From positions 558,001 to 622,000 of the forward strand of contig NZ_LT160640.1 in the NCBI RefSeq assembly GCF_900048895.1: 64,000 bases of DNA, given 5' to 3'. Positions 1-64,000 of the stretch are shown piece by piece. The stretch is from Neglectibacter timonensis (GTDB taxonomy: Bacteria; Bacillota; Clostridia; Oscillospirales; Acutalibacteraceae). Position 1 is the stretch's first letter, and each line of letters begins with the position of its first letter. The translations under genes were made by a program, and so were the position numbers. The notes beneath the pieces are model-generated. The model saw only the letters and a program-made list of their open reading frames with translations, had not been told where the DNA came from and ran no database searches.

Positions 1-267
1 GGTGATGAATTTTATATGTTCTTCTATGGAGCCGACAACAGAGAGGAGATACACCGGCGAATAGCAGCAGTATGGAAACAGATTGAACAGGGCTGCTTCC
101 GGCTTCCCAATGGTAATGATTATAAAATCAGGGCTTCCGGCGGAATCTCTTGGTATCCACAAGATGCAGATAATGCTTCTGACCTGATTCGCTTTGCTGA
201 CTTTGCCATGTATAGTGTGAAGCATTCCACGAAGGGCTCTGTCGAAGAATTCAGCAAGGAGGATTAG
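1..267 (+). CDS. Diguanylate cyclase (GGDEF) domain, C-terminal part, cut by window edge
   Basis: The first codons of the window read G-D-E-F, the second half of the GGDEF signature, so the gene starts before the window. What follows is the C-terminal half of a GGDEF domain, including the conserved stretch ASGGISWYPQDA and the helix around FADFAMYSVK. It ends at TAG 265-267. The EAL domain that follows (286-1077) is in the same reading frame, and the intervening codons look like the linker of GGDEF-EAL proteins, so this is probably the front half of one bifunctional cyclic-di-GMP enzyme broken by a nonsense codon. Whether the GGDEF half still makes c-di-GMP cannot be told without its N terminus. 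Confidence 0.85.
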   Translation, partial: GDEFYMFFYGADNREEIHRRIAAVWKQIEQGCFRLPNGNDYKIRASGGISWYPQDADNASDLIRFADFAMYSVKHSTKGSVEEFSKED

Positions 268-285
268 AAGAGAAATGCCCTTCTG

Positions 286-1077
286 GTGAATGGCCAGGAA
301 GCATTCGACCGCTTGATTGATGAAGCCTTAATAGAGTTTGCTTTCCAGCCCATTGTGGAAGTGGAGAGTGGAAAGGTCTATGGTTATGAGGCACTAATGC
401 GTTCACAACTGCCTCAGTTTTCCAGTCCTGAAGATATCCTGAGGGTGGCGCGTTCTCAGTCCAGGCTTTTAGCAATTGAAAAGTTAACAATTTATGGCGC
501 TATTAAAGCTTATGCCAGAATGAGAGCGGAAGGTAAAATCAGCCCTGACAGCAAAGTCTTTATCAATTCTCTCCCCAACCAAAGTCTGTCCGAACAGGAA
601 TTGGATCAATTGGCCGATCAATATGGAGGCATCCTTTCCAATATCGTTCTTGAAATTACAGAAAGCGAGGCAATGGACAGCAGTGTTCAAAGCCGAAAGC
701 ATATTGTTATCCGGGAAAAATGGGGCGGGCAGATCGCTGTTGACGATTATGGGTCGGGTTATAATGGGGCGTCTGTTTTACTGCATGTTGTGCCTGATAT
801 TCTGAAAGTGGATATCAGTATTATCCATCATGTCAACCAAAAGGCGGATAACTTAAAAATTCTGGAAAGTATTATCTCCTATGCCAGACACCAGGGAATC
901 AAAGTGCTGGCCGAAGGTGTAGAATCAAGGGAAGAAGTGGAAGCTTGTATTGCCGCCGGCGTAGATATGCTGCAGGGATATTATGTTGGAAAACCCGCTT
1001 ACGAAATAACCCCAGTCTCAAAACAGGCATTGCAGAATATTGCCGCTATAAAAAGATCGTCTCAGAAAATGTTCTGA
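286..1077 (+). CDS. EAL-domain c-di-GMP phosphodiesterase half
   Basis: EAL domain of about 250 residues. The catalytic features are all present: YGYEALMRS (the EAL Glu), FINSLPN (Asn), EITESE, the DDYGSGY loop 6 motif with both Asp, LKVDIS (Lys), AEGVES and the closing QGYYVGKP. The domain therefore looks competent to hydrolyse c-di-GMP to pGpG. It is in frame with the upstream GGDEF remnant, separated only by TAG 265-267. The nearest in-frame start is GTG 286, and the only good Shine-Dalgarno (AAGGAGG, 256-262) lies 23 bases upstream, too far to serve it. That argues for a broken fusion gene rather than two designed genes. A strong terminator follows directly. Confidence 0.85.
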   Translation: MNGQEAFDRLIDEALIEFAFQPIVEVESGKVYGYEALMRSQLPQFSSPEDILRVARSQSRLLAIEKLTIYGAIKAYARMRAEGKISPDSKVFINSLPNQSLSEQELDQLADQYGGILSNIVLEITESEAMDSSVQSRKHIVIREKWGGQIAVDDYGSGYNGASVLLHVVPDILKVDISIIHHVNQKADNLKILESIISYARHQGIKVLAEGVESREEVEACIAAGVDMLQGYYVGKPAYEITPVSKQALQNIAAIKRSSQKMF

Positions 1078-1078
1078 C

Positions 1079-1121
1079 AAAAAAGGTTCTGCACAAGTGT
1101 TACTTGTGCAGAACCTTTTTT
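1079..1121. terminator. Bidirectional intrinsic terminator
   Basis: Perfect 18-bp stem (1081-1098 with 1102-1119) around a 3-base loop, with an A run before and a T run after. It lies between the EAL gene (+) and the convergent HD-domain gene (-), and can end both. Confidence 0.9.
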
Positions 1122-1138
1122 GTCCTATTTGGAGTAAA

Positions 1139-1813
1139 TTAAAGAAGACGGGTATTGTTGATCAGCAATTCGAATTGCAGCCCTAAAGTCTGCGCCGCCT
1201 TTCGACAAAGTACCATACGGTCTAGAAAAATTTCAAAATATTCCATGACTGGGCATATTTCTGTCGCAATGGTAATAAGAAAGATACAGACCTTGTTTTC
1301 TGGATCGATCTCCAATTTGGTGTTTTCGACGGCATAATTTACCCGATCATGAATGTCAGCGTCCAAAATGGCGTTCTTGCGAACCCTCGTACGCCGGACG
1401 TCACTTTTATCGGATAGAATCAGCGCGGCAGCCAAAGGATTGACAGGGTAGGCTGTTTTTTCATCATGATGCCCTATAGCAGAACAAATCAACGCAATCT
1501 CTTCCGGCGGCATTTTCAGTTTATTCAGGATGGTAAAAGCCATCAAAGCGCCGCTATGCGCGTGATCCGCACGGTTTACTGTGTTTCCGATATCATGCAT
1601 GTATCCGGCGATTGCAGCAAGCTGACACATGCGCTCCGGATAGTTGAGATCCGCTAAAATATCCCGTGCATAGTTGCTGCTGCGTTTTGCGTGGGCAAAA
1701 CCATGTTCTGTGAAGCCGATTGCCCCAAGGCAATTGTTGCCGCATTCGATATAGCTGTGAATCTCCCTGTTGGAGAAAATTTCTTCCGGCAGAATCGTCC
1801 TATATTCCGACAT
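1139..1813 (-). CDS. HD-domain phosphohydrolase
   Basis: About 224 residues with the metal-binding HD pattern: an early His in HGFAHAKRSS, then GYMHDIGN (the HD pair), HAHSGA, IGHHDE and a late Asp in LILSDKSD. HD proteins hydrolyse phosphoesters, often of nucleotides; the substrate here is not recognisable. A longer reading from 1858 is possible, but ATG at 1813 has GGAG at the right distance and would overlap the upstream peptidase gene least; that Shine-Dalgarno sits across the peptidase stop codon, so the two genes look translationally coupled. The pairing with a PepV-type dipeptidase gives no clear functional link. Confidence 0.8.
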   Translation of the reverse strand: MSEYRTILPEEIFSNREIHSYIECGNNCLGAIGFTEHGFAHAKRSSNYARDILADLNYPERMCQLAAIAGYMHDIGNTVNRADHAHSGALMAFTILNKLKMPPEEIALICSAIGHHDEKTAYPVNPLAAALILSDKSDVRRTRVRKNAILDADIHDRVNYAVENTKLEIDPENKVCIFLITIATEICPVMEYFEIFLDRMVLCRKAAQTLGLQFELLINNTRLL

Positions 1814-1818
1814 ATGCT

Positions 1819-3198
1819 TTACTCCGCTGTGAACATGCGATACATAGCTTCCAGACAAATCTGTGCATGAAGCTTAAAACGCCTTAAATCCAGGTATTCA
1901 TTGCTGTTGTGAGCACGGCTGTCATCCTGATCCGAGAAGGTGCCACCGAAAGCCACCCCTTTGCCGTGCATCTGCCGTGCATAAGTTCCGCCGCCCATGG
2001 AGAATATTTCACATTCTTCTCCGGTAACGTCCTGATAAGCGCCGGAAAGGATGCCGATCAATTTGCTTTCCTTGGGCAGATAAAGCGGTTCTGCGTCGGA
2101 AAGCAGCACAAATTCCAGACCTTCATATGATTCTACTTTTTCCCTCAGGATACTGGCGATGTCCGTCCCCTTTTTTGTGGCAGGGTACCGGATATCCACA
2201 GTCAGGCTGCAGTTTTCTTCTACATTGACTAACCCCAAATTAAAGGTAAGCGCTCCGCTGGGCTCATCGCTCATTTTGATGCCGATCAGAGAACCGTCGG
2301 TACTAATGCCGATCTGCTCATGAATAAATCGGAAAAAGACACCCAGCCGTTCCGGTTCAAACGCTTCTGCCAGGAGTTTGACAAGGTAAGAAGCTGCGTT
2401 GAAACCGCTCTCCGGCATAGCGCCATGGCTGGCTCTGCCGTTTGACACAATATGTGCACCCAATTCAGTCCGGGTAAGTTCAAAATTTCCCTCTGCCGAT
2501 TTTATAGATTTAGAGAGCCGGTCGAACTCCTTCGACGTACAGACAATTTCACAGGTGGCTTTATAAGGGACGGCATTTGCAACTGTGCCGGATTGAAAAG
2601 AACGGATGAGAGGAGAATCATTTTTGCACTTGACAGAAAAATTCATAATACCCTTTTCGCAATTACAGATTCCGTAACTGGCATCCGGCGTGAAGCCCAT
2701 ATCAGGAAGCTGCTCGCTGGCGAAATAGTGTTTCATGTCGTCCATTCCAATTTCTTCCCCAGAGCCAAAAATGACACGGAGTTTCCGTTTGCCGGTGATG
2801 CCGGCATCTTTGAGCGCACGAAGGCAGTGCAACGCCACGATAGCCGGCCCCTTATTGTCACTGACTCCCCGGCCATAAGCATGATTATCATCGATCACCA
2901 TAGAAAAAGGATCCGTATTCCAACCTTCCCCAGCAGGAACTACGTCTACATGCGCCATAACTACGGCATTTTCTTCCCCTTCTCCATATTCAGCATGAGC
3001 TGCATAATATCCGACATTTTTTGTCTTCAGCCCATAGCTTTCCGCCAGTTCCATCATGGTATCAATTGCGCGGGCGGGCTCTTTACCATACGGATAATCT
3101 CCGTCACGCTCCCCGCATACAGAGGGAACGGCAACTATTTTGCCGAGATCGTTCAGAATATCGTCCCAATAATCAAGAATGTGTTCACCAAACAACAT
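1819..3198 (-). CDS. pepV: Sapep/PepV-family M20 dipeptidase
   Basis: 459 residues, usual size for PepV/Sapep enzymes, which are cytoplasmic zinc dipeptidases with an inserted lid domain. Metal and catalytic motifs are in order: MAHVDVVPAG (His and catalytic Asp), GVSDNKGP (bridging Asp), GSGEEIGMDD (catalytic Glu pair), and near the end MGGGTYAR and AHNSNEY (last His ligand). The start ATG at 3198 has AAAGGA 8 bases upstream and a sigma-A type promoter farther upstream. The gene is divergent from spmA and leads a two-gene unit with the HD-domain gene. Confidence 0.92.
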   Translation of the reverse strand: MLFGEHILDYWDDILNDLGKIVAVPSVCGERDGDYPYGKEPARAIDTMMELAESYGLKTKNVGYYAAHAEYGEGEENAVVMAHVDVVPAGEGWNTDPFSMVIDDNHAYGRGVSDNKGPAIVALHCLRALKDAGITGKRKLRVIFGSGEEIGMDDMKHYFASEQLPDMGFTPDASYGICNCEKGIMNFSVKCKNDSPLIRSFQSGTVANAVPYKATCEIVCTSKEFDRLSKSIKSAEGNFELTRTELGAHIVSNGRASHGAMPESGFNAASYLVKLLAEAFEPERLGVFFRFIHEQIGISTDGSLIGIKMSDEPSGALTFNLGLVNVEENCSLTVDIRYPATKKGTDIASILREKVESYEGLEFVLLSDAEPLYLPKESKLIGILSGAYQDVTGEECEIFSMGGGTYARQMHGKGVAFGGTFSDQDDSRAHNSNEYLDLRRFKLHAQICLEAMYRMFTAE

Positions 3199-3236
3199 AT
3201 AGATAAATCCTTTCTAAACCAATAATTTCTATTCTT

Positions 3237-3265
3237 ACGATACCTTGTTTCCAGGATAAAGTCAA
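3237..3265 (-). promoter_or_regulatory. Sigma-A type promoter of pepV
   Basis: Read on the minus strand: TTGACT, 17-base spacer, TATCGT, in the divergent gap with spmA and about 40 bases upstream of the pepV start. Confidence 0.6.
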
Positions 3266-3295
3266 GAACAACCATGTAGAAAAGGGGGAGGAAAC

Positions 3296-3880
3296 ATGTT
3301 AAATTATATCTGGTTCGGAATGATCGCTGCCAGTGTGATCTGTGCGGCAGCAACAGGCAGGCTGGAGGCGCTTTCCACAGCAATAATGAACGGAGCTCAG
3401 CAAGCAGTGGAGTTGTCCTTTTTTTTACTGGGCAGTATGTGCGCATGGATGGGGTTTTTGAGGATTGCGGAAAAAAGTGGGCTGACAGAACTGCTGGCAT
3501 CCGCTTTTTCTCCCGTGATCGATCGGCTGTTTCCGGAGTACAGAAAGGAACAGGAAATTAAGGGGAAAATCTGTATGAATCTTTCCGCAAATTTTTTAGG
3601 GTTGGGAAACGCCGCCACCCCTTTGGGACTTTCTGCAATGAAAGCAATGGCAGAAAAGAACTCCGGAGATAGTCCGACAAAGGGAATGATTCTCTTTGTC
3701 GTCATCAATACGGCGTCCATACAGCTTCTGCCAATCAATATGGCGGCGATCAGAAGCAGCTGTGGAAGTATGGAGCCATTTGGGATTTTACCGGAAATCT
3801 GGCTGACTTCTGCCGTTTCTCTTTTGGTGTGCGTACTGTTCTGCAAGCTTGCAGAAAGGGGTCCGCTATGGAACAGGTAG
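3296..3880 (+). CDS. spmA: Spore maturation protein SpmA
   Basis: 194-residue polytopic membrane protein of the nucleoside-recognition (Gate) family. The conserved stretch NFLGLGNAATPLG, followed by GMILFVVINTAS, marks it as SpmA. In Bacillus, SpmA and SpmB act in the forespore membrane and are needed for full dehydration of the spore core. ATG 3296 is preceded by GGGGGAGGAAAC, a strong ribosome binding site. The gene overlaps spmB by 13 bases, so the pair is coupled. No convincing forespore-type promoter was visible in the short divergent gap. Confidence 0.93.
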   Translation: MLNYIWFGMIAASVICAAATGRLEALSTAIMNGAQQAVELSFFLLGSMCAWMGFLRIAEKSGLTELLASAFSPVIDRLFPEYRKEQEIKGKICMNLSANFLGLGNAATPLGLSAMKAMAEKNSGDSPTKGMILFVVINTASIQLLPINMAAIRSSCGSMEPFGILPEIWLTSAVSLLVCVLFCKLAERGPLWNR

Positions 3881-4386
3881 GAGCGGCTGCATTGCCGGCA
3901 ATCATTGGAGCAATTCTGGTTTTTGGCTTTTTGAAAGGAATTGAGGTTTTTGATACTTTTCTAACCGGTGCAAGGGAGGGGATAGAAACTTCCTTCCACA
4001 TTTTACCTACATTGATCGGTTTGATTCTGGCAGTAAACATGGTACGGGAGTCAGGACTTCTCGATATGCTGTGTAGTTTAGTTGCGCCGGCGGCGCAGAT
4101 GATTGGTATATCCCCGGAAATTGCCCCGCTGGCGCTTTTACGGCCCGTGTCAGGCAGCGGTTCCTCTGCCTATACGCTATCCCTGCTGAAAGCGTTTGGA
4201 CCTGACAGCGAAACAGGGAAAATTGCTTCTGTATTATCGTCTTCTACAGAAACCACCTTTTATGCTGTAGCTGTCTATTTTGGAGCCTGTCATTATAAAA
4301 AACTGTATTATACAATTCCTGCGGCCCTTTTGGGAGATGTCGCTGCTGTAGTGTTGTCAATCCTTACAGTAAAATGGCTGGGTTGA
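3868..4386 (+). CDS. spmB: Spore maturation protein SpmB
   Basis: 172 residues, again of the Gate fold, with the SpmB hallmarks ALLRPVSGSGS and SSSTETTFYAVAVYFG. The start was set at ATG 3868 (AGAAAGGGG just upstream, first residues MEQVGAAALP), inside the end of spmA. It works with SpmA in spore core dehydration. The adjacent order spmA-spmB is the usual one in spore formers. Confidence 0.93.
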   Translation: MEQVGAAALPAIIGAILVFGFLKGIEVFDTFLTGAREGIETSFHILPTLIGLILAVNMVRESGLLDMLCSLVAPAAQMIGISPEIAPLALLRPVSGSGSSAYTLSLLKAFGPDSETGKIASVLSSSTETTFYAVAVYFGACHYKKLYYTIPAALLGDVAAVVLSILTVKWLG

Positions 4387-4464
4387 TTTTTCAGCATGTA
4401 ACCGTGTTTCATCCTGCGCTGTTTTCGAATTGGTTAATGGCCTGAACCGTAAGAAATCTGTCAT

Positions 4465-4493
4465 TTGCATTATGGTATATAAAATGGTAGAAT
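4465..4493 (+). promoter_or_regulatory. Sigma-A type promoter of the flippase-like gene
   Basis: TTGCAT, 17-base spacer, TAGAAT, about 40 bases upstream of ATG 4531. The same TTGCAT-17 arrangement occurs upstream of yicC and rplS. Confidence 0.5.
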
Positions 4494-4530
4494 AACGTTT
4501 ATGATCTGAAGCATAATGGAACGGTGAAAA

Positions 4531-5658
4531 ATGGAAACAGAAGAGAAAAAAGATTCTTTCCAACAGGAAGAAGTTCAAGGTTTGAAAAAGAAACGGAAAA
4601 TTCCTTGGGGAATGCTGTATATTGTTGTCACCATTGTTGCTGTGCTGCTGTTTGGTATTTTCAATCAGGAATTTGGCAATGTATTTAAAACTATCTCCAA
4701 TTTAACTCCCGGATATCTGACGATTGCAATTCTTGTCAGCGTCGTGTTTTTTGTTTTTGAGGGCGAAATTATCAGATTGCTCATGCATAGCCAAAATATC
4801 CATATGAAGTTTCAGTCAGGGTTGAAAATAGGGTTAATCGGCATCTATTATTCCTATATTACCCCTAGTTCTACCGGCGGGCAGCCCATGCAGTCCGCTT
4901 ATCTCCGAAGGGATAAGATACCAGTGGGAATTTCAACGGCAGTGCTGGTAATGAAATTTTTTTGCTATCAATGTGCATTTGTCCTTTGTTCTTTTGTTTC
5001 GTTCCTGTTTATGTATCCCAAACTATCAGAACAGAATCCGGGAATTCTTCCTTTTATTGTTTTGGGGTTAATTGTCAATGGATTATCAATCGTGTTTTTC
5101 CCGTCATTGTTCTTTAAACCGGTTTTGCATGGCATCTGTAGGGCGGCCAAATGGTTGGTCAATAAAATCGGTTTTTTGAAGAAGAGGTTCCATCTGCTGG
5201 ATTCCATTGACCGGTTCGAGGCGGACTTTGGCAGTTATACGGATGATTTTAAACAAAAGAAAAAAAGCCTTTTGGCTGGTATTCTACTGTCGATTCCACA
5301 ATTCATCCTGCAAATGAGCGTGATTTATTTTATTTTTCGAGCGTTCGGATACAGAGAAGTGAATTACTTTGAGATTTTTGCAATTCAAAGTTTGCTGCAG
5401 GTTTCTGTCTCCTTTATGCCTATGCCCGGTGCTTCCGGCGCTCAAGAAATAGGATTTTCCTCCTACTTCAAGAATTATTTTGTCAATAACGATCTCTATG
5501 CTGCCGTCATGGTATGGCGGTTTTTCACCTATTATTTGGTGGTGATAGCCGGAGCCCTTTTGGTGGTGGCAGACCAGTTCCTCTACCGTCGGAAGCAGCT
5601 GCACGATTCGGTTAACGTCCCGGCGGAAGCGGAGGAAGACTGTTCTGGAACAGACTGA
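4531..5658 (+). CDS. Flippase-like integral membrane protein (LPG synthase TM / UPF0104 family)
   Basis: 375 residues with a charged N-terminal tail, about eight hydrophobic segments and a charged C-terminal tail. The diagnostic stretch YYSYITPSSTGGQPMQ and, later, MPMPGASGAQEIGF match the lysylphosphatidylglycerol synthetase transmembrane family (the flippase half of MprF and its stand-alone relatives). There is no C-terminal aminoacyl-transferase domain, so it should not make lysyl-PG itself; a role in lipid or glycan-lipid translocation is inferred from the family. The gene stands alone between spmB and the convergent uracil-DNA glycosylase gene. Confidence 0.85.
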   Translation: METEEKKDSFQQEEVQGLKKKRKIPWGMLYIVVTIVAVLLFGIFNQEFGNVFKTISNLTPGYLTIAILVSVVFFVFEGEIIRLLMHSQNIHMKFQSGLKIGLIGIYYSYITPSSTGGQPMQSAYLRRDKIPVGISTAVLVMKFFCYQCAFVLCSFVSFLFMYPKLSEQNPGILPFIVLGLIVNGLSIVFFPSLFFKPVLHGICRAAKWLVNKIGFLKKRFHLLDSIDRFEADFGSYTDDFKQKKKSLLAGILLSIPQFILQMSVIYFIFRAFGYREVNYFEIFAIQSLLQVSVSFMPMPGASGAQEIGFSSYFKNYFVNNDLYAAVMVWRFFTYYLVVIAGALLVVADQFLYRRKQLHDSVNVPAEAEEDCSGTD

Positions 5659-5742
5659 TATGATCCCTCCCGATATCTGGAGGCGCTGCTTCAAAATAAA
5701 GCTTCAATAGAAATTGTACCAAATAGTAGTTCATTCAAAAAG

Positions 5743-5791
5743 AAGATGCTCCTGAATCTGGCTTTTTGCCGCCAGACTCAGGAGCATCTTT
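5743..5791. terminator. Bidirectional terminator
   Basis: GATGCTCCTGA-TCTGGC pairs with GCCAGACTCAGGAGCATC with one mismatch and a short loop. On the minus strand the stem is followed by a T-rich tract, on the plus strand by TTTG. It separates the convergent flippase-like and glycosylase genes. Confidence 0.75.
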
Positions 5792-5833
5792 GATAAAAGA
5801 AAGGGCGCAGCCTTTGCATCGTTTTTTCCGATA

Positions 5834-6412
5834 TTAATGCTTTGCAATATCACAGTCAAGCTCATCAATTTTATCCCGTAGCTTCAGAAAGTCTTCAAAG
5901 ACCGCAGGCTTTTGTGCCGGATTCCGCAGAAGTGCGGCGGGGTGCAGAGTGGGCATCATCAGTACATCCCTTTTTTCAAAGAAAATACCATGTTCTTTTG
6001 TAATTTTAATATCGGGCTTAATCATTTTTGCCGATGCGACCCGGCCTAGGCAAACGACTATTTTGGGGCGCATCAACGCAAACTGGTTACGCAGCCACCC
6101 GATACAAGCTTCCTGCTCCTCCGGCAGAGGATCTCGATTCGCCGGAGGACGGCATTTCACAATATTTGTAATGTACACATTGGTCTTTCTGTCCAAATCT
6201 ACAGCAGCCAGCAGCTTGTCCAGATATTGCCCGCCTCTGCCCACAAAGGCTTCTCCCTGAAGATCCTCGTTTTCTCCAGGCCCTTCGCCTACAAACAGAA
6301 GCTTTGCCTGTGGATTTCCCGCCCCGAAAACGACGTGGTTCCGTGTATCACAAAGACTGCAGTTCCTGCAGTGCAGACAGGCGTCCTTCAATTCCTCCCA
6401 ACGATGAATCAT
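5834..6412 (-). CDS. Family 4 uracil-DNA glycosylase (4Fe-4S)
   Basis: 192 residues. An N-terminal Cys pair (CRNCSLC), the uracil-site motif GEGPGENED, two more Cys (KCRPP and EACIGW) for the iron-sulphur cluster, and the C-terminal HPAALLRNP motif are those of type 4 glycosylases. The enzyme removes uracil from DNA to start base-excision repair. The start is ATG 6412 with AAAGGGG about 8 bases upstream, and a promoter is present. The gene is transcribed alone, divergent from pduL. Confidence 0.92.
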   Translation of the reverse strand: MIHRWEELKDACLHCRNCSLCDTRNHVVFGAGNPQAKLLFVGEGPGENEDLQGEAFVGRGGQYLDKLLAAVDLDRKTNVYITNIVKCRPPANRDPLPEEQEACIGWLRNQFALMRPKIVVCLGRVASAKMIKPDIKITKEHGIFFEKRDVLMMPTLHPAALLRNPAQKPAVFEDFLKLRDKIDELDCDIAKH

Positions 6413-6441
6413 GAATTTTTCCCCTTTGATGAATTTTTCTT

Positions 6442-6470
6442 ATTTTATCACAGCTTCAAAATAAAGTAAA
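6442..6470 (-). promoter_or_regulatory. Sigma-A type promoter of the uracil-DNA glycosylase gene
   Basis: On the minus strand: TTTACT, 17-base spacer, TAAAAT, about 30 bases upstream of the start codon. Confidence 0.6.
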
Positions 6471-6476
6471 TTCAGG

Positions 6477-6505
6477 TTGAAATTTTTACCCCCTGGTAGT
6501 AGAAT
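6477..6505 (+). promoter_or_regulatory. Sigma-A type promoter of pduL
   Basis: TTGAAA, 17-base spacer, TAGAAT, ending about 38 bases upstream of ATG 6544. It lies next to the divergent glycosylase promoter, with the two -35 boxes only six bases apart. Confidence 0.65.
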
Positions 6506-6543
6506 AAAACTGAAAGAACGGCGAAATGAAGGAGGAAATGTAA

Positions 6544-7110
6544 ATGAAAGTAATGGTCGAAACTTCAGCCCACCACGTACATGTATCTGAGCAGGACCTG
6601 GAGGCTCTGTTCGGGAAAGGTGCGGCTCTTACCAATAAGAAGGATCTTTCTCAGCCCGGTCAGTTTGCATGCGCTGAAAAAGTGGAGGTTATAGGTCCCA
6701 AGGGTTCCATGTCAATGTCTATTCTGGGACCTACCCGCCCTGAAACTCAGGTGGAGATTTCTTTGACAGATGCCAGAAAATTGGGAGTGACGCCGCCGAT
6801 CCGCGAATCCGGTGATCTGGAAGGTACCCCTGGATGTGTTCTGAAGGGACCGGCAGGTGAGATAGAACTTGCAAAAGGAGTAATCGCTGCCAAACGTCAT
6901 ATTCACTTTAATCCTGAGGAAGCAAAGGAAGCCGGTGTAACAGATAAGCAGATCGTTTCTGTAAAGGTGGAGTATAATGGGCGTAGCCTGACTTTTGGCG
7001 ACGTGGTCTGCCGGGTAAGTCCCAAATATGCGCTGGCTATGCATGTAGATACCGATGAATCCAATGCGGCGGCTCTTCCCGGCACCGTGGACGGAGAAAT
7101 TATTCTGTAA
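6544..7110 (+). CDS. pduL: PduL-type phosphotransacylase
   Basis: 188 residues made of two related beta-barrel halves. The zinc-binding motifs of the PduL family are present: HHVHVS near the N terminus and AKRHIHF in the second half. PduL enzymes move an acyl group between CoA and phosphate (propanoyl or acetyl), and replace Pta in many anaerobes. No microcompartment shell gene, acetate kinase or aldehyde dehydrogenase is adjacent and there is no N-terminal encapsulation peptide, so a housekeeping role in acetyl-phosphate formation is the likelier reading. AAGGAGG precedes ATG 6544. Confidence 0.9.
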   Translation: MKVMVETSAHHVHVSEQDLEALFGKGAALTNKKDLSQPGQFACAEKVEVIGPKGSMSMSILGPTRPETQVEISLTDARKLGVTPPIRESGDLEGTPGCVLKGPAGEIELAKGVIAAKRHIHFNPEEAKEAGVTDKQIVSVKVEYNGRSLTFGDVVCRVSPKYALAMHVDTDESNAAALPGTVDGEIIL

Positions 7111-7146
7111 GGCTGGTTTCGATTATATAGAAGAATATATTATAGT

Positions 7147-7235
7147 GGAAATACCTTTTGAAGCTAATTCAAAGGGTATTTCTAGTTTGGAGACAGAAGG
7201 TACGCCCGCAGGCGTTTTTTCTGTCTCCTTTTTCT
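7147..7235 (+). terminator. Terminator region after pduL
   Basis: Two hairpins in series. The first pairs GAAATACC with GGTATTTC (about 7148-7182). The second, at 7189-7228, pairs GGAGACAGAA with TTCTGTCTCC and has a small CGCC/GGCG stem in its loop; it is followed by TTTTTC. The second is a good intrinsic terminator and isolates pduL from the spoIIIA operon. Confidence 0.75.
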
Positions 7236-7308
7236 ATTTCAGGGCTTGTTCTATTTTGCTTTGCACGGAAATAGATATGAATATCCAAAAAAAGAGGGGG
7301 GAAAGAGA

Positions 7309-8391
7309 ATGGACACTGCGTTTGATCAGGTGGTTTCTCATCTTTTCCGGTTTCGGGACGAGCTTCTAAAGATTCCCCAGCAAATAAAAGAGCAGGCCTT
7401 TGACATCCGTATCAAAGCAGGGCAGCCTGTCTGTATCAGTGGGAAAGAAGGGATCCGCTATGTCAGGCAGGATGGGACAGTCTCCCGGCAAAAAAGCGGC
7501 AAGTTCCTCAGCTGTTCGACAGATGAACTACAGGAACTGTTTTATCAGCTTTGCGGACAGTCTGTATTCAGCCATGAAAATGAAATCCGGCAGGGTTATC
7601 TGACTCTTTCCGGCAATTACCGCGTTGGTCTTTGCGGAACTGCGGTTTTAGAATCTGGAAAAATCAAGAATATCCGGGATATTACCTCCCTGGTCTTTCG
7701 AATTCCAAGAGAAAAGCCGGGATGTGCGGACATGCTTTTTCGCCCCGGATTGGATCTGAAAGAGGGAGTTTTGATTGCCGGAGAGCCCTCCAGCGGAAAA
7801 ACGACTTTTCTTCGAGATTTGATAACATCCATTTCCTTTGGCAGGTTTGGCCCCTGCAGTCGGCTTGCAGTACTGGATGAAAGGGGAGAACTTGGAGGAG
7901 GCTATGACCTTGGGCCGGGAGCAGACATTCTTCGGGGATATCCAAAATCGGCAGGTTTCGATGTTGCGATTCGAATGCTTTCTCCGGAATTCCTGGTTTG
8001 TGATGAGCTGAGTACAGCTGATTTGGATGCGGTTAAACAGGCAGTATTTTCTGGAGTTGCCTTGATCGCTACAGTACATGCTTCCCGGGATGATTTTCTG
8101 AAACGCCCCCTATGCAGAAGTCTTTTGGACAGTGAAGCTTTCGGAAACCTGGTCTTTCTGCAGGGCAGGAGAAATCCTGGCCAGGTCTCGGCTATTGAAT
8201 CAGTTGAAATAAGCCTGGCTGCCGAAAGAATAAAAAAACGGAAACCAATGTCTGGATATGAACTGTCCGTACCGGAAGGGGATGAAGAACGCTGTGAATC
8301 TGCTGGGGGCGGTTATGATTGTGGTGAGCGGCTTTCTGCTGGGATTGTCAGGCGTGAGACGGTTAACAAAAAGGGAGAGGGAGCTGCTTGA
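7309..8391 (+). CDS. spoIIIAA: Stage III sporulation protein AA (ATPase)
   Basis: 360 residues, related to secretion ATPases of type II/IV systems. Walker A is GEPSSGKTT at about residues 158-166 and the Walker B region is VLDERGELGG from about residue 189. SpoIIIAA sits on the mother-cell side of the SpoIIIA-SpoIIQ channel and is thought to power it. The start was set at ATG 7309 because GGGGGGAAAGAGA precedes it. It is longer than the roughly 307 residues of the Bacillus protein: the last 36 codons run inside spoIIIAB in another frame and encode a low-complexity tail. Confidence 0.93.
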   Translation: MDTAFDQVVSHLFRFRDELLKIPQQIKEQAFDIRIKAGQPVCISGKEGIRYVRQDGTVSRQKSGKFLSCSTDELQELFYQLCGQSVFSHENEIRQGYLTLSGNYRVGLCGTAVLESGKIKNIRDITSLVFRIPREKPGCADMLFRPGLDLKEGVLIAGEPSSGKTTFLRDLITSISFGRFGPCSRLAVLDERGELGGGYDLGPGADILRGYPKSAGFDVAIRMLSPEFLVCDELSTADLDAVKQAVFSGVALIATVHASRDDFLKRPLCRSLLDSEAFGNLVFLQGRRNPGQVSAIESVEISLAAERIKKRKPMSGYELSVPEGDEERCESAGGGYDCGERLSAGIVRRETVNKKGEGAA

Positions 8392-8773
8392 ACTGCAAAA
8401 ACTGATGCAGCGCTTAAAAACTGGAATCCAATTTTCTGCACGGCCTCTTCCAGAATTGATCTTAGAAAACAGAGATCTTTCTGTCTGTAAAAACGCCGCA
8501 CAGGAGGAAGGAATGGAGAATGACCCTCATGGGGCGTTGGAAAAAGTAAGCGCCTCCCTCTTCCCGGAGCAGAAGGATTTTCAACTCTGCCGTGGTTTTC
8601 TCACAGGATTGGGTACCAGCGATATCGAGGGTCAGATAGAACACATCACGTTGTATTCTGCTCTTTTGGAAGAGAATCTTCGGGAGGCCAGAACGGAACG
8701 TGAGCAAAAAGGGCGGCTCTATCTGGCATTGGGATTGTTTGGCGGAATTACAATTTGCCTGATCCTGTTATAG
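8282..8773 (+). CDS. spoIIIAB: Stage III sporulation protein AB
   Basis: 163 residues: one N-terminal membrane segment (LLGAVMIVVSGFLLGLSG), a charged helical body typical of SpoIIIAB (related to GspF fragments), and a C-terminal hydrophobic segment. ATG 8282 has GGAAGGGG just upstream. The gene overlaps spoIIIAA by 110 bases, unusual for this operon. It is a part of the SpoIIIA export-like complex in the outer forespore membrane. Confidence 0.9.
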   Translation: MKNAVNLLGAVMIVVSGFLLGLSGVRRLTKRERELLELQKLMQRLKTGIQFSARPLPELILENRDLSVCKNAAQEEGMENDPHGALEKVSASLFPEQKDFQLCRGFLTGLGTSDIEGQIEHITLYSALLEENLREARTEREQKGRLYLALGLFGGITICLILL

Positions 8774-8817
8774 TGCCGTTTACGCACCGAACCGGAAAAG
8801 AAAGGAATGGTCACAAC

Positions 8818-9012
8818 TTGGATGTGGATTTGATTTTTAAAATTGCTGCGATTGGGATTATTGTCGCTGTACTGAATCAATTGTTGATTCGCTCCGGGCG
8901 TGAAGAACAGGCCATGATGACCACACTTGCAGGGCTGATCGTGGTACTGATGATGATCATCAATGAGATCGATGCGCTCTTCCAAGCGATTAAGTCGATC
9001 TTTGGGCTTTAA
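8818..9012 (+). CDS. spoIIIAC: Stage III sporulation protein AC
   Basis: 64 residues with two membrane segments. The sequence from LIFKIAAIGIIVAVLNQ through RSGREEQAMM is nearly invariant in SpoIIIAC. The start is taken as TTG 8818 because no in-frame ATG fits the family length; AAAGGA lies about 11 bases upstream. A small membrane subunit of the feeding-tube complex. Confidence 0.9.
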   Translation: MDVDLIFKIAAIGIIVAVLNQLLIRSGREEQAMMTTLAGLIVVLMMIINEIDALFQAIKSIFGL

Positions 9013-9017
9013 ACACT

Positions 9018-9407
9018 ATGGAAATTTTCGGTATATCCGCCTGTGTTATTTGCGCTGTACTGTTTGCGGCGGTGGTGAAAAAAAGCAATCGGGAGTACGC
9101 TCTGTTAATGACAATCCTGACAGCTATTCTGATACTGCTGGCAGTCTTCCAACAGGTAGCTCCTTTTCTGGAAGAAATTGAGGCCATAGCACAGTCTGAA
9201 AGTTTTGACAGCGGTTATCTATTGGTACTGCTTAAAGCTGTAGGGATTACTCTTGTGGGACAGACAACCTCCAGCCTCTGTAAAGATGCCGGAGAATCCA
9301 CGCTGGCATTTGCCGTAGAGTTAGCATCCAAGGCGGCAATTTTACTGGTATCGCTTCCGGTTATTTTGAAAATTTTCGAATATCTCAGTGAAATTCTAAG
9401 GATTTAA
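9018..9407 (+). CDS. spoIIIAD: Stage III sporulation protein AD
   Basis: 129 residues with several hydrophobic segments, related to SpoIIIAC in its first half. The stretch LLKAVGITLVGQTTSSLCKDAGE is the family signature. It begins five bases after spoIIIAC and ends one base before spoIIIAE, so the set is a single operon. Confidence 0.92.
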   Translation: MEIFGISACVICAVLFAAVVKKSNREYALLMTILTAILILLAVFQQVAPFLEEIEAIAQSESFDSGYLLVLLKAVGITLVGQTTSSLCKDAGESTLAFAVELASKAAILLVSLPVILKIFEYLSEILRI

Positions 9408-9408
9408 A

Positions 9409-10527
9409 ATGAAAAAGATTAGCAAAACATTGAGGGTATTGTGTTTGGGCATCTTGTTTCTTCTTTCTGTTGCTTCCGGCGCTTCGGCGGAAGAGATGGA
9501 GGCAGAACTCTATGAAAAAAGCGGCGCCTCCGGAATGTACGAGAGCCTGGACCAGGACACTCAGAATCTGCTTTCCGACGCCGGTATTGATTCTGCCCAA
9601 ATAGAGGGTGGGATTACTGCCGAACGGCTGATGACGGCTGTTTCACAGATGCTGAAGGATAAATTAGCCGGTCCGCTGAAAGCCCTTGCAGCTCTCGTCG
9701 CCATTATTGTGATCTGCAAGTTGACAGGCTGCTTTGAGCAGTCAGAAATTGGGGAAACCTCTGGTATGGTGGGTACCCTAGCCTGCGCCTCTGTTGTGGT
9801 TTTGCCTCTGATGAAACTGATTAGCACAGCACAGCTTGTAATTGAAAGCGCATCTGTGTTTTTATTGGCCTCTATTCCCGTTTATTCGGCTTTAATGGTG
9901 GCTTCCGGGGATGTTGTAACAGGAGGTTCTTATAGCATTCTGACATTGGGAACCGCCAATGCAATTCCTATATTATCCTCTGCCATAATTATCCCTATGC
10001 TTAATATCTTTTTAGCCCTTGCCATAACCTCTGCTTTTTCACAGACAAAGTTTGATAAATTGACTGAAAAGCTTTACAGCTTTACAAAATGGATATTATT
10101 GCTGTTGGTAACTCTGTTTTCCGGTGTGCTATCGATCCAAACTCTTCTGAATATGCAGGCGGATTCCGCAACCAGCAAGGCAGCCAAATTGATTGCCTCC
10201 TCTGCCATTCCCATTGTAGGCGGCGCCTTCGGGGACGCGCTTGCAGCGATCAAAAGCAGTATGCAGGTGGTGAAATCCGGGGTAGGAGCTTTCGGAATCC
10301 TGGCTTCTCTCTGTATTTTCCTTCCTGTTATTACAGAAACGGTGTTCTGGGTGGCTGTTTGCGGTGTAGGCGAGATTGCCGCCGAACTGTTTGACGCATC
10401 CAGAATCGGAAAATTTATGTCAACCTGCACTTCGGTTGGAAAAATGATTCTGGCTGTCGTAATCAGCACGGCGGCGGTTTCTGTGGTGTGTGCCGCCGTG
10501 GTGCTTTTTTTGAAAGGAAGCCTATGA
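9409..10527 (+). CDS. spoIIIAE: Stage III sporulation protein AE
   Basis: 372 residues: a signal peptide (LCLGILFLLSVASGASA, probable cleavage before EEME), a polar region and then about seven to eight membrane segments. SpoIIIAE is the polytopic core of the SpoIIIA complex, distantly similar to permeases. The end overlaps spoIIIAF by four bases (ATGA). Confidence 0.93.
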   Translation: MKKISKTLRVLCLGILFLLSVASGASAEEMEAELYEKSGASGMYESLDQDTQNLLSDAGIDSAQIEGGITAERLMTAVSQMLKDKLAGPLKALAALVAIIVICKLTGCFEQSEIGETSGMVGTLACASVVVLPLMKLISTAQLVIESASVFLLASIPVYSALMVASGDVVTGGSYSILTLGTANAIPILSSAIIIPMLNIFLALAITSAFSQTKFDKLTEKLYSFTKWILLLLVTLFSGVLSIQTLLNMQADSATSKAAKLIASSAIPIVGGAFGDALAAIKSSMQVVKSGVGAFGILASLCIFLPVITETVFWVAVCGVGEIAAELFDASRIGKFMSTCTSVGKMILAVVISTAAVSVVCAAVVLFLKGSL

Positions 10528-10994
10528 ATACGTTAAAGGCAACAGTACTGACAGTATGCATTTTTCTGGTCGCCGCAGAGATTATTGCCAGGTTTTGTCC
10601 CAAAAATGAAATGATCAATTTTATACGGGGCCTGATCTCAGTCCTTCTTCTGATTTCTGCCGTCAGTTCCCTTTTTCACCTTGACATCAACTGGAATGTC
10701 GCCATAGACCAGGCGCAGGAACAGCAAAATGAGCTTTCTGGCTATGTAGAAGAGCAGATGGAAGATTCAGCACAAAGAGAACTGGAAAAGTCTATCCGCG
10801 GTTTACTGGCCACGATTGATCTCAAACCGGAAAAAATAGAAATTTTCACAGATATAACCGATGAATCCAGCATAGTATTAACCAAGGTAAGCGCCACCTT
10901 TTTCTATGAGTCTGACGCACAGCGTGCAGATGCGCTTCTTCAAAATGTGCTGGGCGAAGAGACAGAGGTGGAGGTAAAAACAGATGGACATTAA
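10524..10994 (+). CDS. spoIIIAF: Stage III sporulation protein AF
   Basis: 156 residues: two N-terminal membrane helices, then a soluble domain with the ring-building motif fold (IEIFTDITDESS onward). The start is ATG 10524 in an ATGA overlap with spoIIIAE, preceded by GAAAGGAAG. SpoIIIAF is predicted to form an oligomeric ring in the complex. Confidence 0.88.
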   Translation: MNTLKATVLTVCIFLVAAEIIARFCPKNEMINFIRGLISVLLLISAVSSLFHLDINWNVAIDQAQEQQNELSGYVEEQMEDSAQRELEKSIRGLLATIDLKPEKIEIFTDITDESSIVLTKVSATFFYESDAQRADALLQNVLGEETEVEVKTDGH

Positions 10995-11520
10995 GAACGG
11001 GGCCAACTCCCTTTTGAAGCTGTTAAAAAAGGATAAATTTCGAAATGTGATTTTATTCCTGGGAATTGGCGGCATTGCGTTAATTTATATTTCCACTTGG
11101 ATCGATTTTTCACCCAAAGAACCTGAAGCAGAACAGGAAACCGTCTCATATTCTGCCGCCGAATACGAAAGACAGCTGGAGACAGGATTAAGACAGGTGG
11201 TCGCCGCCATCACTGGGGAAGTAAACCCCACGGTACTGGTAACATTGGAGAGTACGGGCAAAACAGTTTATGCCCAAGATGAAAAAAAGTCGAGCCGAGA
11301 GGGTGAAGAGCAAAATGAAACGATACATATTCTTCTGAAAGATTCTGAAGGAGCGCAGCATGCATTGACCGTGACGGAGATACAACCGAAAGTAAAAGGA
11401 GTGGTGGTGGTAAGTGAATTTGCAGGGGATTCCGTGATTCGTGAAAAACTGATTTATGCAATGAAGACTGCCTTGGATATATCTTCAACAAAGGTATGTG
11501 TGATTGATTCAGGAAAATAG
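10984..11520 (+). CDS. spoIIIAG: Stage III sporulation protein AG
   Basis: 178 residues with one membrane span (NVILFLGIGGIALIYIST) followed by a periplasm-like ring-building domain; GVVVVSEFAG and the C-terminal stretch around ALDISSTKVCVI are conserved. SpoIIIAG forms the large ring of the channel between mother cell and forespore. It overlaps spoIIIAF by 11 bases and is followed by a 155-base gap before spoIIIAH. Confidence 0.92.
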   Translation: MDIKNGANSLLKLLKKDKFRNVILFLGIGGIALIYISTWIDFSPKEPEAEQETVSYSAAEYERQLETGLRQVVAAITGEVNPTVLVTLESTGKTVYAQDEKKSSREGEEQNETIHILLKDSEGAQHALTVTEIQPKVKGVVVVSEFAGDSVIREKLIYAMKTALDISSTKVCVIDSGK

Positions 11521-11534
11521 CTGTCCCAATTTTT

Positions 11535-11563
11535 AATAAATTGCCTCGAACTTATCATACGAT
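11535..11563 (+). promoter_or_regulatory. Candidate sigma-E promoter of spoIIIAH
   Basis: CATACGAT at 11556-11563 matches 7 of 8 bases of the sigma-E -10 element; the upstream AT-rich box AATAAAT around 11535-11541 is a fair -35. It lies in the 155-base gap between spoIIIAG and spoIIIAH, the only sizeable gap in the operon. Confidence 0.4.
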
Positions 11564-11675
11564 CTATATAGGTTCAGGTCCTGCTGAAAAGATGTTTGTC
11601 AATTTAAATTTGTCTGACTGTAAATTTTTGGAAATTCGGAAAGAAAAAATTATTTAGATTCTGGAGGTTTTTGCA

Positions 11676-12233
11676 ATGAAATTTGGAAAAAAACAGCTTG
11701 TCTTGGCATCGCTAGTGCTGGCATTAGGCGCGGCGGTTTATCTTAACTGGCAATTCGCAGGGACCAACAAGCTTCCCATCAGTGACAGTTCCAGTGAGAC
11801 CAGCGAACTGGGCGCTGCTCAACTGGTAAATAACGCCTATGTGGAAACAGTCACCGATGACCTGAAGCAAACGCCCGGTTCCTCCTCTGCAGATCCTTTT
11901 TCCGAGGCGCGTCTTGCCAGGCAGAATTCCAGGGACGAAGCGATGGATCTTTTGGACGATGTGTTGGAGGACGTAGATGCCGACAGCGACGCTAAAAAAG
12001 AAGCTGTTGAACAGGCTGCCGTCATCGCTCAGAATATCCTCAAGGAAACCAATGTGGAAAATCTTCTAAAAGCGAAAAGCTATGAACAGAGTGTCGCCTA
12101 TGTCAGTGAAGAGGGATGCAGCGTTGTGGTTTCCGGAGAAATAAAGGATTCTGATACTCTCATCATCCAGGAGATTGTGATGGAACAAACGGGCCTTTCT
12201 GCTGATAAAATTAAGATTATCGGTACAAAATAG
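11676..12233 (+). CDS. spoIIIAH: Stage III sporulation protein AH
   Basis: 185 residues: one N-terminal membrane span (LVLASLVLALGAAVYLNW), an acidic linker, and a C-terminal ring-building domain ending KIKIIGTK, as in SpoIIIAH, the partner of forespore SpoIIQ. The segment FSEARLARQNSRDEA is the conserved helix. TCTGGAGG lies 9 bases before ATG 11676. It closes the operon and is separated from nusB by a new promoter. Confidence 0.93.
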   Translation: MKFGKKQLVLASLVLALGAAVYLNWQFAGTNKLPISDSSSETSELGAAQLVNNAYVETVTDDLKQTPGSSSADPFSEARLARQNSRDEAMDLLDDVLEDVDADSDAKKEAVEQAAVIAQNILKETNVENLLKAKSYEQSVAYVSEEGCSVVVSGEIKDSDTLIIQEIVMEQTGLSADKIKIIGTK

Positions 12234-12261
12234 TTGTTTCAGAAAAATATTGTGGTATAAT
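12234..12261 (+). promoter_or_regulatory. Sigma-A promoter of the nusB operon
   Basis: TTGTTT, 16-base spacer, perfect TATAAT. Transcription should start near 12268, giving a leader of about 135 bases before nusB. Confidence 0.75.
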
Positions 12262-12376
12262 AGCTTCATAGACGGGATTGTGGGTGAAAAAGCCTGTATA
12301 TCCGCGGTGAAGCTTGAAAACTGCAGCTGATTTTTTGTTGTACTGCTCACCGTTTATGCGGTGAGCTTTTCTTTTT
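12262..12376 (+). promoter_or_regulatory. nusB leader with possible antiterminator/terminator switch
   Basis: Between the promoter and nusB the RNA contains CGGTGAAGC (12305-12313). It can pair, with one bulge, with GCTCACCG (12345-12352), the same strand that forms the 5' arm of the terminator at 12345-12366. The two pairings exclude each other, the layout of an attenuator. A ligand-binding domain or leader peptide is not recognised. Confidence 0.4.
12345..12376 (+). terminator. Terminator upstream of nusB
   Basis: GCTCACCG, six-base loop TTTATG, CGGTGAGC, then TTTTCTTTTT. It lies downstream of a clear promoter and 26 bases before the nusB start, so it must be passed for the operon to be expressed. 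Confidence 0.75.
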
Positions 12377-12401
12377 ATTTTGAAGCAGAGGATGATTTGG
12401 A

Positions 12402-12815
12402 TTGACAAGACGAGAGGCGAGGGAACAGGCGTTTCAGATTCTGTTCGAACAGGCCGTCACCGGCGCAAAAATAGACGATATTCTTCACGATGCTTCTGAA
12501 GCGCGGGATTTTATTCCCAATTCCTTTGCCGAAGAGGTAGCTTTTGGCGTGGAGGAGAATTCCCAGCAGATCGATTCTGTAATATCCCAGCATATTCGCG
12601 GGTGGAGCCTGCACAGGCTTTCTAAAGTGGCGCTGGCGCTGTTGCGGCTGGCCGTTTATGAAATGCTTTTTGACGATTCCATACCAACCAGTGTCTCCAT
12701 CAATGAAGCGGTGGAACTTGCGAAGATGTACGGAGGAAAAGAAGACGCCCCTTATATCAACGGAGTGCTTGCCACGGTCGACAAGGTACTGAACGGAGAA
12801 AAAAATCATGCCTGA
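12402..12815 (+). CDS. nusB: Transcription antitermination factor NusB
   Basis: 137 residues, all-helical NusB fold: TRREAREQAFQILFE at the start and, near the end, PTSVSINEAVELAK and the INGVL segment that identify the family. NusB binds boxA RNA with NusE (S10) in rRNA antitermination. The start is TTG 12402 (AGAGG 10 bases upstream), since the only ATG nearby is out of frame. It leads the operon nusB, TsaD-like gene, xseA, xseB, ispA and overlaps the next gene by eight bases. Confidence 0.93.
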   Translation: MTRREAREQAFQILFEQAVTGAKIDDILHDASEARDFIPNSFAEEVAFGVEENSQQIDSVISQHIRGWSLHRLSKVALALLRLAVYEMLFDDSIPTSVSINEAVELAKMYGGKEDAPYINGVLATVDKVLNGEKNHA

Positions 12816-13740
12816 CAGTGTCCTGGGAATTGATACCAGCAATTACACCACGTCAGCTGCTCTTCTTTGTAACGGCGAGATAGTAAACCGTAAAAAGTTG
12901 CTTCCGGTAAGGCAGGGGGAGCGTGGTCTGCGGCAGAGCGAAGCTGTCTTTCATCATGTCCGGCAACTGCCGGAGGTTCTGACCCCTCTTCTCGAGCGGG
13001 CAGACAAGATAGCAGCTATCGGTGTTTCAGATGCGCCGCGCCGTGCGGAAAATTCCTACATGCCCTGTTTTTCCGCTGGTGTCAGCTGTGCGGAGATTTT
13101 GTCTGCTGCAGTTGGTGTACCAACAGAACGCTTTTCCCATCAGCAAGGACATATTGCCGCTGCACTGTACTCAGCCGGAAAACTGGAACTGCTGGAACAC
13201 CGGTTTCTGGCATTTCATGTGTCAGGCGGAACAACGGAGGCGTTGTTGGTCTCACCTGACCAGAACGGTATGCCGGAAGCTGAAATTGTGGCGGCTTCCC
13301 TGGATCTGAAAGCAGGACAAGCGGTAGACCGGGTGGGCGTACTTTTGGGAATGCGGTTTCCCTGCGGGCCGGAGATGGAACAAGAAGCGCTGAAATGGGA
13401 AGGGAAAATCCATTACCGTCCTGCCATGAAAGGTAATTTTTGCTCACTTTCCGGTATTGAAAATAAATGTATCTTGCTGCAGCAGCAGGGACATCCCAAA
13501 GAGGAAATCGCCAGATTCTGCCTGGAAGCCATAGCTGTCACTTTGGATGCCATGTGCAGAGGACTTTTAGAGGAATACAAGGGCCTTCCTGTGCTGTTTT
13601 CCGGCGGTGTTTGCTCCAACAGCATTTTGCGGCAGCGCCTGCAGGCAGGTTATTCAGCCTATTTTGCACAGCCGGAGTTTTCTTCCGACAACGCGGCAGG
13701 GGTTGCGCTTTTGGCAGAAAGGAAGAGGTGCTTGTCGTGA
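12808..13740 (+). CDS. TsaD/Kae1-like paralogue of unknown function
   Basis: 310 residues of the ASKHA-fold Kae1/TsaD (peptidase M22) family. Seen: the phosphate loop GIDTSNYTTS, HQQGH (the HxxxH metal site), VSGGTTEALL, AVDRVGVLLGMRFPCGP, FSGGVCSNS and SSDNAAGVAL with the third metal ligand Asp. It lacks the GGVVPE/ASR segment of true TsaD and is somewhat shorter, so it is not the standard t6A synthesis enzyme. Paralogues of this type sit next to xseA in many Clostridia; the substrate is unknown. It overlaps nusB and xseA. Confidence 0.75.
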   Translation: MPDSVLGIDTSNYTTSAALLCNGEIVNRKKLLPVRQGERGLRQSEAVFHHVRQLPEVLTPLLERADKIAAIGVSDAPRRAENSYMPCFSAGVSCAEILSAAVGVPTERFSHQQGHIAAALYSAGKLELLEHRFLAFHVSGGTTEALLVSPDQNGMPEAEIVAASLDLKAGQAVDRVGVLLGMRFPCGPEMEQEALKWEGKIHYRPAMKGNFCSLSGIENKCILLQQQGHPKEEIARFCLEAIAVTLDAMCRGLLEEYKGLPVLFSGGVCSNSILRQRLQAGYSAYFAQPEFSSDNAAGVALLAERKRCLS

Positions 13741-14966
13741 TGCCTTCCATGCTGACAGTTTCACAGGTCAACCGGTTTCTGAAGTCTCTGATCGAAGGGG
13801 ACGGACGGCTCAATGATGTCCTTATCACCGGTGAAATTTCCAATTATACGGATCATTATCGTTCCGGGCACCTGTATTTTTCCTTGAAAGATGAAGCTGC
13901 CGTACTGAAAGCTGTCATGTTTGCCAGCTCTGCAAAACGGCTGAAGTTTGCACCTCGAAATGGAATGAAAGTGATTGTGCGGGGAAGAGTCTCTGTTTAT
14001 GAGCCGTCCGGACAGTATCAGCTGTATGCAGAGGAGATGCAGCCGGACGGTATCGGCGCTCTCAGTCTTGCTTTTGAACAGCTCAAGCAGAAACTGGAGA
14101 CGGAAGGACTCTTTGACCGGGAATATAAAAAGCCGATTCCCCGTTATCCCAGGCGTATCGGCGTAATTACGTCGCCTACAGGGGCAGCGGTCAGAGATAT
14201 TCTACAGATTACTGCCCGTAGGTGGCCGGTGGCCGAAATTATATTCTGCCCGGTTCTGGTTCAGGGAGAGACTGCTGCGGCTCAGATGGTAGCAGCACTT
14301 CGGGGGCTCAATCGGGAAGGCTGCTGCGATGTGATCCTATTGGGCCGCGGCGGTGGTTCTATCGAGGACCTTTGGGCCTTTAACGATGAAGAACTGGCCA
14401 GAGAGGTGTTTGCATCAGAGATCCCGGTGATTTCAGCGGTGGGACACGAAACGGATTTTACAATCTGCGATTTTGCTGCAGATTTGCGGGCGCCAACTCC
14501 CAGCGCTGCTGCGGAGCTCTGTACGCCAGACCGAAGAGAAGAAGCGGAGCGCCTTGTCTCCTATCATGCGTATTTCCTGCAAAGTTCCCGGGAATTGATC
14601 GAGTACCTGCGTCAGAGTGTGGATATCTTGGTAGAGGATTCTCCCCTGGGAAATCCGGAGCGTTATCTCTCACCGCTGAAGGAAAAGTTGGAGAAACTCC
14701 AGCAAGCACTGGCGGACTCCTTACGCCTGCGGGCCGAATCTGAAAAAAGCAGACTCTCTCTTCTGACAGGGGCGTTGGATGCCCTCAGTCCGCTGAAGGT
14801 GTTGTCCCGAGGATATGCCGTGCTCTTTGATGAAAGAGGGACAGTTTTTCGCCGGGCTGCTGATGCGGTGCCCGGGAAAGAAATTGTGGTTCGTCTGTCG
14901 GATGGCAGTTTTTGCGCGCAGGTGCAGGGCCGGACAAACACGCCTCTAGGATATAAAGAAAAATAA
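13740..14966 (+). CDS. xseA: Exodeoxyribonuclease VII large subunit
   Basis: 408 residues. An N-terminal OB-fold (residues about 1-100, with GEISNYTDHYRSGHLYFSLKD) binds single-stranded DNA; the catalytic core has GVITSPTGAAVRDI, LGRGGGSIEDLW and ISAVGHETDFTI, followed by a coiled-coil region and the C-terminal LSRGYAVLFD segment. With XseB it degrades single-stranded DNA. ATG 13740 overlaps the preceding stop (TGATG) with GGAAGAGG upstream; a GTG directly before it is an alternative. Confidence 0.94.
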   Translation: MPSMLTVSQVNRFLKSLIEGDGRLNDVLITGEISNYTDHYRSGHLYFSLKDEAAVLKAVMFASSAKRLKFAPRNGMKVIVRGRVSVYEPSGQYQLYAEEMQPDGIGALSLAFEQLKQKLETEGLFDREYKKPIPRYPRRIGVITSPTGAAVRDILQITARRWPVAEIIFCPVLVQGETAAAQMVAALRGLNREGCCDVILLGRGGGSIEDLWAFNDEELAREVFASEIPVISAVGHETDFTICDFAADLRAPTPSAAAELCTPDRREEAERLVSYHAYFLQSSRELIEYLRQSVDILVEDSPLGNPERYLSPLKEKLEKLQQALADSLRLRAESEKSRLSLLTGALDALSPLKVLSRGYAVLFDERGTVFRRAADAVPGKEIVVRLSDGSFCAQVQGRTNTPLGYKEK

Positions 14967-15046
14967 GGGCTTTGTCTGTTCAGATTGGGGATACTTAAAA
15001 CATGCCTGTTGGATCGCAGTCCAGGAAAGGGGAAACGGTTGAAAGA

Positions 15047-15265
15047 ATGAGGAAGCCGATTAACTTTGAAGAAGCCATGACGAGGCTGCAGATTATTGTG
15101 GAAAAGCTGGAAAAGGGAGAAGAATCTCTGGAAGAATCCATGAAGCTTTTTGAAGAGGGCGCAAAGCTGTCTGCAGACTGTTACGGGATACTGACAAAAG
15201 CAGAGCAGAAAATTACGGAATTTTCTAAAATAGAAATACAGACGGAGGAACAGGATGAAGAATAA
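15047..15265 (+). CDS. xseB: Exodeoxyribonuclease VII small subunit
   Basis: 72 residues, two helices with NFEEAMTRLQIIVEKLEKGE and LEESMKLFEEG, the family signature. ATG 15047 gives the usual length; an ATG at 15002 would add a 15-residue tail unlike the family. An acidic tail (QTEEQDEE) overlaps the start of ispA by 11 bases. Confidence 0.92.
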   Translation: MRKPINFEEAMTRLQIIVEKLEKGEESLEESMKLFEEGAKLSADCYGILTKAEQKITEFSKIEIQTEEQDEE

Positions 15266-16133
15266 GGCAGACGCCTATCAAAAAGCGATCGAGCGGGCGC
15301 TCGAAAAATACCTCCCTCTGCCTGATCAAAAGGTTTTGCATGCCTCTGTTATTGACGCTATGCGTTACAGTCTGCTGTGCGGAGGAAAACGAATCCGCCC
15401 CATGCTGACACTTGCTTTCTGCGAACTCTGCGGAGGCGATCCAGAACAAGCTCTCCCGTTTGCCTGTGCGGTGGAAATGGTGCATACCTATTCTTTGATC
15501 CATGACGACATGCCTTGTATGGACAATGATGACATGCGCAGAGGAAAACCTGCAAACCATAAGGTTTATGGCGAGGATATGGCGCTGCTGGCCGGTGACG
15601 GACTGCTGACCAAGGCTTTTGAGACTGTGCTTTCTGCAGAGATAGATCCCCTTCGCGTTATCCAAGGCGCACAGATCCTTGCGGAATGTGCGGGTGCTGA
15701 AGGGATGGTTGGTGGGCAGTGCATCGACTTGCGGACCGGCGATGGAGACCATTCTCTTCAGACGCTTCAGATGATGGATATGGGGAAGACCGTGGCCTTG
15801 ATCTCAGCAGCCTGCCGGATGGGCTGTACAGCGGCAGGAGCGGTGCAGGAACAGCTTCAGGCTGCTGAAAAATATGCGTCCGGTATCGGTATGGCTTTCC
15901 AAATCAGAGACGATGTACTGGATGTTTTGGGAGATGCCGGAAAATTGGGGAAAAATACAGGCGCCGACTGTAAGCAGGAAAAAGTGAACTACGTTACGCT
16001 GCTTGGGCCTCAGCGGGCGCAGATCTTGGTGGAATCCTATACGGCTGAGGCATTGGAAGCACTGCAGAATTTCTCTGGGGACACAGCTTTTTTAAAGGAG
16101 CTTGCAAGAACCCTTGCCGGACGGGAAACCTGA
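15255..16133 (+). CDS. ispA: Farnesyl diphosphate synthase
   Basis: 292 residues of the trans-prenyltransferase family. The first Asp-rich motif is in HDDMPCMDNDDMRRG and the second in FQIRDDVLDV; GKRIRPML, GGQCIDL and GKNTGAD are further conserved sites. It condenses IPP with DMAPP/GPP to give C15 for menaquinone and undecaprenyl phosphate. The usual neighbours nusB-xseA-xseB precede it; dxs and tlyA, which often follow in Clostridia, are not here. Confidence 0.93.
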   Translation: MKNKADAYQKAIERALEKYLPLPDQKVLHASVIDAMRYSLLCGGKRIRPMLTLAFCELCGGDPEQALPFACAVEMVHTYSLIHDDMPCMDNDDMRRGKPANHKVYGEDMALLAGDGLLTKAFETVLSAEIDPLRVIQGAQILAECAGAEGMVGGQCIDLRTGDGDHSLQTLQMMDMGKTVALISAACRMGCTAAGAVQEQLQAAEKYASGIGMAFQIRDDVLDVLGDAGKLGKNTGADCKQEKVNYVTLLGPQRAQILVESYTAEALEALQNFSGDTAFLKELARTLAGRET

Positions 16134-17011
16134 TGCGCAGGCTCAGTTACGTGGTATCTGCTGAACACGCGGGAATGACAGTAAAAGAATTTGCCAGGAA
16201 TTATCTGCGTCTGTCTGCCCGCGCTTTTACCAGACAGAAGTATCTGCAGGACGGCATGCTTTTGAACGGGCGCCCCTGTAAGAGTATCGATGCTTTGCAG
16301 AAAGGCGACCTGCTGGTGTTACAGCTGCCGGAGGAGCAGATTTTCTACGTTCCCACGGCAAAAAAACTTTCTGTTTTATGGGAAAGCGAAGATTATCTGG
16401 TTGTTGATAAAGAACCTGGAATGCCCATCCATCCTTCTCCGGGACATGACTATGACAGCCTTTTAAACGCTGCAGCATATCATTACCAGAAAACTGGACA
16501 GAGCTGTGCGTTTCGCCCTCTGTACCGGTTGGACAAGGATACCAGTGGGGTAGTGCTGTTGGGTAAAAATCGTATTTCTGTATCTTCTGCAGTCATAAAA
16601 AAGACCTATTTTGCCATCTGTGAGGGAACCCTTTCCGGATCCGGAACCGTCGACGCGCCGATCGGCCTGAAGGCTGGCAGCAAGATCGTACGGGAAGCTG
16701 GACACGGAGAGCGGGCGGTGACGCATTGGAACGCACTGTACAGCCGGGAAGGATATACTTTTCTAAGTATTGTTCTGGAGACTGGACGGACTCATCAAAT
16801 ACGGGCGCATTTTGCCTATTTGGGGTATCCTCTTGCAGGGGATGAGCTGTATGGAGGCTGCCGGGATCGATTGAACCGGCAAGCGCTTCATTGCGGAAGG
16901 GCAGAGCTTGTCTGTTCACCGCTTTTTGTAGACAAATTGCTTTTGGCAGAACTTCCACAGGATCTTACGGCGGCGTTTTCCTGGCTGCCCAGGCTCAATG
17001 AATTAGGATAG
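16133..17011 (+). CDS. RluA-family pseudouridine synthase
   Basis: 292 residues: an S4-like N-terminal part (KYLQDGMLLNGRPCKS), then the RluA catalytic core with HPSPGHDYDSLLN and YRLDKDTSGVVLL, where the Asp in RLDxDTSG is the nucleophile, and TGRTHQIRAHFAYLGYPLAGDELYGG. It isomerises uridine in 23S rRNA or tRNA; which position cannot be read from the sequence. ATG overlaps the ispA stop by one base (TGATG). Confidence 0.88.
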   Translation: MRRLSYVVSAEHAGMTVKEFARNYLRLSARAFTRQKYLQDGMLLNGRPCKSIDALQKGDLLVLQLPEEQIFYVPTAKKLSVLWESEDYLVVDKEPGMPIHPSPGHDYDSLLNAAAYHYQKTGQSCAFRPLYRLDKDTSGVVLLGKNRISVSSAVIKKTYFAICEGTLSGSGTVDAPIGLKAGSKIVREAGHGERAVTHWNALYSREGYTFLSIVLETGRTHQIRAHFAYLGYPLAGDELYGGCRDRLNRQALHCGRAELVCSPLFVDKLLLAELPQDLTAAFSWLPRLNELG

Positions 17012-17026
17012 GAGGCAGAGTCGATC

Positions 17027-17899
17027 ATGCCAGCATGTTTAACACATTATCAATTTGCCAGGAAGGTATTGACGGAACTTCCAGCGCAAGATAAGGAAAA
17101 CCTGAACTCCTGTGCCTTTTATTGGGGTGCGCAGGGGCCGGATTTTTTCTTTTGCCACCGCTATTTCCCCTGGATGAAGGGAAAATCTCTCAAGGAATAT
17201 GGCAATAAGCTGCACGGGACAAAACCTTCTCTTACATTCAGCGCTCTGCGGGATTTTTTGGTCCGCCACAGTGATCCTGTCTACCGCTCCTATGTGATGG
17301 GATTTCTCTGTCACTATGCGCTGGACTCCACCGCGCATCCCTATATCAACGCCTTTGCAGAGACACTTTTGAGAGAACGGCCCTATGAGACCCATACTAC
17401 GTTGCACGGTGAGATCGAAGCCGCTCTGGATGCCATCGTCCTGCGCCGTGAAACCGGGCTTCTCCCAAACGAAGTCAATCTCAAGCATATGTTTCCGAAA
17501 AACGAGGCCGTACAGAGAAGGATTGCAAAGCTTTTCCGGCATGTGCTTTTCGAAGTATACCATGTGGATGTGAAGGAAGAAGAGCTGCTGCGGGCAACCC
17601 GGGATGCCCATTTTGTCTTTGCGTGTCTGACGGATCGTACCACCTTGAAGAAAAAATTGTTTGACGCCCTGGAGAAAGGGAAGCCCCACTATGTCTCCTC
17701 CCATATCGTGCCGATGACAGAGACCGCCGACATTGATTATGCCAATCTGCAGGGGGAAGAATGGAATTCGGGAGAGGGAACTTCCCAACAGAGCTTTTTT
17801 GATCTGTTTGAAGAGGCTATGGGAAAAGCCGTAATTTTGATTACAAACTTTGAGCATGGTGACTTTGCTGAGCTTACTCAGGAAAAGCCATTCGGATAA
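17027..17899 (+). CDS. Zinc-dependent phospholipase C-like protein
   Basis: 290 residues similar to the zinc phospholipase C/S1-P1 nuclease fold family (PF00882 type). Seen: THYQFARKVL near the N terminus, GAQGPDFFF, and GFLCHYALDSTAHPYINAF with His and Asp residues placed as metal ligands, then HTTLHGEIEAALD. No signal peptide is evident, so it may act in the cytoplasm. Proteins of this type are common and uncharacterised in Clostridia. It begins 15 bases after the pseudouridine synthase gene, with AGGAGG upstream, and ends at a terminator. Confidence 0.75.
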   Translation: MPACLTHYQFARKVLTELPAQDKENLNSCAFYWGAQGPDFFFCHRYFPWMKGKSLKEYGNKLHGTKPSLTFSALRDFLVRHSDPVYRSYVMGFLCHYALDSTAHPYINAFAETLLRERPYETHTTLHGEIEAALDAIVLRRETGLLPNEVNLKHMFPKNEAVQRRIAKLFRHVLFEVYHVDVKEEELLRATRDAHFVFACLTDRTTLKKKLFDALEKGKPHYVSSHIVPMTETADIDYANLQGEEWNSGEGTSQQSFFDLFEEAMGKAVILITNFEHGDFAELTQEKPFG

Positions 17900-17915
17900 G
17901 CAATTTTCACAAAGG

Positions 17916-17959
17916 CAGGCCACAGCGGCTGGACAAGGAGCGCTGTGGTCTGTTTTTTT
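17916..17959 (+). terminator. Terminator of the nusB-ispA operon
   Basis: CAG-CCACAGCG pairs with CGCTGTGG-CTG around a 13-base loop and is followed by T7. It separates the housekeeping operon from the accessory triad downstream. Confidence 0.8.
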
Positions 17960-17981
17960 GCCATATAACTTGAAATAATAG

Positions 17982-18010
17982 TTGCGTTTTTTGAAAAGAT
18001 AAGCTACTAT
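17982..18010 (+). promoter_or_regulatory. Candidate promoter of the TerB/BrxD/helicase triad
   Basis: TTGCGT, 17-base spacer, TACTAT, about 50 bases upstream of ATG 18064 and just after the terminator, so the triad appears to have its own promoter. Confidence 0.45.
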
Positions 18011-18063
18011 AAACATATGTTCTATCTGACACAGAAGAAAAACTCTGGGAGAGGAGGAGCGGT

Positions 18064-19629
18064 ATGCTCTGGAACTGGCAGAATGAAGATCGGGAAGATC
18101 CTTTTGCCGAAATTTATATGGAAAGCCGTTCTGAGGAAGCAGAACATCCGCCGGTCCCCCAAAAATTGGAGTATCCCGAACCGGAAGCCGAGGAAATTCG
18201 CGGCCTTTTTCTTAAAATGAGGCATTTGGGAGACCGGTACAGACGCTTTGATCAGTATTACAATACCAGCCAAGCTCTGGTTTTCTGTAAACAAGCGGAG
18301 TTTATGGTCAAGTTTGAAGATGATTATCCGGAAAATGCGGAATTCTCCATGTATTTTCCTGACTATCAACGGATGGGCTACCGACAGCTGAGGACCTATT
18401 TTACCTGGCGCAGTAAGGTCCGCCAGGGTCAGATAATGCGAACGTCCTTTTCCTATGTCTTTCTTTACCTTTATGAGCTAATCAATAATATCGGCGTAGA
18501 AAGTGGAGAAGACGGCCTGGAAAAGCTTTTGTATCTGTGGGAGGCATACCGTGTCTATGAGCCAAAGCTCGATAAATATGCAGCCGGGTGGGTAAAGGAT
18601 TATTATATTGTCAACAGCCCGCCGTTTTCTTTTGACGATTTGATTCAGAAGTATCCAGTGCTGCAGGAATTCTATGCGCCTTCCCGGATGTCAGATTTTT
18701 ATGACCAGTTTGCTTCTCTTTCTGCATACAAGCCCGAAAAGTCGAGCTTTTGCCAGACTTATAAAATGGAGCCCAAACTTCGTGACTGCTTCAATCATGT
18801 GATGGAAAGCCTTTCCCGGTGGCTGGAAGAAAACGGGATTCAACTGGAGGACATGTTTTATTACCGGCACAAGGGCAGTCCCTGGAAACCCTTTTCCAAA
18901 GCTCTTTACCTTCCTCTTGCCAGTGATCGGGAAAAGGTTAAAACTGTTCGGATTTCCGATACTGAGCTGTATTGGTGCAGAGATGGAAAATGGACCACTT
19001 CCGGAAAAAGAATTTGCAGGGCGAACAGCCGTCAGATCATCGAGTACATGATCAGGCGGATTGAGCAGTTTTACCGCAGAGTATCCCAGTATAAACGGAA
19101 ACTTGCTGCGGATCGAAACAAAATCGAACTTTCGGCATGGATGAAACTTCCCGGCGGCGATAACAGCTTTTTTTCCCGAATTGATACGGCGATTCTGGAT
19201 TATTATCGGGATTCTCAAAGAATATCCGTCACAGTGGATCCCCGCCGGTTAAACGAAATTCGGGCAAATGCATTGCTCATCCAGGAAAAACTGTTGTCCG
19301 GCATGGAAAATGAACCTGAAACGCCGCCCGCAAGGATGCAGGTCACCCCGGTACCTGTGCCGGAACTTGATTTGGACGGCAGCTGCTGGCAGCGCCTGAT
19401 TCGCAGTTTGAATAAGACAGAACAAGAGGCCCTGAAATTGATTCTGAACGGCAGTGCAGGAAATGAACTGCTTTCTTTTGCCCAGAACGATGGAATTATG
19501 CCGGAAGTTCTTGTGGACAGTCTCAATGAAAAAGCGCTGGAGGCTGTGGGAGATAACATTATCGAGCTGTCTGACACCGTAAAGGTTTTTGAGGAGTATC
19601 AGGAAGAATTGGAAAGGGTGTTTTTTTAG
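18064..19629 (+). CDS. TerB-N/TerB-C domain protein
   Basis: 521 residues. The N-terminal half (about residues 20-240) matches the TerB-N domain, best seen in GYRQLRTYFTWRSKVRQG (105-122) followed by YVFLYLYELINNIG; the last third (about 380-515), including RRLNEIRANALLIQEKLL, looks like TerB-C. No central TerB domain and no enzymatic motif were recognised. TerB-family proteins are linked with membrane or DNA-associated stress and phage-resistance complexes; the name does not prove tellurite resistance. GGAGGAG precedes ATG 18064. The stop TAG overlaps the GTG of the next gene by one base, right after a run of seven T. Confidence 0.75.
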   Translation: MLWNWQNEDREDPFAEIYMESRSEEAEHPPVPQKLEYPEPEAEEIRGLFLKMRHLGDRYRRFDQYYNTSQALVFCKQAEFMVKFEDDYPENAEFSMYFPDYQRMGYRQLRTYFTWRSKVRQGQIMRTSFSYVFLYLYELINNIGVESGEDGLEKLLYLWEAYRVYEPKLDKYAAGWVKDYYIVNSPPFSFDDLIQKYPVLQEFYAPSRMSDFYDQFASLSAYKPEKSSFCQTYKMEPKLRDCFNHVMESLSRWLEENGIQLEDMFYYRHKGSPWKPFSKALYLPLASDREKVKTVRISDTELYWCRDGKWTTSGKRICRANSRQIIEYMIRRIEQFYRRVSQYKRKLAADRNKIELSAWMKLPGGDNSFFSRIDTAILDYYRDSQRISVTVDPRRLNEIRANALLIQEKLLSGMENEPETPPARMQVTPVPVPELDLDGSCWQRLIRSLNKTEQEALKLILNGSAGNELLSFAQNDGIMPEVLVDSLNEKALEAVGDNIIELSDTVKVFEEYQEELERVFF

Positions 19630-20936
19630 TGAAACAGAACAATCCGCCCAAACGGATTACCAGTACCATTCTCAACGCCCTGAAAGGCGGTGTGGTACCC
19701 AGAGTTGGCTTGGAATATGTTGCCGTAGGGCGCGATAAGGAAATAGACGCGCTTCTGCATGATATCGGTATTATCGCTGACGGCGGCGCTTCTTTTCGAT
19801 TTATCGTGGGAAAATATGGAAGCGGAAAGAGCTTTCTGCTGCAAACGATACGCAACTACGCCACTGACCGGAACTTTGTGGTGGTGGACGCAGACCTCTC
19901 TCCGGAGCGGCGTTTCGTCGGAACCAAAGGGCAGGGCCTTGCCACATACCGGGAATTGATCAAGAATATGTCCACCAAAACAAAACCGGACGGCGGCGCC
20001 TTGCCGCTGATTCTTGAACGTTGGATTTCCTCAATTAAAACGGCTGTTGCCAATGAAGAAGGGCCTGCGGCTGATGAACTGCTGTTCGATCGTCTGGTCG
20101 AACAGCGAATCCGCAGGGTGATCGGAGAGTTGGAGGGAATGGTGAATGGATTTGAGTTTTCCAAAGCCATTCTGCTCTATTATAAAGCCTACCGGCAGCT
20201 GGATGACCCATTGAAGTCCAAAGTCATTCAGTGGTTTCGGGGAGAATATCCTACGAAAACGGAGGCTAAGCGGGATTTGGACCTGAACTTTATTGTGAAC
20301 GATGACAACTGGTATGATTTTTTAAAACTGTTCGCTTCCTTTTTAGTTGGCGCCGGCTACCATGGAATGCTGGTTATCATTGATGAACTTGTGAATCTCT
20401 ACAAAATTCCGCAATCAATTACAAGGCAGAGTAATTATGAAAAAATTCTTACGATGTACAACGATGTCTTGCAAGGAAAAGCCAGCCATATCGGTTTTCT
20501 GCTGGGCGGAACGCCGCAGTGCATTGAGGATAAATACCGGGGCGTCTTCAGTTATGAAGCGCTCCGTTCCAGATTGTCGGAAGGGCGGTTTGCTACAGAA
20601 TCGGTCAAAGACCTTTTGTCCCCCATCATCCGGCTGAGCATGTTGACCCATGATGAGATGTATGTACTGATCGAAAAGCTGATGCAGATGCACGGTCAGT
20701 TATTTGAGTACGAGCCTGAATTTTCTCAGGAGGAACTGCTTCGCTTTTTGGATGTGGAATATAATCGGGTAGGAGCCCAAAGCCACATCACGCCCCGGGA
20801 GATCATTCGTGATTTCATAGAGCTTCTGAACATTCTTCTTCAAAATCCCGGAGAGGATATGGAGCAAATTCTTTCCAACTTTGCTACGCCTGAACTGCCC
20901 GGGGAAGCCGACGGTTTTTTGGAATTTGAGATATAA
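19629..20936 (+). CDS. BrxC/BrxD-type P-loop ATPase (DUF2791)
   Basis: 435 residues. The N terminus KRITSTILNALKGGVVPRVG leads into Walker A GKYGSGKS (61-68); Walker B is VIIDELVNLY (Asp252, Glu253), then LLGGTPQCIED as a sensor-like segment, an Arg-rich stretch, and a C-terminal helical part with ITPREIIRDFIELL. This is the DUF2791 family that includes BrxD of type 2 BREX phage-defence loci. GTG 19629 overlaps the TerB-protein stop. No methylase, PglZ-type phosphatase or PglW-type kinase is nearby, so it is not a BREX locus; it probably works with the adjacent helicase. Confidence 0.8.
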   Translation: MKQNNPPKRITSTILNALKGGVVPRVGLEYVAVGRDKEIDALLHDIGIIADGGASFRFIVGKYGSGKSFLLQTIRNYATDRNFVVVDADLSPERRFVGTKGQGLATYRELIKNMSTKTKPDGGALPLILERWISSIKTAVANEEGPAADELLFDRLVEQRIRRVIGELEGMVNGFEFSKAILLYYKAYRQLDDPLKSKVIQWFRGEYPTKTEAKRDLDLNFIVNDDNWYDFLKLFASFLVGAGYHGMLVIIDELVNLYKIPQSITRQSNYEKILTMYNDVLQGKASHIGFLLGGTPQCIEDKYRGVFSYEALRSRLSEGRFATESVKDLLSPIIRLSMLTHDEMYVLIEKLMQMHGQLFEYEPEFSQEELLRFLDVEYNRVGAQSHITPREIIRDFIELLNILLQNPGEDMEQILSNFATPELPGEADGFLEFEI

Positions 20937-21033
20937 CGATTGAGTTATAGAGACGAGGGAGATATTTTGCTTTCCACAGGATGAATGACATCGGAGCTTT
21001 TGGGATTTTGAGTTCGGTAAGGGAGGAGAAAGC

Positions 21034-23217
21034 ATGACAGACGTTTTCAGCCGTTTGGCGCCTTATATTCAGGACTATATCTATGCAAACCGCTGGACAG
21101 AACTGCGCGATATCCAGACAGCAGCTTGCCAGGTCATCTTTGAAACAGACGATAATCTCTTGCTTTCCTCAGGCACTGCTTCAGGAAAAACAGAGGCTGC
21201 GTTTCTACCTGTGTTGACAGAGCTTTACCGGAAGCCGTCCCGTTCTGTGGGCGTTTTGTACATCAGTCCGCTGAAGGCTTTGATCAACGATCAGTTTAAA
21301 CGGCTGGATCAGCTGCTGCTGGAATCCGGTCTGCCGGTGTGTAAATGGCACGGAGATGCTTCTGCTGCAGAGAAAGAAAGGCTCTTAAAGCATCCGGATG
21401 GAATTTTACAAATCACGCCGGAATCACTTGAATCTCTGCTGATTCGCAAAAAGGGTTCCTGTTATGAGCTCTTTCGGGATCTGCGTTATATTATCATCGA
21501 TGAAGTTCATTATTTTATGAGGGATGTGCGCGGTATCCAAGTGCTCTGTCTGCTGGAAAGACTCCAGCGGCTGACTGGAACGATTCCGCGGCGTATCGGC
21601 CTGTCTGCGACCCTAGGGGATTTGGAAGCAGCTAAGACCTGGCTGAATTGCGGAACGATCCGTACATGTTCTGCGCCGTCCGGAGAAGCAGGCAGGCAAA
21701 AGATTCGTCTGCTGGTACAGCGGTTCGAACGAAAAGGAACCGCTGACAACGGTGCTCTGGATCCCGGAGACCAGGAACATTTTGAATATCTGTATCGTAT
21801 GACGTTGGATAAAAAGACCATCCTTTTCACCAACTCCCGAGAGGAGACCGAGTTCGTACTGGCCAATTTGAGACAGATTGCTCTGAAACACCGGACTCCT
21901 GACATATACCGGGTCCATCATGGAAATATCTCCGCAGTTTTGAGAGAACAAACGGAAGATGAAATGAAAACAGGGGAGGAGAAAATCGTCACCGGCGCTA
22001 CGGTGACTCTGGAACTGGGAATTGATATCGGCTCTCTGGATCAGGTGGTACAGGTGGGAACTCCAGCTACGGTATCAAGCTTTGCACAGCGTCTGGGCCG
22101 CTGCGGCAGGAGGGGACAGGTTCCGCAGATCCTGTTCACCCTAATGGACGATGTGCACGCCGCAGCTACAGATACCCTGGGGCCCATCAACTGGGCCTTC
22201 CTGAGAATCATTGCCATCATCGAACTCTATACAAAACAGCGTTGGGTGGAACCCCTTGTTCCCAGCAAGTATCCTTATTCTCTGCTGTATCATCAGACTA
22301 TGAGCACGCTGTTGTCCTCGGGAGAACTACCAGCTAAAAGGCTGGCGGAAAGCGTGCTGAATCTTCAGTGCTTTCGCTGGATATCTCAGGAGGACTACCT
22401 TTTGCTGCTTCGGCATCTGCTGGAAATCGGCCATCTACAGCGCATGGAGGACGGCGGTTTGATCATTGGCAGAGAAGGAGAAAAGGTAGTGAACGACTAT
22501 CGGTTTCTCTCTGTTTTTCTGGTGCCGGAGTATTATTTGGTCAAGGATGAAAACCGGGCAATCGGCACGGTAGATAAAATTTATCCGCCGGAAACCAGGT
22601 TTTCCCTCGCAGGCAGAACCTGGGAAACTGTGGAAGTAAACGAAAAGTCAAAAGTGATTTTTGTAAAACCGGTTTCGGGAATCTCTACAGTGGACTGGAA
22701 TGTAAATTTCACGGCTGATTTGCACACCGTGCTGGTACAAAAGCTGAGGAGTATTCTACTCAGCGACGACAGCTACCCTTATCTGAGCGATTCCTGCAGG
22801 GAGAGGCTGACGGAAATCCGCAATTTGGCCCGTAACTCCGGAATCCTTACAAAGCTTGTCACACAGCTATCAGAAAACAAGTATGCCGTTTTCCCCTGGA
22901 TTGGGACACGGGAGTTGTTTACCCTGCATTTTCTGCTGCTGCAGCGGGGAATCAAAAGCAAAATACTTTGGCGGACTTGTGTGTATTTGGAAGTTACTTT
23001 CAGCGGGCACGTTAGGGATGCCGCCGAGCTGATTCAGGAGGCCATCCAAGATGTTCTTGCCGCTACAGAGAGCCTTTCGGAGCTGCCTTTGCCTGATAAG
23101 GTGCAGATAGAACACAAGTATAATGAATTTATTCCTCCGGTACTGCTCCGGAAAGAATTTGTAGAGGATTTTCTGGATCTGGACGGATTAAAAAAAGGCC
23201 TGATTCTGGAAAACTGA
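21034..23217 (+). CDS. Lhr-like/BrxHI-type DEAD/DEAH-box helicase
   Basis: 727 residues, superfamily 2. Motif Q region RDIQTAA, Walker A GTASGKTE (47-54), motif II DEVH (156-159), motif III LSAT (about 190), and motif VI QRLGRCGRRG (from 352) are intact. After the two RecA domains there is a winged-helix-like region and the segment FSLAGRTWETVEVNEKSK, typical of Lhr-like and BREX-associated BrxHI helicases. TAAGGGAGGAG precedes ATG 21034, 97 bases after the ATPase gene. The pairing of such a helicase with a BrxD-type ATPase recurs in type 2 BREX; here a TerB protein takes the place of the other components. Confidence 0.85.
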   Translation: MTDVFSRLAPYIQDYIYANRWTELRDIQTAACQVIFETDDNLLLSSGTASGKTEAAFLPVLTELYRKPSRSVGVLYISPLKALINDQFKRLDQLLLESGLPVCKWHGDASAAEKERLLKHPDGILQITPESLESLLIRKKGSCYELFRDLRYIIIDEVHYFMRDVRGIQVLCLLERLQRLTGTIPRRIGLSATLGDLEAAKTWLNCGTIRTCSAPSGEAGRQKIRLLVQRFERKGTADNGALDPGDQEHFEYLYRMTLDKKTILFTNSREETEFVLANLRQIALKHRTPDIYRVHHGNISAVLREQTEDEMKTGEEKIVTGATVTLELGIDIGSLDQVVQVGTPATVSSFAQRLGRCGRRGQVPQILFTLMDDVHAAATDTLGPINWAFLRIIAIIELYTKQRWVEPLVPSKYPYSLLYHQTMSTLLSSGELPAKRLAESVLNLQCFRWISQEDYLLLLRHLLEIGHLQRMEDGGLIIGREGEKVVNDYRFLSVFLVPEYYLVKDENRAIGTVDKIYPPETRFSLAGRTWETVEVNEKSKVIFVKPVSGISTVDWNVNFTADLHTVLVQKLRSILLSDDSYPYLSDSCRERLTEIRNLARNSGILTKLVTQLSENKYAVFPWIGTRELFTLHFLLLQRGIKSKILWRTCVYLEVTFSGHVRDAAELIQEAIQDVLAATESLSELPLPDKVQIEHKYNEFIPPVLLRKEFVEDFLDLDGLKKGLILEN

Positions 23218-23242
23218 ATACGGGGAACAGGATATACACAAA

Positions 23243-23287
23243 AAACAAAACCGTCAAGACTGAAAGTTCAGTCCTAACGGTTTTGTT
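23243..23287. terminator. Bidirectional terminator between helicase and rpmB
   Basis: AACAAAACCGT pairs with ACGGTTTTGTT, with an inner ACTGAA/TTCAGT stem. On the minus strand it is followed by a long T-rich tract; it ends rpmB and can also end the triad. Confidence 0.8.
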
Positions 23288-23305
23288 CATTCGCCAAATG
23301 AATTC

Positions 23306-23494
23306 TTATATTGCTCTTGTCACCTTGCCGGAACGCAAGCAACGGGTGCAGGCGTACACGCGCTTCGGAGTACCATTGACGATTGCTTTCACACGCTTAA
23401 TGTTCGGCTTCCAAGTTCTGTTGGAACGCCTGTGCGAGTGGGAAACTTTAATACCGAAGGAAACATCCTTACCGCAAATATCACATTTTGCCAT
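23306..23494 (-). CDS. rpmB: 50S ribosomal protein L28
   Basis: 62 residues, full length. CDICGKD and YACTRCLRSGKV give the four-Cys zinc-binding version of L28; SHSHRRSNRTWKPNIKR is the family core. AAGGAGG lies 8 bases before ATG. It is transcribed alone from a strong promoter on the minus strand, divergent from the M50 protease gene. In Bacillus rpmB lies next to spoVM, which here is 19 kb away. Confidence 0.96.
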   Translation of the reverse strand: MAKCDICGKDVSFGIKVSHSHRRSNRTWKPNIKRVKAIVNGTPKRVYACTRCLRSGKVTRAI

Positions 23495-23542
23495 ATCTGC
23501 ACCTCCTTAAATCGAGTAACTCTCAAATTTGCAACAATCAGA

Positions 23543-23571
23543 ATTATAGCAGATGAAATCTTAAAAAGCAA
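23543..23571 (-). promoter_or_regulatory. Sigma-A promoter of rpmB
   Basis: On the minus strand TTGCTT, 17-base spacer ending TGC (extended -10), perfect TATAAT. Confidence 0.75.
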
Positions 23572-23588
23572 GTTTTTTTTGAAAGGAA

Positions 23589-23617
23589 TTGTCTTTTTCT
23601 TTCAGATGGTTTATAAT
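23589..23617 (+). promoter_or_regulatory. Sigma-A promoter of the M50-scpAB operon
   Basis: TTGTCT, 17-base spacer, perfect TATAAT, 25 bases upstream of ATG 23643. Confidence 0.7.
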
Positions 23618-23642
23618 CCTAATACAAAAGGAGTGTGAATGC

Positions 23643-24338
23643 ATGCTGTTCAACGTGCTCAACACCCTCTTCCGAGGGGGACATGTCGATTTTCTCTCTG
23701 TTCTGGCACAGATAATTTCCATTGTATTTGTTATACTCTGTATCCTGCCGCTTCATGAATTCGCCCATGGCTGGGTGGCGTATAAGTTGGGGGACCCAAC
23801 AGCTAAAATGGCGGGCCGTCTTACGTTTAATCCATTGGCCAGCGTGGAACCCATGGGAGCGTTAGCGCTTCTGCTCTTTGGTTTTGGCTGGGCGAAACCG
23901 GTTCCGGTAAACAGCAGTTATTTTAAGAAACCGAAGCGAGACATGGCCATTACCGCTTTGGCTGGCCCCGTTTCAAACTTATTAGCCGCTTTGGTAGGCG
24001 CTGTCATTTTGGTAACGGTCTCTGTGTTTCTCCCTTACAATTGGATCGTTTCGTTTCTTGTGAGTTTTCTCTCCTACTATGTAATCATCAATATTTCTCT
24101 TGCCGTTTTTAATCTTATCCCAATGCCGCCTCTGGATGGTTCCCGGATTTTAGGGGCATTCCTCAGTGACAGGGCGCTGCGCACTTTCTACAGGTATCAG
24201 AATGTATTTGTCATGCTTATGTTTGTCTTGTTGCTGACAGGAGCGCTATCCGGGCCGCTTGGAATTGTCCAAAATTTCTTTTATAGAATTATTATTACTA
24301 TTGCCAAGTTGCCCTTTCAACTATTTGGTGCAATTTAA
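23643..24338 (+). CDS. Site-2 protease family membrane protein (M50)
   Basis: 231 residues, polytopic. LPLHEFAHGW carries the HExxH zinc motif within a membrane segment, and FNLIPMPPLDGSRIL holds the third ligand Asp, as in YwhC/YdiL-type M50 proteases. It has no PDZ domain. The substrate is unknown. ATG 23643 follows AAAAGGAG; an upstream reading would add an unlikely tail. It is three bases from scpA, an association common in Clostridia. Confidence 0.88.
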   Translation: MLFNVLNTLFRGGHVDFLSVLAQIISIVFVILCILPLHEFAHGWVAYKLGDPTAKMAGRLTFNPLASVEPMGALALLLFGFGWAKPVPVNSSYFKKPKRDMAITALAGPVSNLLAALVGAVILVTVSVFLPYNWIVSFLVSFLSYYVIINISLAVFNLIPMPPLDGSRILGAFLSDRALRTFYRYQNVFVMLMFVLLLTGALSGPLGIVQNFFYRIIITIAKLPFQLFGAI

Positions 24339-24341
24339 ACG

Positions 24342-25055
24342 ATGGAGAAACTGCAGTATCGATTGGAAGCCTTTGAGGGGCCGTTGGATCTTTTGCTATC
24401 TTTGATTTCTAAAAACAAAATTGATATCTATGACATCCCTATCGCTGAGCTGCTCCAGCAATATTTGGAGCAAATCGCCTTCATGCAGGAGGAGGATTTA
24501 GATATCGCCAGTGAGTTTCTGGAGATGGCGGCCCGCTTGGTACAGATCAAAAGCGTCTCTCTGCTTCCAAGATATGAGGAGGAAGAGGACCCAAGGCTGG
24601 AATTGACTGGGTTGTTGCTGGAATATCAGCAGTGCAAACAGGCTGCGGAAAAGCTGAAGGAAAAGGTATCCTTCGATGCGCAGCCCCATCCTCCAGCAGA
24701 TATTCCGATAGATTATACCTACAGGCGTATTCATGAAACGAGGGAATTGCTTTCAGCGCTGCTTTCGGCCTGGGGTAGAGGAAAAAGCCTGCTGCCGCCC
24801 AGACCGGAGAGCTTTTCTGCCCTGGTAACCCGGAAAATAGTATCGGTTACCTCTCAGGTAGTCTACATTTTAAGAAGGCTTTGGAAACAGCAGAAGGTTT
24901 CCTATCATTCTCTATTTGAGGAAAAAAGGGAACGGTCCGAACGTGTAGCGGCTTTCCTGGCGGTTCTTGAGCTGGTCAAAAGCAAAAGAATCCGTGTAGA
25001 GGGTGAAGGAGACAGAAGTCAGGTGATTTTACGCAAGGGGGGAGAACGGCACTGA
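24342..25055 (+). CDS. scpA: Segregation and condensation protein A
   Basis: 237 residues, kleisin subunit of the SMC-ScpAB condensin. The N-terminal signature FEGPLDLLLSLISKNKIDIYDIPI is followed by DLDIASEFLEMAARLVQIKS and a C-terminal winged-helix part. It bridges the SMC heads with ScpB to compact and segregate the chromosome. Its stop overlaps the probable CTG start of scpB. Confidence 0.95.
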   Translation: MEKLQYRLEAFEGPLDLLLSLISKNKIDIYDIPIAELLQQYLEQIAFMQEEDLDIASEFLEMAARLVQIKSVSLLPRYEEEEDPRLELTGLLLEYQQCKQAAEKLKEKVSFDAQPHPPADIPIDYTYRRIHETRELLSALLSAWGRGKSLLPPRPESFSALVTRKIVSVTSQVVYILRRLWKQQKVSYHSLFEEKRERSERVAAFLAVLELVKSKRIRVEGEGDRSQVILRKGGERH

Positions 25056-25612
25056 AATCCGAAGAATTGATCGGGAAAACAGAGGCAATTCTCTTTGCAA
25101 GCGGAGATCCTGTTGCGTTGGAGCGAATTGCTCAGGTGCTGGAAGTAAAGACTGCGGATATTGAGAATGCTGTAGAATGTCTGAAGGAGAAATATGGTGC
25201 CCCGAACAGTGGAATAAGAGTTTTACGTTTGGAAGGCAGCGCCCAAATGTGTACAAATCCGGCTTTTATTGAACCTGTGCGCGGCGTGTTAGACTTAAAA
25301 CGAAATACACCGCTTTCTCAGGCAGCTCTGGAAGTTTTGGCCGTCATTGCCTACAACCAGCCAGTCACCAAAGCCTTTGTGGAGCAGGTACGCGGTGTGG
25401 ATTGCTCCGGGGTGATCGGCAGCCTGGTTCAAAAAGGACTTTTAGAGGAGAGAGGCAGGCTGGAGCTTCCCGGACGGCCTCTGCTTTACGGAACCACAGA
25501 GAACTTCCTGCGTTGCTTTCAACTATCCTCGCTTTCCGAACTGCCTCCGCCTCCAGATGGGGCGTCTGAAAAGGAAGATGAGGAGTCAGTTGAAGAACAG
25601 CTGACTTTTTAG
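25052..25612 (+). CDS. scpB: Segregation and condensation protein B
   Basis: 186 residues if it starts at CTG 25052, 181 if at TTG 25067. The winged-helix signatures EAILFASGDPV, LEVLAVIAYNQPVTKAFVEQ and RGVDCSGVIGSLVQKGLLEERGR are clear. CTG 25052 is favoured: GGGGGGAG ends 7 bases upstream, CTGA overlaps the scpA stop as ATGA normally does, and the extra residues KSEEL fit the family N terminus; TTG 25067 has no ribosome binding site at a usable distance. The C terminus is acidic and Pro-rich. Confidence 0.93.
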   Translation: MKSEELIGKTEAILFASGDPVALERIAQVLEVKTADIENAVECLKEKYGAPNSGIRVLRLEGSAQMCTNPAFIEPVRGVLDLKRNTPLSQAALEVLAVIAYNQPVTKAFVEQVRGVDCSGVIGSLVQKGLLEERGRLELPGRPLLYGTTENFLRCFQLSSLSELPPPPDGASEKEDEESVEEQLTF

Positions 25613-25626
25613 AAAGGCGGATTGCT

Positions 25627-26229
25627 GTGGTCGTTCTGTACGTCGTTTTGGGAGCGCTGCTTTTGCTTGTTCTGCTTCTGTTGATTCCAGTCCGGGTCCG
25701 TGTAGACTTCCAGGAAGAATTCCGGATTCAGTTGCGGTATCTCTTTCTGCGGTATACGCTCCTGCCCGCAGAGGAAAAACCGGAGGAAGCGACAGAGCAG
25801 CAGGAAGAAGAAGCGTCAAAAAATTCTTTTCCAACAAAATTGAAACAGATTTTGAAAAGGGAAGGCACCGCTGGTTTTCTCAAATCGCTTTTTGAATTTG
25901 TAAATCTGGTAAAGGATTCTTCTCAAAAATTTATTTCCCATGTTCATTTGAGTCAATTTGACCTATACTTATGTTTGGATGGTGCGGGAGATGCATCGGA
26001 AGCCGCCATCCAATACGGAGAGATTTCCGCTGCTGTTTATTCTGCCTGCGGTTTTTTGTTTGGCTGGAAGAAATGCAGGCGAAAAGCTGTATTAGTCGAT
26101 CTTAACTACAAAGCGGAAAAGAGTAATGTACGGTTTACCTGCCGCCTGTCTGCCAGCCCGCTGTTTGCGCTCTGGGAGATACTCCATGTGCTGAAAGGCG
26201 GGCTGCCGTTTTTACGGAAATTTCGGTGA
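25627..26229 (+). CDS. DUF2953 protein (YtfI-like)
   Basis: 200 residues: an N-terminal membrane span (VLYVVLGALLLLVLLLLIPV), a Glu-rich linker, and a C-terminal domain with GWKKCRRKAVLVDLNY. DUF2953 proteins sit directly upstream of gerW/ytfJ in spore formers, as here, and are counted among sporulation genes; the molecular role is unknown. GTG 25627 has AGAAAGGCGG upstream. Confidence 0.8.
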   Translation: MVVLYVVLGALLLLVLLLLIPVRVRVDFQEEFRIQLRYLFLRYTLLPAEEKPEEATEQQEEEASKNSFPTKLKQILKREGTAGFLKSLFEFVNLVKDSSQKFISHVHLSQFDLYLCLDGAGDASEAAIQYGEISAAVYSACGFLFGWKKCRRKAVLVDLNYKAEKSNVRFTCRLSASPLFALWEILHVLKGGLPFLRKFR

Positions 26230-26298
26230 ACAGTGCCGATGTTTGATATAGTTAACGAGGAAAGGGTTTTCGCTGCGGCGAAAATAAGGTGATTGTTT

Positions 26299-26718
26299 AT
26301 GAGCGATAATCAGGTCAACAACCTTTTAGGGGTAACCATGGAAAAGATCAAGCAAATGGTGGATGTCAACACAGTGATTGGAGATCCTGTCACTACGCCA
26401 GATGGAACCACGGTGATCCCAATTTCCCGTGTCAGTTACGGATTTGCTTCGGGAGGCTCCGATCTTCCTTCCAAAGCGCAGCCGTCTTCCGGACTATTTG
26501 CGGGTGGCAGCGGAGCAGGTATCACCATCAATCCAATTGCCTTTCTGGCCATCCAAAACGGAAATGTACGGATTTTGCAGATTGAGCCTTATTTGAGTTC
26601 GGTCGACAGAGCTCTCGAAAAAGTTCCGGATGTGGTGGATAAACTCACGTCTCTTTTTGGAAAAGAGGAAAAAAAGCAAGATGACAATCGTTTGGAAAAA
26701 CCCGCTGATCCGGTATGA
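26299..26718 (+). CDS. gerW: Spore protein GerW (YtfJ)
   Basis: 139 residues. VNTVIGDPVTTPDGTTVIPISRVSYGFASGG is the hallmark of the YtfJ family, followed by a Gly/Ser-rich stretch and GAGITINPIAFL. GerW is a forespore protein needed for normal germination in Bacillus. ATG 26299 follows AAGGTGA. It lies between DUF2953 and dacF, the usual order. Confidence 0.93.
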   Translation: MSDNQVNNLLGVTMEKIKQMVDVNTVIGDPVTTPDGTTVIPISRVSYGFASGGSDLPSKAQPSSGLFAGGSGAGITINPIAFLAIQNGNVRILQIEPYLSSVDRALEKVPDVVDKLTSLFGKEEKKQDDNRLEKPADPV

Positions 26719-26743
26719 TTCTTGCTATCATAAGCGGCACGTC

Positions 26744-26763
26744 CGGGACATAATATTGTCCCG
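26744..26763 (+). other. Hairpin just upstream of the dacF ribosome binding site
   Basis: Perfect 7-bp stem CGGGACA/TGTCCCG with a six-base loop and no T tract. Its 3' arm ends where the GAGGCGG ribosome binding site of dacF begins. Confidence 0.5.
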
Positions 26764-26778
26764 AGGCGGTGATGGAAG

Positions 26779-27924
26779 TTGTATGGTTGGTTACGTAAAG
26801 GCAGTTGTATCGGTCTCGTTCTTGTTTTAGTCTGTTCTCTTTCTTTGCCAGCTTTAGCTGGATCTTCACAGCCGGAAGGGATTTCTGCTGCGAGTGCGGT
26901 TCTTATCAGTGCCGACACCGGTTCCGTCCTCTATGAGAAGGAAGCGGAAAAGAAGCTTTCTATGGCCAGCACAACAAAGATTATGACGGCATTGCTGGCG
27001 TTGGAAGAGGCCGAAAAAGAGGGAGATCCCACGGTAACCGTCACAGAAGAGATGGTGGCGGTAGAGGGTTCTTCTATGGGGCTCAGGGCAGGTGACGAAC
27101 TGCCGTTGACAGGGCTTGCGGCAGGGATGCTGCTGGCTTCCGGAAACGATGCTGCCAATGCGGTTGCGCTTTACCTGGATGGATCTCAGGAAGCCTTTGC
27201 TGAGCGAATGAATCGTCGTGCGTTGGAAATCGGCATGAGTAATACTCATTTTGTAACCCCCTCCGGTCTCGATGATGAAGCGCACTACTCCACAGCTTTT
27301 GATATGGCTCTGCTTGCCCGGGAAGCATTGAAAAACAGCAAGTTTCGTGAGCTTGCTTCCAGCGGTACTTATCAAATTGCGTTTGACAACCCGGAAAAAA
27401 AAGTACAGTATACAAACCACAACAAGCTCTTATGGCTGTATGAGGGCTGTATCGGCGTCAAGACCGGATTCACAAAAAAATCCGGCCGCTGTCTGGTGTC
27501 TGCGGCTGAACGGGACGGCGTGACCCTGATCGCTGTAACGCTCAACGCGCCTGACGATTGGAACGACCATGCTAAAATGCTGGATTATGGGTTCGCCTCT
27601 GTGGAAAGTGTTTCTTTCGACGAAAGTAATTTTTCTGTGCAGCTACCTCTGGTTGGAGGAGAAGGGGAAGAACTGCTGGTAAAGGGAACAACAGGAGGAA
27701 GCGTTTCCGTGCCTTCTGAAGATGCCGGCAGAATAACCCGCAAGGTGTTTTTGCCCGCGTTCCTCTATGCTCCGATCCAAAAGGGAGAAACCGTGGGTTC
27801 AGTGCAGTACTATCTAGAGAGTACGAAGCTGTTCAGCATCCCGTTAATTGCCGGGGAAAATGGAAAAATTCAAGAGAAAGAAGTAGGCGGAATACTGGAA
27901 AAATTATTCGGCCGGGGAAAATAA
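26779..27924 (+). CDS. dacF: D-alanyl-D-alanine carboxypeptidase DacF-type
   Basis: 381 residues: a signal peptide (LVLVCSLSLPALAG), then the S11 carboxypeptidase core with STTK (active-site SxxK), SGN (SxN) and KTGFTKKSG, and a C-terminal beta domain. It trims the D-Ala from peptidoglycan stem peptides; next to gerW it is probably the forespore enzyme that sets cortex cross-linking. The start is TTG 26779, since the nearby ATGs are out of frame. Confidence 0.9.
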   Translation: MYGWLRKGSCIGLVLVLVCSLSLPALAGSSQPEGISAASAVLISADTGSVLYEKEAEKKLSMASTTKIMTALLALEEAEKEGDPTVTVTEEMVAVEGSSMGLRAGDELPLTGLAAGMLLASGNDAANAVALYLDGSQEAFAERMNRRALEIGMSNTHFVTPSGLDDEAHYSTAFDMALLAREALKNSKFRELASSGTYQIAFDNPEKKVQYTNHNKLLWLYEGCIGVKTGFTKKSGRCLVSAAERDGVTLIAVTLNAPDDWNDHAKMLDYGFASVESVSFDESNFSVQLPLVGGEGEELLVKGTTGGSVSVPSEDAGRITRKVFLPAFLYAPIQKGETVGSVQYYLESTKLFSIPLIAGENGKIQEKEVGGILEKLFGRGK

Positions 27925-27927
27925 AAC

Positions 27928-28746
27928 ATGGCAGAAAAAAGTAGATTGCAAAAAATACTGGCGGCTAACGGCGTGTCTTCCCGCCGGAAAGCGGAAGAGA
28001 TGATCGCTGCCGGCAGAGTAACTGTAAACGGCAGAAAAGCCGGGTTGGGCGACAGCGCCGATCCCGACCGCGATGTGATTGCCGTTGATGGTCAAAGGAT
28101 TGTACGTTCCACCCAGAAGTATTATCTGGCCCTGCATAAGCCTCGTGGGTTCGTTACTACAATGAATGATGAGCGTGACAGAAAATGCGTTGCCCAGCTT
28201 GTCGAGGGGATAGGCGACCGTGTCTACCCGGTCGGCCGGCTGGATAAGGATTCTGAAGGCCTGCTTTTGATGACGAACGACGGCGATTTTGCAAATATGA
28301 TATCTCATCCCAGACAGCATATTGCAAAAACCTATCGGGTTACGGTGAGGCCTGGCATTTCAGAAGAACAGCTGAACCGGATCAGCACAGGGATCCTGAT
28401 TGAAGGAAAGATGACAGCTCCAGCGAAGGTTCGGGTTTTAGAGCAGCAGGGAGAACGTGTGGTGCTGGAAATTGTGCTCTATGAGGGCCGGAACAGGGAA
28501 ATTCGCAAAATGTGCGAAGCACTCGGCCTGGAAGTGGCCAGGCTGAAGCGCACCGCCATCGGACCTGTACGGCTTGGAATGCTCAAGCAGGGCGCTTATC
28601 GGGAACTTAGCAAAGAGGAGATCCGCAGCCTGCTGGCGGAATCCCAAAAGAAGGGGAATGAAACAAAAAATGATCGAACTTCTTCCTATGGCAGACCGGG
28701 AAAAAGAACAGGAGCTTCTTTTCGAGGTGGAAAGCGCCGGAACTGA
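27928..28746 (+). CDS. rluB: RsuA/RluB/RluE/RluF-family pseudouridine synthase
   Basis: 272 residues. An S4 RNA-binding domain (KILAANGVSSRRKAEEMI) is followed by the catalytic VGRLDKDSEGLLLMTNDG, where the Asp in GRLDxDSEG is the nucleophile, and by EGRNREIRKMCEALG. Gene order next to scpAB and dacF matches RluB, the 23S rRNA uridine-2605 enzyme. A basic Arg/Lys-rich tail ends the protein and overlaps the next gene by 77 bases. Confidence 0.9.
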   Translation: MAEKSRLQKILAANGVSSRRKAEEMIAAGRVTVNGRKAGLGDSADPDRDVIAVDGQRIVRSTQKYYLALHKPRGFVTTMNDERDRKCVAQLVEGIGDRVYPVGRLDKDSEGLLLMTNDGDFANMISHPRQHIAKTYRVTVRPGISEEQLNRISTGILIEGKMTAPAKVRVLEQQGERVVLEIVLYEGRNREIRKMCEALGLEVARLKRTAIGPVRLGMLKQGAYRELSKEEIRSLLAESQKKGNETKNDRTSSYGRPGKRTGASFRGGKRRN

Positions 28747-29056
28747 AGCCCGGGTGATCGCAATGTGTGATAAAGGAGAACTGCTGGGATATGCAGCAGT
28801 TGAAGTGCAAGGCGATGAATTGAAGCTGCTGAAACTTGCGGCGGAAAGCTACGATTTTTCCCAAAAACCCAATATGGAACAGACTTTTATCTTGGATTCT
28901 TTAATGCGCGCAGCCGCATCCTACGGAGAAAATTTTGGAGCGAACCAAATCGTTACAGATTTTCCGGATTTTTTCCAGTTCTTTAAACTTCGTGGGTTTC
29001 AGACGGATGACAGCCATGCATTTACCCCAATGAGCACGATAGTGAAGTATGAATAG
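28670..29056 (+). CDS. Small GNAT-like protein, unassigned
   Basis: About 128 residues starting at ATG 28670; an ATG at 28658 is too close to the only AAGGGG. The pattern CDKGELLGYAAVEVQGDELKL, then a helix FILDSLMRAAASYGE and FFQFFKLRGFQ, recalls the strand-helix order of acetyltransferases (GNAT), including the closing F-x-K-x-GF. A clear acetyl-CoA loop (Q/RxxGxG/A) is missing, so activity is uncertain. It overlaps the end of rluB, so the two are likely co-expressed. Confidence 0.55.
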   Translation: MIELLPMADREKEQELLFEVESAGTEARVIAMCDKGELLGYAAVEVQGDELKLLKLAAESYDFSQKPNMEQTFILDSLMRAAASYGENFGANQIVTDFPDFFQFFKLRGFQTDDSHAFTPMSTIVKYE

Positions 29057-29099
29057 GACCCGGGAACGGCCAAGCCGTCCCGGGTCATTTCTTAATGAT
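29057..29099 (+). terminator. Terminator after the rluB operon
   Basis: GACCCGGGA-CGGC pairs with GCCG-TCCCGGGTC around a 3-4 base loop, followed by a short ATTTCTT. The stem is very stable although the T run is weak. Confidence 0.65.
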
Positions 29100-29132
29100 G
29101 TATTAAAATCCTGGGGTTTTTTCCGTTTTAGG

Positions 29133-29161
29133 TTGCATTCAATTGTCCTCAATGGTAAAAT
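29133..29161 (+). promoter_or_regulatory. Sigma-A type promoter of the yicC-remA-gmk block
   Basis: TTGCAT, 17-base spacer, TAAAAT, about 54 bases upstream of the yicC start. Confidence 0.55.
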
Positions 29162-29214
29162 AATTTACTGGCAAGCTTTTGCTAGTTTGTATATATGAGA
29201 TGGGGATGAGTGCA

Positions 29215-30093
29215 TTGCTCAGAAGTATGACAGGATATGGCCGCAATGAGAGCACCGTAGGCGGACACCACATAACCTTTGAAATAAAAGCAGTCAATCA
29301 TAAATATTTTGAGTTTTCTTCCCGGGTTACCCGCGGGTATCTGTTTCTGGAAGAAAAACTCAAAAGTTATATTCAAAGCCAAATATCCCGTGGCAAAGTG
29401 GATGTATTTCTGCAAATTGAGACATTGGAAGAAAGTGACGTGCAGGTTCTGGTCAATCATTCTCTGGCTTCCGGCTATGTGACGGCGCTTAAGGGATTGA
29501 AGGAACACTATGTATTGCCTGACGAGGTTTCGCTTTCGCTCCTTTCGCGGTACTCTGATATTTTTTCGGTGCACAAAGCTCCGGAAAATGAAGAAGCCAT
29601 CTGGGAAGCAGTCCGTCAGGTGGCTGAACCCGCCATTAGGTCGTTTATCCATATGAGGGAAATAGAAGGAGCCAGGCTTCGTGAGGACATTTTGACGAAA
29701 GCCTCAAAAATTATTTCCATCGTGGATCAGATAGAAACGATTACGCCGGAAACTGTGAACGACTACCGGGAACGGCTGCGGGCAAAAATTGAAGAATTCT
29801 TGGGAGACAACCGTTTTGATGAGCAGAGAGTGCTCACGGAAGTGGCCATATTTGCTGATAAGGTTGCTGTGGATGAGGAGACCGTGCGGCTCCGCAGCCA
29901 TTTTAAACAGCTGGAGATACTTGTAGATTCCAATGAACCTGTAGGAAGGAAGATCGATTTTCTTGTCCAGGAAATGAACCGTGAGGCAAATACCATCGGT
30001 TCGAAATCGGTCAATTCCAAAATTGCTTATATGGTTGTGGATATCAAATCGGAAATTGAAAAAATTCGTGAACAGGTACAGAACATCGAATAA
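29215..30093 (+). CDS. yicC: YicC-family endoribonuclease
   Basis: 292 residues. The N-terminal SMTGYGRNES and EIKAVNHKYFEFSSR, the middle NRFDEQRVLTEVAIFADK and the C-terminal NREANTIGSKS are those of the YicC family, recently shown to be an RNase that degrades small RNAs. TTG 29215, with GGGGA 8-9 bases upstream, gives the canonical start LRSMTGYG; ATG 29206 and ATG 29227 are alternatives. It heads the block yicC-remA-gmk-rpoZ-priA. Confidence 0.92.
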   Translation: MLRSMTGYGRNESTVGGHHITFEIKAVNHKYFEFSSRVTRGYLFLEEKLKSYIQSQISRGKVDVFLQIETLEESDVQVLVNHSLASGYVTALKGLKEHYVLPDEVSLSLLSRYSDIFSVHKAPENEEAIWEAVRQVAEPAIRSFIHMREIEGARLREDILTKASKIISIVDQIETITPETVNDYRERLRAKIEEFLGDNRFDEQRVLTEVAIFADKVAVDEETVRLRSHFKQLEILVDSNEPVGRKIDFLVQEMNREANTIGSKSVNSKIAYMVVDIKSEIEKIREQVQNIE

Positions 30094-30108
30094 AAGGATG
30101 AATTAAGG

Positions 30109-30381
30109 ATGAGACTGATCAATATTGGATTTGGCAATATGGTTTCCACAGACAAAGTAGTGGCAGTAGTCAGTCCGGAATCCGCTCCCATAAAGCGTAT
30201 CGTGCAGGAGGCCAAGGAAAAAGGGACGTTGATTGACGCTACGTTTGGAAGACGGACTAAGGCTGTCATCATTACGGACTGCGACAGCGTGGTGCTTTCT
30301 GCAATTCTGCCCGAGACGGTTGCCGGCAGGTTTAATGAGAAGGAAGATAATGCTTCCGGAGAGGAGAATGGGGATGCCTGA
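30109..30381 (+). CDS. remA: DNA-binding regulator RemA (DUF370)
   Basis: 90 residues. [26 protein letters not shown] and [25 protein letters not shown] mark the RemA/DUF370 family, which forms DNA-wrapping rings and activates biofilm-matrix genes in Bacillus. An acidic tail extends beyond the core. It lies between yicC and gmk as in Bacillus and overlaps gmk by eight bases. Confidence 0.93.
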
Positions 30382-30982
30382 AGGCTTATTAATTGTGATT
30401 TCCGCGCCGTCTGGCGGTGGAAAAGGGACGATACTCAAGGAGCTGTTCGCTCAAGATGCAAATCTCAGGCTATCCGTATCCGCTACAACGCGTCAGCCGA
30501 GGCCGGGAGAAGAAAATGGAAAACAGTATTATTTTATCAGTCACGAAGAGTTTCAGGATCTGATAAAGACAGGAAAAATGCTGGAATATACTGAATACTG
30601 CGGTAATTTTTACGGTACGCCAAAAGCTCCTGTGGAAGAGTGGACGCAAAAGGGTTTTGACGTCGTTTTAGAGATTGAAGTAGACGGCGGAGCCCAAATC
30701 AAAAAATTGATGCCTGACTGCGTCTCGGTTTTCATTTTACCACCGTCCATGAAGGTGTTGGAAAAAAGGCTGAGAAACCGCGGCACAGAGGATGAACCCA
30801 CCATACTGCGCAGGCTGGAAACGGCGAGAATGGAAATTCCCTGCGCCAAGGATTACGATTATATTGTGTTTAACGATAAGCTTGAGGATGCTGTGGCAGA
30901 CTTGCAGGCTATTCTCAAAGCGGAAAAAATGAAATACAGCAGAAATACAGACGTAACAGAAAGGGTGCTTTCAGATGCTTAA
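30374..30982 (+). CDS. gmk: Guanylate kinase
   Basis: 202 residues. The P-loop is [11 protein letters not shown], the lid region contains [19 protein letters not shown], and [11 protein letters not shown] and [11 protein letters not shown] bind GMP. It converts GMP to GDP. ATG 30374 was chosen for its GAGGAG at 7 bases. It overlaps remA and rpoZ by eight bases each. Confidence 0.95.
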
Positions 30983-31181
30983 ACCTTCAGCAAACATCAT
31001 TAAAACTCCGCACAAAAGCTATTATTCCTTAGTTATTGCCGTGGCAAAACGTGCCAGAGAAATCGCGGAGGAGGCAGAAAACGAAGGCCGAATCTTGATG
31101 GACAAACCGGTTGATTTGGCTGTACAGGATTTTGTAAGCGACAAATTTATCATCACGGAACCGGACTCCTTTGAGGAATAA
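30975..31181 (+). CDS. rpoZ: RNA polymerase omega subunit
   Basis: 68 residues, with YYSLVIAVAKRAREIAEEA and KPVDLAVQDF, the conserved omega core. It helps assemble and stabilise RNA polymerase. It shares its last base with the priA start (TAATG). Confidence 0.92.
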   Translation: MLKPSANIIKTPHKSYYSLVIAVAKRAREIAEEAENEGRILMDKPVDLAVQDFVSDKFIITEPDSFEE

Positions 31182-33616
31182 TGGGACCTTTATTTGTTCA
31201 GGTCGCTGTGGAGAACACTGTCTATCATTTTGACAGACTTTTCACTTATGCGCTGCCCGCCGAGTTGGAACAGGTGGTGGTTCCCGGAATGCGTGTTATG
31301 GCGCCCTTTGGTACTGCAAACAAGGAACGCGTAGCTATGGTTTTTTCCATTGGCAGTACAGGGGCGCCGGGCGTTAAGCCTGTTTTGGCGGCGCTTGACA
31401 GGGAGGCAGTCGTATCGCCGGAAATGCTGGAATTGGCGCTTTGGATGCATGAACGGTACTACTGTACCATATTTGAGGCCGTACGTCTTATGATCCCTGC
31501 AGGGCTTCAATTCCGGTTGAAAGACAGTTATGTTCTGGAAGCTGGCTTTAAAAATTTCGACCGGGAGTGTTTTACAGAGATTCAGTGGCGTATCCTCCTG
31601 CAATTGCATACAGCTGGCCGTTCGGTTCCTTTTGAAAAGCTTTCAAAGGAGAATGGAATAACGGAAAGCTGTCCGGATTTTGCAGCTCTGCTGGAAAAAG
31701 GAATTGTATGTAAGGTCAACACAGCCTCCGGTAGGATTAAGGACGCCGTTTCAAAGATGGTGCGTCCTGTTTCTGGTTTTATGGGCAAGCTTACTCCGCG
31801 TCAAAAGGATGTTTACAATGTGCTCCTGGATGCAGGAGAAGCGTCTGAAAAGGAACTCTGCTATTTTACCGGCGCTTCATCGTCAGTGCTTAAGGCTTTG
31901 GTGGACAAGGGCGCTGCGGAGACCTTTGAATACGAAATCTACCGACGTCCCCATATTCAGGAGAGGAAGGAAAGCATACCTGAGTTTTCTCTTTCCGAAG
32001 AGCAGGAACGTGTTTTGAAAAGTCTTATTGCAGACTGCCGGACGGGCGGTTGTTCTTTGTTGTACGGCGTGACCGGCAGCGGGAAAACCTCCGTATTTCT
32101 CAAACTGATTCAATTCGTGCGCAGTCAGGGAAAAGCAGTGATTGCAATGGTCCCGGAAATCTCTCTGACGACGCAGACGATCCGGCAATTTCAGCAACTT
32201 TTTGGCGATGAGATCGCTGTTTTCCACAGCGGCCTCTCTTTGGGAGAAAGATTGGATGAATGGAAGCGGGTTCATCGCGGAGAGGCGCAAATTGTTGTAG
32301 GAACCCGGTCCGCCGTGTTTGCGCCCGTTCAAAATCTGGGGCTGATTGTAATTGATGAAGAACAAGAACATACTTATCAGTCAGAGTCCAGTCCCCGGTA
32401 TGATGCGAGGGAAGTGGCGAGGTATCGCTGCTATAAGGCGAAAGCCCTCTGTTTGCTTTCTTCTGCGACGCCGTCTGTAGAATCCTGCCGGATGGCACAG
32501 GAGAAAAAGTACCGCTTTCATCAGCTGACAGCCCGTTTTGGAGAGGCACAAATCCCCAATGTTGAACTTATCGATATGAACGAAGAGACGCCCGACGGTA
32601 CAGAGGGGGGAATCAGTTCTCCTCTTGCGCAGGCCCTACGCGGCAATTATGAAGCGGGGCATCAATCCATCATCCTGCTCAACCGCAGGGGATACCACAC
32701 TTTCGCCTCTTGCAGAAGCTGTCATGAAGTAGTCACCTGCCCCAACTGCAGCATTTCCCTGACTTATCATTCTGCCAACAGGAGGTTGATGTGCCACTAT
32801 TGCGGCTATTCTATTCCTTATACTTCCCGGTGCCCTTCCTGTGGCGGAGAGACACTTCGTTTTCGCGGATCTGGTACCCAGCAGGCGGAAGAGCAACTTC
32901 AGGAAATTCTTCCCCAGGCTAAGATACTCCGTGTAGATACGGATTCCGTTTCAGCCCGTCACTCCCTGGATCAAAAGCTGGAAAGTTTTGCTCAGGGAGA
33001 ATATGACGTCATGGTTGGCACCCAGATGGTGGCTAAAGGGCTGGACTTTGAAAACGTCACGCTGGTTGGCGTTCTTTCTGCAGATCAAGCCTTGTACAGC
33101 GACGATTTCCGCAGCAATGAGAGAACTTTTGATCTTCTCACCCAGGTGGTTGGCAGGGCCGGCAGAGGCCGATATCCCGGCGCGGCTTTGATTCAAACCT
33201 ACGCTCCTGAAAATCCGGTACTGGCGTTGGCGGCAGAACAGGACTATTTCAGTTTTTATCGGCGGGAGATAACCTACCGTCAAGCCCTGCTGTATCCGCC
33301 TTTTGTGGATCTCCTGGTAATTGGTTTCGTGGGAGGAAAGGAAGGCTTGGTAAAACAGGCTTCAGAGCAATTCTTGAGGATGCTTAGCGAACTTGCCCGA
33401 ACTTCCTATTCACAGCTGCCGCTGCGGGTATTGCGTCCCTCTCCGGCTGCTGTAGCCAAAATGGGCGGAAAATACCGTTACAAACTGATTATTAAGTGCC
33501 GAAACTCTCCCACGTTTCGGGAGATGATGGCACAACTGCTTTGCAGCTTTGCAAAGCTGCGTGATTTCCGAGAGGTTACCGCTTATGCAGATTCGAATCC
33601 ATACACAATCTTATAA
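31181..33616 (+). CDS. priA: Primosomal protein N' (PriA helicase)
   Basis: 811 residues. The N-terminal DNA-binding part is followed by helicase motifs GVTGSGKTSVF (Walker A) and VIDEEQEHTYQSE (motif II), LLSSATPSVES, and a zinc-binding region with four CxxC pairs (CRSCHE, CPNC, CHYCGY, CPSCGG). Later motifs GTQMVAKGLDFENVTLVG and QVVGRAGR are intact. It restarts collapsed replication forks. Confidence 0.95.
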   Translation: MGPLFVQVAVENTVYHFDRLFTYALPAELEQVVVPGMRVMAPFGTANKERVAMVFSIGSTGAPGVKPVLAALDREAVVSPEMLELALWMHERYYCTIFEAVRLMIPAGLQFRLKDSYVLEAGFKNFDRECFTEIQWRILLQLHTAGRSVPFEKLSKENGITESCPDFAALLEKGIVCKVNTASGRIKDAVSKMVRPVSGFMGKLTPRQKDVYNVLLDAGEASEKELCYFTGASSSVLKALVDKGAAETFEYEIYRRPHIQERKESIPEFSLSEEQERVLKSLIADCRTGGCSLLYGVTGSGKTSVFLKLIQFVRSQGKAVIAMVPEISLTTQTIRQFQQLFGDEIAVFHSGLSLGERLDEWKRVHRGEAQIVVGTRSAVFAPVQNLGLIVIDEEQEHTYQSESSPRYDAREVARYRCYKAKALCLLSSATPSVESCRMAQEKKYRFHQLTARFGEAQIPNVELIDMNEETPDGTEGGISSPLAQALRGNYEAGHQSIILLNRRGYHTFASCRSCHEVVTCPNCSISLTYHSANRRLMCHYCGYSIPYTSRCPSCGGETLRFRGSGTQQAEEQLQEILPQAKILRVDTDSVSARHSLDQKLESFAQGEYDVMVGTQMVAKGLDFENVTLVGVLSADQALYSDDFRSNERTFDLLTQVVGRAGRGRYPGAALIQTYAPENPVLALAAEQDYFSFYRREITYRQALLYPPFVDLLVIGFVGGKEGLVKQASEQFLRMLSELARTSYSQLPLRVLRPSPAAVAKMGGKYRYKLIIKCRNSPTFREMMAQLLCSFAKLRDFREVTAYADSNPYTIL

Positions 33617-33667
33617 GCTGTCGTTTGAAGAGTTCTGCTGATCTTTATTGTAGAAAGGACAATAATT

Positions 33668-34153
33668 ATGGCGATTAGAAATATCGTACAGTTCGGTGAT
33701 AATGTTTTGAATAAGGAATGCCGGCCCGTAGAAAAATTTGACGCTAAACTGGCCGAACTTCTGGAAGATATGAAAGAGACGCTGGCCGATGCCAACGGAG
33801 CGGGACTGGCTGCACCTCAAGTGGGGATTCTTCGTCAGGTTTGCGTTGTGGATGCCGGAGACGGCCCCATCGAATTGGTCAACCCTGAGATTATCGCTAC
33901 AGAGGGTGAACAGAATGGGGCGGAAGGATGCCTTTCCTATCCTGGTGAATACGGTTTGGTGAAACGGCCTATGAAGGTTACGGTGCGCGCTCAGGACCGT
34001 CAGGGAAACTGGTTTGAAAGGACGGGCGAGGGGCTTTGCGCCAGAGCTTTCTGCCATGAGATCGACCATTTGCATGGCGTTCTTTTCACCGCTAAAGTGA
34101 GCAGAATGCTCACCCCGGAGGAATTGGAAACAGGAGAATACGAAGAGGACTGA
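33668..34153 (+). CDS. def: Peptide deformylase
   Basis: 161 residues. All three motifs are present: GAGLAAPQVG, EGCLSYPGEY (Cys metal ligand) and CHEIDHLHG (HExxH). It removes the formyl group from nascent proteins and is paired with fmt, which adds it. It overlaps fmt by one base. Confidence 0.95.
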   Translation: MAIRNIVQFGDNVLNKECRPVEKFDAKLAELLEDMKETLADANGAGLAAPQVGILRQVCVVDAGDGPIELVNPEIIATEGEQNGAEGCLSYPGEYGLVKRPMKVTVRAQDRQGNWFERTGEGLCARAFCHEIDHLHGVLFTAKVSRMLTPEELETGEYEED

Positions 34154-35100
34154 TGTCAATGCGTGTATTGTTTATGGGGACTCCGGATTTTGCCGTGCCT
34201 TCCCTGCAGGTTCTGCTGGATAACGGTTATGAGGTTTGCGCCGTATATACCCAGCCAGATAAACCCAAAGGGAGAGGACACCGTTTGCAGGCTCCGCCGG
34301 TGAAGGAATTGGCTCAGAAATATGGAATTCCCGTATTTCAGCCAAAAACGCTTCGAACAGGGGATGCGGTTTCCAATCTGGCGGCGCTGAGACCGGACGT
34401 CATTATTGTAGTTGCCTATGGAAAGATTCTGCCCCTCGAGGTTCTGGAGCTCCCGCGTTTGGGCTGTATCAACGTACATGGCTCTTTGCTCCCCAAATAT
34501 CGTGGAGCTGCACCCATTCAATGGGCTGTGCTCAATGGAGAAAAGTGTTCCGGCGTCACTACCATGTTCATGGGAGAAGGCGTTGATACCGGGGATATTC
34601 TACTTCAGGAGCAGGTTCTGCTCGACGAAGAAGAAACAGCCGGCGAACTCTTTGACCGCCTGAAGGAGATAGGGGCGCAGCTTTTGCAGAAGACAATGAG
34701 GCGATTGGAAGAGGGAACTCTCATACGAATTCCACAGAAGGAAGAAGATGCCACCTTGGCGCCCATGCTCTCCAAGGATTTGGCCTGTCTTGACTGGAAA
34801 CAGCCGGCGGAAAAATTGCACAATTTCATCCGTGGACTGAATCCATGGCCCAGCGCTTACGCAGTATTAGACGGTAAAAAGATGAAGTTGCATGCATCCA
34901 GAAGGATTCCCGGATGGGGTGGTGCTCCGGGAGAGCTTCGTAATATTCTAGGAGAACTGGCCGTCGCCTGCGGTGGGGAGGAAGCTCTTCTCTTGACCCA
35001 GCTTCAGCCGGAAAACAGCAAAAAAATGGACAGCAGGAGCTATCTGCTGGGGCATCCCCTTCACCAGGGGGCAAAATTTGAGGAATTAGGGAATTTATGA
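34153..35100 (+). CDS. fmt: Methionyl-tRNA formyltransferase
   Basis: 315 residues. RVLFMGTPDFAVPSLQ opens the N-terminal domain; NVHGSLLPKYRGAAPIQWA contains the catalytic Asn, His and the SLLPKYRG loop, and GVDTGDILLQ the catalytic Asp. The C-terminal OB-like domain binds the tRNA. ATG 34153 overlaps the def stop; ATG 34159, better spaced from GAGGAC, is equally possible. It overlaps rsmB by four bases. Confidence 0.95.
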   Translation: MSMRVLFMGTPDFAVPSLQVLLDNGYEVCAVYTQPDKPKGRGHRLQAPPVKELAQKYGIPVFQPKTLRTGDAVSNLAALRPDVIIVVAYGKILPLEVLELPRLGCINVHGSLLPKYRGAAPIQWAVLNGEKCSGVTTMFMGEGVDTGDILLQEQVLLDEEETAGELFDRLKEIGAQLLQKTMRRLEEGTLIRIPQKEEDATLAPMLSKDLACLDWKQPAEKLHNFIRGLNPWPSAYAVLDGKKMKLHASRRIPGWGGAPGELRNILGELAVACGGEEALLLTQLQPENSKKMDSRSYLLGHPLHQGAKFEELGNL

Positions 35101-36428
35101 GGCATACGGCCAGAAATGCAGCGGTTCAAGCGCTGTTGCAGGTAGAAGAAAACGAGGGTTACTCAAACCTGGTTCTCGATAAAGTTCTGAAAGCTTTTCA
35201 ATTGGAGCGCCGGGACAGCGCCTTGACGTCCATCCTTTTTTACGGGGTGCTGGAAAAGAAGATCACGCTGGACTTCTATCTGCAGCACTGTTTGAAAGCT
35301 CCGGAGAAAAAAATGAACGCAGCGGTGGAAATGACCCTGCGCTGCGCAGCCTATCAGATTTTGTTTTTGGACAAGCTTCCTGATTCGGCAGTGGTAAATG
35401 AAGCAGTGGAAACGGTGAAAGAGCTGGGAAAAACGTCCAGTGCCGGCTTTGTCAATGCTGTGCTCCGAACATTGCTTCGCAGGAAAAAGGAAATTATATT
35501 GCCCACGGGAAATGATCCCGTCAGCCTCAGCGTCCGCTATTCTGTTCCAGCCAGTCTGATCTCTTTCTGGCAGGAGGCTTATGGGGCCGAGGATACAGAA
35601 AGAATACTCAAGGCCTTTTTGGAAAGGGCGCCTCTCTACATCCGCAGCAATCCACTGAAAGCCTCCTTTCAGAAATTGCAGTCCAGTTTCTCCGATAGCG
35701 GTATTGACCTGAAACCCTGCGGTTTTCCAGAATGTGCAGGGATTCTTTCTGATTGCGGCGCTCCTCAGAGTCTGCCCCAATTTGAGCAGGGCCTCTTTCA
35801 TGTGCAGGATATCTCAGCTCAGCTCATCTGTGAAATTCTGAACCCACAGCCGGGTGAAACAGTGTGTGATTGCTGTGCTGCTCCTGGCGGAAAAACTTTT
35901 ACTGCCGCAGAGATGATGCAAAATAAAGGCAAGTTGATTGCGTTTGATCTCTACCGAGGGAGAGTAGGCTTGATTCGGGATGGAGCGCAGAGATTGGGTT
36001 TGGATATCGTAACGGCGCGGCGAAACGACGCGCTGCTGGGTTTTCCCGATCTGGAGCCTGTAGACAGAATGCTCTGTGACGTTCCCTGCTCCGGATACGG
36101 CGTAATCCGCAGAAAACCGGAAATTCGCTACAAAGATGTATCTTCCGTCTCGGAACTGCCAACGATACAATATGGTATTCTGCAAAATGCATCCAAGGTA
36201 GTGAAGTCAGGTGGAGTTCTGGTTTATTCTACTTGTACCTTGAATCCAGCGGAAAACAATCTGGTTGCAGAGCGTTTTTTAAAAGAAAACGACGGATTTA
36301 TTCCGATGAAAATAGAACTGCCGGCTTCCATACAGCGCCGGAGCAAAGAGGCTGACCATATGTTTACCATGATGCCTTTTTCCGGCGCTTCCGATGGCTT
36401 CTTTGCCGCGGCTTTCCGAAAAAAGTAG
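35097..36428 (+). CDS. rsmB: 16S rRNA (cytosine-967-C5) methyltransferase
   Basis: 443 residues. The first 130 residues form a NusB-like RNA-binding domain (NAAVQALLQVEENEGYSN, PDSAVVNEAVE); then comes the Rossmann methyltransferase with CAAPGGKTFTAAE (SAM), DVPCSGYGVIRRKPEI (Cys for product release) and STCTLNPAEN (nucleophilic Cys). It methylates C967 of 16S rRNA. Confidence 0.94.
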   Translation: MRHTARNAAVQALLQVEENEGYSNLVLDKVLKAFQLERRDSALTSILFYGVLEKKITLDFYLQHCLKAPEKKMNAAVEMTLRCAAYQILFLDKLPDSAVVNEAVETVKELGKTSSAGFVNAVLRTLLRRKKEIILPTGNDPVSLSVRYSVPASLISFWQEAYGAEDTERILKAFLERAPLYIRSNPLKASFQKLQSSFSDSGIDLKPCGFPECAGILSDCGAPQSLPQFEQGLFHVQDISAQLICEILNPQPGETVCDCCAAPGGKTFTAAEMMQNKGKLIAFDLYRGRVGLIRDGAQRLGLDIVTARRNDALLGFPDLEPVDRMLCDVPCSGYGVIRRKPEIRYKDVSSVSELPTIQYGILQNASKVVKSGGVLVYSTCTLNPAENNLVAERFLKENDGFIPMKIELPASIQRRSKEADHMFTMMPFSGASDGFFAAAFRKK

Positions 36429-36454
36429 CAGAAGTTTTACCAGGAGATATTATT

Positions 36455-37498
36455 TTGATTAAGGCAGACATCAAATCTCATACTCTAAGTGAATTGAATA
36501 CCGAGTTTTCTGAGGCAGGGCTGCCGAAATACCGGGCAAAACAGGTTTTTCAATGGCTGCATCGGGGCGTCGGCAGCTTTTCGGAGATGACGGATCTTTC
36601 CAAAGAACTGCGTTATTCTCTTGAACAGAAATATGCCATTTATACTGCTGAAACCGAACTCAAACGGATTTCCAAAGACGGTACGATAAAGTATCTCTTC
36701 CGGCTTCATGACGGAGAACATGTGGAATCCGTTTTGATGAATTATCACCATGGAACTTCTGTTTGCATTTCTACCCAGGTTGGGTGTAAAATGAACTGTA
36801 CTTTTTGTGCTACAGGGAAAAGTGGGTTTTCCCGCAATCTGGAAGCGTCGGAAATTTTGGCACAGGTGCAGGCTGCTTCCCGCGATATCGGAGAAAGGGT
36901 TTCCAATATTGTGCTGATGGGAATGGGAGAGCCTCTTGACAATTATGACAACGTGCTTCGTTTTTTAGAGCTGGTTTCTTCCCCAGATGGAATGAATATT
37001 GGCATGCGCCATATTTCTTTGTCCACCTGCGGCATTGTGGATAAAATTTATGATTTGGCAGACCGCAGGCTGCAGCTGACGCTTTCCGTATCCCTTCATG
37101 CTCCCAATGATGAAATCAGAAGCCGGACTATGCCGGTAAATAAAAAATGGGGAATCGATGAGCTTCTAAAGGCCTGCAAATACTACAGTGGCCGTACCGG
37201 CAGGCGGATTTCTTTTGAATACGCAATGATTCACGGCATCAATGACAGTGATAACTGCGCCCGGGAGTTGGCTGTACGGCTCAAGGGAATTTTAGCGCAT
37301 GTCAATTTGATCCCGGTAAATGATGTCACAGGTACCGGTTATCGGAGAAGCGGGCTGGAGCGGCAGAAAAGATTCATCTCTATTTTAGGGGCTCAGGGAA
37401 TCACTGCAACGGTTCGCCGTACATTAGGAGCCGATATTGAGGCTTCCTGCGGGCAATTAAAGCGAAAACACGATGAGGAGGGAATGTTTGGAGACTGA
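36455..37498 (+). CDS. rlmN: Dual-specificity 23S rRNA/tRNA adenine-C2 methyltransferase RlmN
   Basis: 347 residues. The radical-SAM CxxxCxxC motif is GCKMNCTFCATG; MGMGEPLDNYDNV, LSVSLHAPNDEIRS and FEYAMIHGINDS are family sites, and the C-terminal Cys in IEASCGQLK is the methyl-carrying residue. It modifies A2503 of 23S rRNA and A37 of some tRNAs. The start is TTG 36455 with AGGAG 8 bases upstream. Confidence 0.95.
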   Translation: MIKADIKSHTLSELNTEFSEAGLPKYRAKQVFQWLHRGVGSFSEMTDLSKELRYSLEQKYAIYTAETELKRISKDGTIKYLFRLHDGEHVESVLMNYHHGTSVCISTQVGCKMNCTFCATGKSGFSRNLEASEILAQVQAASRDIGERVSNIVLMGMGEPLDNYDNVLRFLELVSSPDGMNIGMRHISLSTCGIVDKIYDLADRRLQLTLSVSLHAPNDEIRSRTMPVNKKWGIDELLKACKYYSGRTGRRISFEYAMIHGINDSDNCARELAVRLKGILAHVNLIPVNDVTGTGYRRSGLERQKRFISILGAQGITATVRRTLGADIEASCGQLKRKHDEEGMFGD

Positions 37499-37614
37499 GT
37501 TCTTCAAACAGCAGTTTATTTTCAGACGGCAGAGGAAATCAGTTTTTGTGTATACTGGAAACGAAAGGGATTCTCTGCGTCAGGAAAGATAAGCCGCAGC
37601 CCGGAGAAAGGATG

Positions 37615-38364
37615 ATGGTCATAATCATGAAAGCTGACTGCAGTACAGATATCGGTCCCGTACGCGCCTCTAATCAGGACACCTGCGAATGCGGCCTGTT
37701 TTCACCGAACAGCGCCTGGGGCATCGTATGTGACGGTATGGGGGGCGCGAACGGGGGAAATGTGGCCAGTGCGGTTGCAGTGGAAAAGATCCGGGAAATC
37801 ATCATTTCCGAATTCAATGAAAATATGTCCAAAGAGAATATCCGGGCGATGATGCTCAACGCGGTCAACCGGGCGAACGATGCCGTCCATCAGCTTTCTC
37901 TTGAGAAGGAAGAGCTCTTCGGAATGGGTACTACCGTTGTGCTGATGATTGCCACAAAGGGATTGCTGCATGTGGTGCATGTGGGGGACAGCAGGGCTTA
38001 TTTGCGCAATGAAGAAGGCTTTTGCCAATTGACCATGGATCATTCCTATGTGCAGGATTTGGTTAATTTAGGCCAAATTACGCAGATGGAGGCAAGAGTC
38101 CACCCGAAACGAAACATCATCACAAAAGTTCTTGGAGTTCATGAAGAAGTTCAGGGCGATTATTGTCAGGTGAATTTTTCACCGGGAGATATTGCCATAG
38201 CATGTTCCGACGGCTTGAGCAATTATATGGAAGATGATCTGATTGCGGAATATATCGACCGTTACCGCAGCAACGGCAGCCTGTTAGCCAGGCAGCTGAT
38301 CCAATATGCTGCAGGCAACGGCGGGGCTGACAATATCACCGTTGCGGTCATTCGGAATGATTGA
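37615..38364 (+). CDS. stp: PP2C-type Ser/Thr protein phosphatase
   Basis: About 249 residues. PPM motifs with metal-binding Asp are DIGPVRASNQDT, VCDGMGGANGGNVAS, VHVGDSRAYL, ACSDGLSNYM and GADNITVAVI. It reverses phosphorylation by the PASTA kinase encoded next. ATG 37615 has GGAG at 8 bases; ATG 37612 and ATG 37627 (MKADCSTDIG) are alternatives. The order stp, prkC, rsgA is standard in Firmicutes. Confidence 0.92.
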   Translation: MVIIMKADCSTDIGPVRASNQDTCECGLFSPNSAWGIVCDGMGGANGGNVASAVAVEKIREIIISEFNENMSKENIRAMMLNAVNRANDAVHQLSLEKEELFGMGTTVVLMIATKGLLHVVHVGDSRAYLRNEEGFCQLTMDHSYVQDLVNLGQITQMEARVHPKRNIITKVLGVHEEVQGDYCQVNFSPGDIAIACSDGLSNYMEDDLIAEYIDRYRSNGSLLARQLIQYAAGNGGADNITVAVIRND

Positions 38365-38401
38365 TTCCACAAAAACTTCGGAAAGGTTTGGGTAACTGAT
38401 T

Positions 38402-40447
38402 ATGGATAGATTCATTGGGAAACGCCTGGACGGCAGATACGAAATCCATGAGCTCATAGGGGTCGGGGGAATGGCGTATGTGTACCGTGCCTATGACCGT
38501 GTAGAGGACAGGTGGGTGGCCATCAAAATTTTGAAGGAGGAATTTTCCAATAATAGTGATTTTCTCCGCCGCTTTCGAAATGAATCCAAGGCTATCGCAG
38601 TCCTTTCACATCCCAATATCGTTCGGGTTTTCGATGTGAGTTTTGGAGATCAGATTCAGTATATCGTCATGGAATATATCGACGGAATCACTCTCAAGCA
38701 GTATATCGAGCAGGAGGGGGTAATCCGCTGGAATGAAGCGCTGCATTTTACAGTCCAGATTTTGATGGCGTTGGAGCATGCCCATGAAAAGGGGATTATA
38801 CACCGGGACGTAAAGCCGCAGAATATCATGCTGCTGCAGGATGGCACCATCAAGGTAGCTGATTTTGGGATCGCCAGATTCCTGCAGAGCGAAACACAGA
38901 CCATGACTGATAAGGCCATAGGTTCTGTTCATTATATTGCACCGGAGCAGGCAAGAGGCGACTATATTACCGATAAAGCCGATATCTATTCTGTCGGCGT
39001 GATGCTATATGAAATGATTACCGGAAAGCTGCCCTTCGAAGCTGACAACGCTGTTTCTGTGGCATTGATGCAGCTGCAGGCCAAACCGGTAATGCCCAGA
39101 GAAGTCAACCCCTCCATTCCCCGTGGTTTGGAACAGATTACAATGAAGGCGATGGAGAAAAATCCGGTGGATCGTTTTCAATCTGCCGGGGAGATGCTGG
39201 ATGACATTGAAGAATTTCGGCGAAACCCTTCCATGGTGTTTCAGTATGATTTGCAGACCGGAGCTGCTCATTATGATGCCTCTCGCAGTATGGATGCCTA
39301 TGATAACTCCCGTTTCACCCCAAACTATAATGACAATTATGAGTATGAGGAGGAGTTGGTTCGCTCGAGAAAGCGTGCCAAGGGTTCTATGGTAGTGAAA
39401 GGAGTATTGGCCGCAGCTGTCATAGTCCTTTTGGCGGTCGGCGCGGTTTATTTGCTCAATACCTGGAAAGATTCTTCTAAAGAAAACGATCAGATCGTCA
39501 TGCCGGATTTTGTGGGGAAGATTTATGCGGAAGAGGTAGCTGGAAACGAAGAATATACGAAAAATTTTACTTTTAAATTAAAAGAAGGCAATAATCCGGA
39601 CAAACAGCCGGGTGAAATACTCAAACAGAGCCCGAACAGTGGAATGACGGTAAAAAAGGGCCGCGAGGTAGAATTGACTATCAACGGAAAGATCGAAAAA
39701 GTAGACGTACCTGTACTGGAAAATTACCGGCAGGAAGATGCGATCAAACTGTTGAGCGACGTAGGTTTGAAATATAAAATTGAGAGCGTCCCTTCAGACG
39801 ATGTAGAAGTGGGCAAGGTGGTAAAAAGCGACCCTCAGGCAGGCCAATCGGTAGATGCCGGCTCAGAAGTCAAACTTTTCGTAAGCACCGGGCCCGCTAA
39901 GAAAAAAATTACGATTCCGGATAATCTTAAGGGAGAGCTGCTCTTTAATGTGACGGCGAAGCTGGAGGATGCAGGTCTCAAGATAGGAACTGTCACACAG
40001 GATGATTCCAGCACGGAGGCTGCCAATATTGTGCTGAGCACGAACCCCGCGCCGGGAAGTTCTGTTTCAGAAGGTTCTGTGGTGGACATTGTGGTAAGCT
40101 CCGGGAAAAATTCCCCAAAGACTTTGAGATACGACGTAGGTTTGCCCAGCGGCGTTGACCAGGACATCCTGCTGAAAGTATACAGAAGCGGAACGCTGGT
40201 GGACACGCAGACAATTAACCCGGCTTATGACAGTACGTATACACTGGAATTCACCGGCACAAGCGGTGTCGAAACTGTTGTGGTGGAATTGGACGGGCAA
40301 AATTATCTATACCTGGATTTTGATTTTGACTCTTCCAACGTACGTGAGACAAAAAGTTTTGACTATGTGCCCAGCGGAGGCAGTGATGAACCGGACTCCT
40401 CCTCCTCAGAGTCCTCTGAGAACAGCAGCAGTGATATTGCAGAATAG
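38402..40447 (+). CDS. prkC: PASTA-domain Ser/Thr protein kinase PrkC
   Basis: 681 residues. Kinase domain about 1-275: GVGGMAYVYRA (Gly-rich loop), VAIKIL (Lys), HRDVKPQN (catalytic), DFGIAR. Then a juxtamembrane region rich in Asp, Asn and Tyr, a membrane span near 331-352 (VLAAAVIVLLAVGAVYLL), and three PASTA repeats at about 366-432, 434-500 and 502-570 that sense peptidoglycan fragments. The C terminus adds a beta-rich segment of about 80 residues and a Ser/Glu-rich tail. PrkC controls germination and cell-wall metabolism in spore formers. Confidence 0.94.
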   Translation: MDRFIGKRLDGRYEIHELIGVGGMAYVYRAYDRVEDRWVAIKILKEEFSNNSDFLRRFRNESKAIAVLSHPNIVRVFDVSFGDQIQYIVMEYIDGITLKQYIEQEGVIRWNEALHFTVQILMALEHAHEKGIIHRDVKPQNIMLLQDGTIKVADFGIARFLQSETQTMTDKAIGSVHYIAPEQARGDYITDKADIYSVGVMLYEMITGKLPFEADNAVSVALMQLQAKPVMPREVNPSIPRGLEQITMKAMEKNPVDRFQSAGEMLDDIEEFRRNPSMVFQYDLQTGAAHYDASRSMDAYDNSRFTPNYNDNYEYEEELVRSRKRAKGSMVVKGVLAAAVIVLLAVGAVYLLNTWKDSSKENDQIVMPDFVGKIYAEEVAGNEEYTKNFTFKLKEGNNPDKQPGEILKQSPNSGMTVKKGREVELTINGKIEKVDVPVLENYRQEDAIKLLSDVGLKYKIESVPSDDVEVGKVVKSDPQAGQSVDAGSEVKLFVSTGPAKKKITIPDNLKGELLFNVTAKLEDAGLKIGTVTQDDSSTEAANIVLSTNPAPGSSVSEGSVVDIVVSSGKNSPKTLRYDVGLPSGVDQDILLKVYRSGTLVDTQTINPAYDSTYTLEFTGTSGVETVVVELDGQNYLYLDFDFDSSNVRETKSFDYVPSGGSDEPDSSSSESSENSSSDIAE

Positions 40448-40461
40448 CCGGACGGTATAAA

Positions 40462-41355
40462 ATGAAAATGATTGGATTGATTCTCAAGGGGATTGGTGGG
40501 TTTTATTCCGTTGAAACGGAAGAAGGCAGAATCACCTGTAAGGCCAGAGGCCGCTTTCGTAAAGAGCGAATTACCCCATTAGCTGGCGATCAGGTTGAAA
40601 TAACTGCTGCAGAAGACGGGACGGGGACGATTGACGAGATTTTGCCCAGAAAGAATCACTTGGTTCGGCCTCCGGTGGCAAACCTGGATAGGTTGTTTGT
40701 AGTTTCTTCGATGTGTGATCCTTCCCCTGATAAATTTTTGATTGATAAGACGATAGCGGCAGCCGAGACCAAGCAAATTGAACCCGTTTTAGTTTTTACG
40801 AAAACTGATTTGCAGGTTTCAGATGGTTTGGAAAACATTTATAGAAATGCAGGTTTCCTCTGCTGCGTGGTGTCTTCTGCAACCGGTGAAGGTGTGGAAA
40901 AAGTAAGCCAATTGCTCGAAGGCAAAATTTCTGCTTTTACTGGGAATTCCGGTGTGGGAAAGTCCACTCTTCTAAATGCACTGTTCCCTGAACTGACGCT
41001 TAAAACGGGGGAAATAAGTCATAAACTGGGCCGCGGAAGGCATACGACCCGCGAGGTGGAACTGTATCCCATCGGAAATGCAGGTTATGTCGCCGACACA
41101 CCTGGTTTTTCCACCTTCGATATGGAACGCTATGACTTGTTCGACAAAGAGCAGCTTGTCTATGGGTTTCGTGAATTTCTCCCCTTTTTAGGAAAATGTC
41201 AGTTTACCTCCTGTTCACACACTTGTGAAAAGGGATGCGCAGTGTTGCAGGCTGTGACAGAAGGGAAAATCAGTCCATCCAGGATTGAAAGTTATCGTGA
41301 GATGTATCAAGAGGTAAAGGATATAAAACAATGGCAGAGAAACAAAAATGTATGA
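40462..41355 (+). CDS. rsgA: Ribosome small-subunit GTPase RsgA
   Basis: 297 residues, circularly permuted GTPase: OB-fold N terminus, then G4 (VFTKTDL), G1 (GNSGVGKSTLLNAL), G2 and G3 (DTPGFSTF) in the permuted order, and the zinc site with CQFTSCSHTCEKGC. It releases late assembly factors from the 30S subunit. The end overlaps thiN by 25 bases. Confidence 0.95.
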   Translation: MKMIGLILKGIGGFYSVETEEGRITCKARGRFRKERITPLAGDQVEITAAEDGTGTIDEILPRKNHLVRPPVANLDRLFVVSSMCDPSPDKFLIDKTIAAAETKQIEPVLVFTKTDLQVSDGLENIYRNAGFLCCVVSSATGEGVEKVSQLLEGKISAFTGNSGVGKSTLLNALFPELTLKTGEISHKLGRGRHTTREVELYPIGNAGYVADTPGFSTFDMERYDLFDKEQLVYGFREFLPFLGKCQFTSCSHTCEKGCAVLQAVTEGKISPSRIESYREMYQEVKDIKQWQRNKNV

Positions 41356-41972
41356 TTATCGGGGCTTCTCCTATACCTGGCAAAAAAATTTTTCTGGAAT
41401 ATCCACCTGCTGACTATTTCATCATCTGCGCAGACGGAGGATACGAAACTGCTGTTACATTCGACATCCAGCCAGATTTAGTTGTAGGGGATTTTGATTC
41501 GGCTTCTCAAATGCCGCCCAAGACTATGAAATGTCTTTCACTACCTGTTGAAAAAGATGTAACAGATACCATGTTTGCCGTGATGAAGGGCCTGACAAAG
41601 GGGTTTCGCGATTTTGTTCTTCTGGGCTGTCTGGGGGGCCAGCGTTTTGACCATTCCATCGCCAACTTGGAAGTTTTGCAGTTTCTGACTGATCATGGGG
41701 CAAAGGGCGTCCTTGCCGACGAGCATACAAAGGTTTTTGTTATTCGTGACAGTCGCTTGCGTTTGTCTCAAATGAAGGGAACGACGGTTTCGGTGTTTCC
41801 GTATAACGGCGCCACATGCAATGTTTCCTATGACGGGCTGGAATATCCGCTCAACCATGAAACACTAACCTGCGGCGGTACCCTGATGGGTGTAAGCAAT
41901 CGTGTAAACGCCGATTTGGCGGAAATACGGGTACATACCGGTACTGCTTTGGTAACCCTTTACGAACCGTAA
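41331..41972 (+). CDS. thiN: Thiamine pyrophosphokinase
   Basis: 213 residues. FIICADGGYETAVTFDIQPDLVVGDFDS and EKDVTDTMFAV are the ATP/Mg sites, and LGCLGGQRFDHSIANLEVL and GVSNRV complete the family pattern. It makes thiamine diphosphate from thiamine. In Bacillus the same run rsgA-rpe-thiN-spoVM occurs; rpe is missing here. Confidence 0.93.
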   Translation: MAEKQKCMIIGASPIPGKKIFLEYPPADYFIICADGGYETAVTFDIQPDLVVGDFDSASQMPPKTMKCLSLPVEKDVTDTMFAVMKGLTKGFRDFVLLGCLGGQRFDHSIANLEVLQFLTDHGAKGVLADEHTKVFVIRDSRLRLSQMKGTTVSVFPYNGATCNVSYDGLEYPLNHETLTCGGTLMGVSNRVNADLAEIRVHTGTALVTLYEP

Positions 41973-42044
41973 CAATTTTTACATCTCCTGTATATACTGG
42001 AATAAACGAGCGAAGCCGTCAGACAGGAAACGGAGATGTTCCAC

Positions 42045-42218
42045 ATGATTAAACCAAACTGCAATTTTTCTTGCTTTAAAAATTATCAAAGCAGGTGTAT
42101 GTGTGCCGTTTGCTTTGGGCTTGGTATGTCTCTTTCCTGTTTCTGTCCGGTTGGGCTGACGCTGTTTCTTTCTGCGGTGATTATGGTGGCCCTTGGCGTT
42201 TCGTTATTACGTCATTAA
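42045..42218 (+). CDS. Small Cys-rich membrane protein, unassigned
   Basis: 57 residues. The first third is polar with Cys at several sites (CNFSC, CMCAVC), followed by a hydrophobic segment containing two more Cys (CFCPVG) and a membrane helix ending GVSLLRH. ATG 42045 has GGAG nine bases upstream; ATG 42036 is too close to it. It lies just upstream of spoVM on the same strand, so it is probably transcribed with it in sporulation. No family is recognised. Confidence 0.6.
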   Translation: MIKPNCNFSCFKNYQSRCMCAVCFGLGMSLSCFCPVGLTLFLSAVIMVALGVSLLRH

Positions 42219-42234
42219 ATCGGAGGTTCATGTG

Positions 42235-42324
42235 ATGAAAGTGGTTGTCCTGCAAAGCAAAGGCTTTATGGGGTTTGTGCTTCGTAAAGTATTCGGTATT
42301 AAGAAGCAGCAGGCCGAACAGTAA
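42235..42324 (+). CDS. spoVM: Stage V sporulation protein M (membrane-curvature peptide)
   Basis: 29 codons from ATG 42235, with GGAGG 8 bases upstream. The product starts MKVVVLQSKGFMGF and ends GIKKQQAEQ. Aligned without gaps to Bacillus SpoVM it keeps Met1, Lys2, Phe11, Gly13, Arg17 and Gly21 and the same amphipathic-helix pattern. SpoVM recognises the convex forespore surface and anchors SpoIVA. Position supports it: thiN upstream, sipL and spoIVA downstream. Pro9, important for curvature sensing in Bacillus, is Lys here. Confidence 0.8.
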   Translation: MKVVVLQSKGFMGFVLRKVFGIKKQQAEQ

Positions 42325-42338
42325 ATTTACTTAAAGTA

Positions 42339-42381
42339 CAGGGTGCCTGCCGGAGTTTTCCGGCAGGCACCCTGCTTTTTT
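42339..42381 (+). terminator. Terminator after spoVM
   Basis: Perfect 16-bp stem (42339-42354 with 42359-42374), four-base loop GTTT, followed by CTTTTTT. Confidence 0.92.
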
Positions 42382-42409
42382 GAATATTTCTGTTGTCCCT
42401 GCATACATA
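42382..42409 (+). promoter_or_regulatory. Sigma-E promoter of sipL-spoIVA
   Basis: GAATATT, 13-base spacer, CATACATA: the -35 matches the sigma-E consensus fully and the -10 has CATACA. It lies 32 bases upstream of ATG 42441, directly after the spoVM terminator, consistent with mother-cell expression of coat-assembly genes. Confidence 0.75.
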
Positions 42410-42440
42410 TGGGGTAGAAAAGAAAAGGAGAGGATACCGT

Positions 42441-43976
42441 ATGCAGGCAAAAATAAAGACCGAGCCATATGAATATTTTGACCCCGTATTTGACGGCAGC
42501 TATGAAGTGCCGATAGATACCGAATACAACTTGCCCGATTATTGTGCAGACATCCAGAAAATATTGAAGTGCCGGGTACTACCGGAGATCTCTTCCTATT
42601 TGATCTCAGAGGATACGCTGACCTGCGACGGCGTCTGCGATATTCGGGTAATGTATCTGGACGCCAAAGGCGGCTGCATTCGCTGCTGCGATTTTACCAA
42701 AGAGTTTTCTGCTTCCATTAAAATTAAGTCCTCAGAAGAAAAAGCGGTGGCATGTATTAAGGCTGCTGCGGAACATTTGACCTGCCGGGCGGTAAGCGCC
42801 AGAAGAATAGATTTACATATCGCCGTTTCTCTTCAGGTTCTTGCCGTTGTGCAGAAAAAGGAGCTTATCACTTCTGAAATCGAAGATAGTACCATAGAAA
42901 AAAGGAGCCAAACCATTAAAGCGGCGCAGGCCGTCAATGCGGTCAGCCATCAATTTACAATAGAGGATTATCTGCCCCTTAAGAACGGAAAGCCTCCTAT
43001 TGAAAGCATCCTTCGCAAAGAAATCTCCTGCAGGGTAAGTGAATTTAAGACGGCAGAGGAACGCCTGACAGTAAACGGGACCGCCAACGTTACATTTCTT
43101 TATCTCTCTTCTGTTGACGGAAGTACCACTGAAAAGATGACGGCCAGTATCGATTTTAATCAGGTGATTGATTGTCTGGGCGCCTCAGAAGGATGTGTAT
43201 GCGATGTAAAAGTCATACCGGGAGAAAGCAGCATTCAGCCGAAAGAAGATAATGTAGGGGAATATACTGGAGTAAATGTTCTGATCAAGGTCTTCCTGGT
43301 TGCATTTCTTTATCAGGAATGTGAAGTGGAAATTATCGACGATGCTTATTCCATTGCGGCACCCCTAGATTTGCATTACTCCCAGTCCTCCTTTACAGAA
43401 ATACATGGCATACATTCTGAAATTCTAAAGAAAAAATGTGCGATTACAGTAAATGAAGATGAAATTCAAAAAGTGATCGACCTTTGGAGTGAGCAGGACG
43501 ATGTTCAATCTTACTGTGAGAAGGGAAAAATCAATTATCGGGTTCGTTACTCAATTTGTATCCTGTATATGAATGCTCAAGGGAAAATTTTATATACAGA
43601 AAAAACTTTTGATTACAATTTTTCATGTGAGTTGGAGAGCGAACAGGCAAAGAAGAGCGATACCAGCTTTTTAACCGATATTTGGGAGTACCGGATTACA
43701 GATAAAAACACAGTAGAAGTTTCTACAGAAACCTTTGTAACCTCTCTTCTTTACAGCAAGGCTTCTGTAAAATATCTTACATCAGCCATAACAGATGAAA
43801 ATGGCAAAGCGTTCGAAAAGGGTTCAAAGCTGCTCGTCTATTATGCGGAGCAAGGGGAAAACCTTTGGGATATTGCCAAGAGCCACCGTGCGCTGCTTTC
43901 AGATATTCGTTCTCAAAATGAATTGTATGATGAGACGGTTCCCCAATCAGGACCAATTCTCATCTGCAGCCGATGA
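42441..43976 (+). CDS. sipL: SpoIVA-interacting protein SipL (SPOCS and LysM domains)
   Basis: 511 residues. Repeated DUF3794/SPOCS segments fill most of the protein (for example EYNLPDYCADIQKILKC near the start), and a LysM domain closes it (YYAEQGENLWDIAKSHRALLSDIRSQN). This is the layout of SipL of Clostridioides difficile, which binds SpoIVA through LysM and tethers the spore coat; it is the counterpart of SpoVID in bacilli. ATG 42441 has AAAAGGAG at 9 bases. spoIVA follows after 31 bases. Confidence 0.92.
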   Translation: MQAKIKTEPYEYFDPVFDGSYEVPIDTEYNLPDYCADIQKILKCRVLPEISSYLISEDTLTCDGVCDIRVMYLDAKGGCIRCCDFTKEFSASIKIKSSEEKAVACIKAAAEHLTCRAVSARRIDLHIAVSLQVLAVVQKKELITSEIEDSTIEKRSQTIKAAQAVNAVSHQFTIEDYLPLKNGKPPIESILRKEISCRVSEFKTAEERLTVNGTANVTFLYLSSVDGSTTEKMTASIDFNQVIDCLGASEGCVCDVKVIPGESSIQPKEDNVGEYTGVNVLIKVFLVAFLYQECEVEIIDDAYSIAAPLDLHYSQSSFTEIHGIHSEILKKKCAITVNEDEIQKVIDLWSEQDDVQSYCEKGKINYRVRYSICILYMNAQGKILYTEKTFDYNFSCELESEQAKKSDTSFLTDIWEYRITDKNTVEVSTETFVTSLLYSKASVKYLTSAITDENGKAFEKGSKLLVYYAEQGENLWDIAKSHRALLSDIRSQNELYDETVPQSGPILICSR

Positions 43977-44007
43977 CAGGAATCTATATACTTAGAGGAG
44001 TACGATT

Positions 44008-45483
44008 ATGGAAGAATTTAATGTATATCGGGATATTCAAAACCGCACAAACGGAGAAATCTATATTGGTGTGGTAGGACCGGTACGGACAGGAAAATCC
44101 ACCTTTATCAAAAAATTTATGGACACTGTGGTCATTCCCAATATTCCGGATGGCATGCAGAAGGAACGGGCCATCGACGAACTTCCCCAATCCTCTGCCG
44201 GAAGAACAATAATGACAACGGAGCCTAAATTTATTCCGGAACAGGCGGTGGCCGTACAGATAGATGAAGACGCCTCCTTCCATGTGAGAATGATCGATTG
44301 TGTAGGGTATATTGTGCCCAGCGCCATTGGTTATATCGAGCAGGATCAGCCCCGAATGGTACGCACCCCATGGTATGATGAGCCGATCCCTTTTAATATG
44401 GCAGCCGAAATCGGAACCAAAAAAGTAATTACGGAGCATTCGACCATCGGACTGGTGATTACGACCGACGGCAGCATCAGCGATATTCCCAGAGAAGAAT
44501 ACGAAGAGGCAGAAGAAAGAGTGATCAATGAACTGAACGAGACATCTCGTCCTTATGTGATCCTCCTCAACTGCATTGAACCGAAAGCTCCGGAATCCAC
44601 CGCACTTGCAGGAAGGCTCTCTCAAAAATATGAAGTTCCAGTAATCCCGGTCAACTGCATTGACATTACAGAGCAGGGAATCAAAGAAATTATTGCCAGT
44701 CTATTATATCAATTTCCCGTTCGTGAAGTAGAGTTGGATCTTCCGGGATGGGTGACATCCCTGGAAAACAGCCACTGGCTACTGTCAAACGTTTTGGATT
44801 CCGTACGCGCATCCTTTGACATCTCAAAAATGTGCGAAGTAAAAAGCATGTTGGAGGGAATCAAAAACTGTGAATTTATCAAGAGCATCAATGTGGAAAA
44901 CATTAATTTGGGAAGCGGAAAAAGCCGTGCGGAGCTGCTGTTTGATCAATCGCTCTTCTATAAAATTTTGAGTGAAAAAACAGAGCTTCAAATTGACAGT
45001 GAATCTGAACTTCTGACACAGCTTATTGAGATGACAGAAATAAAAAAGAAATTCCAAAAGCTTCAGCAGGCTTACGAAGATGTGCAGGAAACCGGTTATG
45101 GGATTGTGATGCCTGAGGTGGAAGAACTGACTCTGGAAGAACCTCAAATTCTGAAACAGAACGGGAAATACGGAATCCGGCTGAAGGCCACCGCGCCTTC
45201 CATACATATGATGAAAACTCAAATTTTTACAGAAATTACACCTATTGTGGGATCCGAACAGCAATCTGAGGAATTGGTCCTCTATCTGCTGAAGGAATTT
45301 GAAGAAAATCCAGTAAAAATTTGGGAATCAAACATTTTTGGCAAATCCCTGCATTCTCTGGTCAATGAGGGAATGCATAATAAGCTCTACCGTATGCCCA
45401 ACGACGCCAGGGAAAAAGTACGGGAAACCATAGAGCGCATTATCAATGACGGCTGCAACGGATTGCTCTGCATTATTCTCTAG
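44008..45483 (+). CDS. spoIVA: Stage IV sporulation protein A (coat ATPase)
   Basis: 491 residues, full length. The TRAFAC-class P-loop is GPVRTGKST near residue 25; SAGRTIMTTEPKFIP and MIDCVGYIVPSA are the sensor and Walker B regions, and the C-terminal domain ends in the family's conserved NGLLCIIL. SpoIVA uses ATP to polymerise into the basement layer of the coat on the outer forespore membrane, with SpoVM and SipL, both encoded just upstream. Confidence 0.96.
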   Translation: MEEFNVYRDIQNRTNGEIYIGVVGPVRTGKSTFIKKFMDTVVIPNIPDGMQKERAIDELPQSSAGRTIMTTEPKFIPEQAVAVQIDEDASFHVRMIDCVGYIVPSAIGYIEQDQPRMVRTPWYDEPIPFNMAAEIGTKKVITEHSTIGLVITTDGSISDIPREEYEEAEERVINELNETSRPYVILLNCIEPKAPESTALAGRLSQKYEVPVIPVNCIDITEQGIKEIIASLLYQFPVREVELDLPGWVTSLENSHWLLSNVLDSVRASFDISKMCEVKSMLEGIKNCEFIKSINVENINLGSGKSRAELLFDQSLFYKILSEKTELQIDSESELLTQLIEMTEIKKKFQKLQQAYEDVQETGYGIVMPEVEELTLEEPQILKQNGKYGIRLKATAPSIHMMKTQIFTEITPIVGSEQQSEELVLYLLKEFEENPVKIWESNIFGKSLHSLVNEGMHNKLYRMPNDAREKVRETIERIINDGCNGLLCIIL

Positions 45484-45485
45484 CA

Positions 45486-45818
45486 ATGCAGGACCGGGAA
45501 CGCCTTCAGGAAATTGAAGAGATAGGGGAGCAGGAAGAGAATGAGGAAGAACTGCAGAACGAATCGGTTCGGTCAGGCCACAGCATTGTTCCACTGGTAC
45601 AAACGGCGGTCTGTGTCCTTATCTTACTAGCACTCTTGTTTCTAAAATATACGGATCAGGAAAGATATCAGTCTGTGACCGGATTCTATCAGAAAGCAGC
45701 AGAAGAGGAAATAGAACTTCCTAAACTCCCAGAAAGACGGGAGGCCTCCGAAAGTTTTCTCCCTTCAGCGGAAAGCTCAAATACTGTTCAGCCAAACGCC
45801 GATCTGGACAAAATCTGA
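45486..45818 (+). CDS. Single-span membrane protein, possible SpoIVFA-like partner
   Basis: 110 residues: a Glu-rich cytoplasmic-type N terminus, one membrane span (VPLVQTAVCVLILLALLFL) and a polar C-terminal part. It has no catalytic motif and no M23 domain. Its start is two bases after the spoIVA stop with no clear ribosome binding site, and it overlaps the next gene, an SpoIVFB-like protease, by one base. That coupling suggests a short functional analogue of SpoIVFA, which anchors and restrains SpoIVFB; this is inference from position and topology only. Confidence 0.6.
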   Translation: MQDRERLQEIEEIGEQEENEEELQNESVRSGHSIVPLVQTAVCVLILLALLFLKYTDQERYQSVTGFYQKAAEEEIELPKLPERREASESFLPSAESSNTVQPNADLDKI

Positions 45819-46414
45819 TGAGGAGTATTTCAATCCGCCGCTGCCAATTTCATTTTTCCTTCTTTGCGCTGCTTGCGTTTTGCTGTGTGGTGACCGGCAT
45901 CGAAGGCGGCGCTTTCCTTTTTATGTCTGTCTGTCTGCATGAATCCGCGCATCTGGCTGCCATGGCTATTTTTCATGCCCTTCCGGTAAAGGTTGTTTTT
46001 TCTGGATTTGGTTGTCGTATGATTCTTTCCGAGAAACATAGACTAAGCTATAGGCAGAATGCAGTCATATCCCTGGCAGGTCCGCTTGGTAATCTGGCTC
46101 TTGCCTCTGTTTTTTTTGTTTTGAACCCCGAGAATCAAATTGCAATCCAAAGCAATCTGGCATTGGGCATCCTGCATCTGCTGCCAATTGAGCCCTTGGA
46201 TGGGGGATTAGCTGTCCACGCGTTCCTACGCGGTAAAATTGCGGCAGGAAAAGCGGACAAAATATGTCTGGTCTTATCAATTACTTTACTGCTTCCCTTG
46301 TCTATCCTTGGGTTTTTGATTTTGCTTCAAACAAGGTATAATTTTTCTCTTTTAGCTCTCAGCATATATTTGATGCTTTATCTGGTATTAGGCCGTAATT
46401 TTTTGCCTCTTTGA
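45818..46414 (+). CDS. spoIVFB: SpoIVFB-like M50 intramembrane metalloprotease
   Basis: 198 residues, mostly hydrophobic. CLHESAHLAAMA holds HExxH in a membrane helix; ISLAGPLGNLALAS and LLPIEPLDGGLAV, with the ligand Asp, match SpoIVFB closely (NLLPIWPLDGG in Bacillus). It lacks the C-terminal CBS domain. SpoIVFB cleaves pro-sigma-K in the mother cell. Its placement with spoIVA supports a sporulation role. TGATG overlap with the preceding gene. Confidence 0.75.
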   Translation: MRSISIRRCQFHFSFFALLAFCCVVTGIEGGAFLFMSVCLHESAHLAAMAIFHALPVKVVFSGFGCRMILSEKHRLSYRQNAVISLAGPLGNLALASVFFVLNPENQIAIQSNLALGILHLLPIEPLDGGLAVHAFLRGKIAAGKADKICLVLSITLLLPLSILGFLILLQTRYNFSLLALSIYLMLYLVLGRNFLPL

Positions 46415-46421
46415 AGAAAAG

Positions 46422-46450
46422 TTGCAAATATCCTAGAAAAAAGGTATAAT
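46422..46450 (+). promoter_or_regulatory. Sigma-A promoter of the TIGR03960/TIGR03936 pair
   Basis: TTGCAA, 17-base spacer, perfect TATAAT. Confidence 0.75.
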
Positions 46451-46467
46451 TACAAAACAAGAAAGTG

Positions 46468-46518
46468 GGAATCCCGGCGTTGACCGGGATTCCGTTATAC
46501 TGGGACAAAATAACGGAG
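46468..46518 (+). other. Two hairpins in the leader of the radical-SAM gene
   Basis: GGAATCCCGG pairs perfectly with CCGGGATTCC (46468-46477 with 46484-46493), and CGTTAT with ATAACG just after. No T run follows, so this is a leader structure rather than a terminator; the second helix ends next to the GGAG ribosome binding site. Confidence 0.5.
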
Positions 46519-46526
46519 AGTCAATT

Positions 46527-48371
46527 ATGTATTCTAAAGAAGTAGAAAAATTACTGCTGAAAGTCCAAAAGCCCGGGCGCTATGTGGGCGGTGAAATGAA
46601 TTCCATCATAAAGAAAAAAGAAGAAGTGGATGTACGCTTTGCTTTTTGTTTTCCCGATACCTACGAAATTGGTATGTCGCATTTAGGGCTTAAGATACTC
46701 TATGGAGCAATTAATGAGGTGCCGTACTTCTGGTGCGAACGTGTCTTTGCCCCTTGGATTGATATGGAAGCCCTGATGATAGAGCAGGGTCTTCCGCTGT
46801 ATGCGTTGGAAAGCGGCGATCCAGTGCGGGATTTTGATTTTATCGGATTCACGCTTCAATATGAGCTGAGCTACACCAATGTGCTCAATATGCTGAAACT
46901 GGCTGGAATCCCCTTGAAAAGTAGCGAGCGGACTGGTTTGTTTCATATAGTAGTGGGCGGAGGCCCCTGCGTCTGTAATCCAGAGCCTCTGGCCGATTTT
47001 TTTGACCTCTTCTTTCTGGGTGACGGGGAAGAGGTGGATGTTGCCGTGATGGAACTCTACCGGCGCTGTAAGGCGGAACAAAAGAGCAGGCAGGAATTTT
47101 TGGAATTAGCCGCACAGATTGAAGGCGTTTATGTTCCTTCCCTTTATGAGGTAAGCTATCAGGATGACGGGACAATTAAGGCCTGCGTTCCTAAAAACGG
47201 AGCGCCGGAAAGAGTAAAAAAATGTGTGATCAGGGAGATGGACAAGGCTTATTATCCCAGTACTTTTGTGGTGCCGCTGATCGATGTGGTGCACAACCGG
47301 GTTTCTGAAGAAGTTCTGCGCGGCTGTATCCGTGGATGCCGGTTCTGCCAGGCCGGCTTCCTATATCGTCCGTTCCGGGAAAAAAGTATTGATGTCATAG
47401 ACGCCCAATGTCAAGCGCTCTGCGCGTCGACCGGATACGATGAAATTTCTCTCTCCTCCTTGAGCACCAGTGACTACAGCCAGCTAAATGAACTATTGGA
47501 CCGGCTCCACACCTGGACTGAAAAAGAGAAAGTAAGTGTTTCCCTCCCCTCGCTGAGAGTGGACGGGTTTTCTCCGGAACTGATGGAACGAATTAACTCC
47601 GTTCGAAAAAGCGGTCTGACTTTTGCGCCTGAAGCTGGTTCCCAACGTATGCGGGACGTCATCAATAAAAACGTGGAGGAGGAGCAGTTGCTTCATACTG
47701 TCAATGTGGCTTTTACCGAAGGCTGGAATAGGATTAAACTTTATTTCATGATCGGTCTGCCGACAGAGACGCCTGAGGATGTTCAAGCCATTTTGACATT
47801 GGGCAAAAAAGTGGTAGACGTCTTTTACAACAATCCAAACAGGTCAAAGGGAAAGGGTGTTGAAGTTACCCTAAGCGCGGCCGCCTTTGTTCCCAAGCCA
47901 TTCACGCCGTTTCAGTGGTTTGGACAGGACACTATGGAAACATTGCACGATAAGCAACGGGTTCTAAAAGGAAATATTCCCTCGAAAAGATTGACTGTCA
48001 ATTATCACGGGGCGCAGACTAGTTTTCTAGAAGCTGTTTTTGCCCGCGGCGACCGAAGGCTTGCCCCGGTATTGGAGCTTGCCGTAGAACGGGGAATCCA
48101 TTTTGACGGCTGGGATATCTGTTTTAATTTTGAACAGTGGATGTCTGTTTTTCAAGATTTAGAGGTTGATCCCGCATTTTACGCAAACAGGCATCGCGAG
48201 TTTGACGAAATATTCCCCTGGGACCATCTGGACTATGGCATCCGGAAAGAATTCTTGATAGAGGAATGTCGCAGAGCATACCGCGGGGAGACTACCCCAA
48301 ACTGCAGAGAAAAATGCGCGGGCTGCGGAGCGGCCTGCTACGGCGGAGGACTTTGTGTTGAAAAACGTTAG
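46527..48371 (+). CDS. TIGR03960-family B12-binding/radical SAM protein
   Basis: 614 residues. A cobalamin-binding-like N-terminal domain (FCFPDTYEIGMSHLGLKILY) is followed by the radical-SAM domain with RGCIRGCRFCQAGF (CxxxCxxC) and VDGFSPELMERINSVRKSGLTFAPEAGS. The C terminus has a six-Cys cluster (NCREKCAGCGAACYGGGLC), room for another iron-sulphur centre. The function is unknown. It overlaps its constant partner by 14 bases. Confidence 0.9.
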   Translation: MYSKEVEKLLLKVQKPGRYVGGEMNSIIKKKEEVDVRFAFCFPDTYEIGMSHLGLKILYGAINEVPYFWCERVFAPWIDMEALMIEQGLPLYALESGDPVRDFDFIGFTLQYELSYTNVLNMLKLAGIPLKSSERTGLFHIVVGGGPCVCNPEPLADFFDLFFLGDGEEVDVAVMELYRRCKAEQKSRQEFLELAAQIEGVYVPSLYEVSYQDDGTIKACVPKNGAPERVKKCVIREMDKAYYPSTFVVPLIDVVHNRVSEEVLRGCIRGCRFCQAGFLYRPFREKSIDVIDAQCQALCASTGYDEISLSSLSTSDYSQLNELLDRLHTWTEKEKVSVSLPSLRVDGFSPELMERINSVRKSGLTFAPEAGSQRMRDVINKNVEEEQLLHTVNVAFTEGWNRIKLYFMIGLPTETPEDVQAILTLGKKVVDVFYNNPNRSKGKGVEVTLSAAAFVPKPFTPFQWFGQDTMETLHDKQRVLKGNIPSKRLTVNYHGAQTSFLEAVFARGDRRLAPVLELAVERGIHFDGWDICFNFEQWMSVFQDLEVDPAFYANRHREFDEIFPWDHLDYGIRKEFLIEECRRAYRGETTPNCREKCAGCGAACYGGGLCVEKR

Positions 48372-49011
48372 GATCTGGTTTAAAAAAGACGGGCCGGCAA
48401 AATATATATCGCATCTGGATTTAGCCAGGTGTATGGGGTATGTGCTGAAAATGGCGCGTCTTCCTGTCTGGTATACAGAGGGATTTAACCCGCGAATCCA
48501 TATGACTTTCGCCATGCCTCTCTCTTTGGGAGTCAGCGGGGAACAGGAATGTATGGATATTCGTCTAACAGAGGAAGTCTCCTACAGTAACGTCACGGAA
48601 AGGATGAACCGTCATCTTCCTATGGGGCTTCAAGTATATCGTGCGTCCGATCCGGTCATGACTTTTAACGAGATTCAATTTGCCGATTATACTGTGGAAC
48701 TGGAAGCAGAGGACAGCAGGGAAATAGCTGACGATCTGGCCGAGCTGTTGGCGCAGGAACAGATAACCGTTATGAAGCATGCGAAAAAGGGAGCGAAAGA
48801 GTTTGAAATAAAACCTTTCTTAAACGCAGTGACTATGGATATCACCGGTTCGCAGACGGTAAAGCTCACACTTTGCCTGCCCTGCAGTACTGAAGGCAGT
48901 ATCAATCCCAATTTGCTGCTGGAAGCTTTAAAAAAATATAAAGGCATCACACCTTATGCTTCGGTAACTAGAAATGGTTTGCTGACAAAAGATCATACGG
49001 AATTTCTGTAA
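48358..49011 (+). CDS. TIGR03936-family protein (DUF2344)
   Basis: 217 residues with the signature GPAKYISHLDLARCMGYVLKMARLPVWYTEGFNPR. In some genomes this domain is fused to the TIGR03960 radical-SAM protein; here it is a separate gene overlapping it by 14 bases. TTG 48358 has GGAGGA 7 bases upstream; a GTG directly before is closer. Function unknown; the pair is often near ribosomal-protein genes, as here near rplS. Confidence 0.88.
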   Translation: MKNVRIWFKKDGPAKYISHLDLARCMGYVLKMARLPVWYTEGFNPRIHMTFAMPLSLGVSGEQECMDIRLTEEVSYSNVTERMNRHLPMGLQVYRASDPVMTFNEIQFADYTVELEAEDSREIADDLAELLAQEQITVMKHAKKGAKEFEIKPFLNAVTMDITGSQTVKLTLCLPCSTEGSINPNLLLEALKKYKGITPYASVTRNGLLTKDHTEFL

Positions 49012-49018
49012 AAAAAGC

Positions 49019-49047
49019 TTGCATTGAGACAGGTGTTATGCTAAAAT
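49019..49047 (+). promoter_or_regulatory. Sigma-A type promoter of rplS
   Basis: TTGCAT, 17-base spacer, TAAAAT, giving a leader of about 130 bases. Confidence 0.6.
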
Positions 49048-49053
49048 ATTAAA

Positions 49054-49184
49054 GCATTTGAAATCCGCAGGTCTTTCTCAGATTGCTTGCCTGTGGGAGT
49101 CAACGCGCATCGCGCAATGAAGCGGGCAGTCCGCTGTCTCGAAGAGACAAGAATGTCTGAATAAAAATTTTGGAGGAATATCAA
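49054..49184 (+). promoter_or_regulatory. Structured rplS leader, possible L19 autoregulatory element
   Basis: The leader can fold into several helices: CGCAGG with CCTGTG, AGCGG with CCGCT, and TGTCTC-GAA-GAGACA (49135-49149). The last competes with AGACA-AGAA-TGTCT (49145-49158), which shares its 3' arm. Leaders upstream of rplS that bind L19 are known in Firmicutes; the match to that class is inferred from position, not shown. Confidence 0.4.
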
Positions 49185-49529
49185 ATGGATGCATTGAAAA
49201 TGATTTCACAGGACTCTTTGAAAACAGAAATCCCTCAGTTTTCTGTAGGCGATACGGTCAGGGTGAGTGTTAACATCCGTGAAGGTGAAAGAGAAAGAAT
49301 TCAGCAGTTTGAAGGCACTGTCATAGCCAAGAAAGGCAGCGGAATCAGTGAAACCTTTACTGTTCGCCGCGTTTCTTATGGTGTTGGAGTCGAGCGAGTA
49401 TTCCCGCTCCATTCGCCTAATGTAAAAGCAGTTGAAGTGGTACGTATGGGCCGGGTTCGCAGAGCGAAATTGTATTATCTGCGTGACAGGGTCGGTAAAG
49501 CGGCAAAGGTTAAAGAACAGCTTCGGTAA
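49185..49529 (+). CDS. rplS: 50S ribosomal protein L19
   Basis: 114 residues, full length, with [50 protein letters not shown] and [21 protein letters not shown]. It sits at the 30S-50S interface. ATG 49185 follows TTGGAGGAATATCAA. Confidence 0.97.
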
Positions 49530-49551
49530 GGGCTGGATACAAAAGTTTTTC

Positions 49552-49578
49552 AAAAGGGACAAGTTTTGTCCCTTTTTT
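49552..49578 (+). terminator. Terminator after rplS
   Basis: AAAAGGGACAA, three-base loop, TTGTCCCTTTTTT: a perfect stem with a T tract. Confidence 0.9.
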
Positions 49579-49609
49579 GCTATTATTTTTCAGTTTGGAG
49601 AAACGTCTT

Positions 49610-50191
49610 ATGAATGTGGAAACAGTGGAGAGCTGTGCCCAAAGCGGTCCGGGAAAGGGCTCCAGAATTATTTTGGAATGGATCGAAGAACTTGTGATTG
49701 CTGTCGTATTGATTGCTGTGGTTTTCACCTTTCTCTTCCGCATTATTACTGTCACCGGCACCTCTATGATACCCAATTATAATGACGGCGACCGTGTTCT
49801 CGTGGTGAGCAATCCCTTTCAAATCGGCCAGGGCGATGTTGTAGTCATTATCAACGTACTTGAGGAACCCATTATCAAGCGCGTTATTGCCACGGAAGGG
49901 CAAACGGTAGACTTTGATCCGGAAAGTAAAGCTGTTTTGGTGAACGGACAACCGGTTGATGAGACAGAATTCGGACTTTCCAATGGGATGACCGATCTTC
50001 CTTATACTTCCTTTGAAATTTTAGAATTCCCGCAGACAGTTCCGGAAGGCTGCGTTTTTGTTTTGGGAGATAACCGTGCGGTATCAGAGGACAGCCGCTA
50101 TAAAATAGTCGGGATGATTGATGAACGCAATATTCTTGGAAAGGCTGTTTTTAATATTTTCCCCTTTTCCAAAATTGGTCCGGCAAATTAA
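49610..50191 (+). CDS. lepB: Type I signal peptidase (first copy)
   Basis: 193 residues: one N-terminal membrane span (VIAVVLIAVVFTFLFRII) and the Ser-Lys dyad enzyme with TGTSMIP (nucleophile Ser), IIKRVIATEGQTV (general base Lys) and VLGDNRAVSEDSR. It cleaves signal peptides on the outer face of the membrane. ATG 49610 follows TTGGAGAAACG. A close paralogue lies immediately downstream. Confidence 0.93.
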   Translation: MNVETVESCAQSGPGKGSRIILEWIEELVIAVVLIAVVFTFLFRIITVTGTSMIPNYNDGDRVLVVSNPFQIGQGDVVVIINVLEEPIIKRVIATEGQTVDFDPESKAVLVNGQPVDETEFGLSNGMTDLPYTSFEILEFPQTVPEGCVFVLGDNRAVSEDSRYKIVGMIDERNILGKAVFNIFPFSKIGPAN

Positions 50192-50223
50192 GTTCCAAGG
50201 AAAGATCGAGGCGGTATCGTTAA

Positions 50224-50808
50224 ATGGATATAGAAAAGGAAAGTATCAGCGAACAAAAGTCATATCCTGATAAGACGGTAAAATCCGTGTTGGAATGGGT
50301 AGAAGAAATTGTGTTCGCTGTGGTTTTGATCGCCGTTATTTTCACTTTTATTGTTCGGATAATCACGGTGGACGGACGTTCTATGATGCCTACCTATCAT
50401 AATGGGGATCGGGTTTTGGTCAGCGGGCAGGCTGGAAAGCTGGCTCAGGGAGATATTGTAATCATAGTACACGCTTTAGAAGAACCCATTATCAAACGCG
50501 TCATTGCCACGGAAGGGCAAACGGTGGACTTCGATCGCGAACTTCGCGAAGTCACGATTGATGGAGTCCCTGTGGATGAAACAAAATATGGAGTCGAACC
50601 TGGTATTACGGAAGTGCCGGATTATCCAGGACAGATGCTGGAGTTTCCTCAGACAGTTCCGGAAGGCTGCGTTTTTGTGATGGGGGATAACCGTACCAAT
50701 TCAACCGACAGCCGTTTTAAGGAAGTGGGTATGGTAGACTGCCGCAATGTGTTGGGAAAAGTATTCTTTAATTTATACCCATTCTCCAATATGGGACCTG
50801 TATCCTAA
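50224..50808 (+). CDS. lepB: Type I signal peptidase (second, tandem copy)
   Basis: 194 residues with the same layout: membrane span (FAVVLIAVIFTFIVRII), DGRSMMPTYHNGDRVLVSG with the Ser, IIKRVIATEGQTVDFD with the Lys, and VMGDNRTNSTDSR. It is only 32 bases after the first copy and is likely co-transcribed. The catalytic-Lys region is nearly identical to the first copy at the DNA level, while the linkers differ, showing duplication and perhaps gene conversion. Confidence 0.93.
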   Translation: MDIEKESISEQKSYPDKTVKSVLEWVEEIVFAVVLIAVIFTFIVRIITVDGRSMMPTYHNGDRVLVSGQAGKLAQGDIVIIVHALEEPIIKRVIATEGQTVDFDRELREVTIDGVPVDETKYGVEPGITEVPDYPGQMLEFPQTVPEGCVFVMGDNRTNSTDSRFKEVGMVDCRNVLGKVFFNLYPFSNMGPVS

Positions 50809-50826
50809 GAAAGGCGGCATTGAGAA

Positions 50827-51717
50827 TTGAGCGATATACAAGCGGTGCAGTGGTTTCCGGGACATATGGCGAAAACCCGCCGAAAAATTACAGAAGATCT
50901 GAAACTGGTTGAGTTGATAGCTGAATTGGTGGATGCTCGAATTCCCCAGAGCAGTTCTAATCCAGTGCTTCGAAATATTATCAAATCAAAACCGAAAATT
51001 GTGCTGTTAAACAAGAGTGACATGGCTGATCCTGTACAGACAAACCGTTGGATTTCCCGCTATCGGGAAGAGGGAACTGTGGCCATTGCCCTGGATAGTA
51101 AAACAGGGAAGGGAATGTCTGCTTTCTTTCAGGCAGCCCGGGAAGTTTTGAAGGAGCAGATAGCTGCCTGGGAAAGAAAAGGGATGCGGGGGCGTCCAAT
51201 CCGTATCATGGTACTGGGTATTCCCAACGTGGGGAAGTCCTCCTTCATCAACCGGATGCTTGCAGGGAGCGGCGCAGGAAAGGCGGAAGTGCGTGATAAG
51301 CCCGGGGTAACCAGAGAGAACAGATGGTTTACTGTTGGGAAGGGATTCGAACTGCTGGATACACCTGGTGTGCTCTGGCCCAAATTCGAAGACCCAATTG
51401 TTGGAGAGCATTTGGCCTTTACCGGTGCGGTCCGTGATGAGATCTTGGATATGGAAGGGCTTGCCTGCCGGTTGCTGGAATTACTCTCTACGTTGTACCC
51501 TCAGGCGATCCCTTACAGATATAAAGTTGATCTGATGCAGGAAAGCAACCTGCCGGGTTATGAAATTTTGGAACGTATTGGCAGAAAACGCGGTATGCTG
51601 ATTTCTGGAGGAGAAGTCGATACTGAACGGGCCGCCATAACAGTGCTGGATGAATACCGCAGCGGCAAGCTCGGCAGAATGACATTGGAACAAGCCATAA
51701 GCTGTGACAAGTCCTGA
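50827..51717 (+). CDS. rbgA: Ribosome biogenesis GTPase RbgA (YlqF)
   Basis: 296 residues, circularly permuted GTPase. WFPGHMAKTRRKI opens the protein, then VDARIPQSSSNP, LLNKSDMADP (G4), GIPNVGKSSFINRM (G1), KPGVTRENRWF (G2) and LLDTPGVLWP (G3). It completes 50S assembly. TTG 50827 is the start, with AAGGCGG upstream. rplS-lepB-rbgA-rnhB is the normal Firmicutes order. Confidence 0.95.
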   Translation: MSDIQAVQWFPGHMAKTRRKITEDLKLVELIAELVDARIPQSSSNPVLRNIIKSKPKIVLLNKSDMADPVQTNRWISRYREEGTVAIALDSKTGKGMSAFFQAAREVLKEQIAAWERKGMRGRPIRIMVLGIPNVGKSSFINRMLAGSGAGKAEVRDKPGVTRENRWFTVGKGFELLDTPGVLWPKFEDPIVGEHLAFTGAVRDEILDMEGLACRLLELLSTLYPQAIPYRYKVDLMQESNLPGYEILERIGRKRGMLISGGEVDTERAAITVLDEYRSGKLGRMTLEQAISCDKS

Positions 51718-51820
51718 AGCTTTACGGCGGTGAACAAACGATTGTGCCATCTTTTCCGAGCTTCATTCTGTTCAGAAGCCTTAAGTCCGCTGATTTTGAT
51801 AGAAAGGACCAGCTTTTTTT

Positions 51821-52447
51821 ATGGCGCCGAAAAGCAATTTGAATACTGATTGGTTTTTTTATGAACGTCTTGCAATGGATCGGGGCTTCCAACGAATCTG
51901 CGGGGTCGACGAAGCGGGCCGCGGCCCGTTGGCAGGGCCTGTGTATGCGGCAGCAGTAGTTTTGCCGCCTGAATGTCATATTGACGGATTAAACGACTCG
52001 AAAAAAATATCAGAGAAGAAACGGGAAATGCTTTTTGATGTGATTCTCGAAAAGGCAACAGCCTACGGAATCGGTTATGCCGATGCCGCTGAAATTGATG
52101 AATTCAATATTCTCAACGCTACCTTTCTGGCGATGAAGCGTGCTTTACAAAAAATTGAGCCTTCTCCAGACTGGGTGATGGTAGACGGAAACAGAATGCC
52201 TCCACTATCATTGCCGGGAGAGACCATTGTTCAGGGCGATGGTAAAAGCGCAAGTATTGCTGCCGCATCTATCCTTGCCAAAGTGAGCAGAGACAGAATT
52301 CTGAGGGAATTGGGGCGTCGTTATCCCGAATACGGATTTGAAAAACATAAGGGATATGGCACAAAAGTACATTATGCAGCCATAAAACGATATGGAGTCC
52401 TGCCGGAACACCGGAAATCGTTTTTAAAAAATTTGTCGGAGAAGTGA
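51821..52447 (+). CDS. rnhB: Ribonuclease HII
   Basis: 208 residues. CGVDEAGRGPLAGPVYAAAVVL carries the first catalytic Asp-Glu pair; LNDSKKISEKKRE, DGN and ASILAKVSRDRIL, with later Asp, complete the site. It removes RNA from RNA-DNA hybrids and single ribonucleotides. AGAAAGGACC precedes ATG. It is followed closely by yraN. Confidence 0.95.
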   Translation: MAPKSNLNTDWFFYERLAMDRGFQRICGVDEAGRGPLAGPVYAAAVVLPPECHIDGLNDSKKISEKKREMLFDVILEKATAYGIGYADAAEIDEFNILNATFLAMKRALQKIEPSPDWVMVDGNRMPPLSLPGETIVQGDGKSASIAAASILAKVSRDRILRELGRRYPEYGFEKHKGYGTKVHYAAIKRYGVLPEHRKSFLKNLSEK

Positions 52448-52452
52448 TAAAC

Positions 52453-52806
52453 ATGGACAATAGTTCCGGAAAGCTTGGAGAAGAAGAAGTGGCAAAATTT
52501 CTGGAACAGAAGGGCTATTCCATTCTACAGAAAAATTATCATTCTCGATTCGGTGAAATCGACATCATCGCTCAGAACAGTCAATATATTGTATTTGTGG
52601 AGGTAAAAACCAGGCAGAAGGGAAGTTTAGTTCATCCATTTGAAGCTATTACCTCTGCGAAACGGCGGAAAATTGTTTTAACTGCAAAAGAGTATTTGGC
52701 GCGGAATCACACTTCCCTGCAGCCAAGATTTGATGCAGCTGCTTTGATAACAGAGGATGGATCGGTTGTTGAGACAGAATATTTGGAAAACGCTTTCTTC
52801 AGCTGA
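52453..52806 (+). CDS. yraN: UPF0102 nuclease-fold protein YraN
   Basis: 117 residues with a restriction-endonuclease-like core: GKLGEEEVAKFLEQKGYSIL, NYHSRFGEIDIIAQ and IVFVEVKTRQ give the E-D-ExK pattern. The role is unknown. ATG 52453 fits GGAG at 12 bases better than GTG 52444, which is too close. rnhB-yraN adjacency is widespread. Confidence 0.92.
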   Translation: MDNSSGKLGEEEVAKFLEQKGYSILQKNYHSRFGEIDIIAQNSQYIVFVEVKTRQKGSLVHPFEAITSAKRRKIVLTAKEYLARNHTSLQPRFDAAALITEDGSVVETEYLENAFFS

Positions 52807-52831
52807 GTTCTCTGAAAGGTCGTGATGAATT

Positions 52832-53770
52832 TTGTATTATTTCGATCTCCACTGTGATACAGTGACTGAATGTATGATGAAAGGAAAATCTCTGCTGCAC
52901 AATGATCTTCATATAGACCTGAAACGCGGCGCTGCATTGGGACATTACATACAGTGCTTTGCTGCCTGGATTCCTGACACGCTTCGAGGAGAGGCAGCTT
53001 TTCAACATTTTATAAAAATTGCAGATTGCCTGGAACAGGAACGCCGTGCTTATTCCAATAAAATGCAATGCCATAGGATGCCGGAAACTGGGGAAGGAAT
53101 CCATCAAGATAGTACGGTTACTGCAATTCTTACCGTTGAAAATGGCGCTGCATTGGGAGGCACGTTGGAAACAATTCCAGAACTTCGACGGCGCGGCGTC
53201 AAGTTGTTGACCTTAACGTGGAATGGAGAAAACGAACTGGGTCGGGGCGTGATGGCGCCGGGAAAGGGCGGTCTGACAGAGTTTGGAAGAAACGCTGTCA
53301 GGATGTTAGAAGATGCTGGCATCATCGTAGATGTTTCCCATGCCAGTCCAGAACTGTTCGAGGATGTCGCATCCATAGCCAAAAAGCCGTTTATCGCCAC
53401 CCACTCTAACTCTATTCAATTGTGCAGACATCCAAGGAATCTCAGTGATCAGCAATTTCTGGCAATCAAAGCGTCCGGCGGTATCGTAGGACTAAACTTT
53501 TATCGGGGTTTCCTTAACGATACTCCTGACAAAGCGTCTATGATGGATATCCTGCGGCATGCGGAGCATTTTCTCTCGCTGGGAGGCGAAGATGTGCTTG
53601 CCATGGGAAGTGACTTTGACGGTGCTTCTCTGCCCTTTGATATGGAAGGCATTCAGTCTGTACCGAGACTCTGGGAGCTTTTTCTGCGGCATAATTATAA
53701 GGAATCTTTGCTTTATAAAATATTTTATCAAAATGCTGCGGAGTTTTTTATCCAGAATAAGTTGTTTTAG
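52832..53770 (+). CDS. Membrane dipeptidase family (M19)
   Basis: 312 residues. FDLHCDTV holds the first metal pair (HxD), ENGAALGG the bridging Glu, DVSHASPEL and FIATHSNS the His ligands, and ALGSDFDG-like MGSDFDGA the last Asp. M19 enzymes cut dipeptides, including D-amino-acid containing ones. Despite the family name there is no signal peptide or membrane span. The start is TTG 52832, since nearby ATG and GTG are out of frame. Confidence 0.9.
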   Translation: MYYFDLHCDTVTECMMKGKSLLHNDLHIDLKRGAALGHYIQCFAAWIPDTLRGEAAFQHFIKIADCLEQERRAYSNKMQCHRMPETGEGIHQDSTVTAILTVENGAALGGTLETIPELRRRGVKLLTLTWNGENELGRGVMAPGKGGLTEFGRNAVRMLEDAGIIVDVSHASPELFEDVASIAKKPFIATHSNSIQLCRHPRNLSDQQFLAIKASGGIVGLNFYRGFLNDTPDKASMMDILRHAEHFLSLGGEDVLAMGSDFDGASLPFDMEGIQSVPRLWELFLRHNYKESLLYKIFYQNAAEFFIQNKLF

Positions 53771-53817
53771 GTTTACTTGGAAATCTTACAGGAATTTGTA
53801 AATGCAGGTGATGTAAA

Positions 53818-55326
53818 ATGTTGTATCAAAGTACAAGGAATTCGTCCGTCAAGAAAAAGGCATCCGAGGTCATTGCCAAAGGTATATCGGAGGAAGGGGG
53901 GCTTTTCGTTCCTGAAAACCTGCCTGACCTTCAGGAGCATTTCTCCCAGATGGCAGAAATGAATTATCGCGAGCTGGCAAAATATATTTTCTCCAAGTTT
54001 CTGACGGATTTTACGCCGGAAGAGATTTCTGCCTGCGTGGAAAACGCCTATGCTTCAGATCGTTTTAATGGAGAAGAACCAGTTCGGCTGGTTCCTCTGA
54101 CGAAAACAGGGGAGAATAAATATCTGCTGGAACTATGGCATGGCCCGACCTGTGCTTTTAAAGATATGGCTCTCCAGATTCTGCCCCATTTTCTCACTGT
54201 ATCGTTGCAGAAGACTGCTCCGGAAAAACAGGTAGTAATTCTTGTTGCCACCTCCGGTGATACAGGTAAGGCAGCTTTAGAGGGATTTCGTGATGTTCCG
54301 GACACAAAAATTCTGGTTTTTTACCCTCAGGATGGGGTCAGTCCCATGCAGCAGCGCCAAATGTGTACCCAAGAAGGAGATAATGTTTGTGTTTGTGCGG
54401 TAAAAGGAAATTTCGACGACACCCAAACAGGCGTAAAACAGATTTTTACCGATAAACGAATCGGCGCTCTTTTGGATGAGCAGAATATGTTATTTTCCAG
54501 CGCCAATTCTATCAATTGGGGAAGGCTTCTGCCCCAGGTGGTCTATTATTTTTATTCCTATTTTGATTTGTTCCGCAACGGAACGATTAAATCCCTGGAA
54601 GAAAAAATCAATATAGCGGTTCCAACAGGAAATTTTGGCAATATTCTGGCTGCTTACTATGCCAGTAAAATGGGGCTTCCGGTCAAACGTTTTCTCTGCG
54701 CCTCCAATTCCAACAATGTACTCACTGATTTTATCCGAACGGGCGTTTATGACCGGCGCCGGGAGTTCTATACAACCAGCTCTCCTTCCATGGACATTCT
54801 GGTATCCAGTAATCTGGAGCGCCTGCTATACGTGCTTGCAGAAGAGGACTGTTCCAGCGTTTCCGGCTGGATGGAAGAATTGGCCTCTACAGGAAAATAT
54901 GAAGTGAATCAAAAAGTTTTCTGTAAAGTAAAAGAGCTTTTCTTTGGCGGGTTTTGCGATGACAACGAAACTGCCGCTGTTATACGTGAGCTTTTAGAAG
55001 AAGAAAACTATCTTTGCGATCCCCACACGGCGGTGGCAGTAAATGTTTACCGACAGTATCTGCAGGAGACAGGGGACACTGCTCCGACGATTATTGCCTC
55101 TACTGCAAGCCCCTATAAGTTTGTACAAAATGTTTTGGGCGCGGTTGCCGATGCCTCCGATCCGGATGAATTTTCAAATCTCAATCGTTTGGAACTGCTC
55201 TCCCACACAGATGCCCCTTCCCAGCTGAGGGGATTAAAGGATAAGACCGTACGTTTTACTGACTGCATCACAAAAGAACAGATGGCAGAATTTGTTTTGC
55301 AGGCAGTCTGTTCAGACAGGAGTTGA
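53818..55326 (+). CDS. thrC: Threonine synthase
   Basis: 502 residues, the long clostridial type. The PLP lysine is in GPTCAFKDMALQIL, the phosphate-binding loop is VATSGDTGKAALEGF and SSANSINWGRLLPQ and VPTGNFGNILAAYYA are further family sites. It converts O-phosphohomoserine to threonine. No other threonine-pathway gene is adjacent; it ends four bases before the phosphoesterase gene. Confidence 0.95.
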   Translation: MLYQSTRNSSVKKKASEVIAKGISEEGGLFVPENLPDLQEHFSQMAEMNYRELAKYIFSKFLTDFTPEEISACVENAYASDRFNGEEPVRLVPLTKTGENKYLLELWHGPTCAFKDMALQILPHFLTVSLQKTAPEKQVVILVATSGDTGKAALEGFRDVPDTKILVFYPQDGVSPMQQRQMCTQEGDNVCVCAVKGNFDDTQTGVKQIFTDKRIGALLDEQNMLFSSANSINWGRLLPQVVYYFYSYFDLFRNGTIKSLEEKINIAVPTGNFGNILAAYYASKMGLPVKRFLCASNSNNVLTDFIRTGVYDRRREFYTTSSPSMDILVSSNLERLLYVLAEEDCSSVSGWMEELASTGKYEVNQKVFCKVKELFFGGFCDDNETAAVIRELLEEENYLCDPHTAVAVNVYRQYLQETGDTAPTIIASTASPYKFVQNVLGAVADASDPDEFSNLNRLELLSHTDAPSQLRGLKDKTVRFTDCITKEQMAEFVLQAVCSDRS

Positions 55327-55329
55327 TCC

Positions 55330-56019
55330 ATGGCGTTATTTGTCATTGCTGATCTTCATTTGTCGCTTAGCGCAGATAAACCCATGGATGTATTTCCTGG
55401 ATGGTCCAATTATGTAGAACGTCTGGAAATGAACTGGCGGCGCACTGTGGCCGAGGAAGACACTGTGGTTTTAGCCGGTGATTTGTCTTGGGCTATGAAG
55501 TTGGAAGATTCTTATGCGGATTTTTCATTTCTGCACTCGTTGCCTGGAAAAAAGCTTTTGATGAAGGGAAATCATGATTATTGGTGGTCAACTAAGACCA
55601 AAATCGATCATTTTTTCGCCAGCCACGACTACTCGGATTTTCAGGTGTTACATAACTGTGCCTACCGTATCGGAGAGATTTCTGTCTGCGGTTCCCGCGG
55701 ATGGCTATATAACTCAGCCAGCGAAGAGGACAAAAAAATTGTCAGCAGAGAGGCGGGTCGTCTGCTCGCCTCTATTCAGGATGCCAGAAGGCTGGGAGGA
55801 AGGCCCGTTGTTTTTCTGCATTACCCGCCGGCCTATGACAGTATGGAATGCTCGGAAATTCTTGAGATCCTTCTGAAAGAAGGAATTACAGATTGTTATT
55901 TTGGTCATATCCATGGACAGCAGGCGGCCAGAAAAGCGCCTATTGGAGTCTATAAGGGAATCAAAATGCATTTGGTTTCCTGCGATTTTGTGGGTTTCTG
56001 TCCCGTTCTTGTAAAATAG
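55330..56019 (+). CDS. Calcineurin-like metallophosphoesterase
   Basis: 229 residues. Metal ligands are in order: IADLHLS (DxH), LAGDLSWAM (GD), KGNHDYWW (GNHD), FLHYPP (His) and FGHIHGQ (GHxH). The substrate is unknown; relatives (YpbG/YkuE type) are found beside housekeeping genes. It is coupled to thrC by a three-base gap. Confidence 0.9.
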   Translation: MALFVIADLHLSLSADKPMDVFPGWSNYVERLEMNWRRTVAEEDTVVLAGDLSWAMKLEDSYADFSFLHSLPGKKLLMKGNHDYWWSTKTKIDHFFASHDYSDFQVLHNCAYRIGEISVCGSRGWLYNSASEEDKKIVSREAGRLLASIQDARRLGGRPVVFLHYPPAYDSMECSEILEILLKEGITDCYFGHIHGQQAARKAPIGVYKGIKMHLVSCDFVGFCPVLVK

Positions 56020-56102
56020 GCGTTCAGTGCTGTAAAAGCTTAGATTTTTCTCATTTTCGGGAAATTATTTGCAGAAAAGATATAGATTATTAAAATCATG
56101 TA

Positions 56103-56111
56103 TGCTATAAT
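56103..56111 (+). promoter_or_regulatory. Extended -10 promoter of tig
   Basis: TGC directly followed by a perfect TATAAT, 43 bases before ATG 56155. No strong -35 was seen, as is common with extended -10 promoters. Confidence 0.55.
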
Positions 56112-56154
56112 GATTCAGTTACTTTTTTAAGTTTATTTGAGAGGAAAAAGAGAC

Positions 56155-57537
56155 ATGAATTTGAAAGCCACCAACAATGTAGAAACCAACAAATATGAAC
56201 TTGAGATCGAGGTTACCTCTGAGGAATTCAATCAGGCCATCAATGAGGTCTACAAAAAAGAGAGCAAAAAAATGAACATTCCCGGCTTCCGCAAAGGAAA
56301 GGCTCCGAGAGCGTTTATCGAAAAATATTATGGGGAAGAGGTCTTTTTTGAGGCCGCTGTTGATCATCTCTATCGCCCCATGGTGATGGAGGCAGTTGAA
56401 AAATCCGAGCTGAAAGTGATCAGCATCGGAGAGTTTAAGATTGACGAAATTGGCAAGGAAAAGGGAATTCTTTGCAAGTTGAATGTTGTGGTCAAACCTG
56501 AAGTGAAAATTGACGGTTACAAGGGAATCGAAGTGACAAAAGAGCCAGTGGCTGTCACAGAAGGCGATATTGACGCTGAAATTGAGCGCGTTCGTGAGCG
56601 CAATTCCCGTATGGTTAATGTGGACGACAGAGCTGCTGAAAATGGCGACATTACCGTTATTGATTTTGATGGATATGTGGACGGAAAGCAGTTTGACGGC
56701 GGCAAAGCGGAAAATTATGAACTTACGTTGGGAGCCGGCCAGTTTATTCCTGGATTTGAAGAGCAGATCATCGGACACGCCATCGAGGAAGAATTCGACG
56801 TAAGTGTGAAGTTCCCCGAAGATTATCATGCAGAGGAGCTTAAGGGGAAGGATGCGACCTTCAAAATTAAGCTTCATGAAATCAAAATGAAGGAACTTCC
56901 TGAAGTTGATGACGAATTTGTAAAAGATGTAAGTGAATTCGATACGGTATCCGAGTACAGAAATGACCTGGAAAAGCACCTTCTGGAACAGCGTCAGAAA
57001 GCTGCAGACTCAGATGCCGAAAATCAGATGGTGGATGCCATCATTGAAAAGGTTGATGCGGTAATCCCTGAAGAAATGATCGAAAACGAAATAGATGAAA
57101 TGATCAACTCTTTCGCCTACCGTCTTCAGTCCCAGGGGCTCAACCTGGAAACTTATCTGAAATATACCGGTATGAGCACCGATAACCTGCGGGATCAATA
57201 CAAGCTTCAGGCTGAGCGTCAGGTAAAAGTACGCCTGGGTCTTGAAAAAATAGCCGAGCTCGAAGATATCAAGCCCACTGAGGAAGAAACCGAAGCCGAG
57301 TTTGAAAAGCTTGCGAAAGCCTATGAAATGCCTGTTGAAAACGTCAAGAATTTTGTAAGCGTAGAGGCAATTAACGCAGACATAGCCAATCAGAAGGTGA
57401 TTGATTTCATTCGTGAGAATGCCGTGATCACTGAAGCAAAACCGGAAAAAAAGCCTGCTGCAAAAAAGAAGGCAGCTCCCAAAAAGAAGAGTGCGAAAAA
57501 AGAGGAAATTTCCGAAGAGGAAAAAACTGAGGATTAA
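56155..57537 (+). CDS. tig: Trigger factor
   Basis: 460 residues. The ribosome-binding motif is in NIPGFRKGKAPRAFIEKYYG, the PPIase domain has GDITVIDFDGYVDGKQFDGG and GQFIPGFEEQIIG, and a helical C-terminal chaperone part follows. A Lys/Ala-rich tail of about 35 residues (EKKPAAKKKAAPKKKSAKK) is added. It helps nascent chains fold. ATG 56155 has GAGAGG upstream. It precedes clpP and clpX as in most Firmicutes. Confidence 0.95.
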   Translation: MNLKATNNVETNKYELEIEVTSEEFNQAINEVYKKESKKMNIPGFRKGKAPRAFIEKYYGEEVFFEAAVDHLYRPMVMEAVEKSELKVISIGEFKIDEIGKEKGILCKLNVVVKPEVKIDGYKGIEVTKEPVAVTEGDIDAEIERVRERNSRMVNVDDRAAENGDITVIDFDGYVDGKQFDGGKAENYELTLGAGQFIPGFEEQIIGHAIEEEFDVSVKFPEDYHAEELKGKDATFKIKLHEIKMKELPEVDDEFVKDVSEFDTVSEYRNDLEKHLLEQRQKAADSDAENQMVDAIIEKVDAVIPEEMIENEIDEMINSFAYRLQSQGLNLETYLKYTGMSTDNLRDQYKLQAERQVKVRLGLEKIAELEDIKPTEEETEAEFEKLAKAYEMPVENVKNFVSVEAINADIANQKVIDFIRENAVITEAKPEKKPAAKKKAAPKKKSAKKEEISEEEKTED

Positions 57538-57609
57538 AAATCTCTTTTGAAGAATAAAACTTATTGTTTGATTTCATACTAACCAATGCTTGGAAAGGAG
57601 CCTATTGTC

Positions 57610-58191
57610 ATGAGCTTAGTGCCTTATGTTGTTGAACAAACGAATCGCGGCGAACGTTCTTACGATATTTTTTCCCGTCTGCTAAACGATCGGATCGTCA
57701 TGTTGAACGAGGATGTCAACAGCGCCTCGGCGGGAGTAATTGTTGCTCAGCTTCTGTATCTGGAGGGTCAGGATCCCGAAAAGGATATTGCTCTTTATAT
57801 CAACAGCCCCGGCGGGGTCATTACAGACGGTATGGCCATTTACGATACCATGCAGTATATCAAATGCGATGTTTCTACTATTTGCATCGGTATGGCGGCC
57901 AGTATGGGCTCCTTCCTGTTGGCTGCTGGTACCAAAGGAAAACGCTTTGCGCTTCCCAATAGTGAAATCATGATTCATCAACCCAGCGGCGGAGCACAGG
58001 GCCAGGCAACAGATATCAGCATCCACGCAAATCATATTCTTCATGTGAAGAAAAAATTGAATACTATCCTATCTGAAAGAACCGGGCAGCCGTTGGAGGT
58101 TATTGAAAGAGATACCGAGCGTGATAATTTCATGACTGCACAGCAGGCTTTAGAATATGGTTTGATTGATAAAGTGATCGACAAGAGATAA
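57610..58191 (+). CDS. clpP: ATP-dependent Clp protease proteolytic subunit
   Basis: 193 residues. The catalytic Ser is in [13 protein letters not shown], His in [12 protein letters not shown] and Asp in ERDTERDNF. It forms the double heptamer barrel fed by ClpX. ATG 57610, with AAAGGAG upstream, gives the usual [11 protein letters not shown] start; ATG 57586 would add eight residues. Confidence 0.96.
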
Positions 58192-58208
58192 GGAAAGGAA
58201 GTGGACGG

Positions 58209-59510
58209 ATGGCAGGCAATAACGAAAACGAGATCTGCTGTTCCTTCTGCGGCAAGCCTCAGGCAGTGGCCGACCGCCTGATCGCAGGTTCTGGCGTCTA
58301 TATCTGCGATGCCTGTGTCAGGCTTTGCATGTCAATTATTGAGGACGAAGACCGGCTGAAAAAGGGACGCAGCGACGAAAAGGAAGTGGGAATTCTCCTT
58401 CCTAAGCCGCATGAAATCAAAAAGAAACTCGACGAGTATGTTGTTGGCCAGGACAATGCCAAGATTGCCCTTTCTGTCGCCGTTTACAATCACTATAAGA
58501 GGATTTATTTTTCCGATGACGAAATAGAGCTGGCAAAGAGCAACGTACTCCTGCTTGGCCCTACTGGTGTGGGAAAAACATATCTTGCCCAAACTTTAGC
58601 TAAACTACTCGACGTGCCTTTTGCAATAGCAGACGCTACTACGCTGACGGAGGCCGGCTATGTTGGTGAGGATGTGGAGAACATTCTGCTCCGTCTCATT
58701 CAGGCTGCGGATTTTGATATTTTCCGTGCAGAGCGCGGTATTATCTATATCGATGAAATTGACAAAATCTCCCGGAAATCGGAAAACCAGTCTATTACCC
58801 GTGATGTCAGCGGGGAGGGAGTACAGCAGGCACTTTTGAAGATTCTGGAAGGCACAACTGCAAGTGTTCCTCCAAAGGGCGGAAGAAAACATCCCCAACA
58901 GGAAGCGATTATGATCAACACCTCGAATATCCTGTTTATCTGCGGCGGTGCATTTGATGGGTTGGAAAAAATAGTACAAAAGCGGATGGCCTCTAATTCT
59001 CTGGGTTTCGGAGGAGAGGTTCACGGGAAGCAGGAGCTCAATGAAATCGACTGGATGAAAGATGTCACCCCTCATGATCTTGTAAAATATGGGCTGATTC
59101 CTGAACTGGTTGGGCGCATCCCGGTTATTACTTCGCTTAATGCACTTGACGAGAATTCTCTGGTACGTATTCTTACCGAACCTAAAAATTCTTTGGTGAA
59201 TCAGTATAAGAGGCTGTTTGATCTCGACAAAGTGGATCTGGAGTTTACTTCTGAAGCATTGGTCAGCGTTGCCAAACGAACGCTGGAGCGCAAAACAGGC
59301 GCCAGGGGATTGCGGTCTGTTATGGAAGACGCTTTGTTGCCCTTTATGTACGAGATACCCAGCGACTATACGGTAGAAAAAGTTACTGTAACAAAGGAAA
59401 CGATTGAAAAAGGCGAAAAACCAGATATCGTTTATAACAAAGACAGAAAACCTGTAAAAATAAAAATCACGCAGCCGAAGCGGCGTGACCGTAAAGACTC
59501 AGTGTCATAA
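58209..59510 (+). CDS. clpX: Clp protease ATP-binding subunit ClpX
   Basis: 433 residues. The N-terminal zinc domain has CSFCGKPQ and CDACVRLC; the AAA+ core has [15 protein letters not shown] (Walker A), [10 protein letters not shown] (Walker B), GGRKHP (RKH pore loop) and [16 protein letters not shown] (sensor 2). It unfolds substrates and passes them to ClpP. It starts 17 bases after clpP. Confidence 0.96.
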
Positions 59511-59530
59511 GCAGAGAAACGGAGAAGGCT

Positions 59531-59556
59531 GTTGCCGGCGTTTGCCGGCGCAGTCT
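59531..59556 (+). other. Hairpin between clpX and lon
   Basis: GCCGGC-GTTT-GCCGGC with flanking CTG/CAG pairs, followed by a poor TCTTTCACT tract. It may be a weak terminator or an attenuating structure in a clpX-lon transcript. Confidence 0.45.
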
Positions 59557-59586
59557 TTCACTGATTTTAGGAGTACATACTGACAA

Positions 59587-62010
59587 ATGTTTACAGAAGA
59601 TAATAATATGATAGAGACAAATCTTGTTCTGCCTGTTTTGGCAGTGCGTGGCCTGGTTTTTTTTCCAGGGATGATGCTTCAGTTTGACGTGGGCCGTAAA
59701 AAGTCAATTCTTGCTGTAAGCGAATCTATTGGAAAAGATAGGCTGATATTTCTTGTATCCCAGGTTGACCTATCAGAAAATGAGCCAACGGGGGAAGATT
59801 TATATAAAATCGGGGTTATTGCCCGTATCAAACAAGTTATCCAACACTCCGACGATGGCGTAAAACTGCATGTAGAGGGGATCTGCCGCGGTGAGATTTC
59901 TTCTTTGGCGCAGGAAGACCCTTTCCTGCTGGGAAACATTGTAAAATGCCCTGTTCTAACCTATAAAAAATCCTATCGTTCAGAGGCGCTGGTCCGTATT
60001 GTCCATGAGAAGTTTGACGAATATCTGCGTCTCTTTAAACATGTTCCCCCTGATATTTTACTGGGGGTTTTACAGGAAAAGGATTGCGGCAGACTGGCTG
60101 ATTACATTGCTTCGAACATTTCAATTGATTTTGAGCGGAAGCAGTATATTCTGGACGAGCTGAGACCGCTGAAACGGATGCAGAAGCTGATTGATGTATT
60201 GACCGAAGAAATTCAGATTTTGGCTGTTGAAAATGAAATAAACCAGAAAGCACAAGCCCAGATCGACGAAAATCAGCGGGAATATTTCCTCAAGGAGCAG
60301 CTGCGTGCTATTACCAGCGAATTGGGGGAAGAAGATAACCCTCAGCAGGAAGCCGATGAACTAAGGCAAAAAATAACGGCACTCGGTTTGCCCAAACTTT
60401 GTGAAGAAAAGCTTCTAAAGGAATGCGACAAGCTGTACAGAATGCCCTATGGTTCTCATGAGGCCAGCGTAATCCGGCTTTATATCGATATCTGTTTAGA
60501 ACTTCCCTGGAATAAAATGACCAAAGAAAAGTTGGATTTATCCCGGGCACAGCGTGTTTTGGACCGGGATCATTATGGTTTGGAAAAAGTCAAAGAGCGT
60601 TTTGTGGAAATTTTGGCCGTTAAAAGCCTGGCGCCAAAACAGACAGGGCAAATCATTTGCTTAGTCGGTCCTCCTGGTGTTGGAAAAACATCCATAGCAC
60701 GTTCTATCGCAGAAGCCACGGGTCGAAAATATGTGCGTGTTTCTCTGGGTGGCGTCAGCGATGAGGCGGAAATTATGGGACATCGCAAAACCTATGTGGG
60801 ATCAATGCCTGGCAGAATCATCAGCGCAGTAAAACAGGCAGGTGTGAAAAACCCACTCATTTTGTTGGATGAAATTGATAAACTGGGACAGAATTTTAAG
60901 GGCGATCCTGCGTCCGCGTTGCTTGAAGTACTGGATCCGGAACAAAATTCTGAGTTTTCAGATCATTATATCGATATGCCCTTTGATTTAAGCCATGTGT
61001 TGTTTATTACAACCGCCAATGATGCATCCCGGATCCCCGGGCCGCTATATGACCGGATGGATATTCTTGAACTGGGAAGCTATACGCTCGAGGAAAAACT
61101 GAACATAGCCACAAAACACTTAGTTAAGAAACAACTCCAAAAACATGGCATCAAAGCATCTCAGTTGAAATTTACGAAATCCAGCCTGCAGGAGCTCATC
61201 GAAGGCTATACCCGTGAAGCAGGTGTGAGAACTTTAGAACGCAATATTGCCGCTATCTGCAGGAAAGCTGCAAAAATGATCGTATCCGATCCAGAGTTCA
61301 AATCTTTCACGGTGAAGCCGGAAAATTTGGACGAACTGCTTGGACCCAGGAAGTTTTTGCATGACGAGCTCTCTATTGAAGATACCATCGGCTTGGTAAA
61401 TGGTCTGGCTTGGACCAGTGTTGGCGGTGAACTGCTTCCCATTGAAGTGGCTGTGATGGAAGGAAATGGAAAAATACAGTTAACCGGTTCTCTGGGTGAC
61501 GTGATGAAAGAATCCGCTAATGCGGCAATCACCTGTATCAGAACACGGGCAGGTGCTCTTGGGCTTTCTCCTAAATTCTATGAAAAATGTGATATCCACA
61601 TTCATGCACCAGAAGGAGCGGTTCCAAAAGATGGTCCCTCTGCGGGCACTGCAATGGCAACCGCGATAACTTCTGCTCTCTGTGGAATACCGGTACGGCA
61701 CGATGTAGCTATGACAGGGGAAATTACTTTACAGGGAAGAGTGCTGCCGATCGGCGGGCTAAAAGAAAAAGCTATGGCTGCCTATAAAAACGGTATGAAA
61801 ACCGTGATTATTCCTGCCGACAATGTCCCTGATCTGTCTGAAGTGGACGAAGTTGTAAAAAACAAAATCCGCTTTGTTCCGGTAAAGCGAATTGATACCG
61901 TTTTGGAAACCGCTTTGAATTATATGCCTAGGCCCACTGGTAAAGATGGAGTTGTTCATTCGGCTGACAATGCAGTGCAACACGCCAAGGCTCCGGAATT
62001 ATACCAATAA
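59587..62010 (+). CDS. lonA: ATP-dependent protease La
   Basis: 807 residues. The N-terminal LON domain ([17 protein letters not shown]) is followed by a coiled-coil part, an AAA+ domain with [14 protein letters not shown] and ILLDEIDKL, and the protease domain with [14 protein letters not shown] (nucleophile Ser) and the later Lys in [12 protein letters not shown]. It degrades damaged and regulatory proteins. ATG 59587 is 14 bases from AGGAG; ATG 59608 is possible. The set tig-clpPX-lon-engB matches other Firmicutes. Confidence 0.95.
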
Positions 62011-62020
62011 GGAGTAAATT

Positions 62021-62608
62021 GTGAATTTTCAAAAAATAGAATTTGAACTTGCCGCCGGCAAAGAGGATCAGCTTCCCGAAAGCAGCTTTCCGGAAATTGT
62101 TTTTTGTGGAAAATCTAATGTAGGCAAGTCATCTCTTATCAACAAATTAGCTAATCGGAAAGCTTTAGCCCGTGTCAGCGCGACTCCTGGAAAAACAGCG
62201 ACAATTAATTTTTATCGTCTTCCTGATTGCCGCTTTGTGGACTTGCCCGGCTATGGATATGCAAAAGTTTCCAGAGCCGAAAAGGAACGGTGGGCGAATT
62301 TGGTAGAAGGCTATTTTGCCCAACAGCGTAGAATTGCCCTGGTCATACAGCTTTTGGATATGCGGCACGAGCCTACTCAGGATGATATTTCTATGATCAA
62401 TTTTCTATTGGAGACGGGTCATCCGTTTGTGGTGGTTTGCACCAAAAGTGATAAACTCAACCAAACACAGTCTACTGCTCAAAAAGCTTTGTTTACAGAG
62501 GTATTTCAGGAAGCTGAAATTAATTTTTATCCTTTTTCAGCGGTTTCTGGCGTTGGACTTGAACAGGTAAAAGAGCTGATTGAGCAGGCTGTAGTACAGA
62601 ACGGGTAG
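62021..62608 (+). CDS. engB: Ribosome biogenesis GTPase EngB (YsxC)
   Basis: 195 residues. G1 is CGKSNVGKSSLINKL, G3 is DLPGYGYAKVS, G4 is VVCTKSDKL, and FSAVSGVGLE is G5. It acts late in 50S subunit assembly. GTG 62021 has AGGAG 7 bases upstream. It is commonly found right after lon. Confidence 0.95.
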   Translation: MNFQKIEFELAAGKEDQLPESSFPEIVFCGKSNVGKSSLINKLANRKALARVSATPGKTATINFYRLPDCRFVDLPGYGYAKVSRAEKERWANLVEGYFAQQRRIALVIQLLDMRHEPTQDDISMINFLLETGHPFVVVCTKSDKLNQTQSTAQKALFTEVFQEAEINFYPFSAVSGVGLEQVKELIEQAVVQNG

Positions 62609-62626
62609 AGGAAAGGATGGGTTATT

Positions 62627-63922
62627 TTGATCTCTGACTGCTTGAGCTGTAATGACGCCGGTCATCTGGTAATCAGCGGCTGCGATACAGTGGATCTCGC
62701 AAGGCAATACGGAACTCCTCTCTATGTAATGAGTGAGGACAAGATTCGTGAAACCTGTAGAAGATACGTTTCCTCATTCCAAACAAATTACGGGGGAAAT
62801 GGACGTCCTATTTATGCAAGTAAGGCCTTCTCATGTAAAGAAATTTATCGGATTGTTTTGAGCGAGGGGTTGGATGTAGAAGTTGTGTCTGGCGGAGAGC
62901 TTTACACCGCATTACAGGCCGGCGTTCCTGCAAGTAGAATTCATTTCCAGGGAAATAATAAGTCCATCGGGGAAATTGTTTATGCCGTAGAAAGCGGTGT
63001 AGGGGATATCGTTGTGGATCATCCCAGCGAACTTATGCAGATACAACGGGCCGCTGCAGAGAACAGCACTGTAGCCTCTATTTCTTTCCGAATTAAACCT
63101 GGAATTGACGCCCATACTCATGATTTTATCCGTACAGGTCAGATTGATTCTAAATTTGGCATCGACCTAATCAGCGGCGAGGCCATGGAGGCGGTTAGAA
63201 CTGCCCTTACCATGGATCACATCGTTCTGAAAGGGCTGCATTGCCATATTGGTTCCCAGATACTGGAGAAGGAGCCGTTTGTCCATGCTGCAGAAATGAT
63301 GCTGGATTTTTATGCTCAGATTAGAGATGAGCTGGGTGTAGTTTTTGAGCATTTGAATTTAGGCGGAGGTTTTGGAATTAAATACCGCGATGAGGATTTA
63401 ACAATCCCCTATGAAGAGTATATGGCAGCTGTTTCAGTGGCTGTCCATTCAAAGTGTAAAGTTAAAGAGCTTCCCACTCCTAAGATATTTATTGAACCAG
63501 GCCGTTCTATTGTGGGTGAGGCAGGAATCACGCTTTATACGGTAGGCTCCATAAAGGAGATTCCTGGTGTTAGAAATTATGTGACTATAGACGGCGGTAT
63601 GTTTGACAATCCGAGATATGCGTTATATCAAGCGGACTATACCTGCCTTATTGCCAATAAAGCAGATCAACCGGCAGATTACATCGCAACGATAGCTGGT
63701 AAATGCTGCGAAAGCGGTGATCTCATTCAAGAACATACTGCTCTTCAAACACCGATGGAGGGTGATCTTCTTGCAGTTCTTTCTACAGGTGCTTACAATT
63801 ATTCTATGGCTTCCAATTACAATAGAAACTTGAAGCCGGCCTGTGTTATGGTATCGAACGGGGAGTCTCGCATCGTTATCAAGGCTGAAACCTATGAAGA
63901 CCTTGTACGCAACGATGTTTGA
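62627..63922 (+). CDS. lysA: Diaminopimelate decarboxylase
   Basis: 431 residues, fold type III PLP enzyme. The PLP lysine is in PIYASKAFSCKEI, then HCHIGSQI, NLGGGFGIKY, EPGRSIVGEAG and CCESGD with the Cys/Glu of the active site at the dimer interface. It makes lysine from meso-diaminopimelate. The start is TTG 62627 with AAAGGATGG upstream. It closes the engB operon. Confidence 0.95.
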   Translation: MISDCLSCNDAGHLVISGCDTVDLARQYGTPLYVMSEDKIRETCRRYVSSFQTNYGGNGRPIYASKAFSCKEIYRIVLSEGLDVEVVSGGELYTALQAGVPASRIHFQGNNKSIGEIVYAVESGVGDIVVDHPSELMQIQRAAAENSTVASISFRIKPGIDAHTHDFIRTGQIDSKFGIDLISGEAMEAVRTALTMDHIVLKGLHCHIGSQILEKEPFVHAAEMMLDFYAQIRDELGVVFEHLNLGGGFGIKYRDEDLTIPYEEYMAAVSVAVHSKCKVKELPTPKIFIEPGRSIVGEAGITLYTVGSIKEIPGVRNYVTIDGGMFDNPRYALYQADYTCLIANKADQPADYIATIAGKCCESGDLIQEHTALQTPMEGDLLAVLSTGAYNYSMASNYNRNLKPACVMVSNGESRIVIKAETYEDLVRNDV

Positions 63923-63943
63923 GACAAAGTTTTTGTTTTGTAG

Positions 63944-63972
63944 TTTACTTTTACACTTTTCTATGCTAAAAT
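63944..63972 (+). promoter_or_regulatory. Promoter of the next gene, beyond the window
   Basis: TTTACT, 17-base spacer ending in TGC (extended -10), TAAAAT. An inverted repeat TTACACTTT/AAAGTGTAA (63951-63959 and 63976-63984) flanks its -10, as an operator would. Confidence 0.6.
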
Positions 63973-64000
63973 TCTAAAGTGTAAGTTCTTGAATGAGAGA

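Follow-up and report, generated by a model that had tools for sequence, protein, structure and literature searches.

A Shango cassette, probably anti-phage, beside rpmB in Neglectibacter timonensis and a near-core, split form of Shango in a sister family

A TerB protein, a P-loop ATPase and a superfamily 2 (SF2) helicase are encoded side by side on the Neglectibacter timonensis chromosome next to rpmB, which raises the question of whether they form an unnamed module, a remnant of BREX, a travelling defence system or a housekeeping function of Clostridia. Here, we analyze the locus in a window of 64,000 nucleotides (the whole stretch examined; contig NZ_LT160640.1, positions 558,001 to 622,000) and follow its three genes through related genomes. 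Features are given in window coordinates.

17027-17899: Zn-dependent phospholipase C-like gene (PLC), upstream of sngA
17915-17962, plus strand: left border, an intrinsic terminator that ends the upstream operon (RNA folding at -25.6 kcal/mol, z -3.9, then a T run)
18064-19629, plus strand: sngA, 521 aa, TerB_N/TerB_C protein
19629-20936, plus strand: sngB, 435 aa, GTG start, BrxC/BrxD-family AAA+ ATPase
21034-23217, plus strand: sngC, 727 aa, SF2 helicase of the Lhr/BrxHI kind (DEAD and Helicase_C; PADLOC SngC model)
23243-23288, no strand assigned: strong inverted repeat in the sngC-rpmB gap, right border (20-pair stem; -21.6 kcal/mol, z -7.9)
23306-23494, minus strand: rpmB

Open reading frames, Pfam domains and ATPase and helicase motifs were all present, bearing out the first-pass annotation in its description of three real genes with intact motifs; an open reading frame check of the window showed them to be co-directional, the first two overlapping by one base as described. 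Upstream lie nusB (12396), genes identified by eye as xseA, xseB and ispA, an RluA-like gene and PLC. The trio had been placed directly between a nusB-ispA operon and rpmB; nusB and rpmB are present, but the RluA-like and PLC genes intervene after ispA. Downstream of sngC, rpmB runs on the opposite strand and is followed by an M50-type protease gene (by eye). Of the terminators proposed on both sides, the left one held, its absence from the terminator scan being due to a loop exceeding the scan's length, but the right-hand repeat is reported by the scan on the minus strand only, i.e., as terminator-like for rpmB, and is a possible terminator for sngC. A candidate promoter proposed for the trio found no support (7 promoter-like sites versus 6.4 expected by chance, none in the 17982-18063 gap). 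The 18 short direct-repeat families within 17850-23600 included no convincing target duplication, and no recombinase gene was found at the borders of the trio. Recent foreign origin as judged by base composition was not supported, as G+C and GC3 of the trio match those of its neighbors. Elsewhere in the window (49577-50808), two adjoining genes resemble type I signal peptidases, as read by eye from their translations.

Against PADLOC models, the best matches were SngA (203 bits), SngB (604.5 bits) and SngC (736.6 bits); the BREX models scored 145.5 bits (BrxD, on SngB) and 418.1 bits (BrxHI, on SngC), and the NCBI BrxD model gave SngB 149.8 bits, below its cut-off of 350. Since each of the three proteins has a Shango model as its top match, far above BREX models, the trio is almost certainly Shango (sngABC), and the idea of an unknown module was dropped because PADLOC names it. 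The earlier reading, a compact stand-alone defence system with components related to those of BREX, is thus supported in substance, but the system was already known (PADLOC; PMC10250203 and PMC12278908, as far as the accessible text of each goes). In the available parts of PMC10250203, Shango of Pseudomonas aeruginosa PA14 consists of a TerB-like protein, an ATPase and a helicase and lowers the plating of many, not all, phages 10- to 100-fold; the same text cites an earlier Escherichia coli report (Millman 2022). In the accessible portions of other papers, SngC is grouped with BrxHI, DruE and DpdJ as a potentially distinct clade within SF2 (PMC12278908), and Shango is reported from a megaplasmid and from genomic islands of E. 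coli (PMC10221251, PMC11096173). The window copy has all three proteins in the same order, orientation and adjacency, and shares the three domain kinds with the PA14 system as that source outlines it (PMC10250203). It differs in being a chromosomal single insert beside rpmB with recombinase-free borders, in having no PADLOC match among 10 neighbor proteins, and in its divergent SngA.

Could the trio instead be a degraded or minimal type 2 BREX, stripped of methylase, PglZ and kinase? SngB and SngC are homologous to BrxD and BrxHI, Pfam assigns SngB to BrxC_BrxD, and SngC reaches 418 bits on the BrxHI model; methylase, PglZ and kinase are missing from the trio, as previously noted from the sequence, and no BREX gene was found among the 10 neighbor proteins scanned with PADLOC. 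We nevertheless consider a remnant very improbable and reject it: both proteins score far higher with Shango models, and SngB falls below the NCBI BrxD cut-off. Among the named loci, which are the 80 best of at least 586 candidates, contiguous A-B-C on one strand was also found in 65/80 (SngA of L199, in two pieces, counting as a single gene; some of the 15 failing loci are cut by contig ends). Three genes are therefore the normal complement, and the window copy is missing none. The first-pass annotation had proposed to score this recurrence together with patchiness and defence-island setting, and the module that it described is a real and sensible one.

Within the proteins, Pfam detected TerB_N (95.7 bits) and TerB_C (55.9 bits) in SngA, BrxC_BrxD (PF10923, which we take to be the former DUF2791; 536.9 bits) in SngB, and DEAD (101.9 bits) and Helicase_C (59.4 bits) in SngC. 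SngB has Walker A at residue 61 and Walker B at 247, in a candidate initiator-type AAA+ fold resembling ORC/Cdc6 and TnsC; SngC has helicase motifs I, II, III and VI at residues 48, 156, 191 and 352. SngA is the divergent part of Shango (mean column identity of 24% over 26 aligned SngA), and a search against solved structures, mostly covering residues from 438 on, returned no significant sequence or fold match; its last ~80 residues are tentatively modelled as winged-helix-like. No nuclease domain was found in the trio by Pfam. In three loci (L071, L072 and L077), SngA has an N-terminal extension of ~130 residues that is absent in the window SngA, and that of L071 has no Pfam match.

In its own lineage, the window Shango behaves like a mobile cassette and was horizontally acquired. 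Full-length SngB occurs in 5/29 genomes of the genus (omitting a sixth match of 19 bits) and 17/200 of the family (omitting an eighteenth match, a fragment), the window's genome included in both counts. The flanking M50 gene is present in 27/29 genus genomes, own included, and the insertion site was examined in 20 of the other 26. Eleven of these 20 sites are empty, with PLC, rpmB and M50 contiguous and no Shango; in the remaining nine, the PLC neighbor was not detected (six with rpmB, three without), and no Sng genes were detected at any of the 20. All four Shango-carrying genus-mates fall among the 11 empty sites, and their copies therefore sit elsewhere (L071-L074). Window SngB is 76-79% identical to SngB of G037, G059, G182 and G199, from three other genera, and 59-70% identical to that of the four genus-mates; PriA shows the reverse (65-68% to genus-mates, 43-55% across other genera and 50-53% to those same four genomes). 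Over 105 genome pairs, SngB and SngC identities correlate (rho 0.83), but PriA and SngB identities do not (rho 0.07). When SngB and SngC of 15 genomes are placed in a joint tree, an AU test rejects a single clade for the genus (p 2.4e-55). These trees of the window's family used 15/21 carriers, after removal of three that lack SngC and three on cut contigs; of 12 splits, 3 were shared by SngB and PriA, 2 by SngC and PriA, and 6 by SngB and SngC (counted without shuffles). Serine-recombinase-like genes of one cluster lie near Shango in 5/20 fetched genus and family loci, and two members checked by Pfam carry Resolvase and Recombinase domains.

Patchiness, empty sites and a tree against the genus clade lead us to reject a housekeeping gene in the window's lineage. 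That reading, raised alongside defence by the first-pass annotation, makes the trio a chromosome maintenance function of Clostridia (e.g., repair or restart of damaged forks) with the anti-phage effect a by-product, and it fails here: 24/29 genomes of the genus and 183/200 of the family hold no full-length copy, and Shango is mobile among them.

Beyond the family, SngC was found in 52/245 genomes of the order, and prevalence varies from family to family, with SngB in 12/22 genomes of f17 and SngC in 5/20 of f10. SngB-like matches occur on 680/72,556 plasmid records, of which 540 are typed conjugative, and the two that were opened (Paenibacillus and Pantoea) carry the whole trio as contiguous A-B-C. 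The trio might accordingly act mainly on plasmids or conjugating DNA, where it would suit the exclusion of rivals by the many conjugative plasmids that carry SngB-like genes; we regard this as distinctly unlikely, given that the published homologues act on phages in the accessible text of PMC10250203. Among 50,697 phage records, there was no match at E <= 1e-30, and of 18 pattern matches on viral contigs none was confirmed; a prophage or virus origin is not supported.

A defence-island setting was not seen: 0/10 window neighbor proteins match a PADLOC model. In a wider survey, 122 of 227 neighbor ORFs in 36 named loci were scanned (the scanned set coming from 21 loci), and Pfam matches were mostly to ordinary genes; with PADLOC, among 25 of 49 families and without a control set, only mad3 matched three members, the others one each. 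Restriction-modification genes near Shango outside defence islands are described in the available part of PMC10924106. Several loci depart from the usual arrangement. L082, L083 and L088 have a TerB protein and SngB, with SngC not detected nearby, the TerB protein of L083 being 923 aa long with two TerB_N stretches; the SngB-SngC gap is 1-6 kb with other ORFs inside in L171 (including a 434-residue protein without a Pfam match), L175, L200, L202 and L218; and tandem pairs of SngC-like helicase matches occur at G338:C52:6354-10800 and G495:C374:59-4377.

A different picture emerged in a sister family (f21), with SngC in 67/98 genomes and SngB in 68/98 (both in 66, SngC only in 1, SngB only in 2, neither in 29). 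The two genes lie <=3 kb apart in 37 of the 66, 3.3 kb apart in 1 and on different contigs in 28; 23 of the 28 are clearly unlinked and 5 (G482, G487, G498, G512 and G516) may be assembly breaks. In SngB loci fetched from different-contig genomes, SngA adjoins SngB in 20/22, and SngC was not detected in the stretch of any of the 22, some stretches ending soon after SngB. Examples of a SngA-SngB pair with unlinked SngC come from many genera (L147-L149, L157, L159, L160 and L271-L310). The pair lies near an alaS-like gene in 7/22 loci (seven genera) and has rbfA/nrnA/truB-like genes close by in 4/22 (three genera), all gene names being by eye, and the serine-recombinase-like cluster is in none of 20 f21 loci compared. 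Aligned columns keep Walker A in 36/36 and helicase motif III in 38/38, and the catalytic letters of the other motifs are kept in all variants among those listed (12-20 per motif).

SngB presence agrees in 24/28 f21 genera with two genomes (random mean 14.9, p 0.0003). PriA was found in 29/30 genomes queried, and trees were built for 27/29, G404 and G285 being excluded after their copies were seen to stand apart (SngB 71% and 57% identical to the window versus 45-53% for other f21 copies; SngC 71% and 43% versus 41-47%). Of 24 splits, SngB and PriA share 9, SngC and PriA 9, and SngB and SngC 8; label shuffles gave a mean of 0.2 and a maximum of 3. Rank correlations with PriA were 0.32 (SngB) and 0.41 (SngC) with G404 and G285 included, and 0.43 and 0.55 without them. 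Vertical inheritance of SngB and SngC in f21 has good support, short of being settled, because most of the splits in common are shallow and most genomes are drafts. Among the matches listed in the open-access literature (titles and abstract starts), no vertical or split Shango was found.

The housekeeping reading fits f21 much better than the window's lineage: joint presence, frequent unlinking, splits shared with PriA and the recurrent alaS-like neighbor all favor it there, although 29 of the 98 genomes do without both genes. Presence in nearly all of a family, at one position and with housekeeping-like evolution, is what the first-pass annotation held would tell against defence; this pattern was absent from the window's own genus and family and partly present in f21. 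As an explanation of the trio in general, a maintenance role is unlikely. We think it probable that the window locus is a Shango anti-phage cassette, horizontally acquired and inserted between the PLC gene (after nusB-ispA) and rpmB. Its anti-phage activity, shown by others for Shango homologues, may be extended to the window trio by analogy.

The Shango mechanism is given as unknown in a review (PMC12926258, in its accessible part). We tentatively suggest that SngA, through its possible C-terminal winged helix, and SngB, through its ORC/Cdc6/TnsC-resembling AAA+ domain, would form a DNA-bound complex that recognizes invading or abnormal DNA by one of its features; this complex would load or activate SngC, an ATP-driven helicase, which may strip that DNA or block its replication. 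As Pfam detects no nuclease domain, a nondegradative block or the use of host nucleases is likeliest.

The window adds one more copy of a known system, horizontally acquired and with an empty site in relatives, and as a member it is ordinary; the near-core, split form in f21 is the surprising part. Within one bacterial order, Shango is thus mobile and rare in one family, and near-core and split in another. This contrast offers a way to ask whether the parts must work together (both genes are present in 66 of the 69 f21 genomes that carry at least one, and clearly unlinked in 23) and what role Shango plays outside phage defence. Shango in f21 may have become, or may always have been, a core chromosomal function, split yet kept in all its parts, passed on mostly along with the chromosome and with its SngA-SngB pair at common sites in several genera, a reading that we hold to be a serious possibility, if short of an even chance. 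If it is true, mobile cassettes such as that of the window would be a resident DNA-surveillance machine in travelling form.
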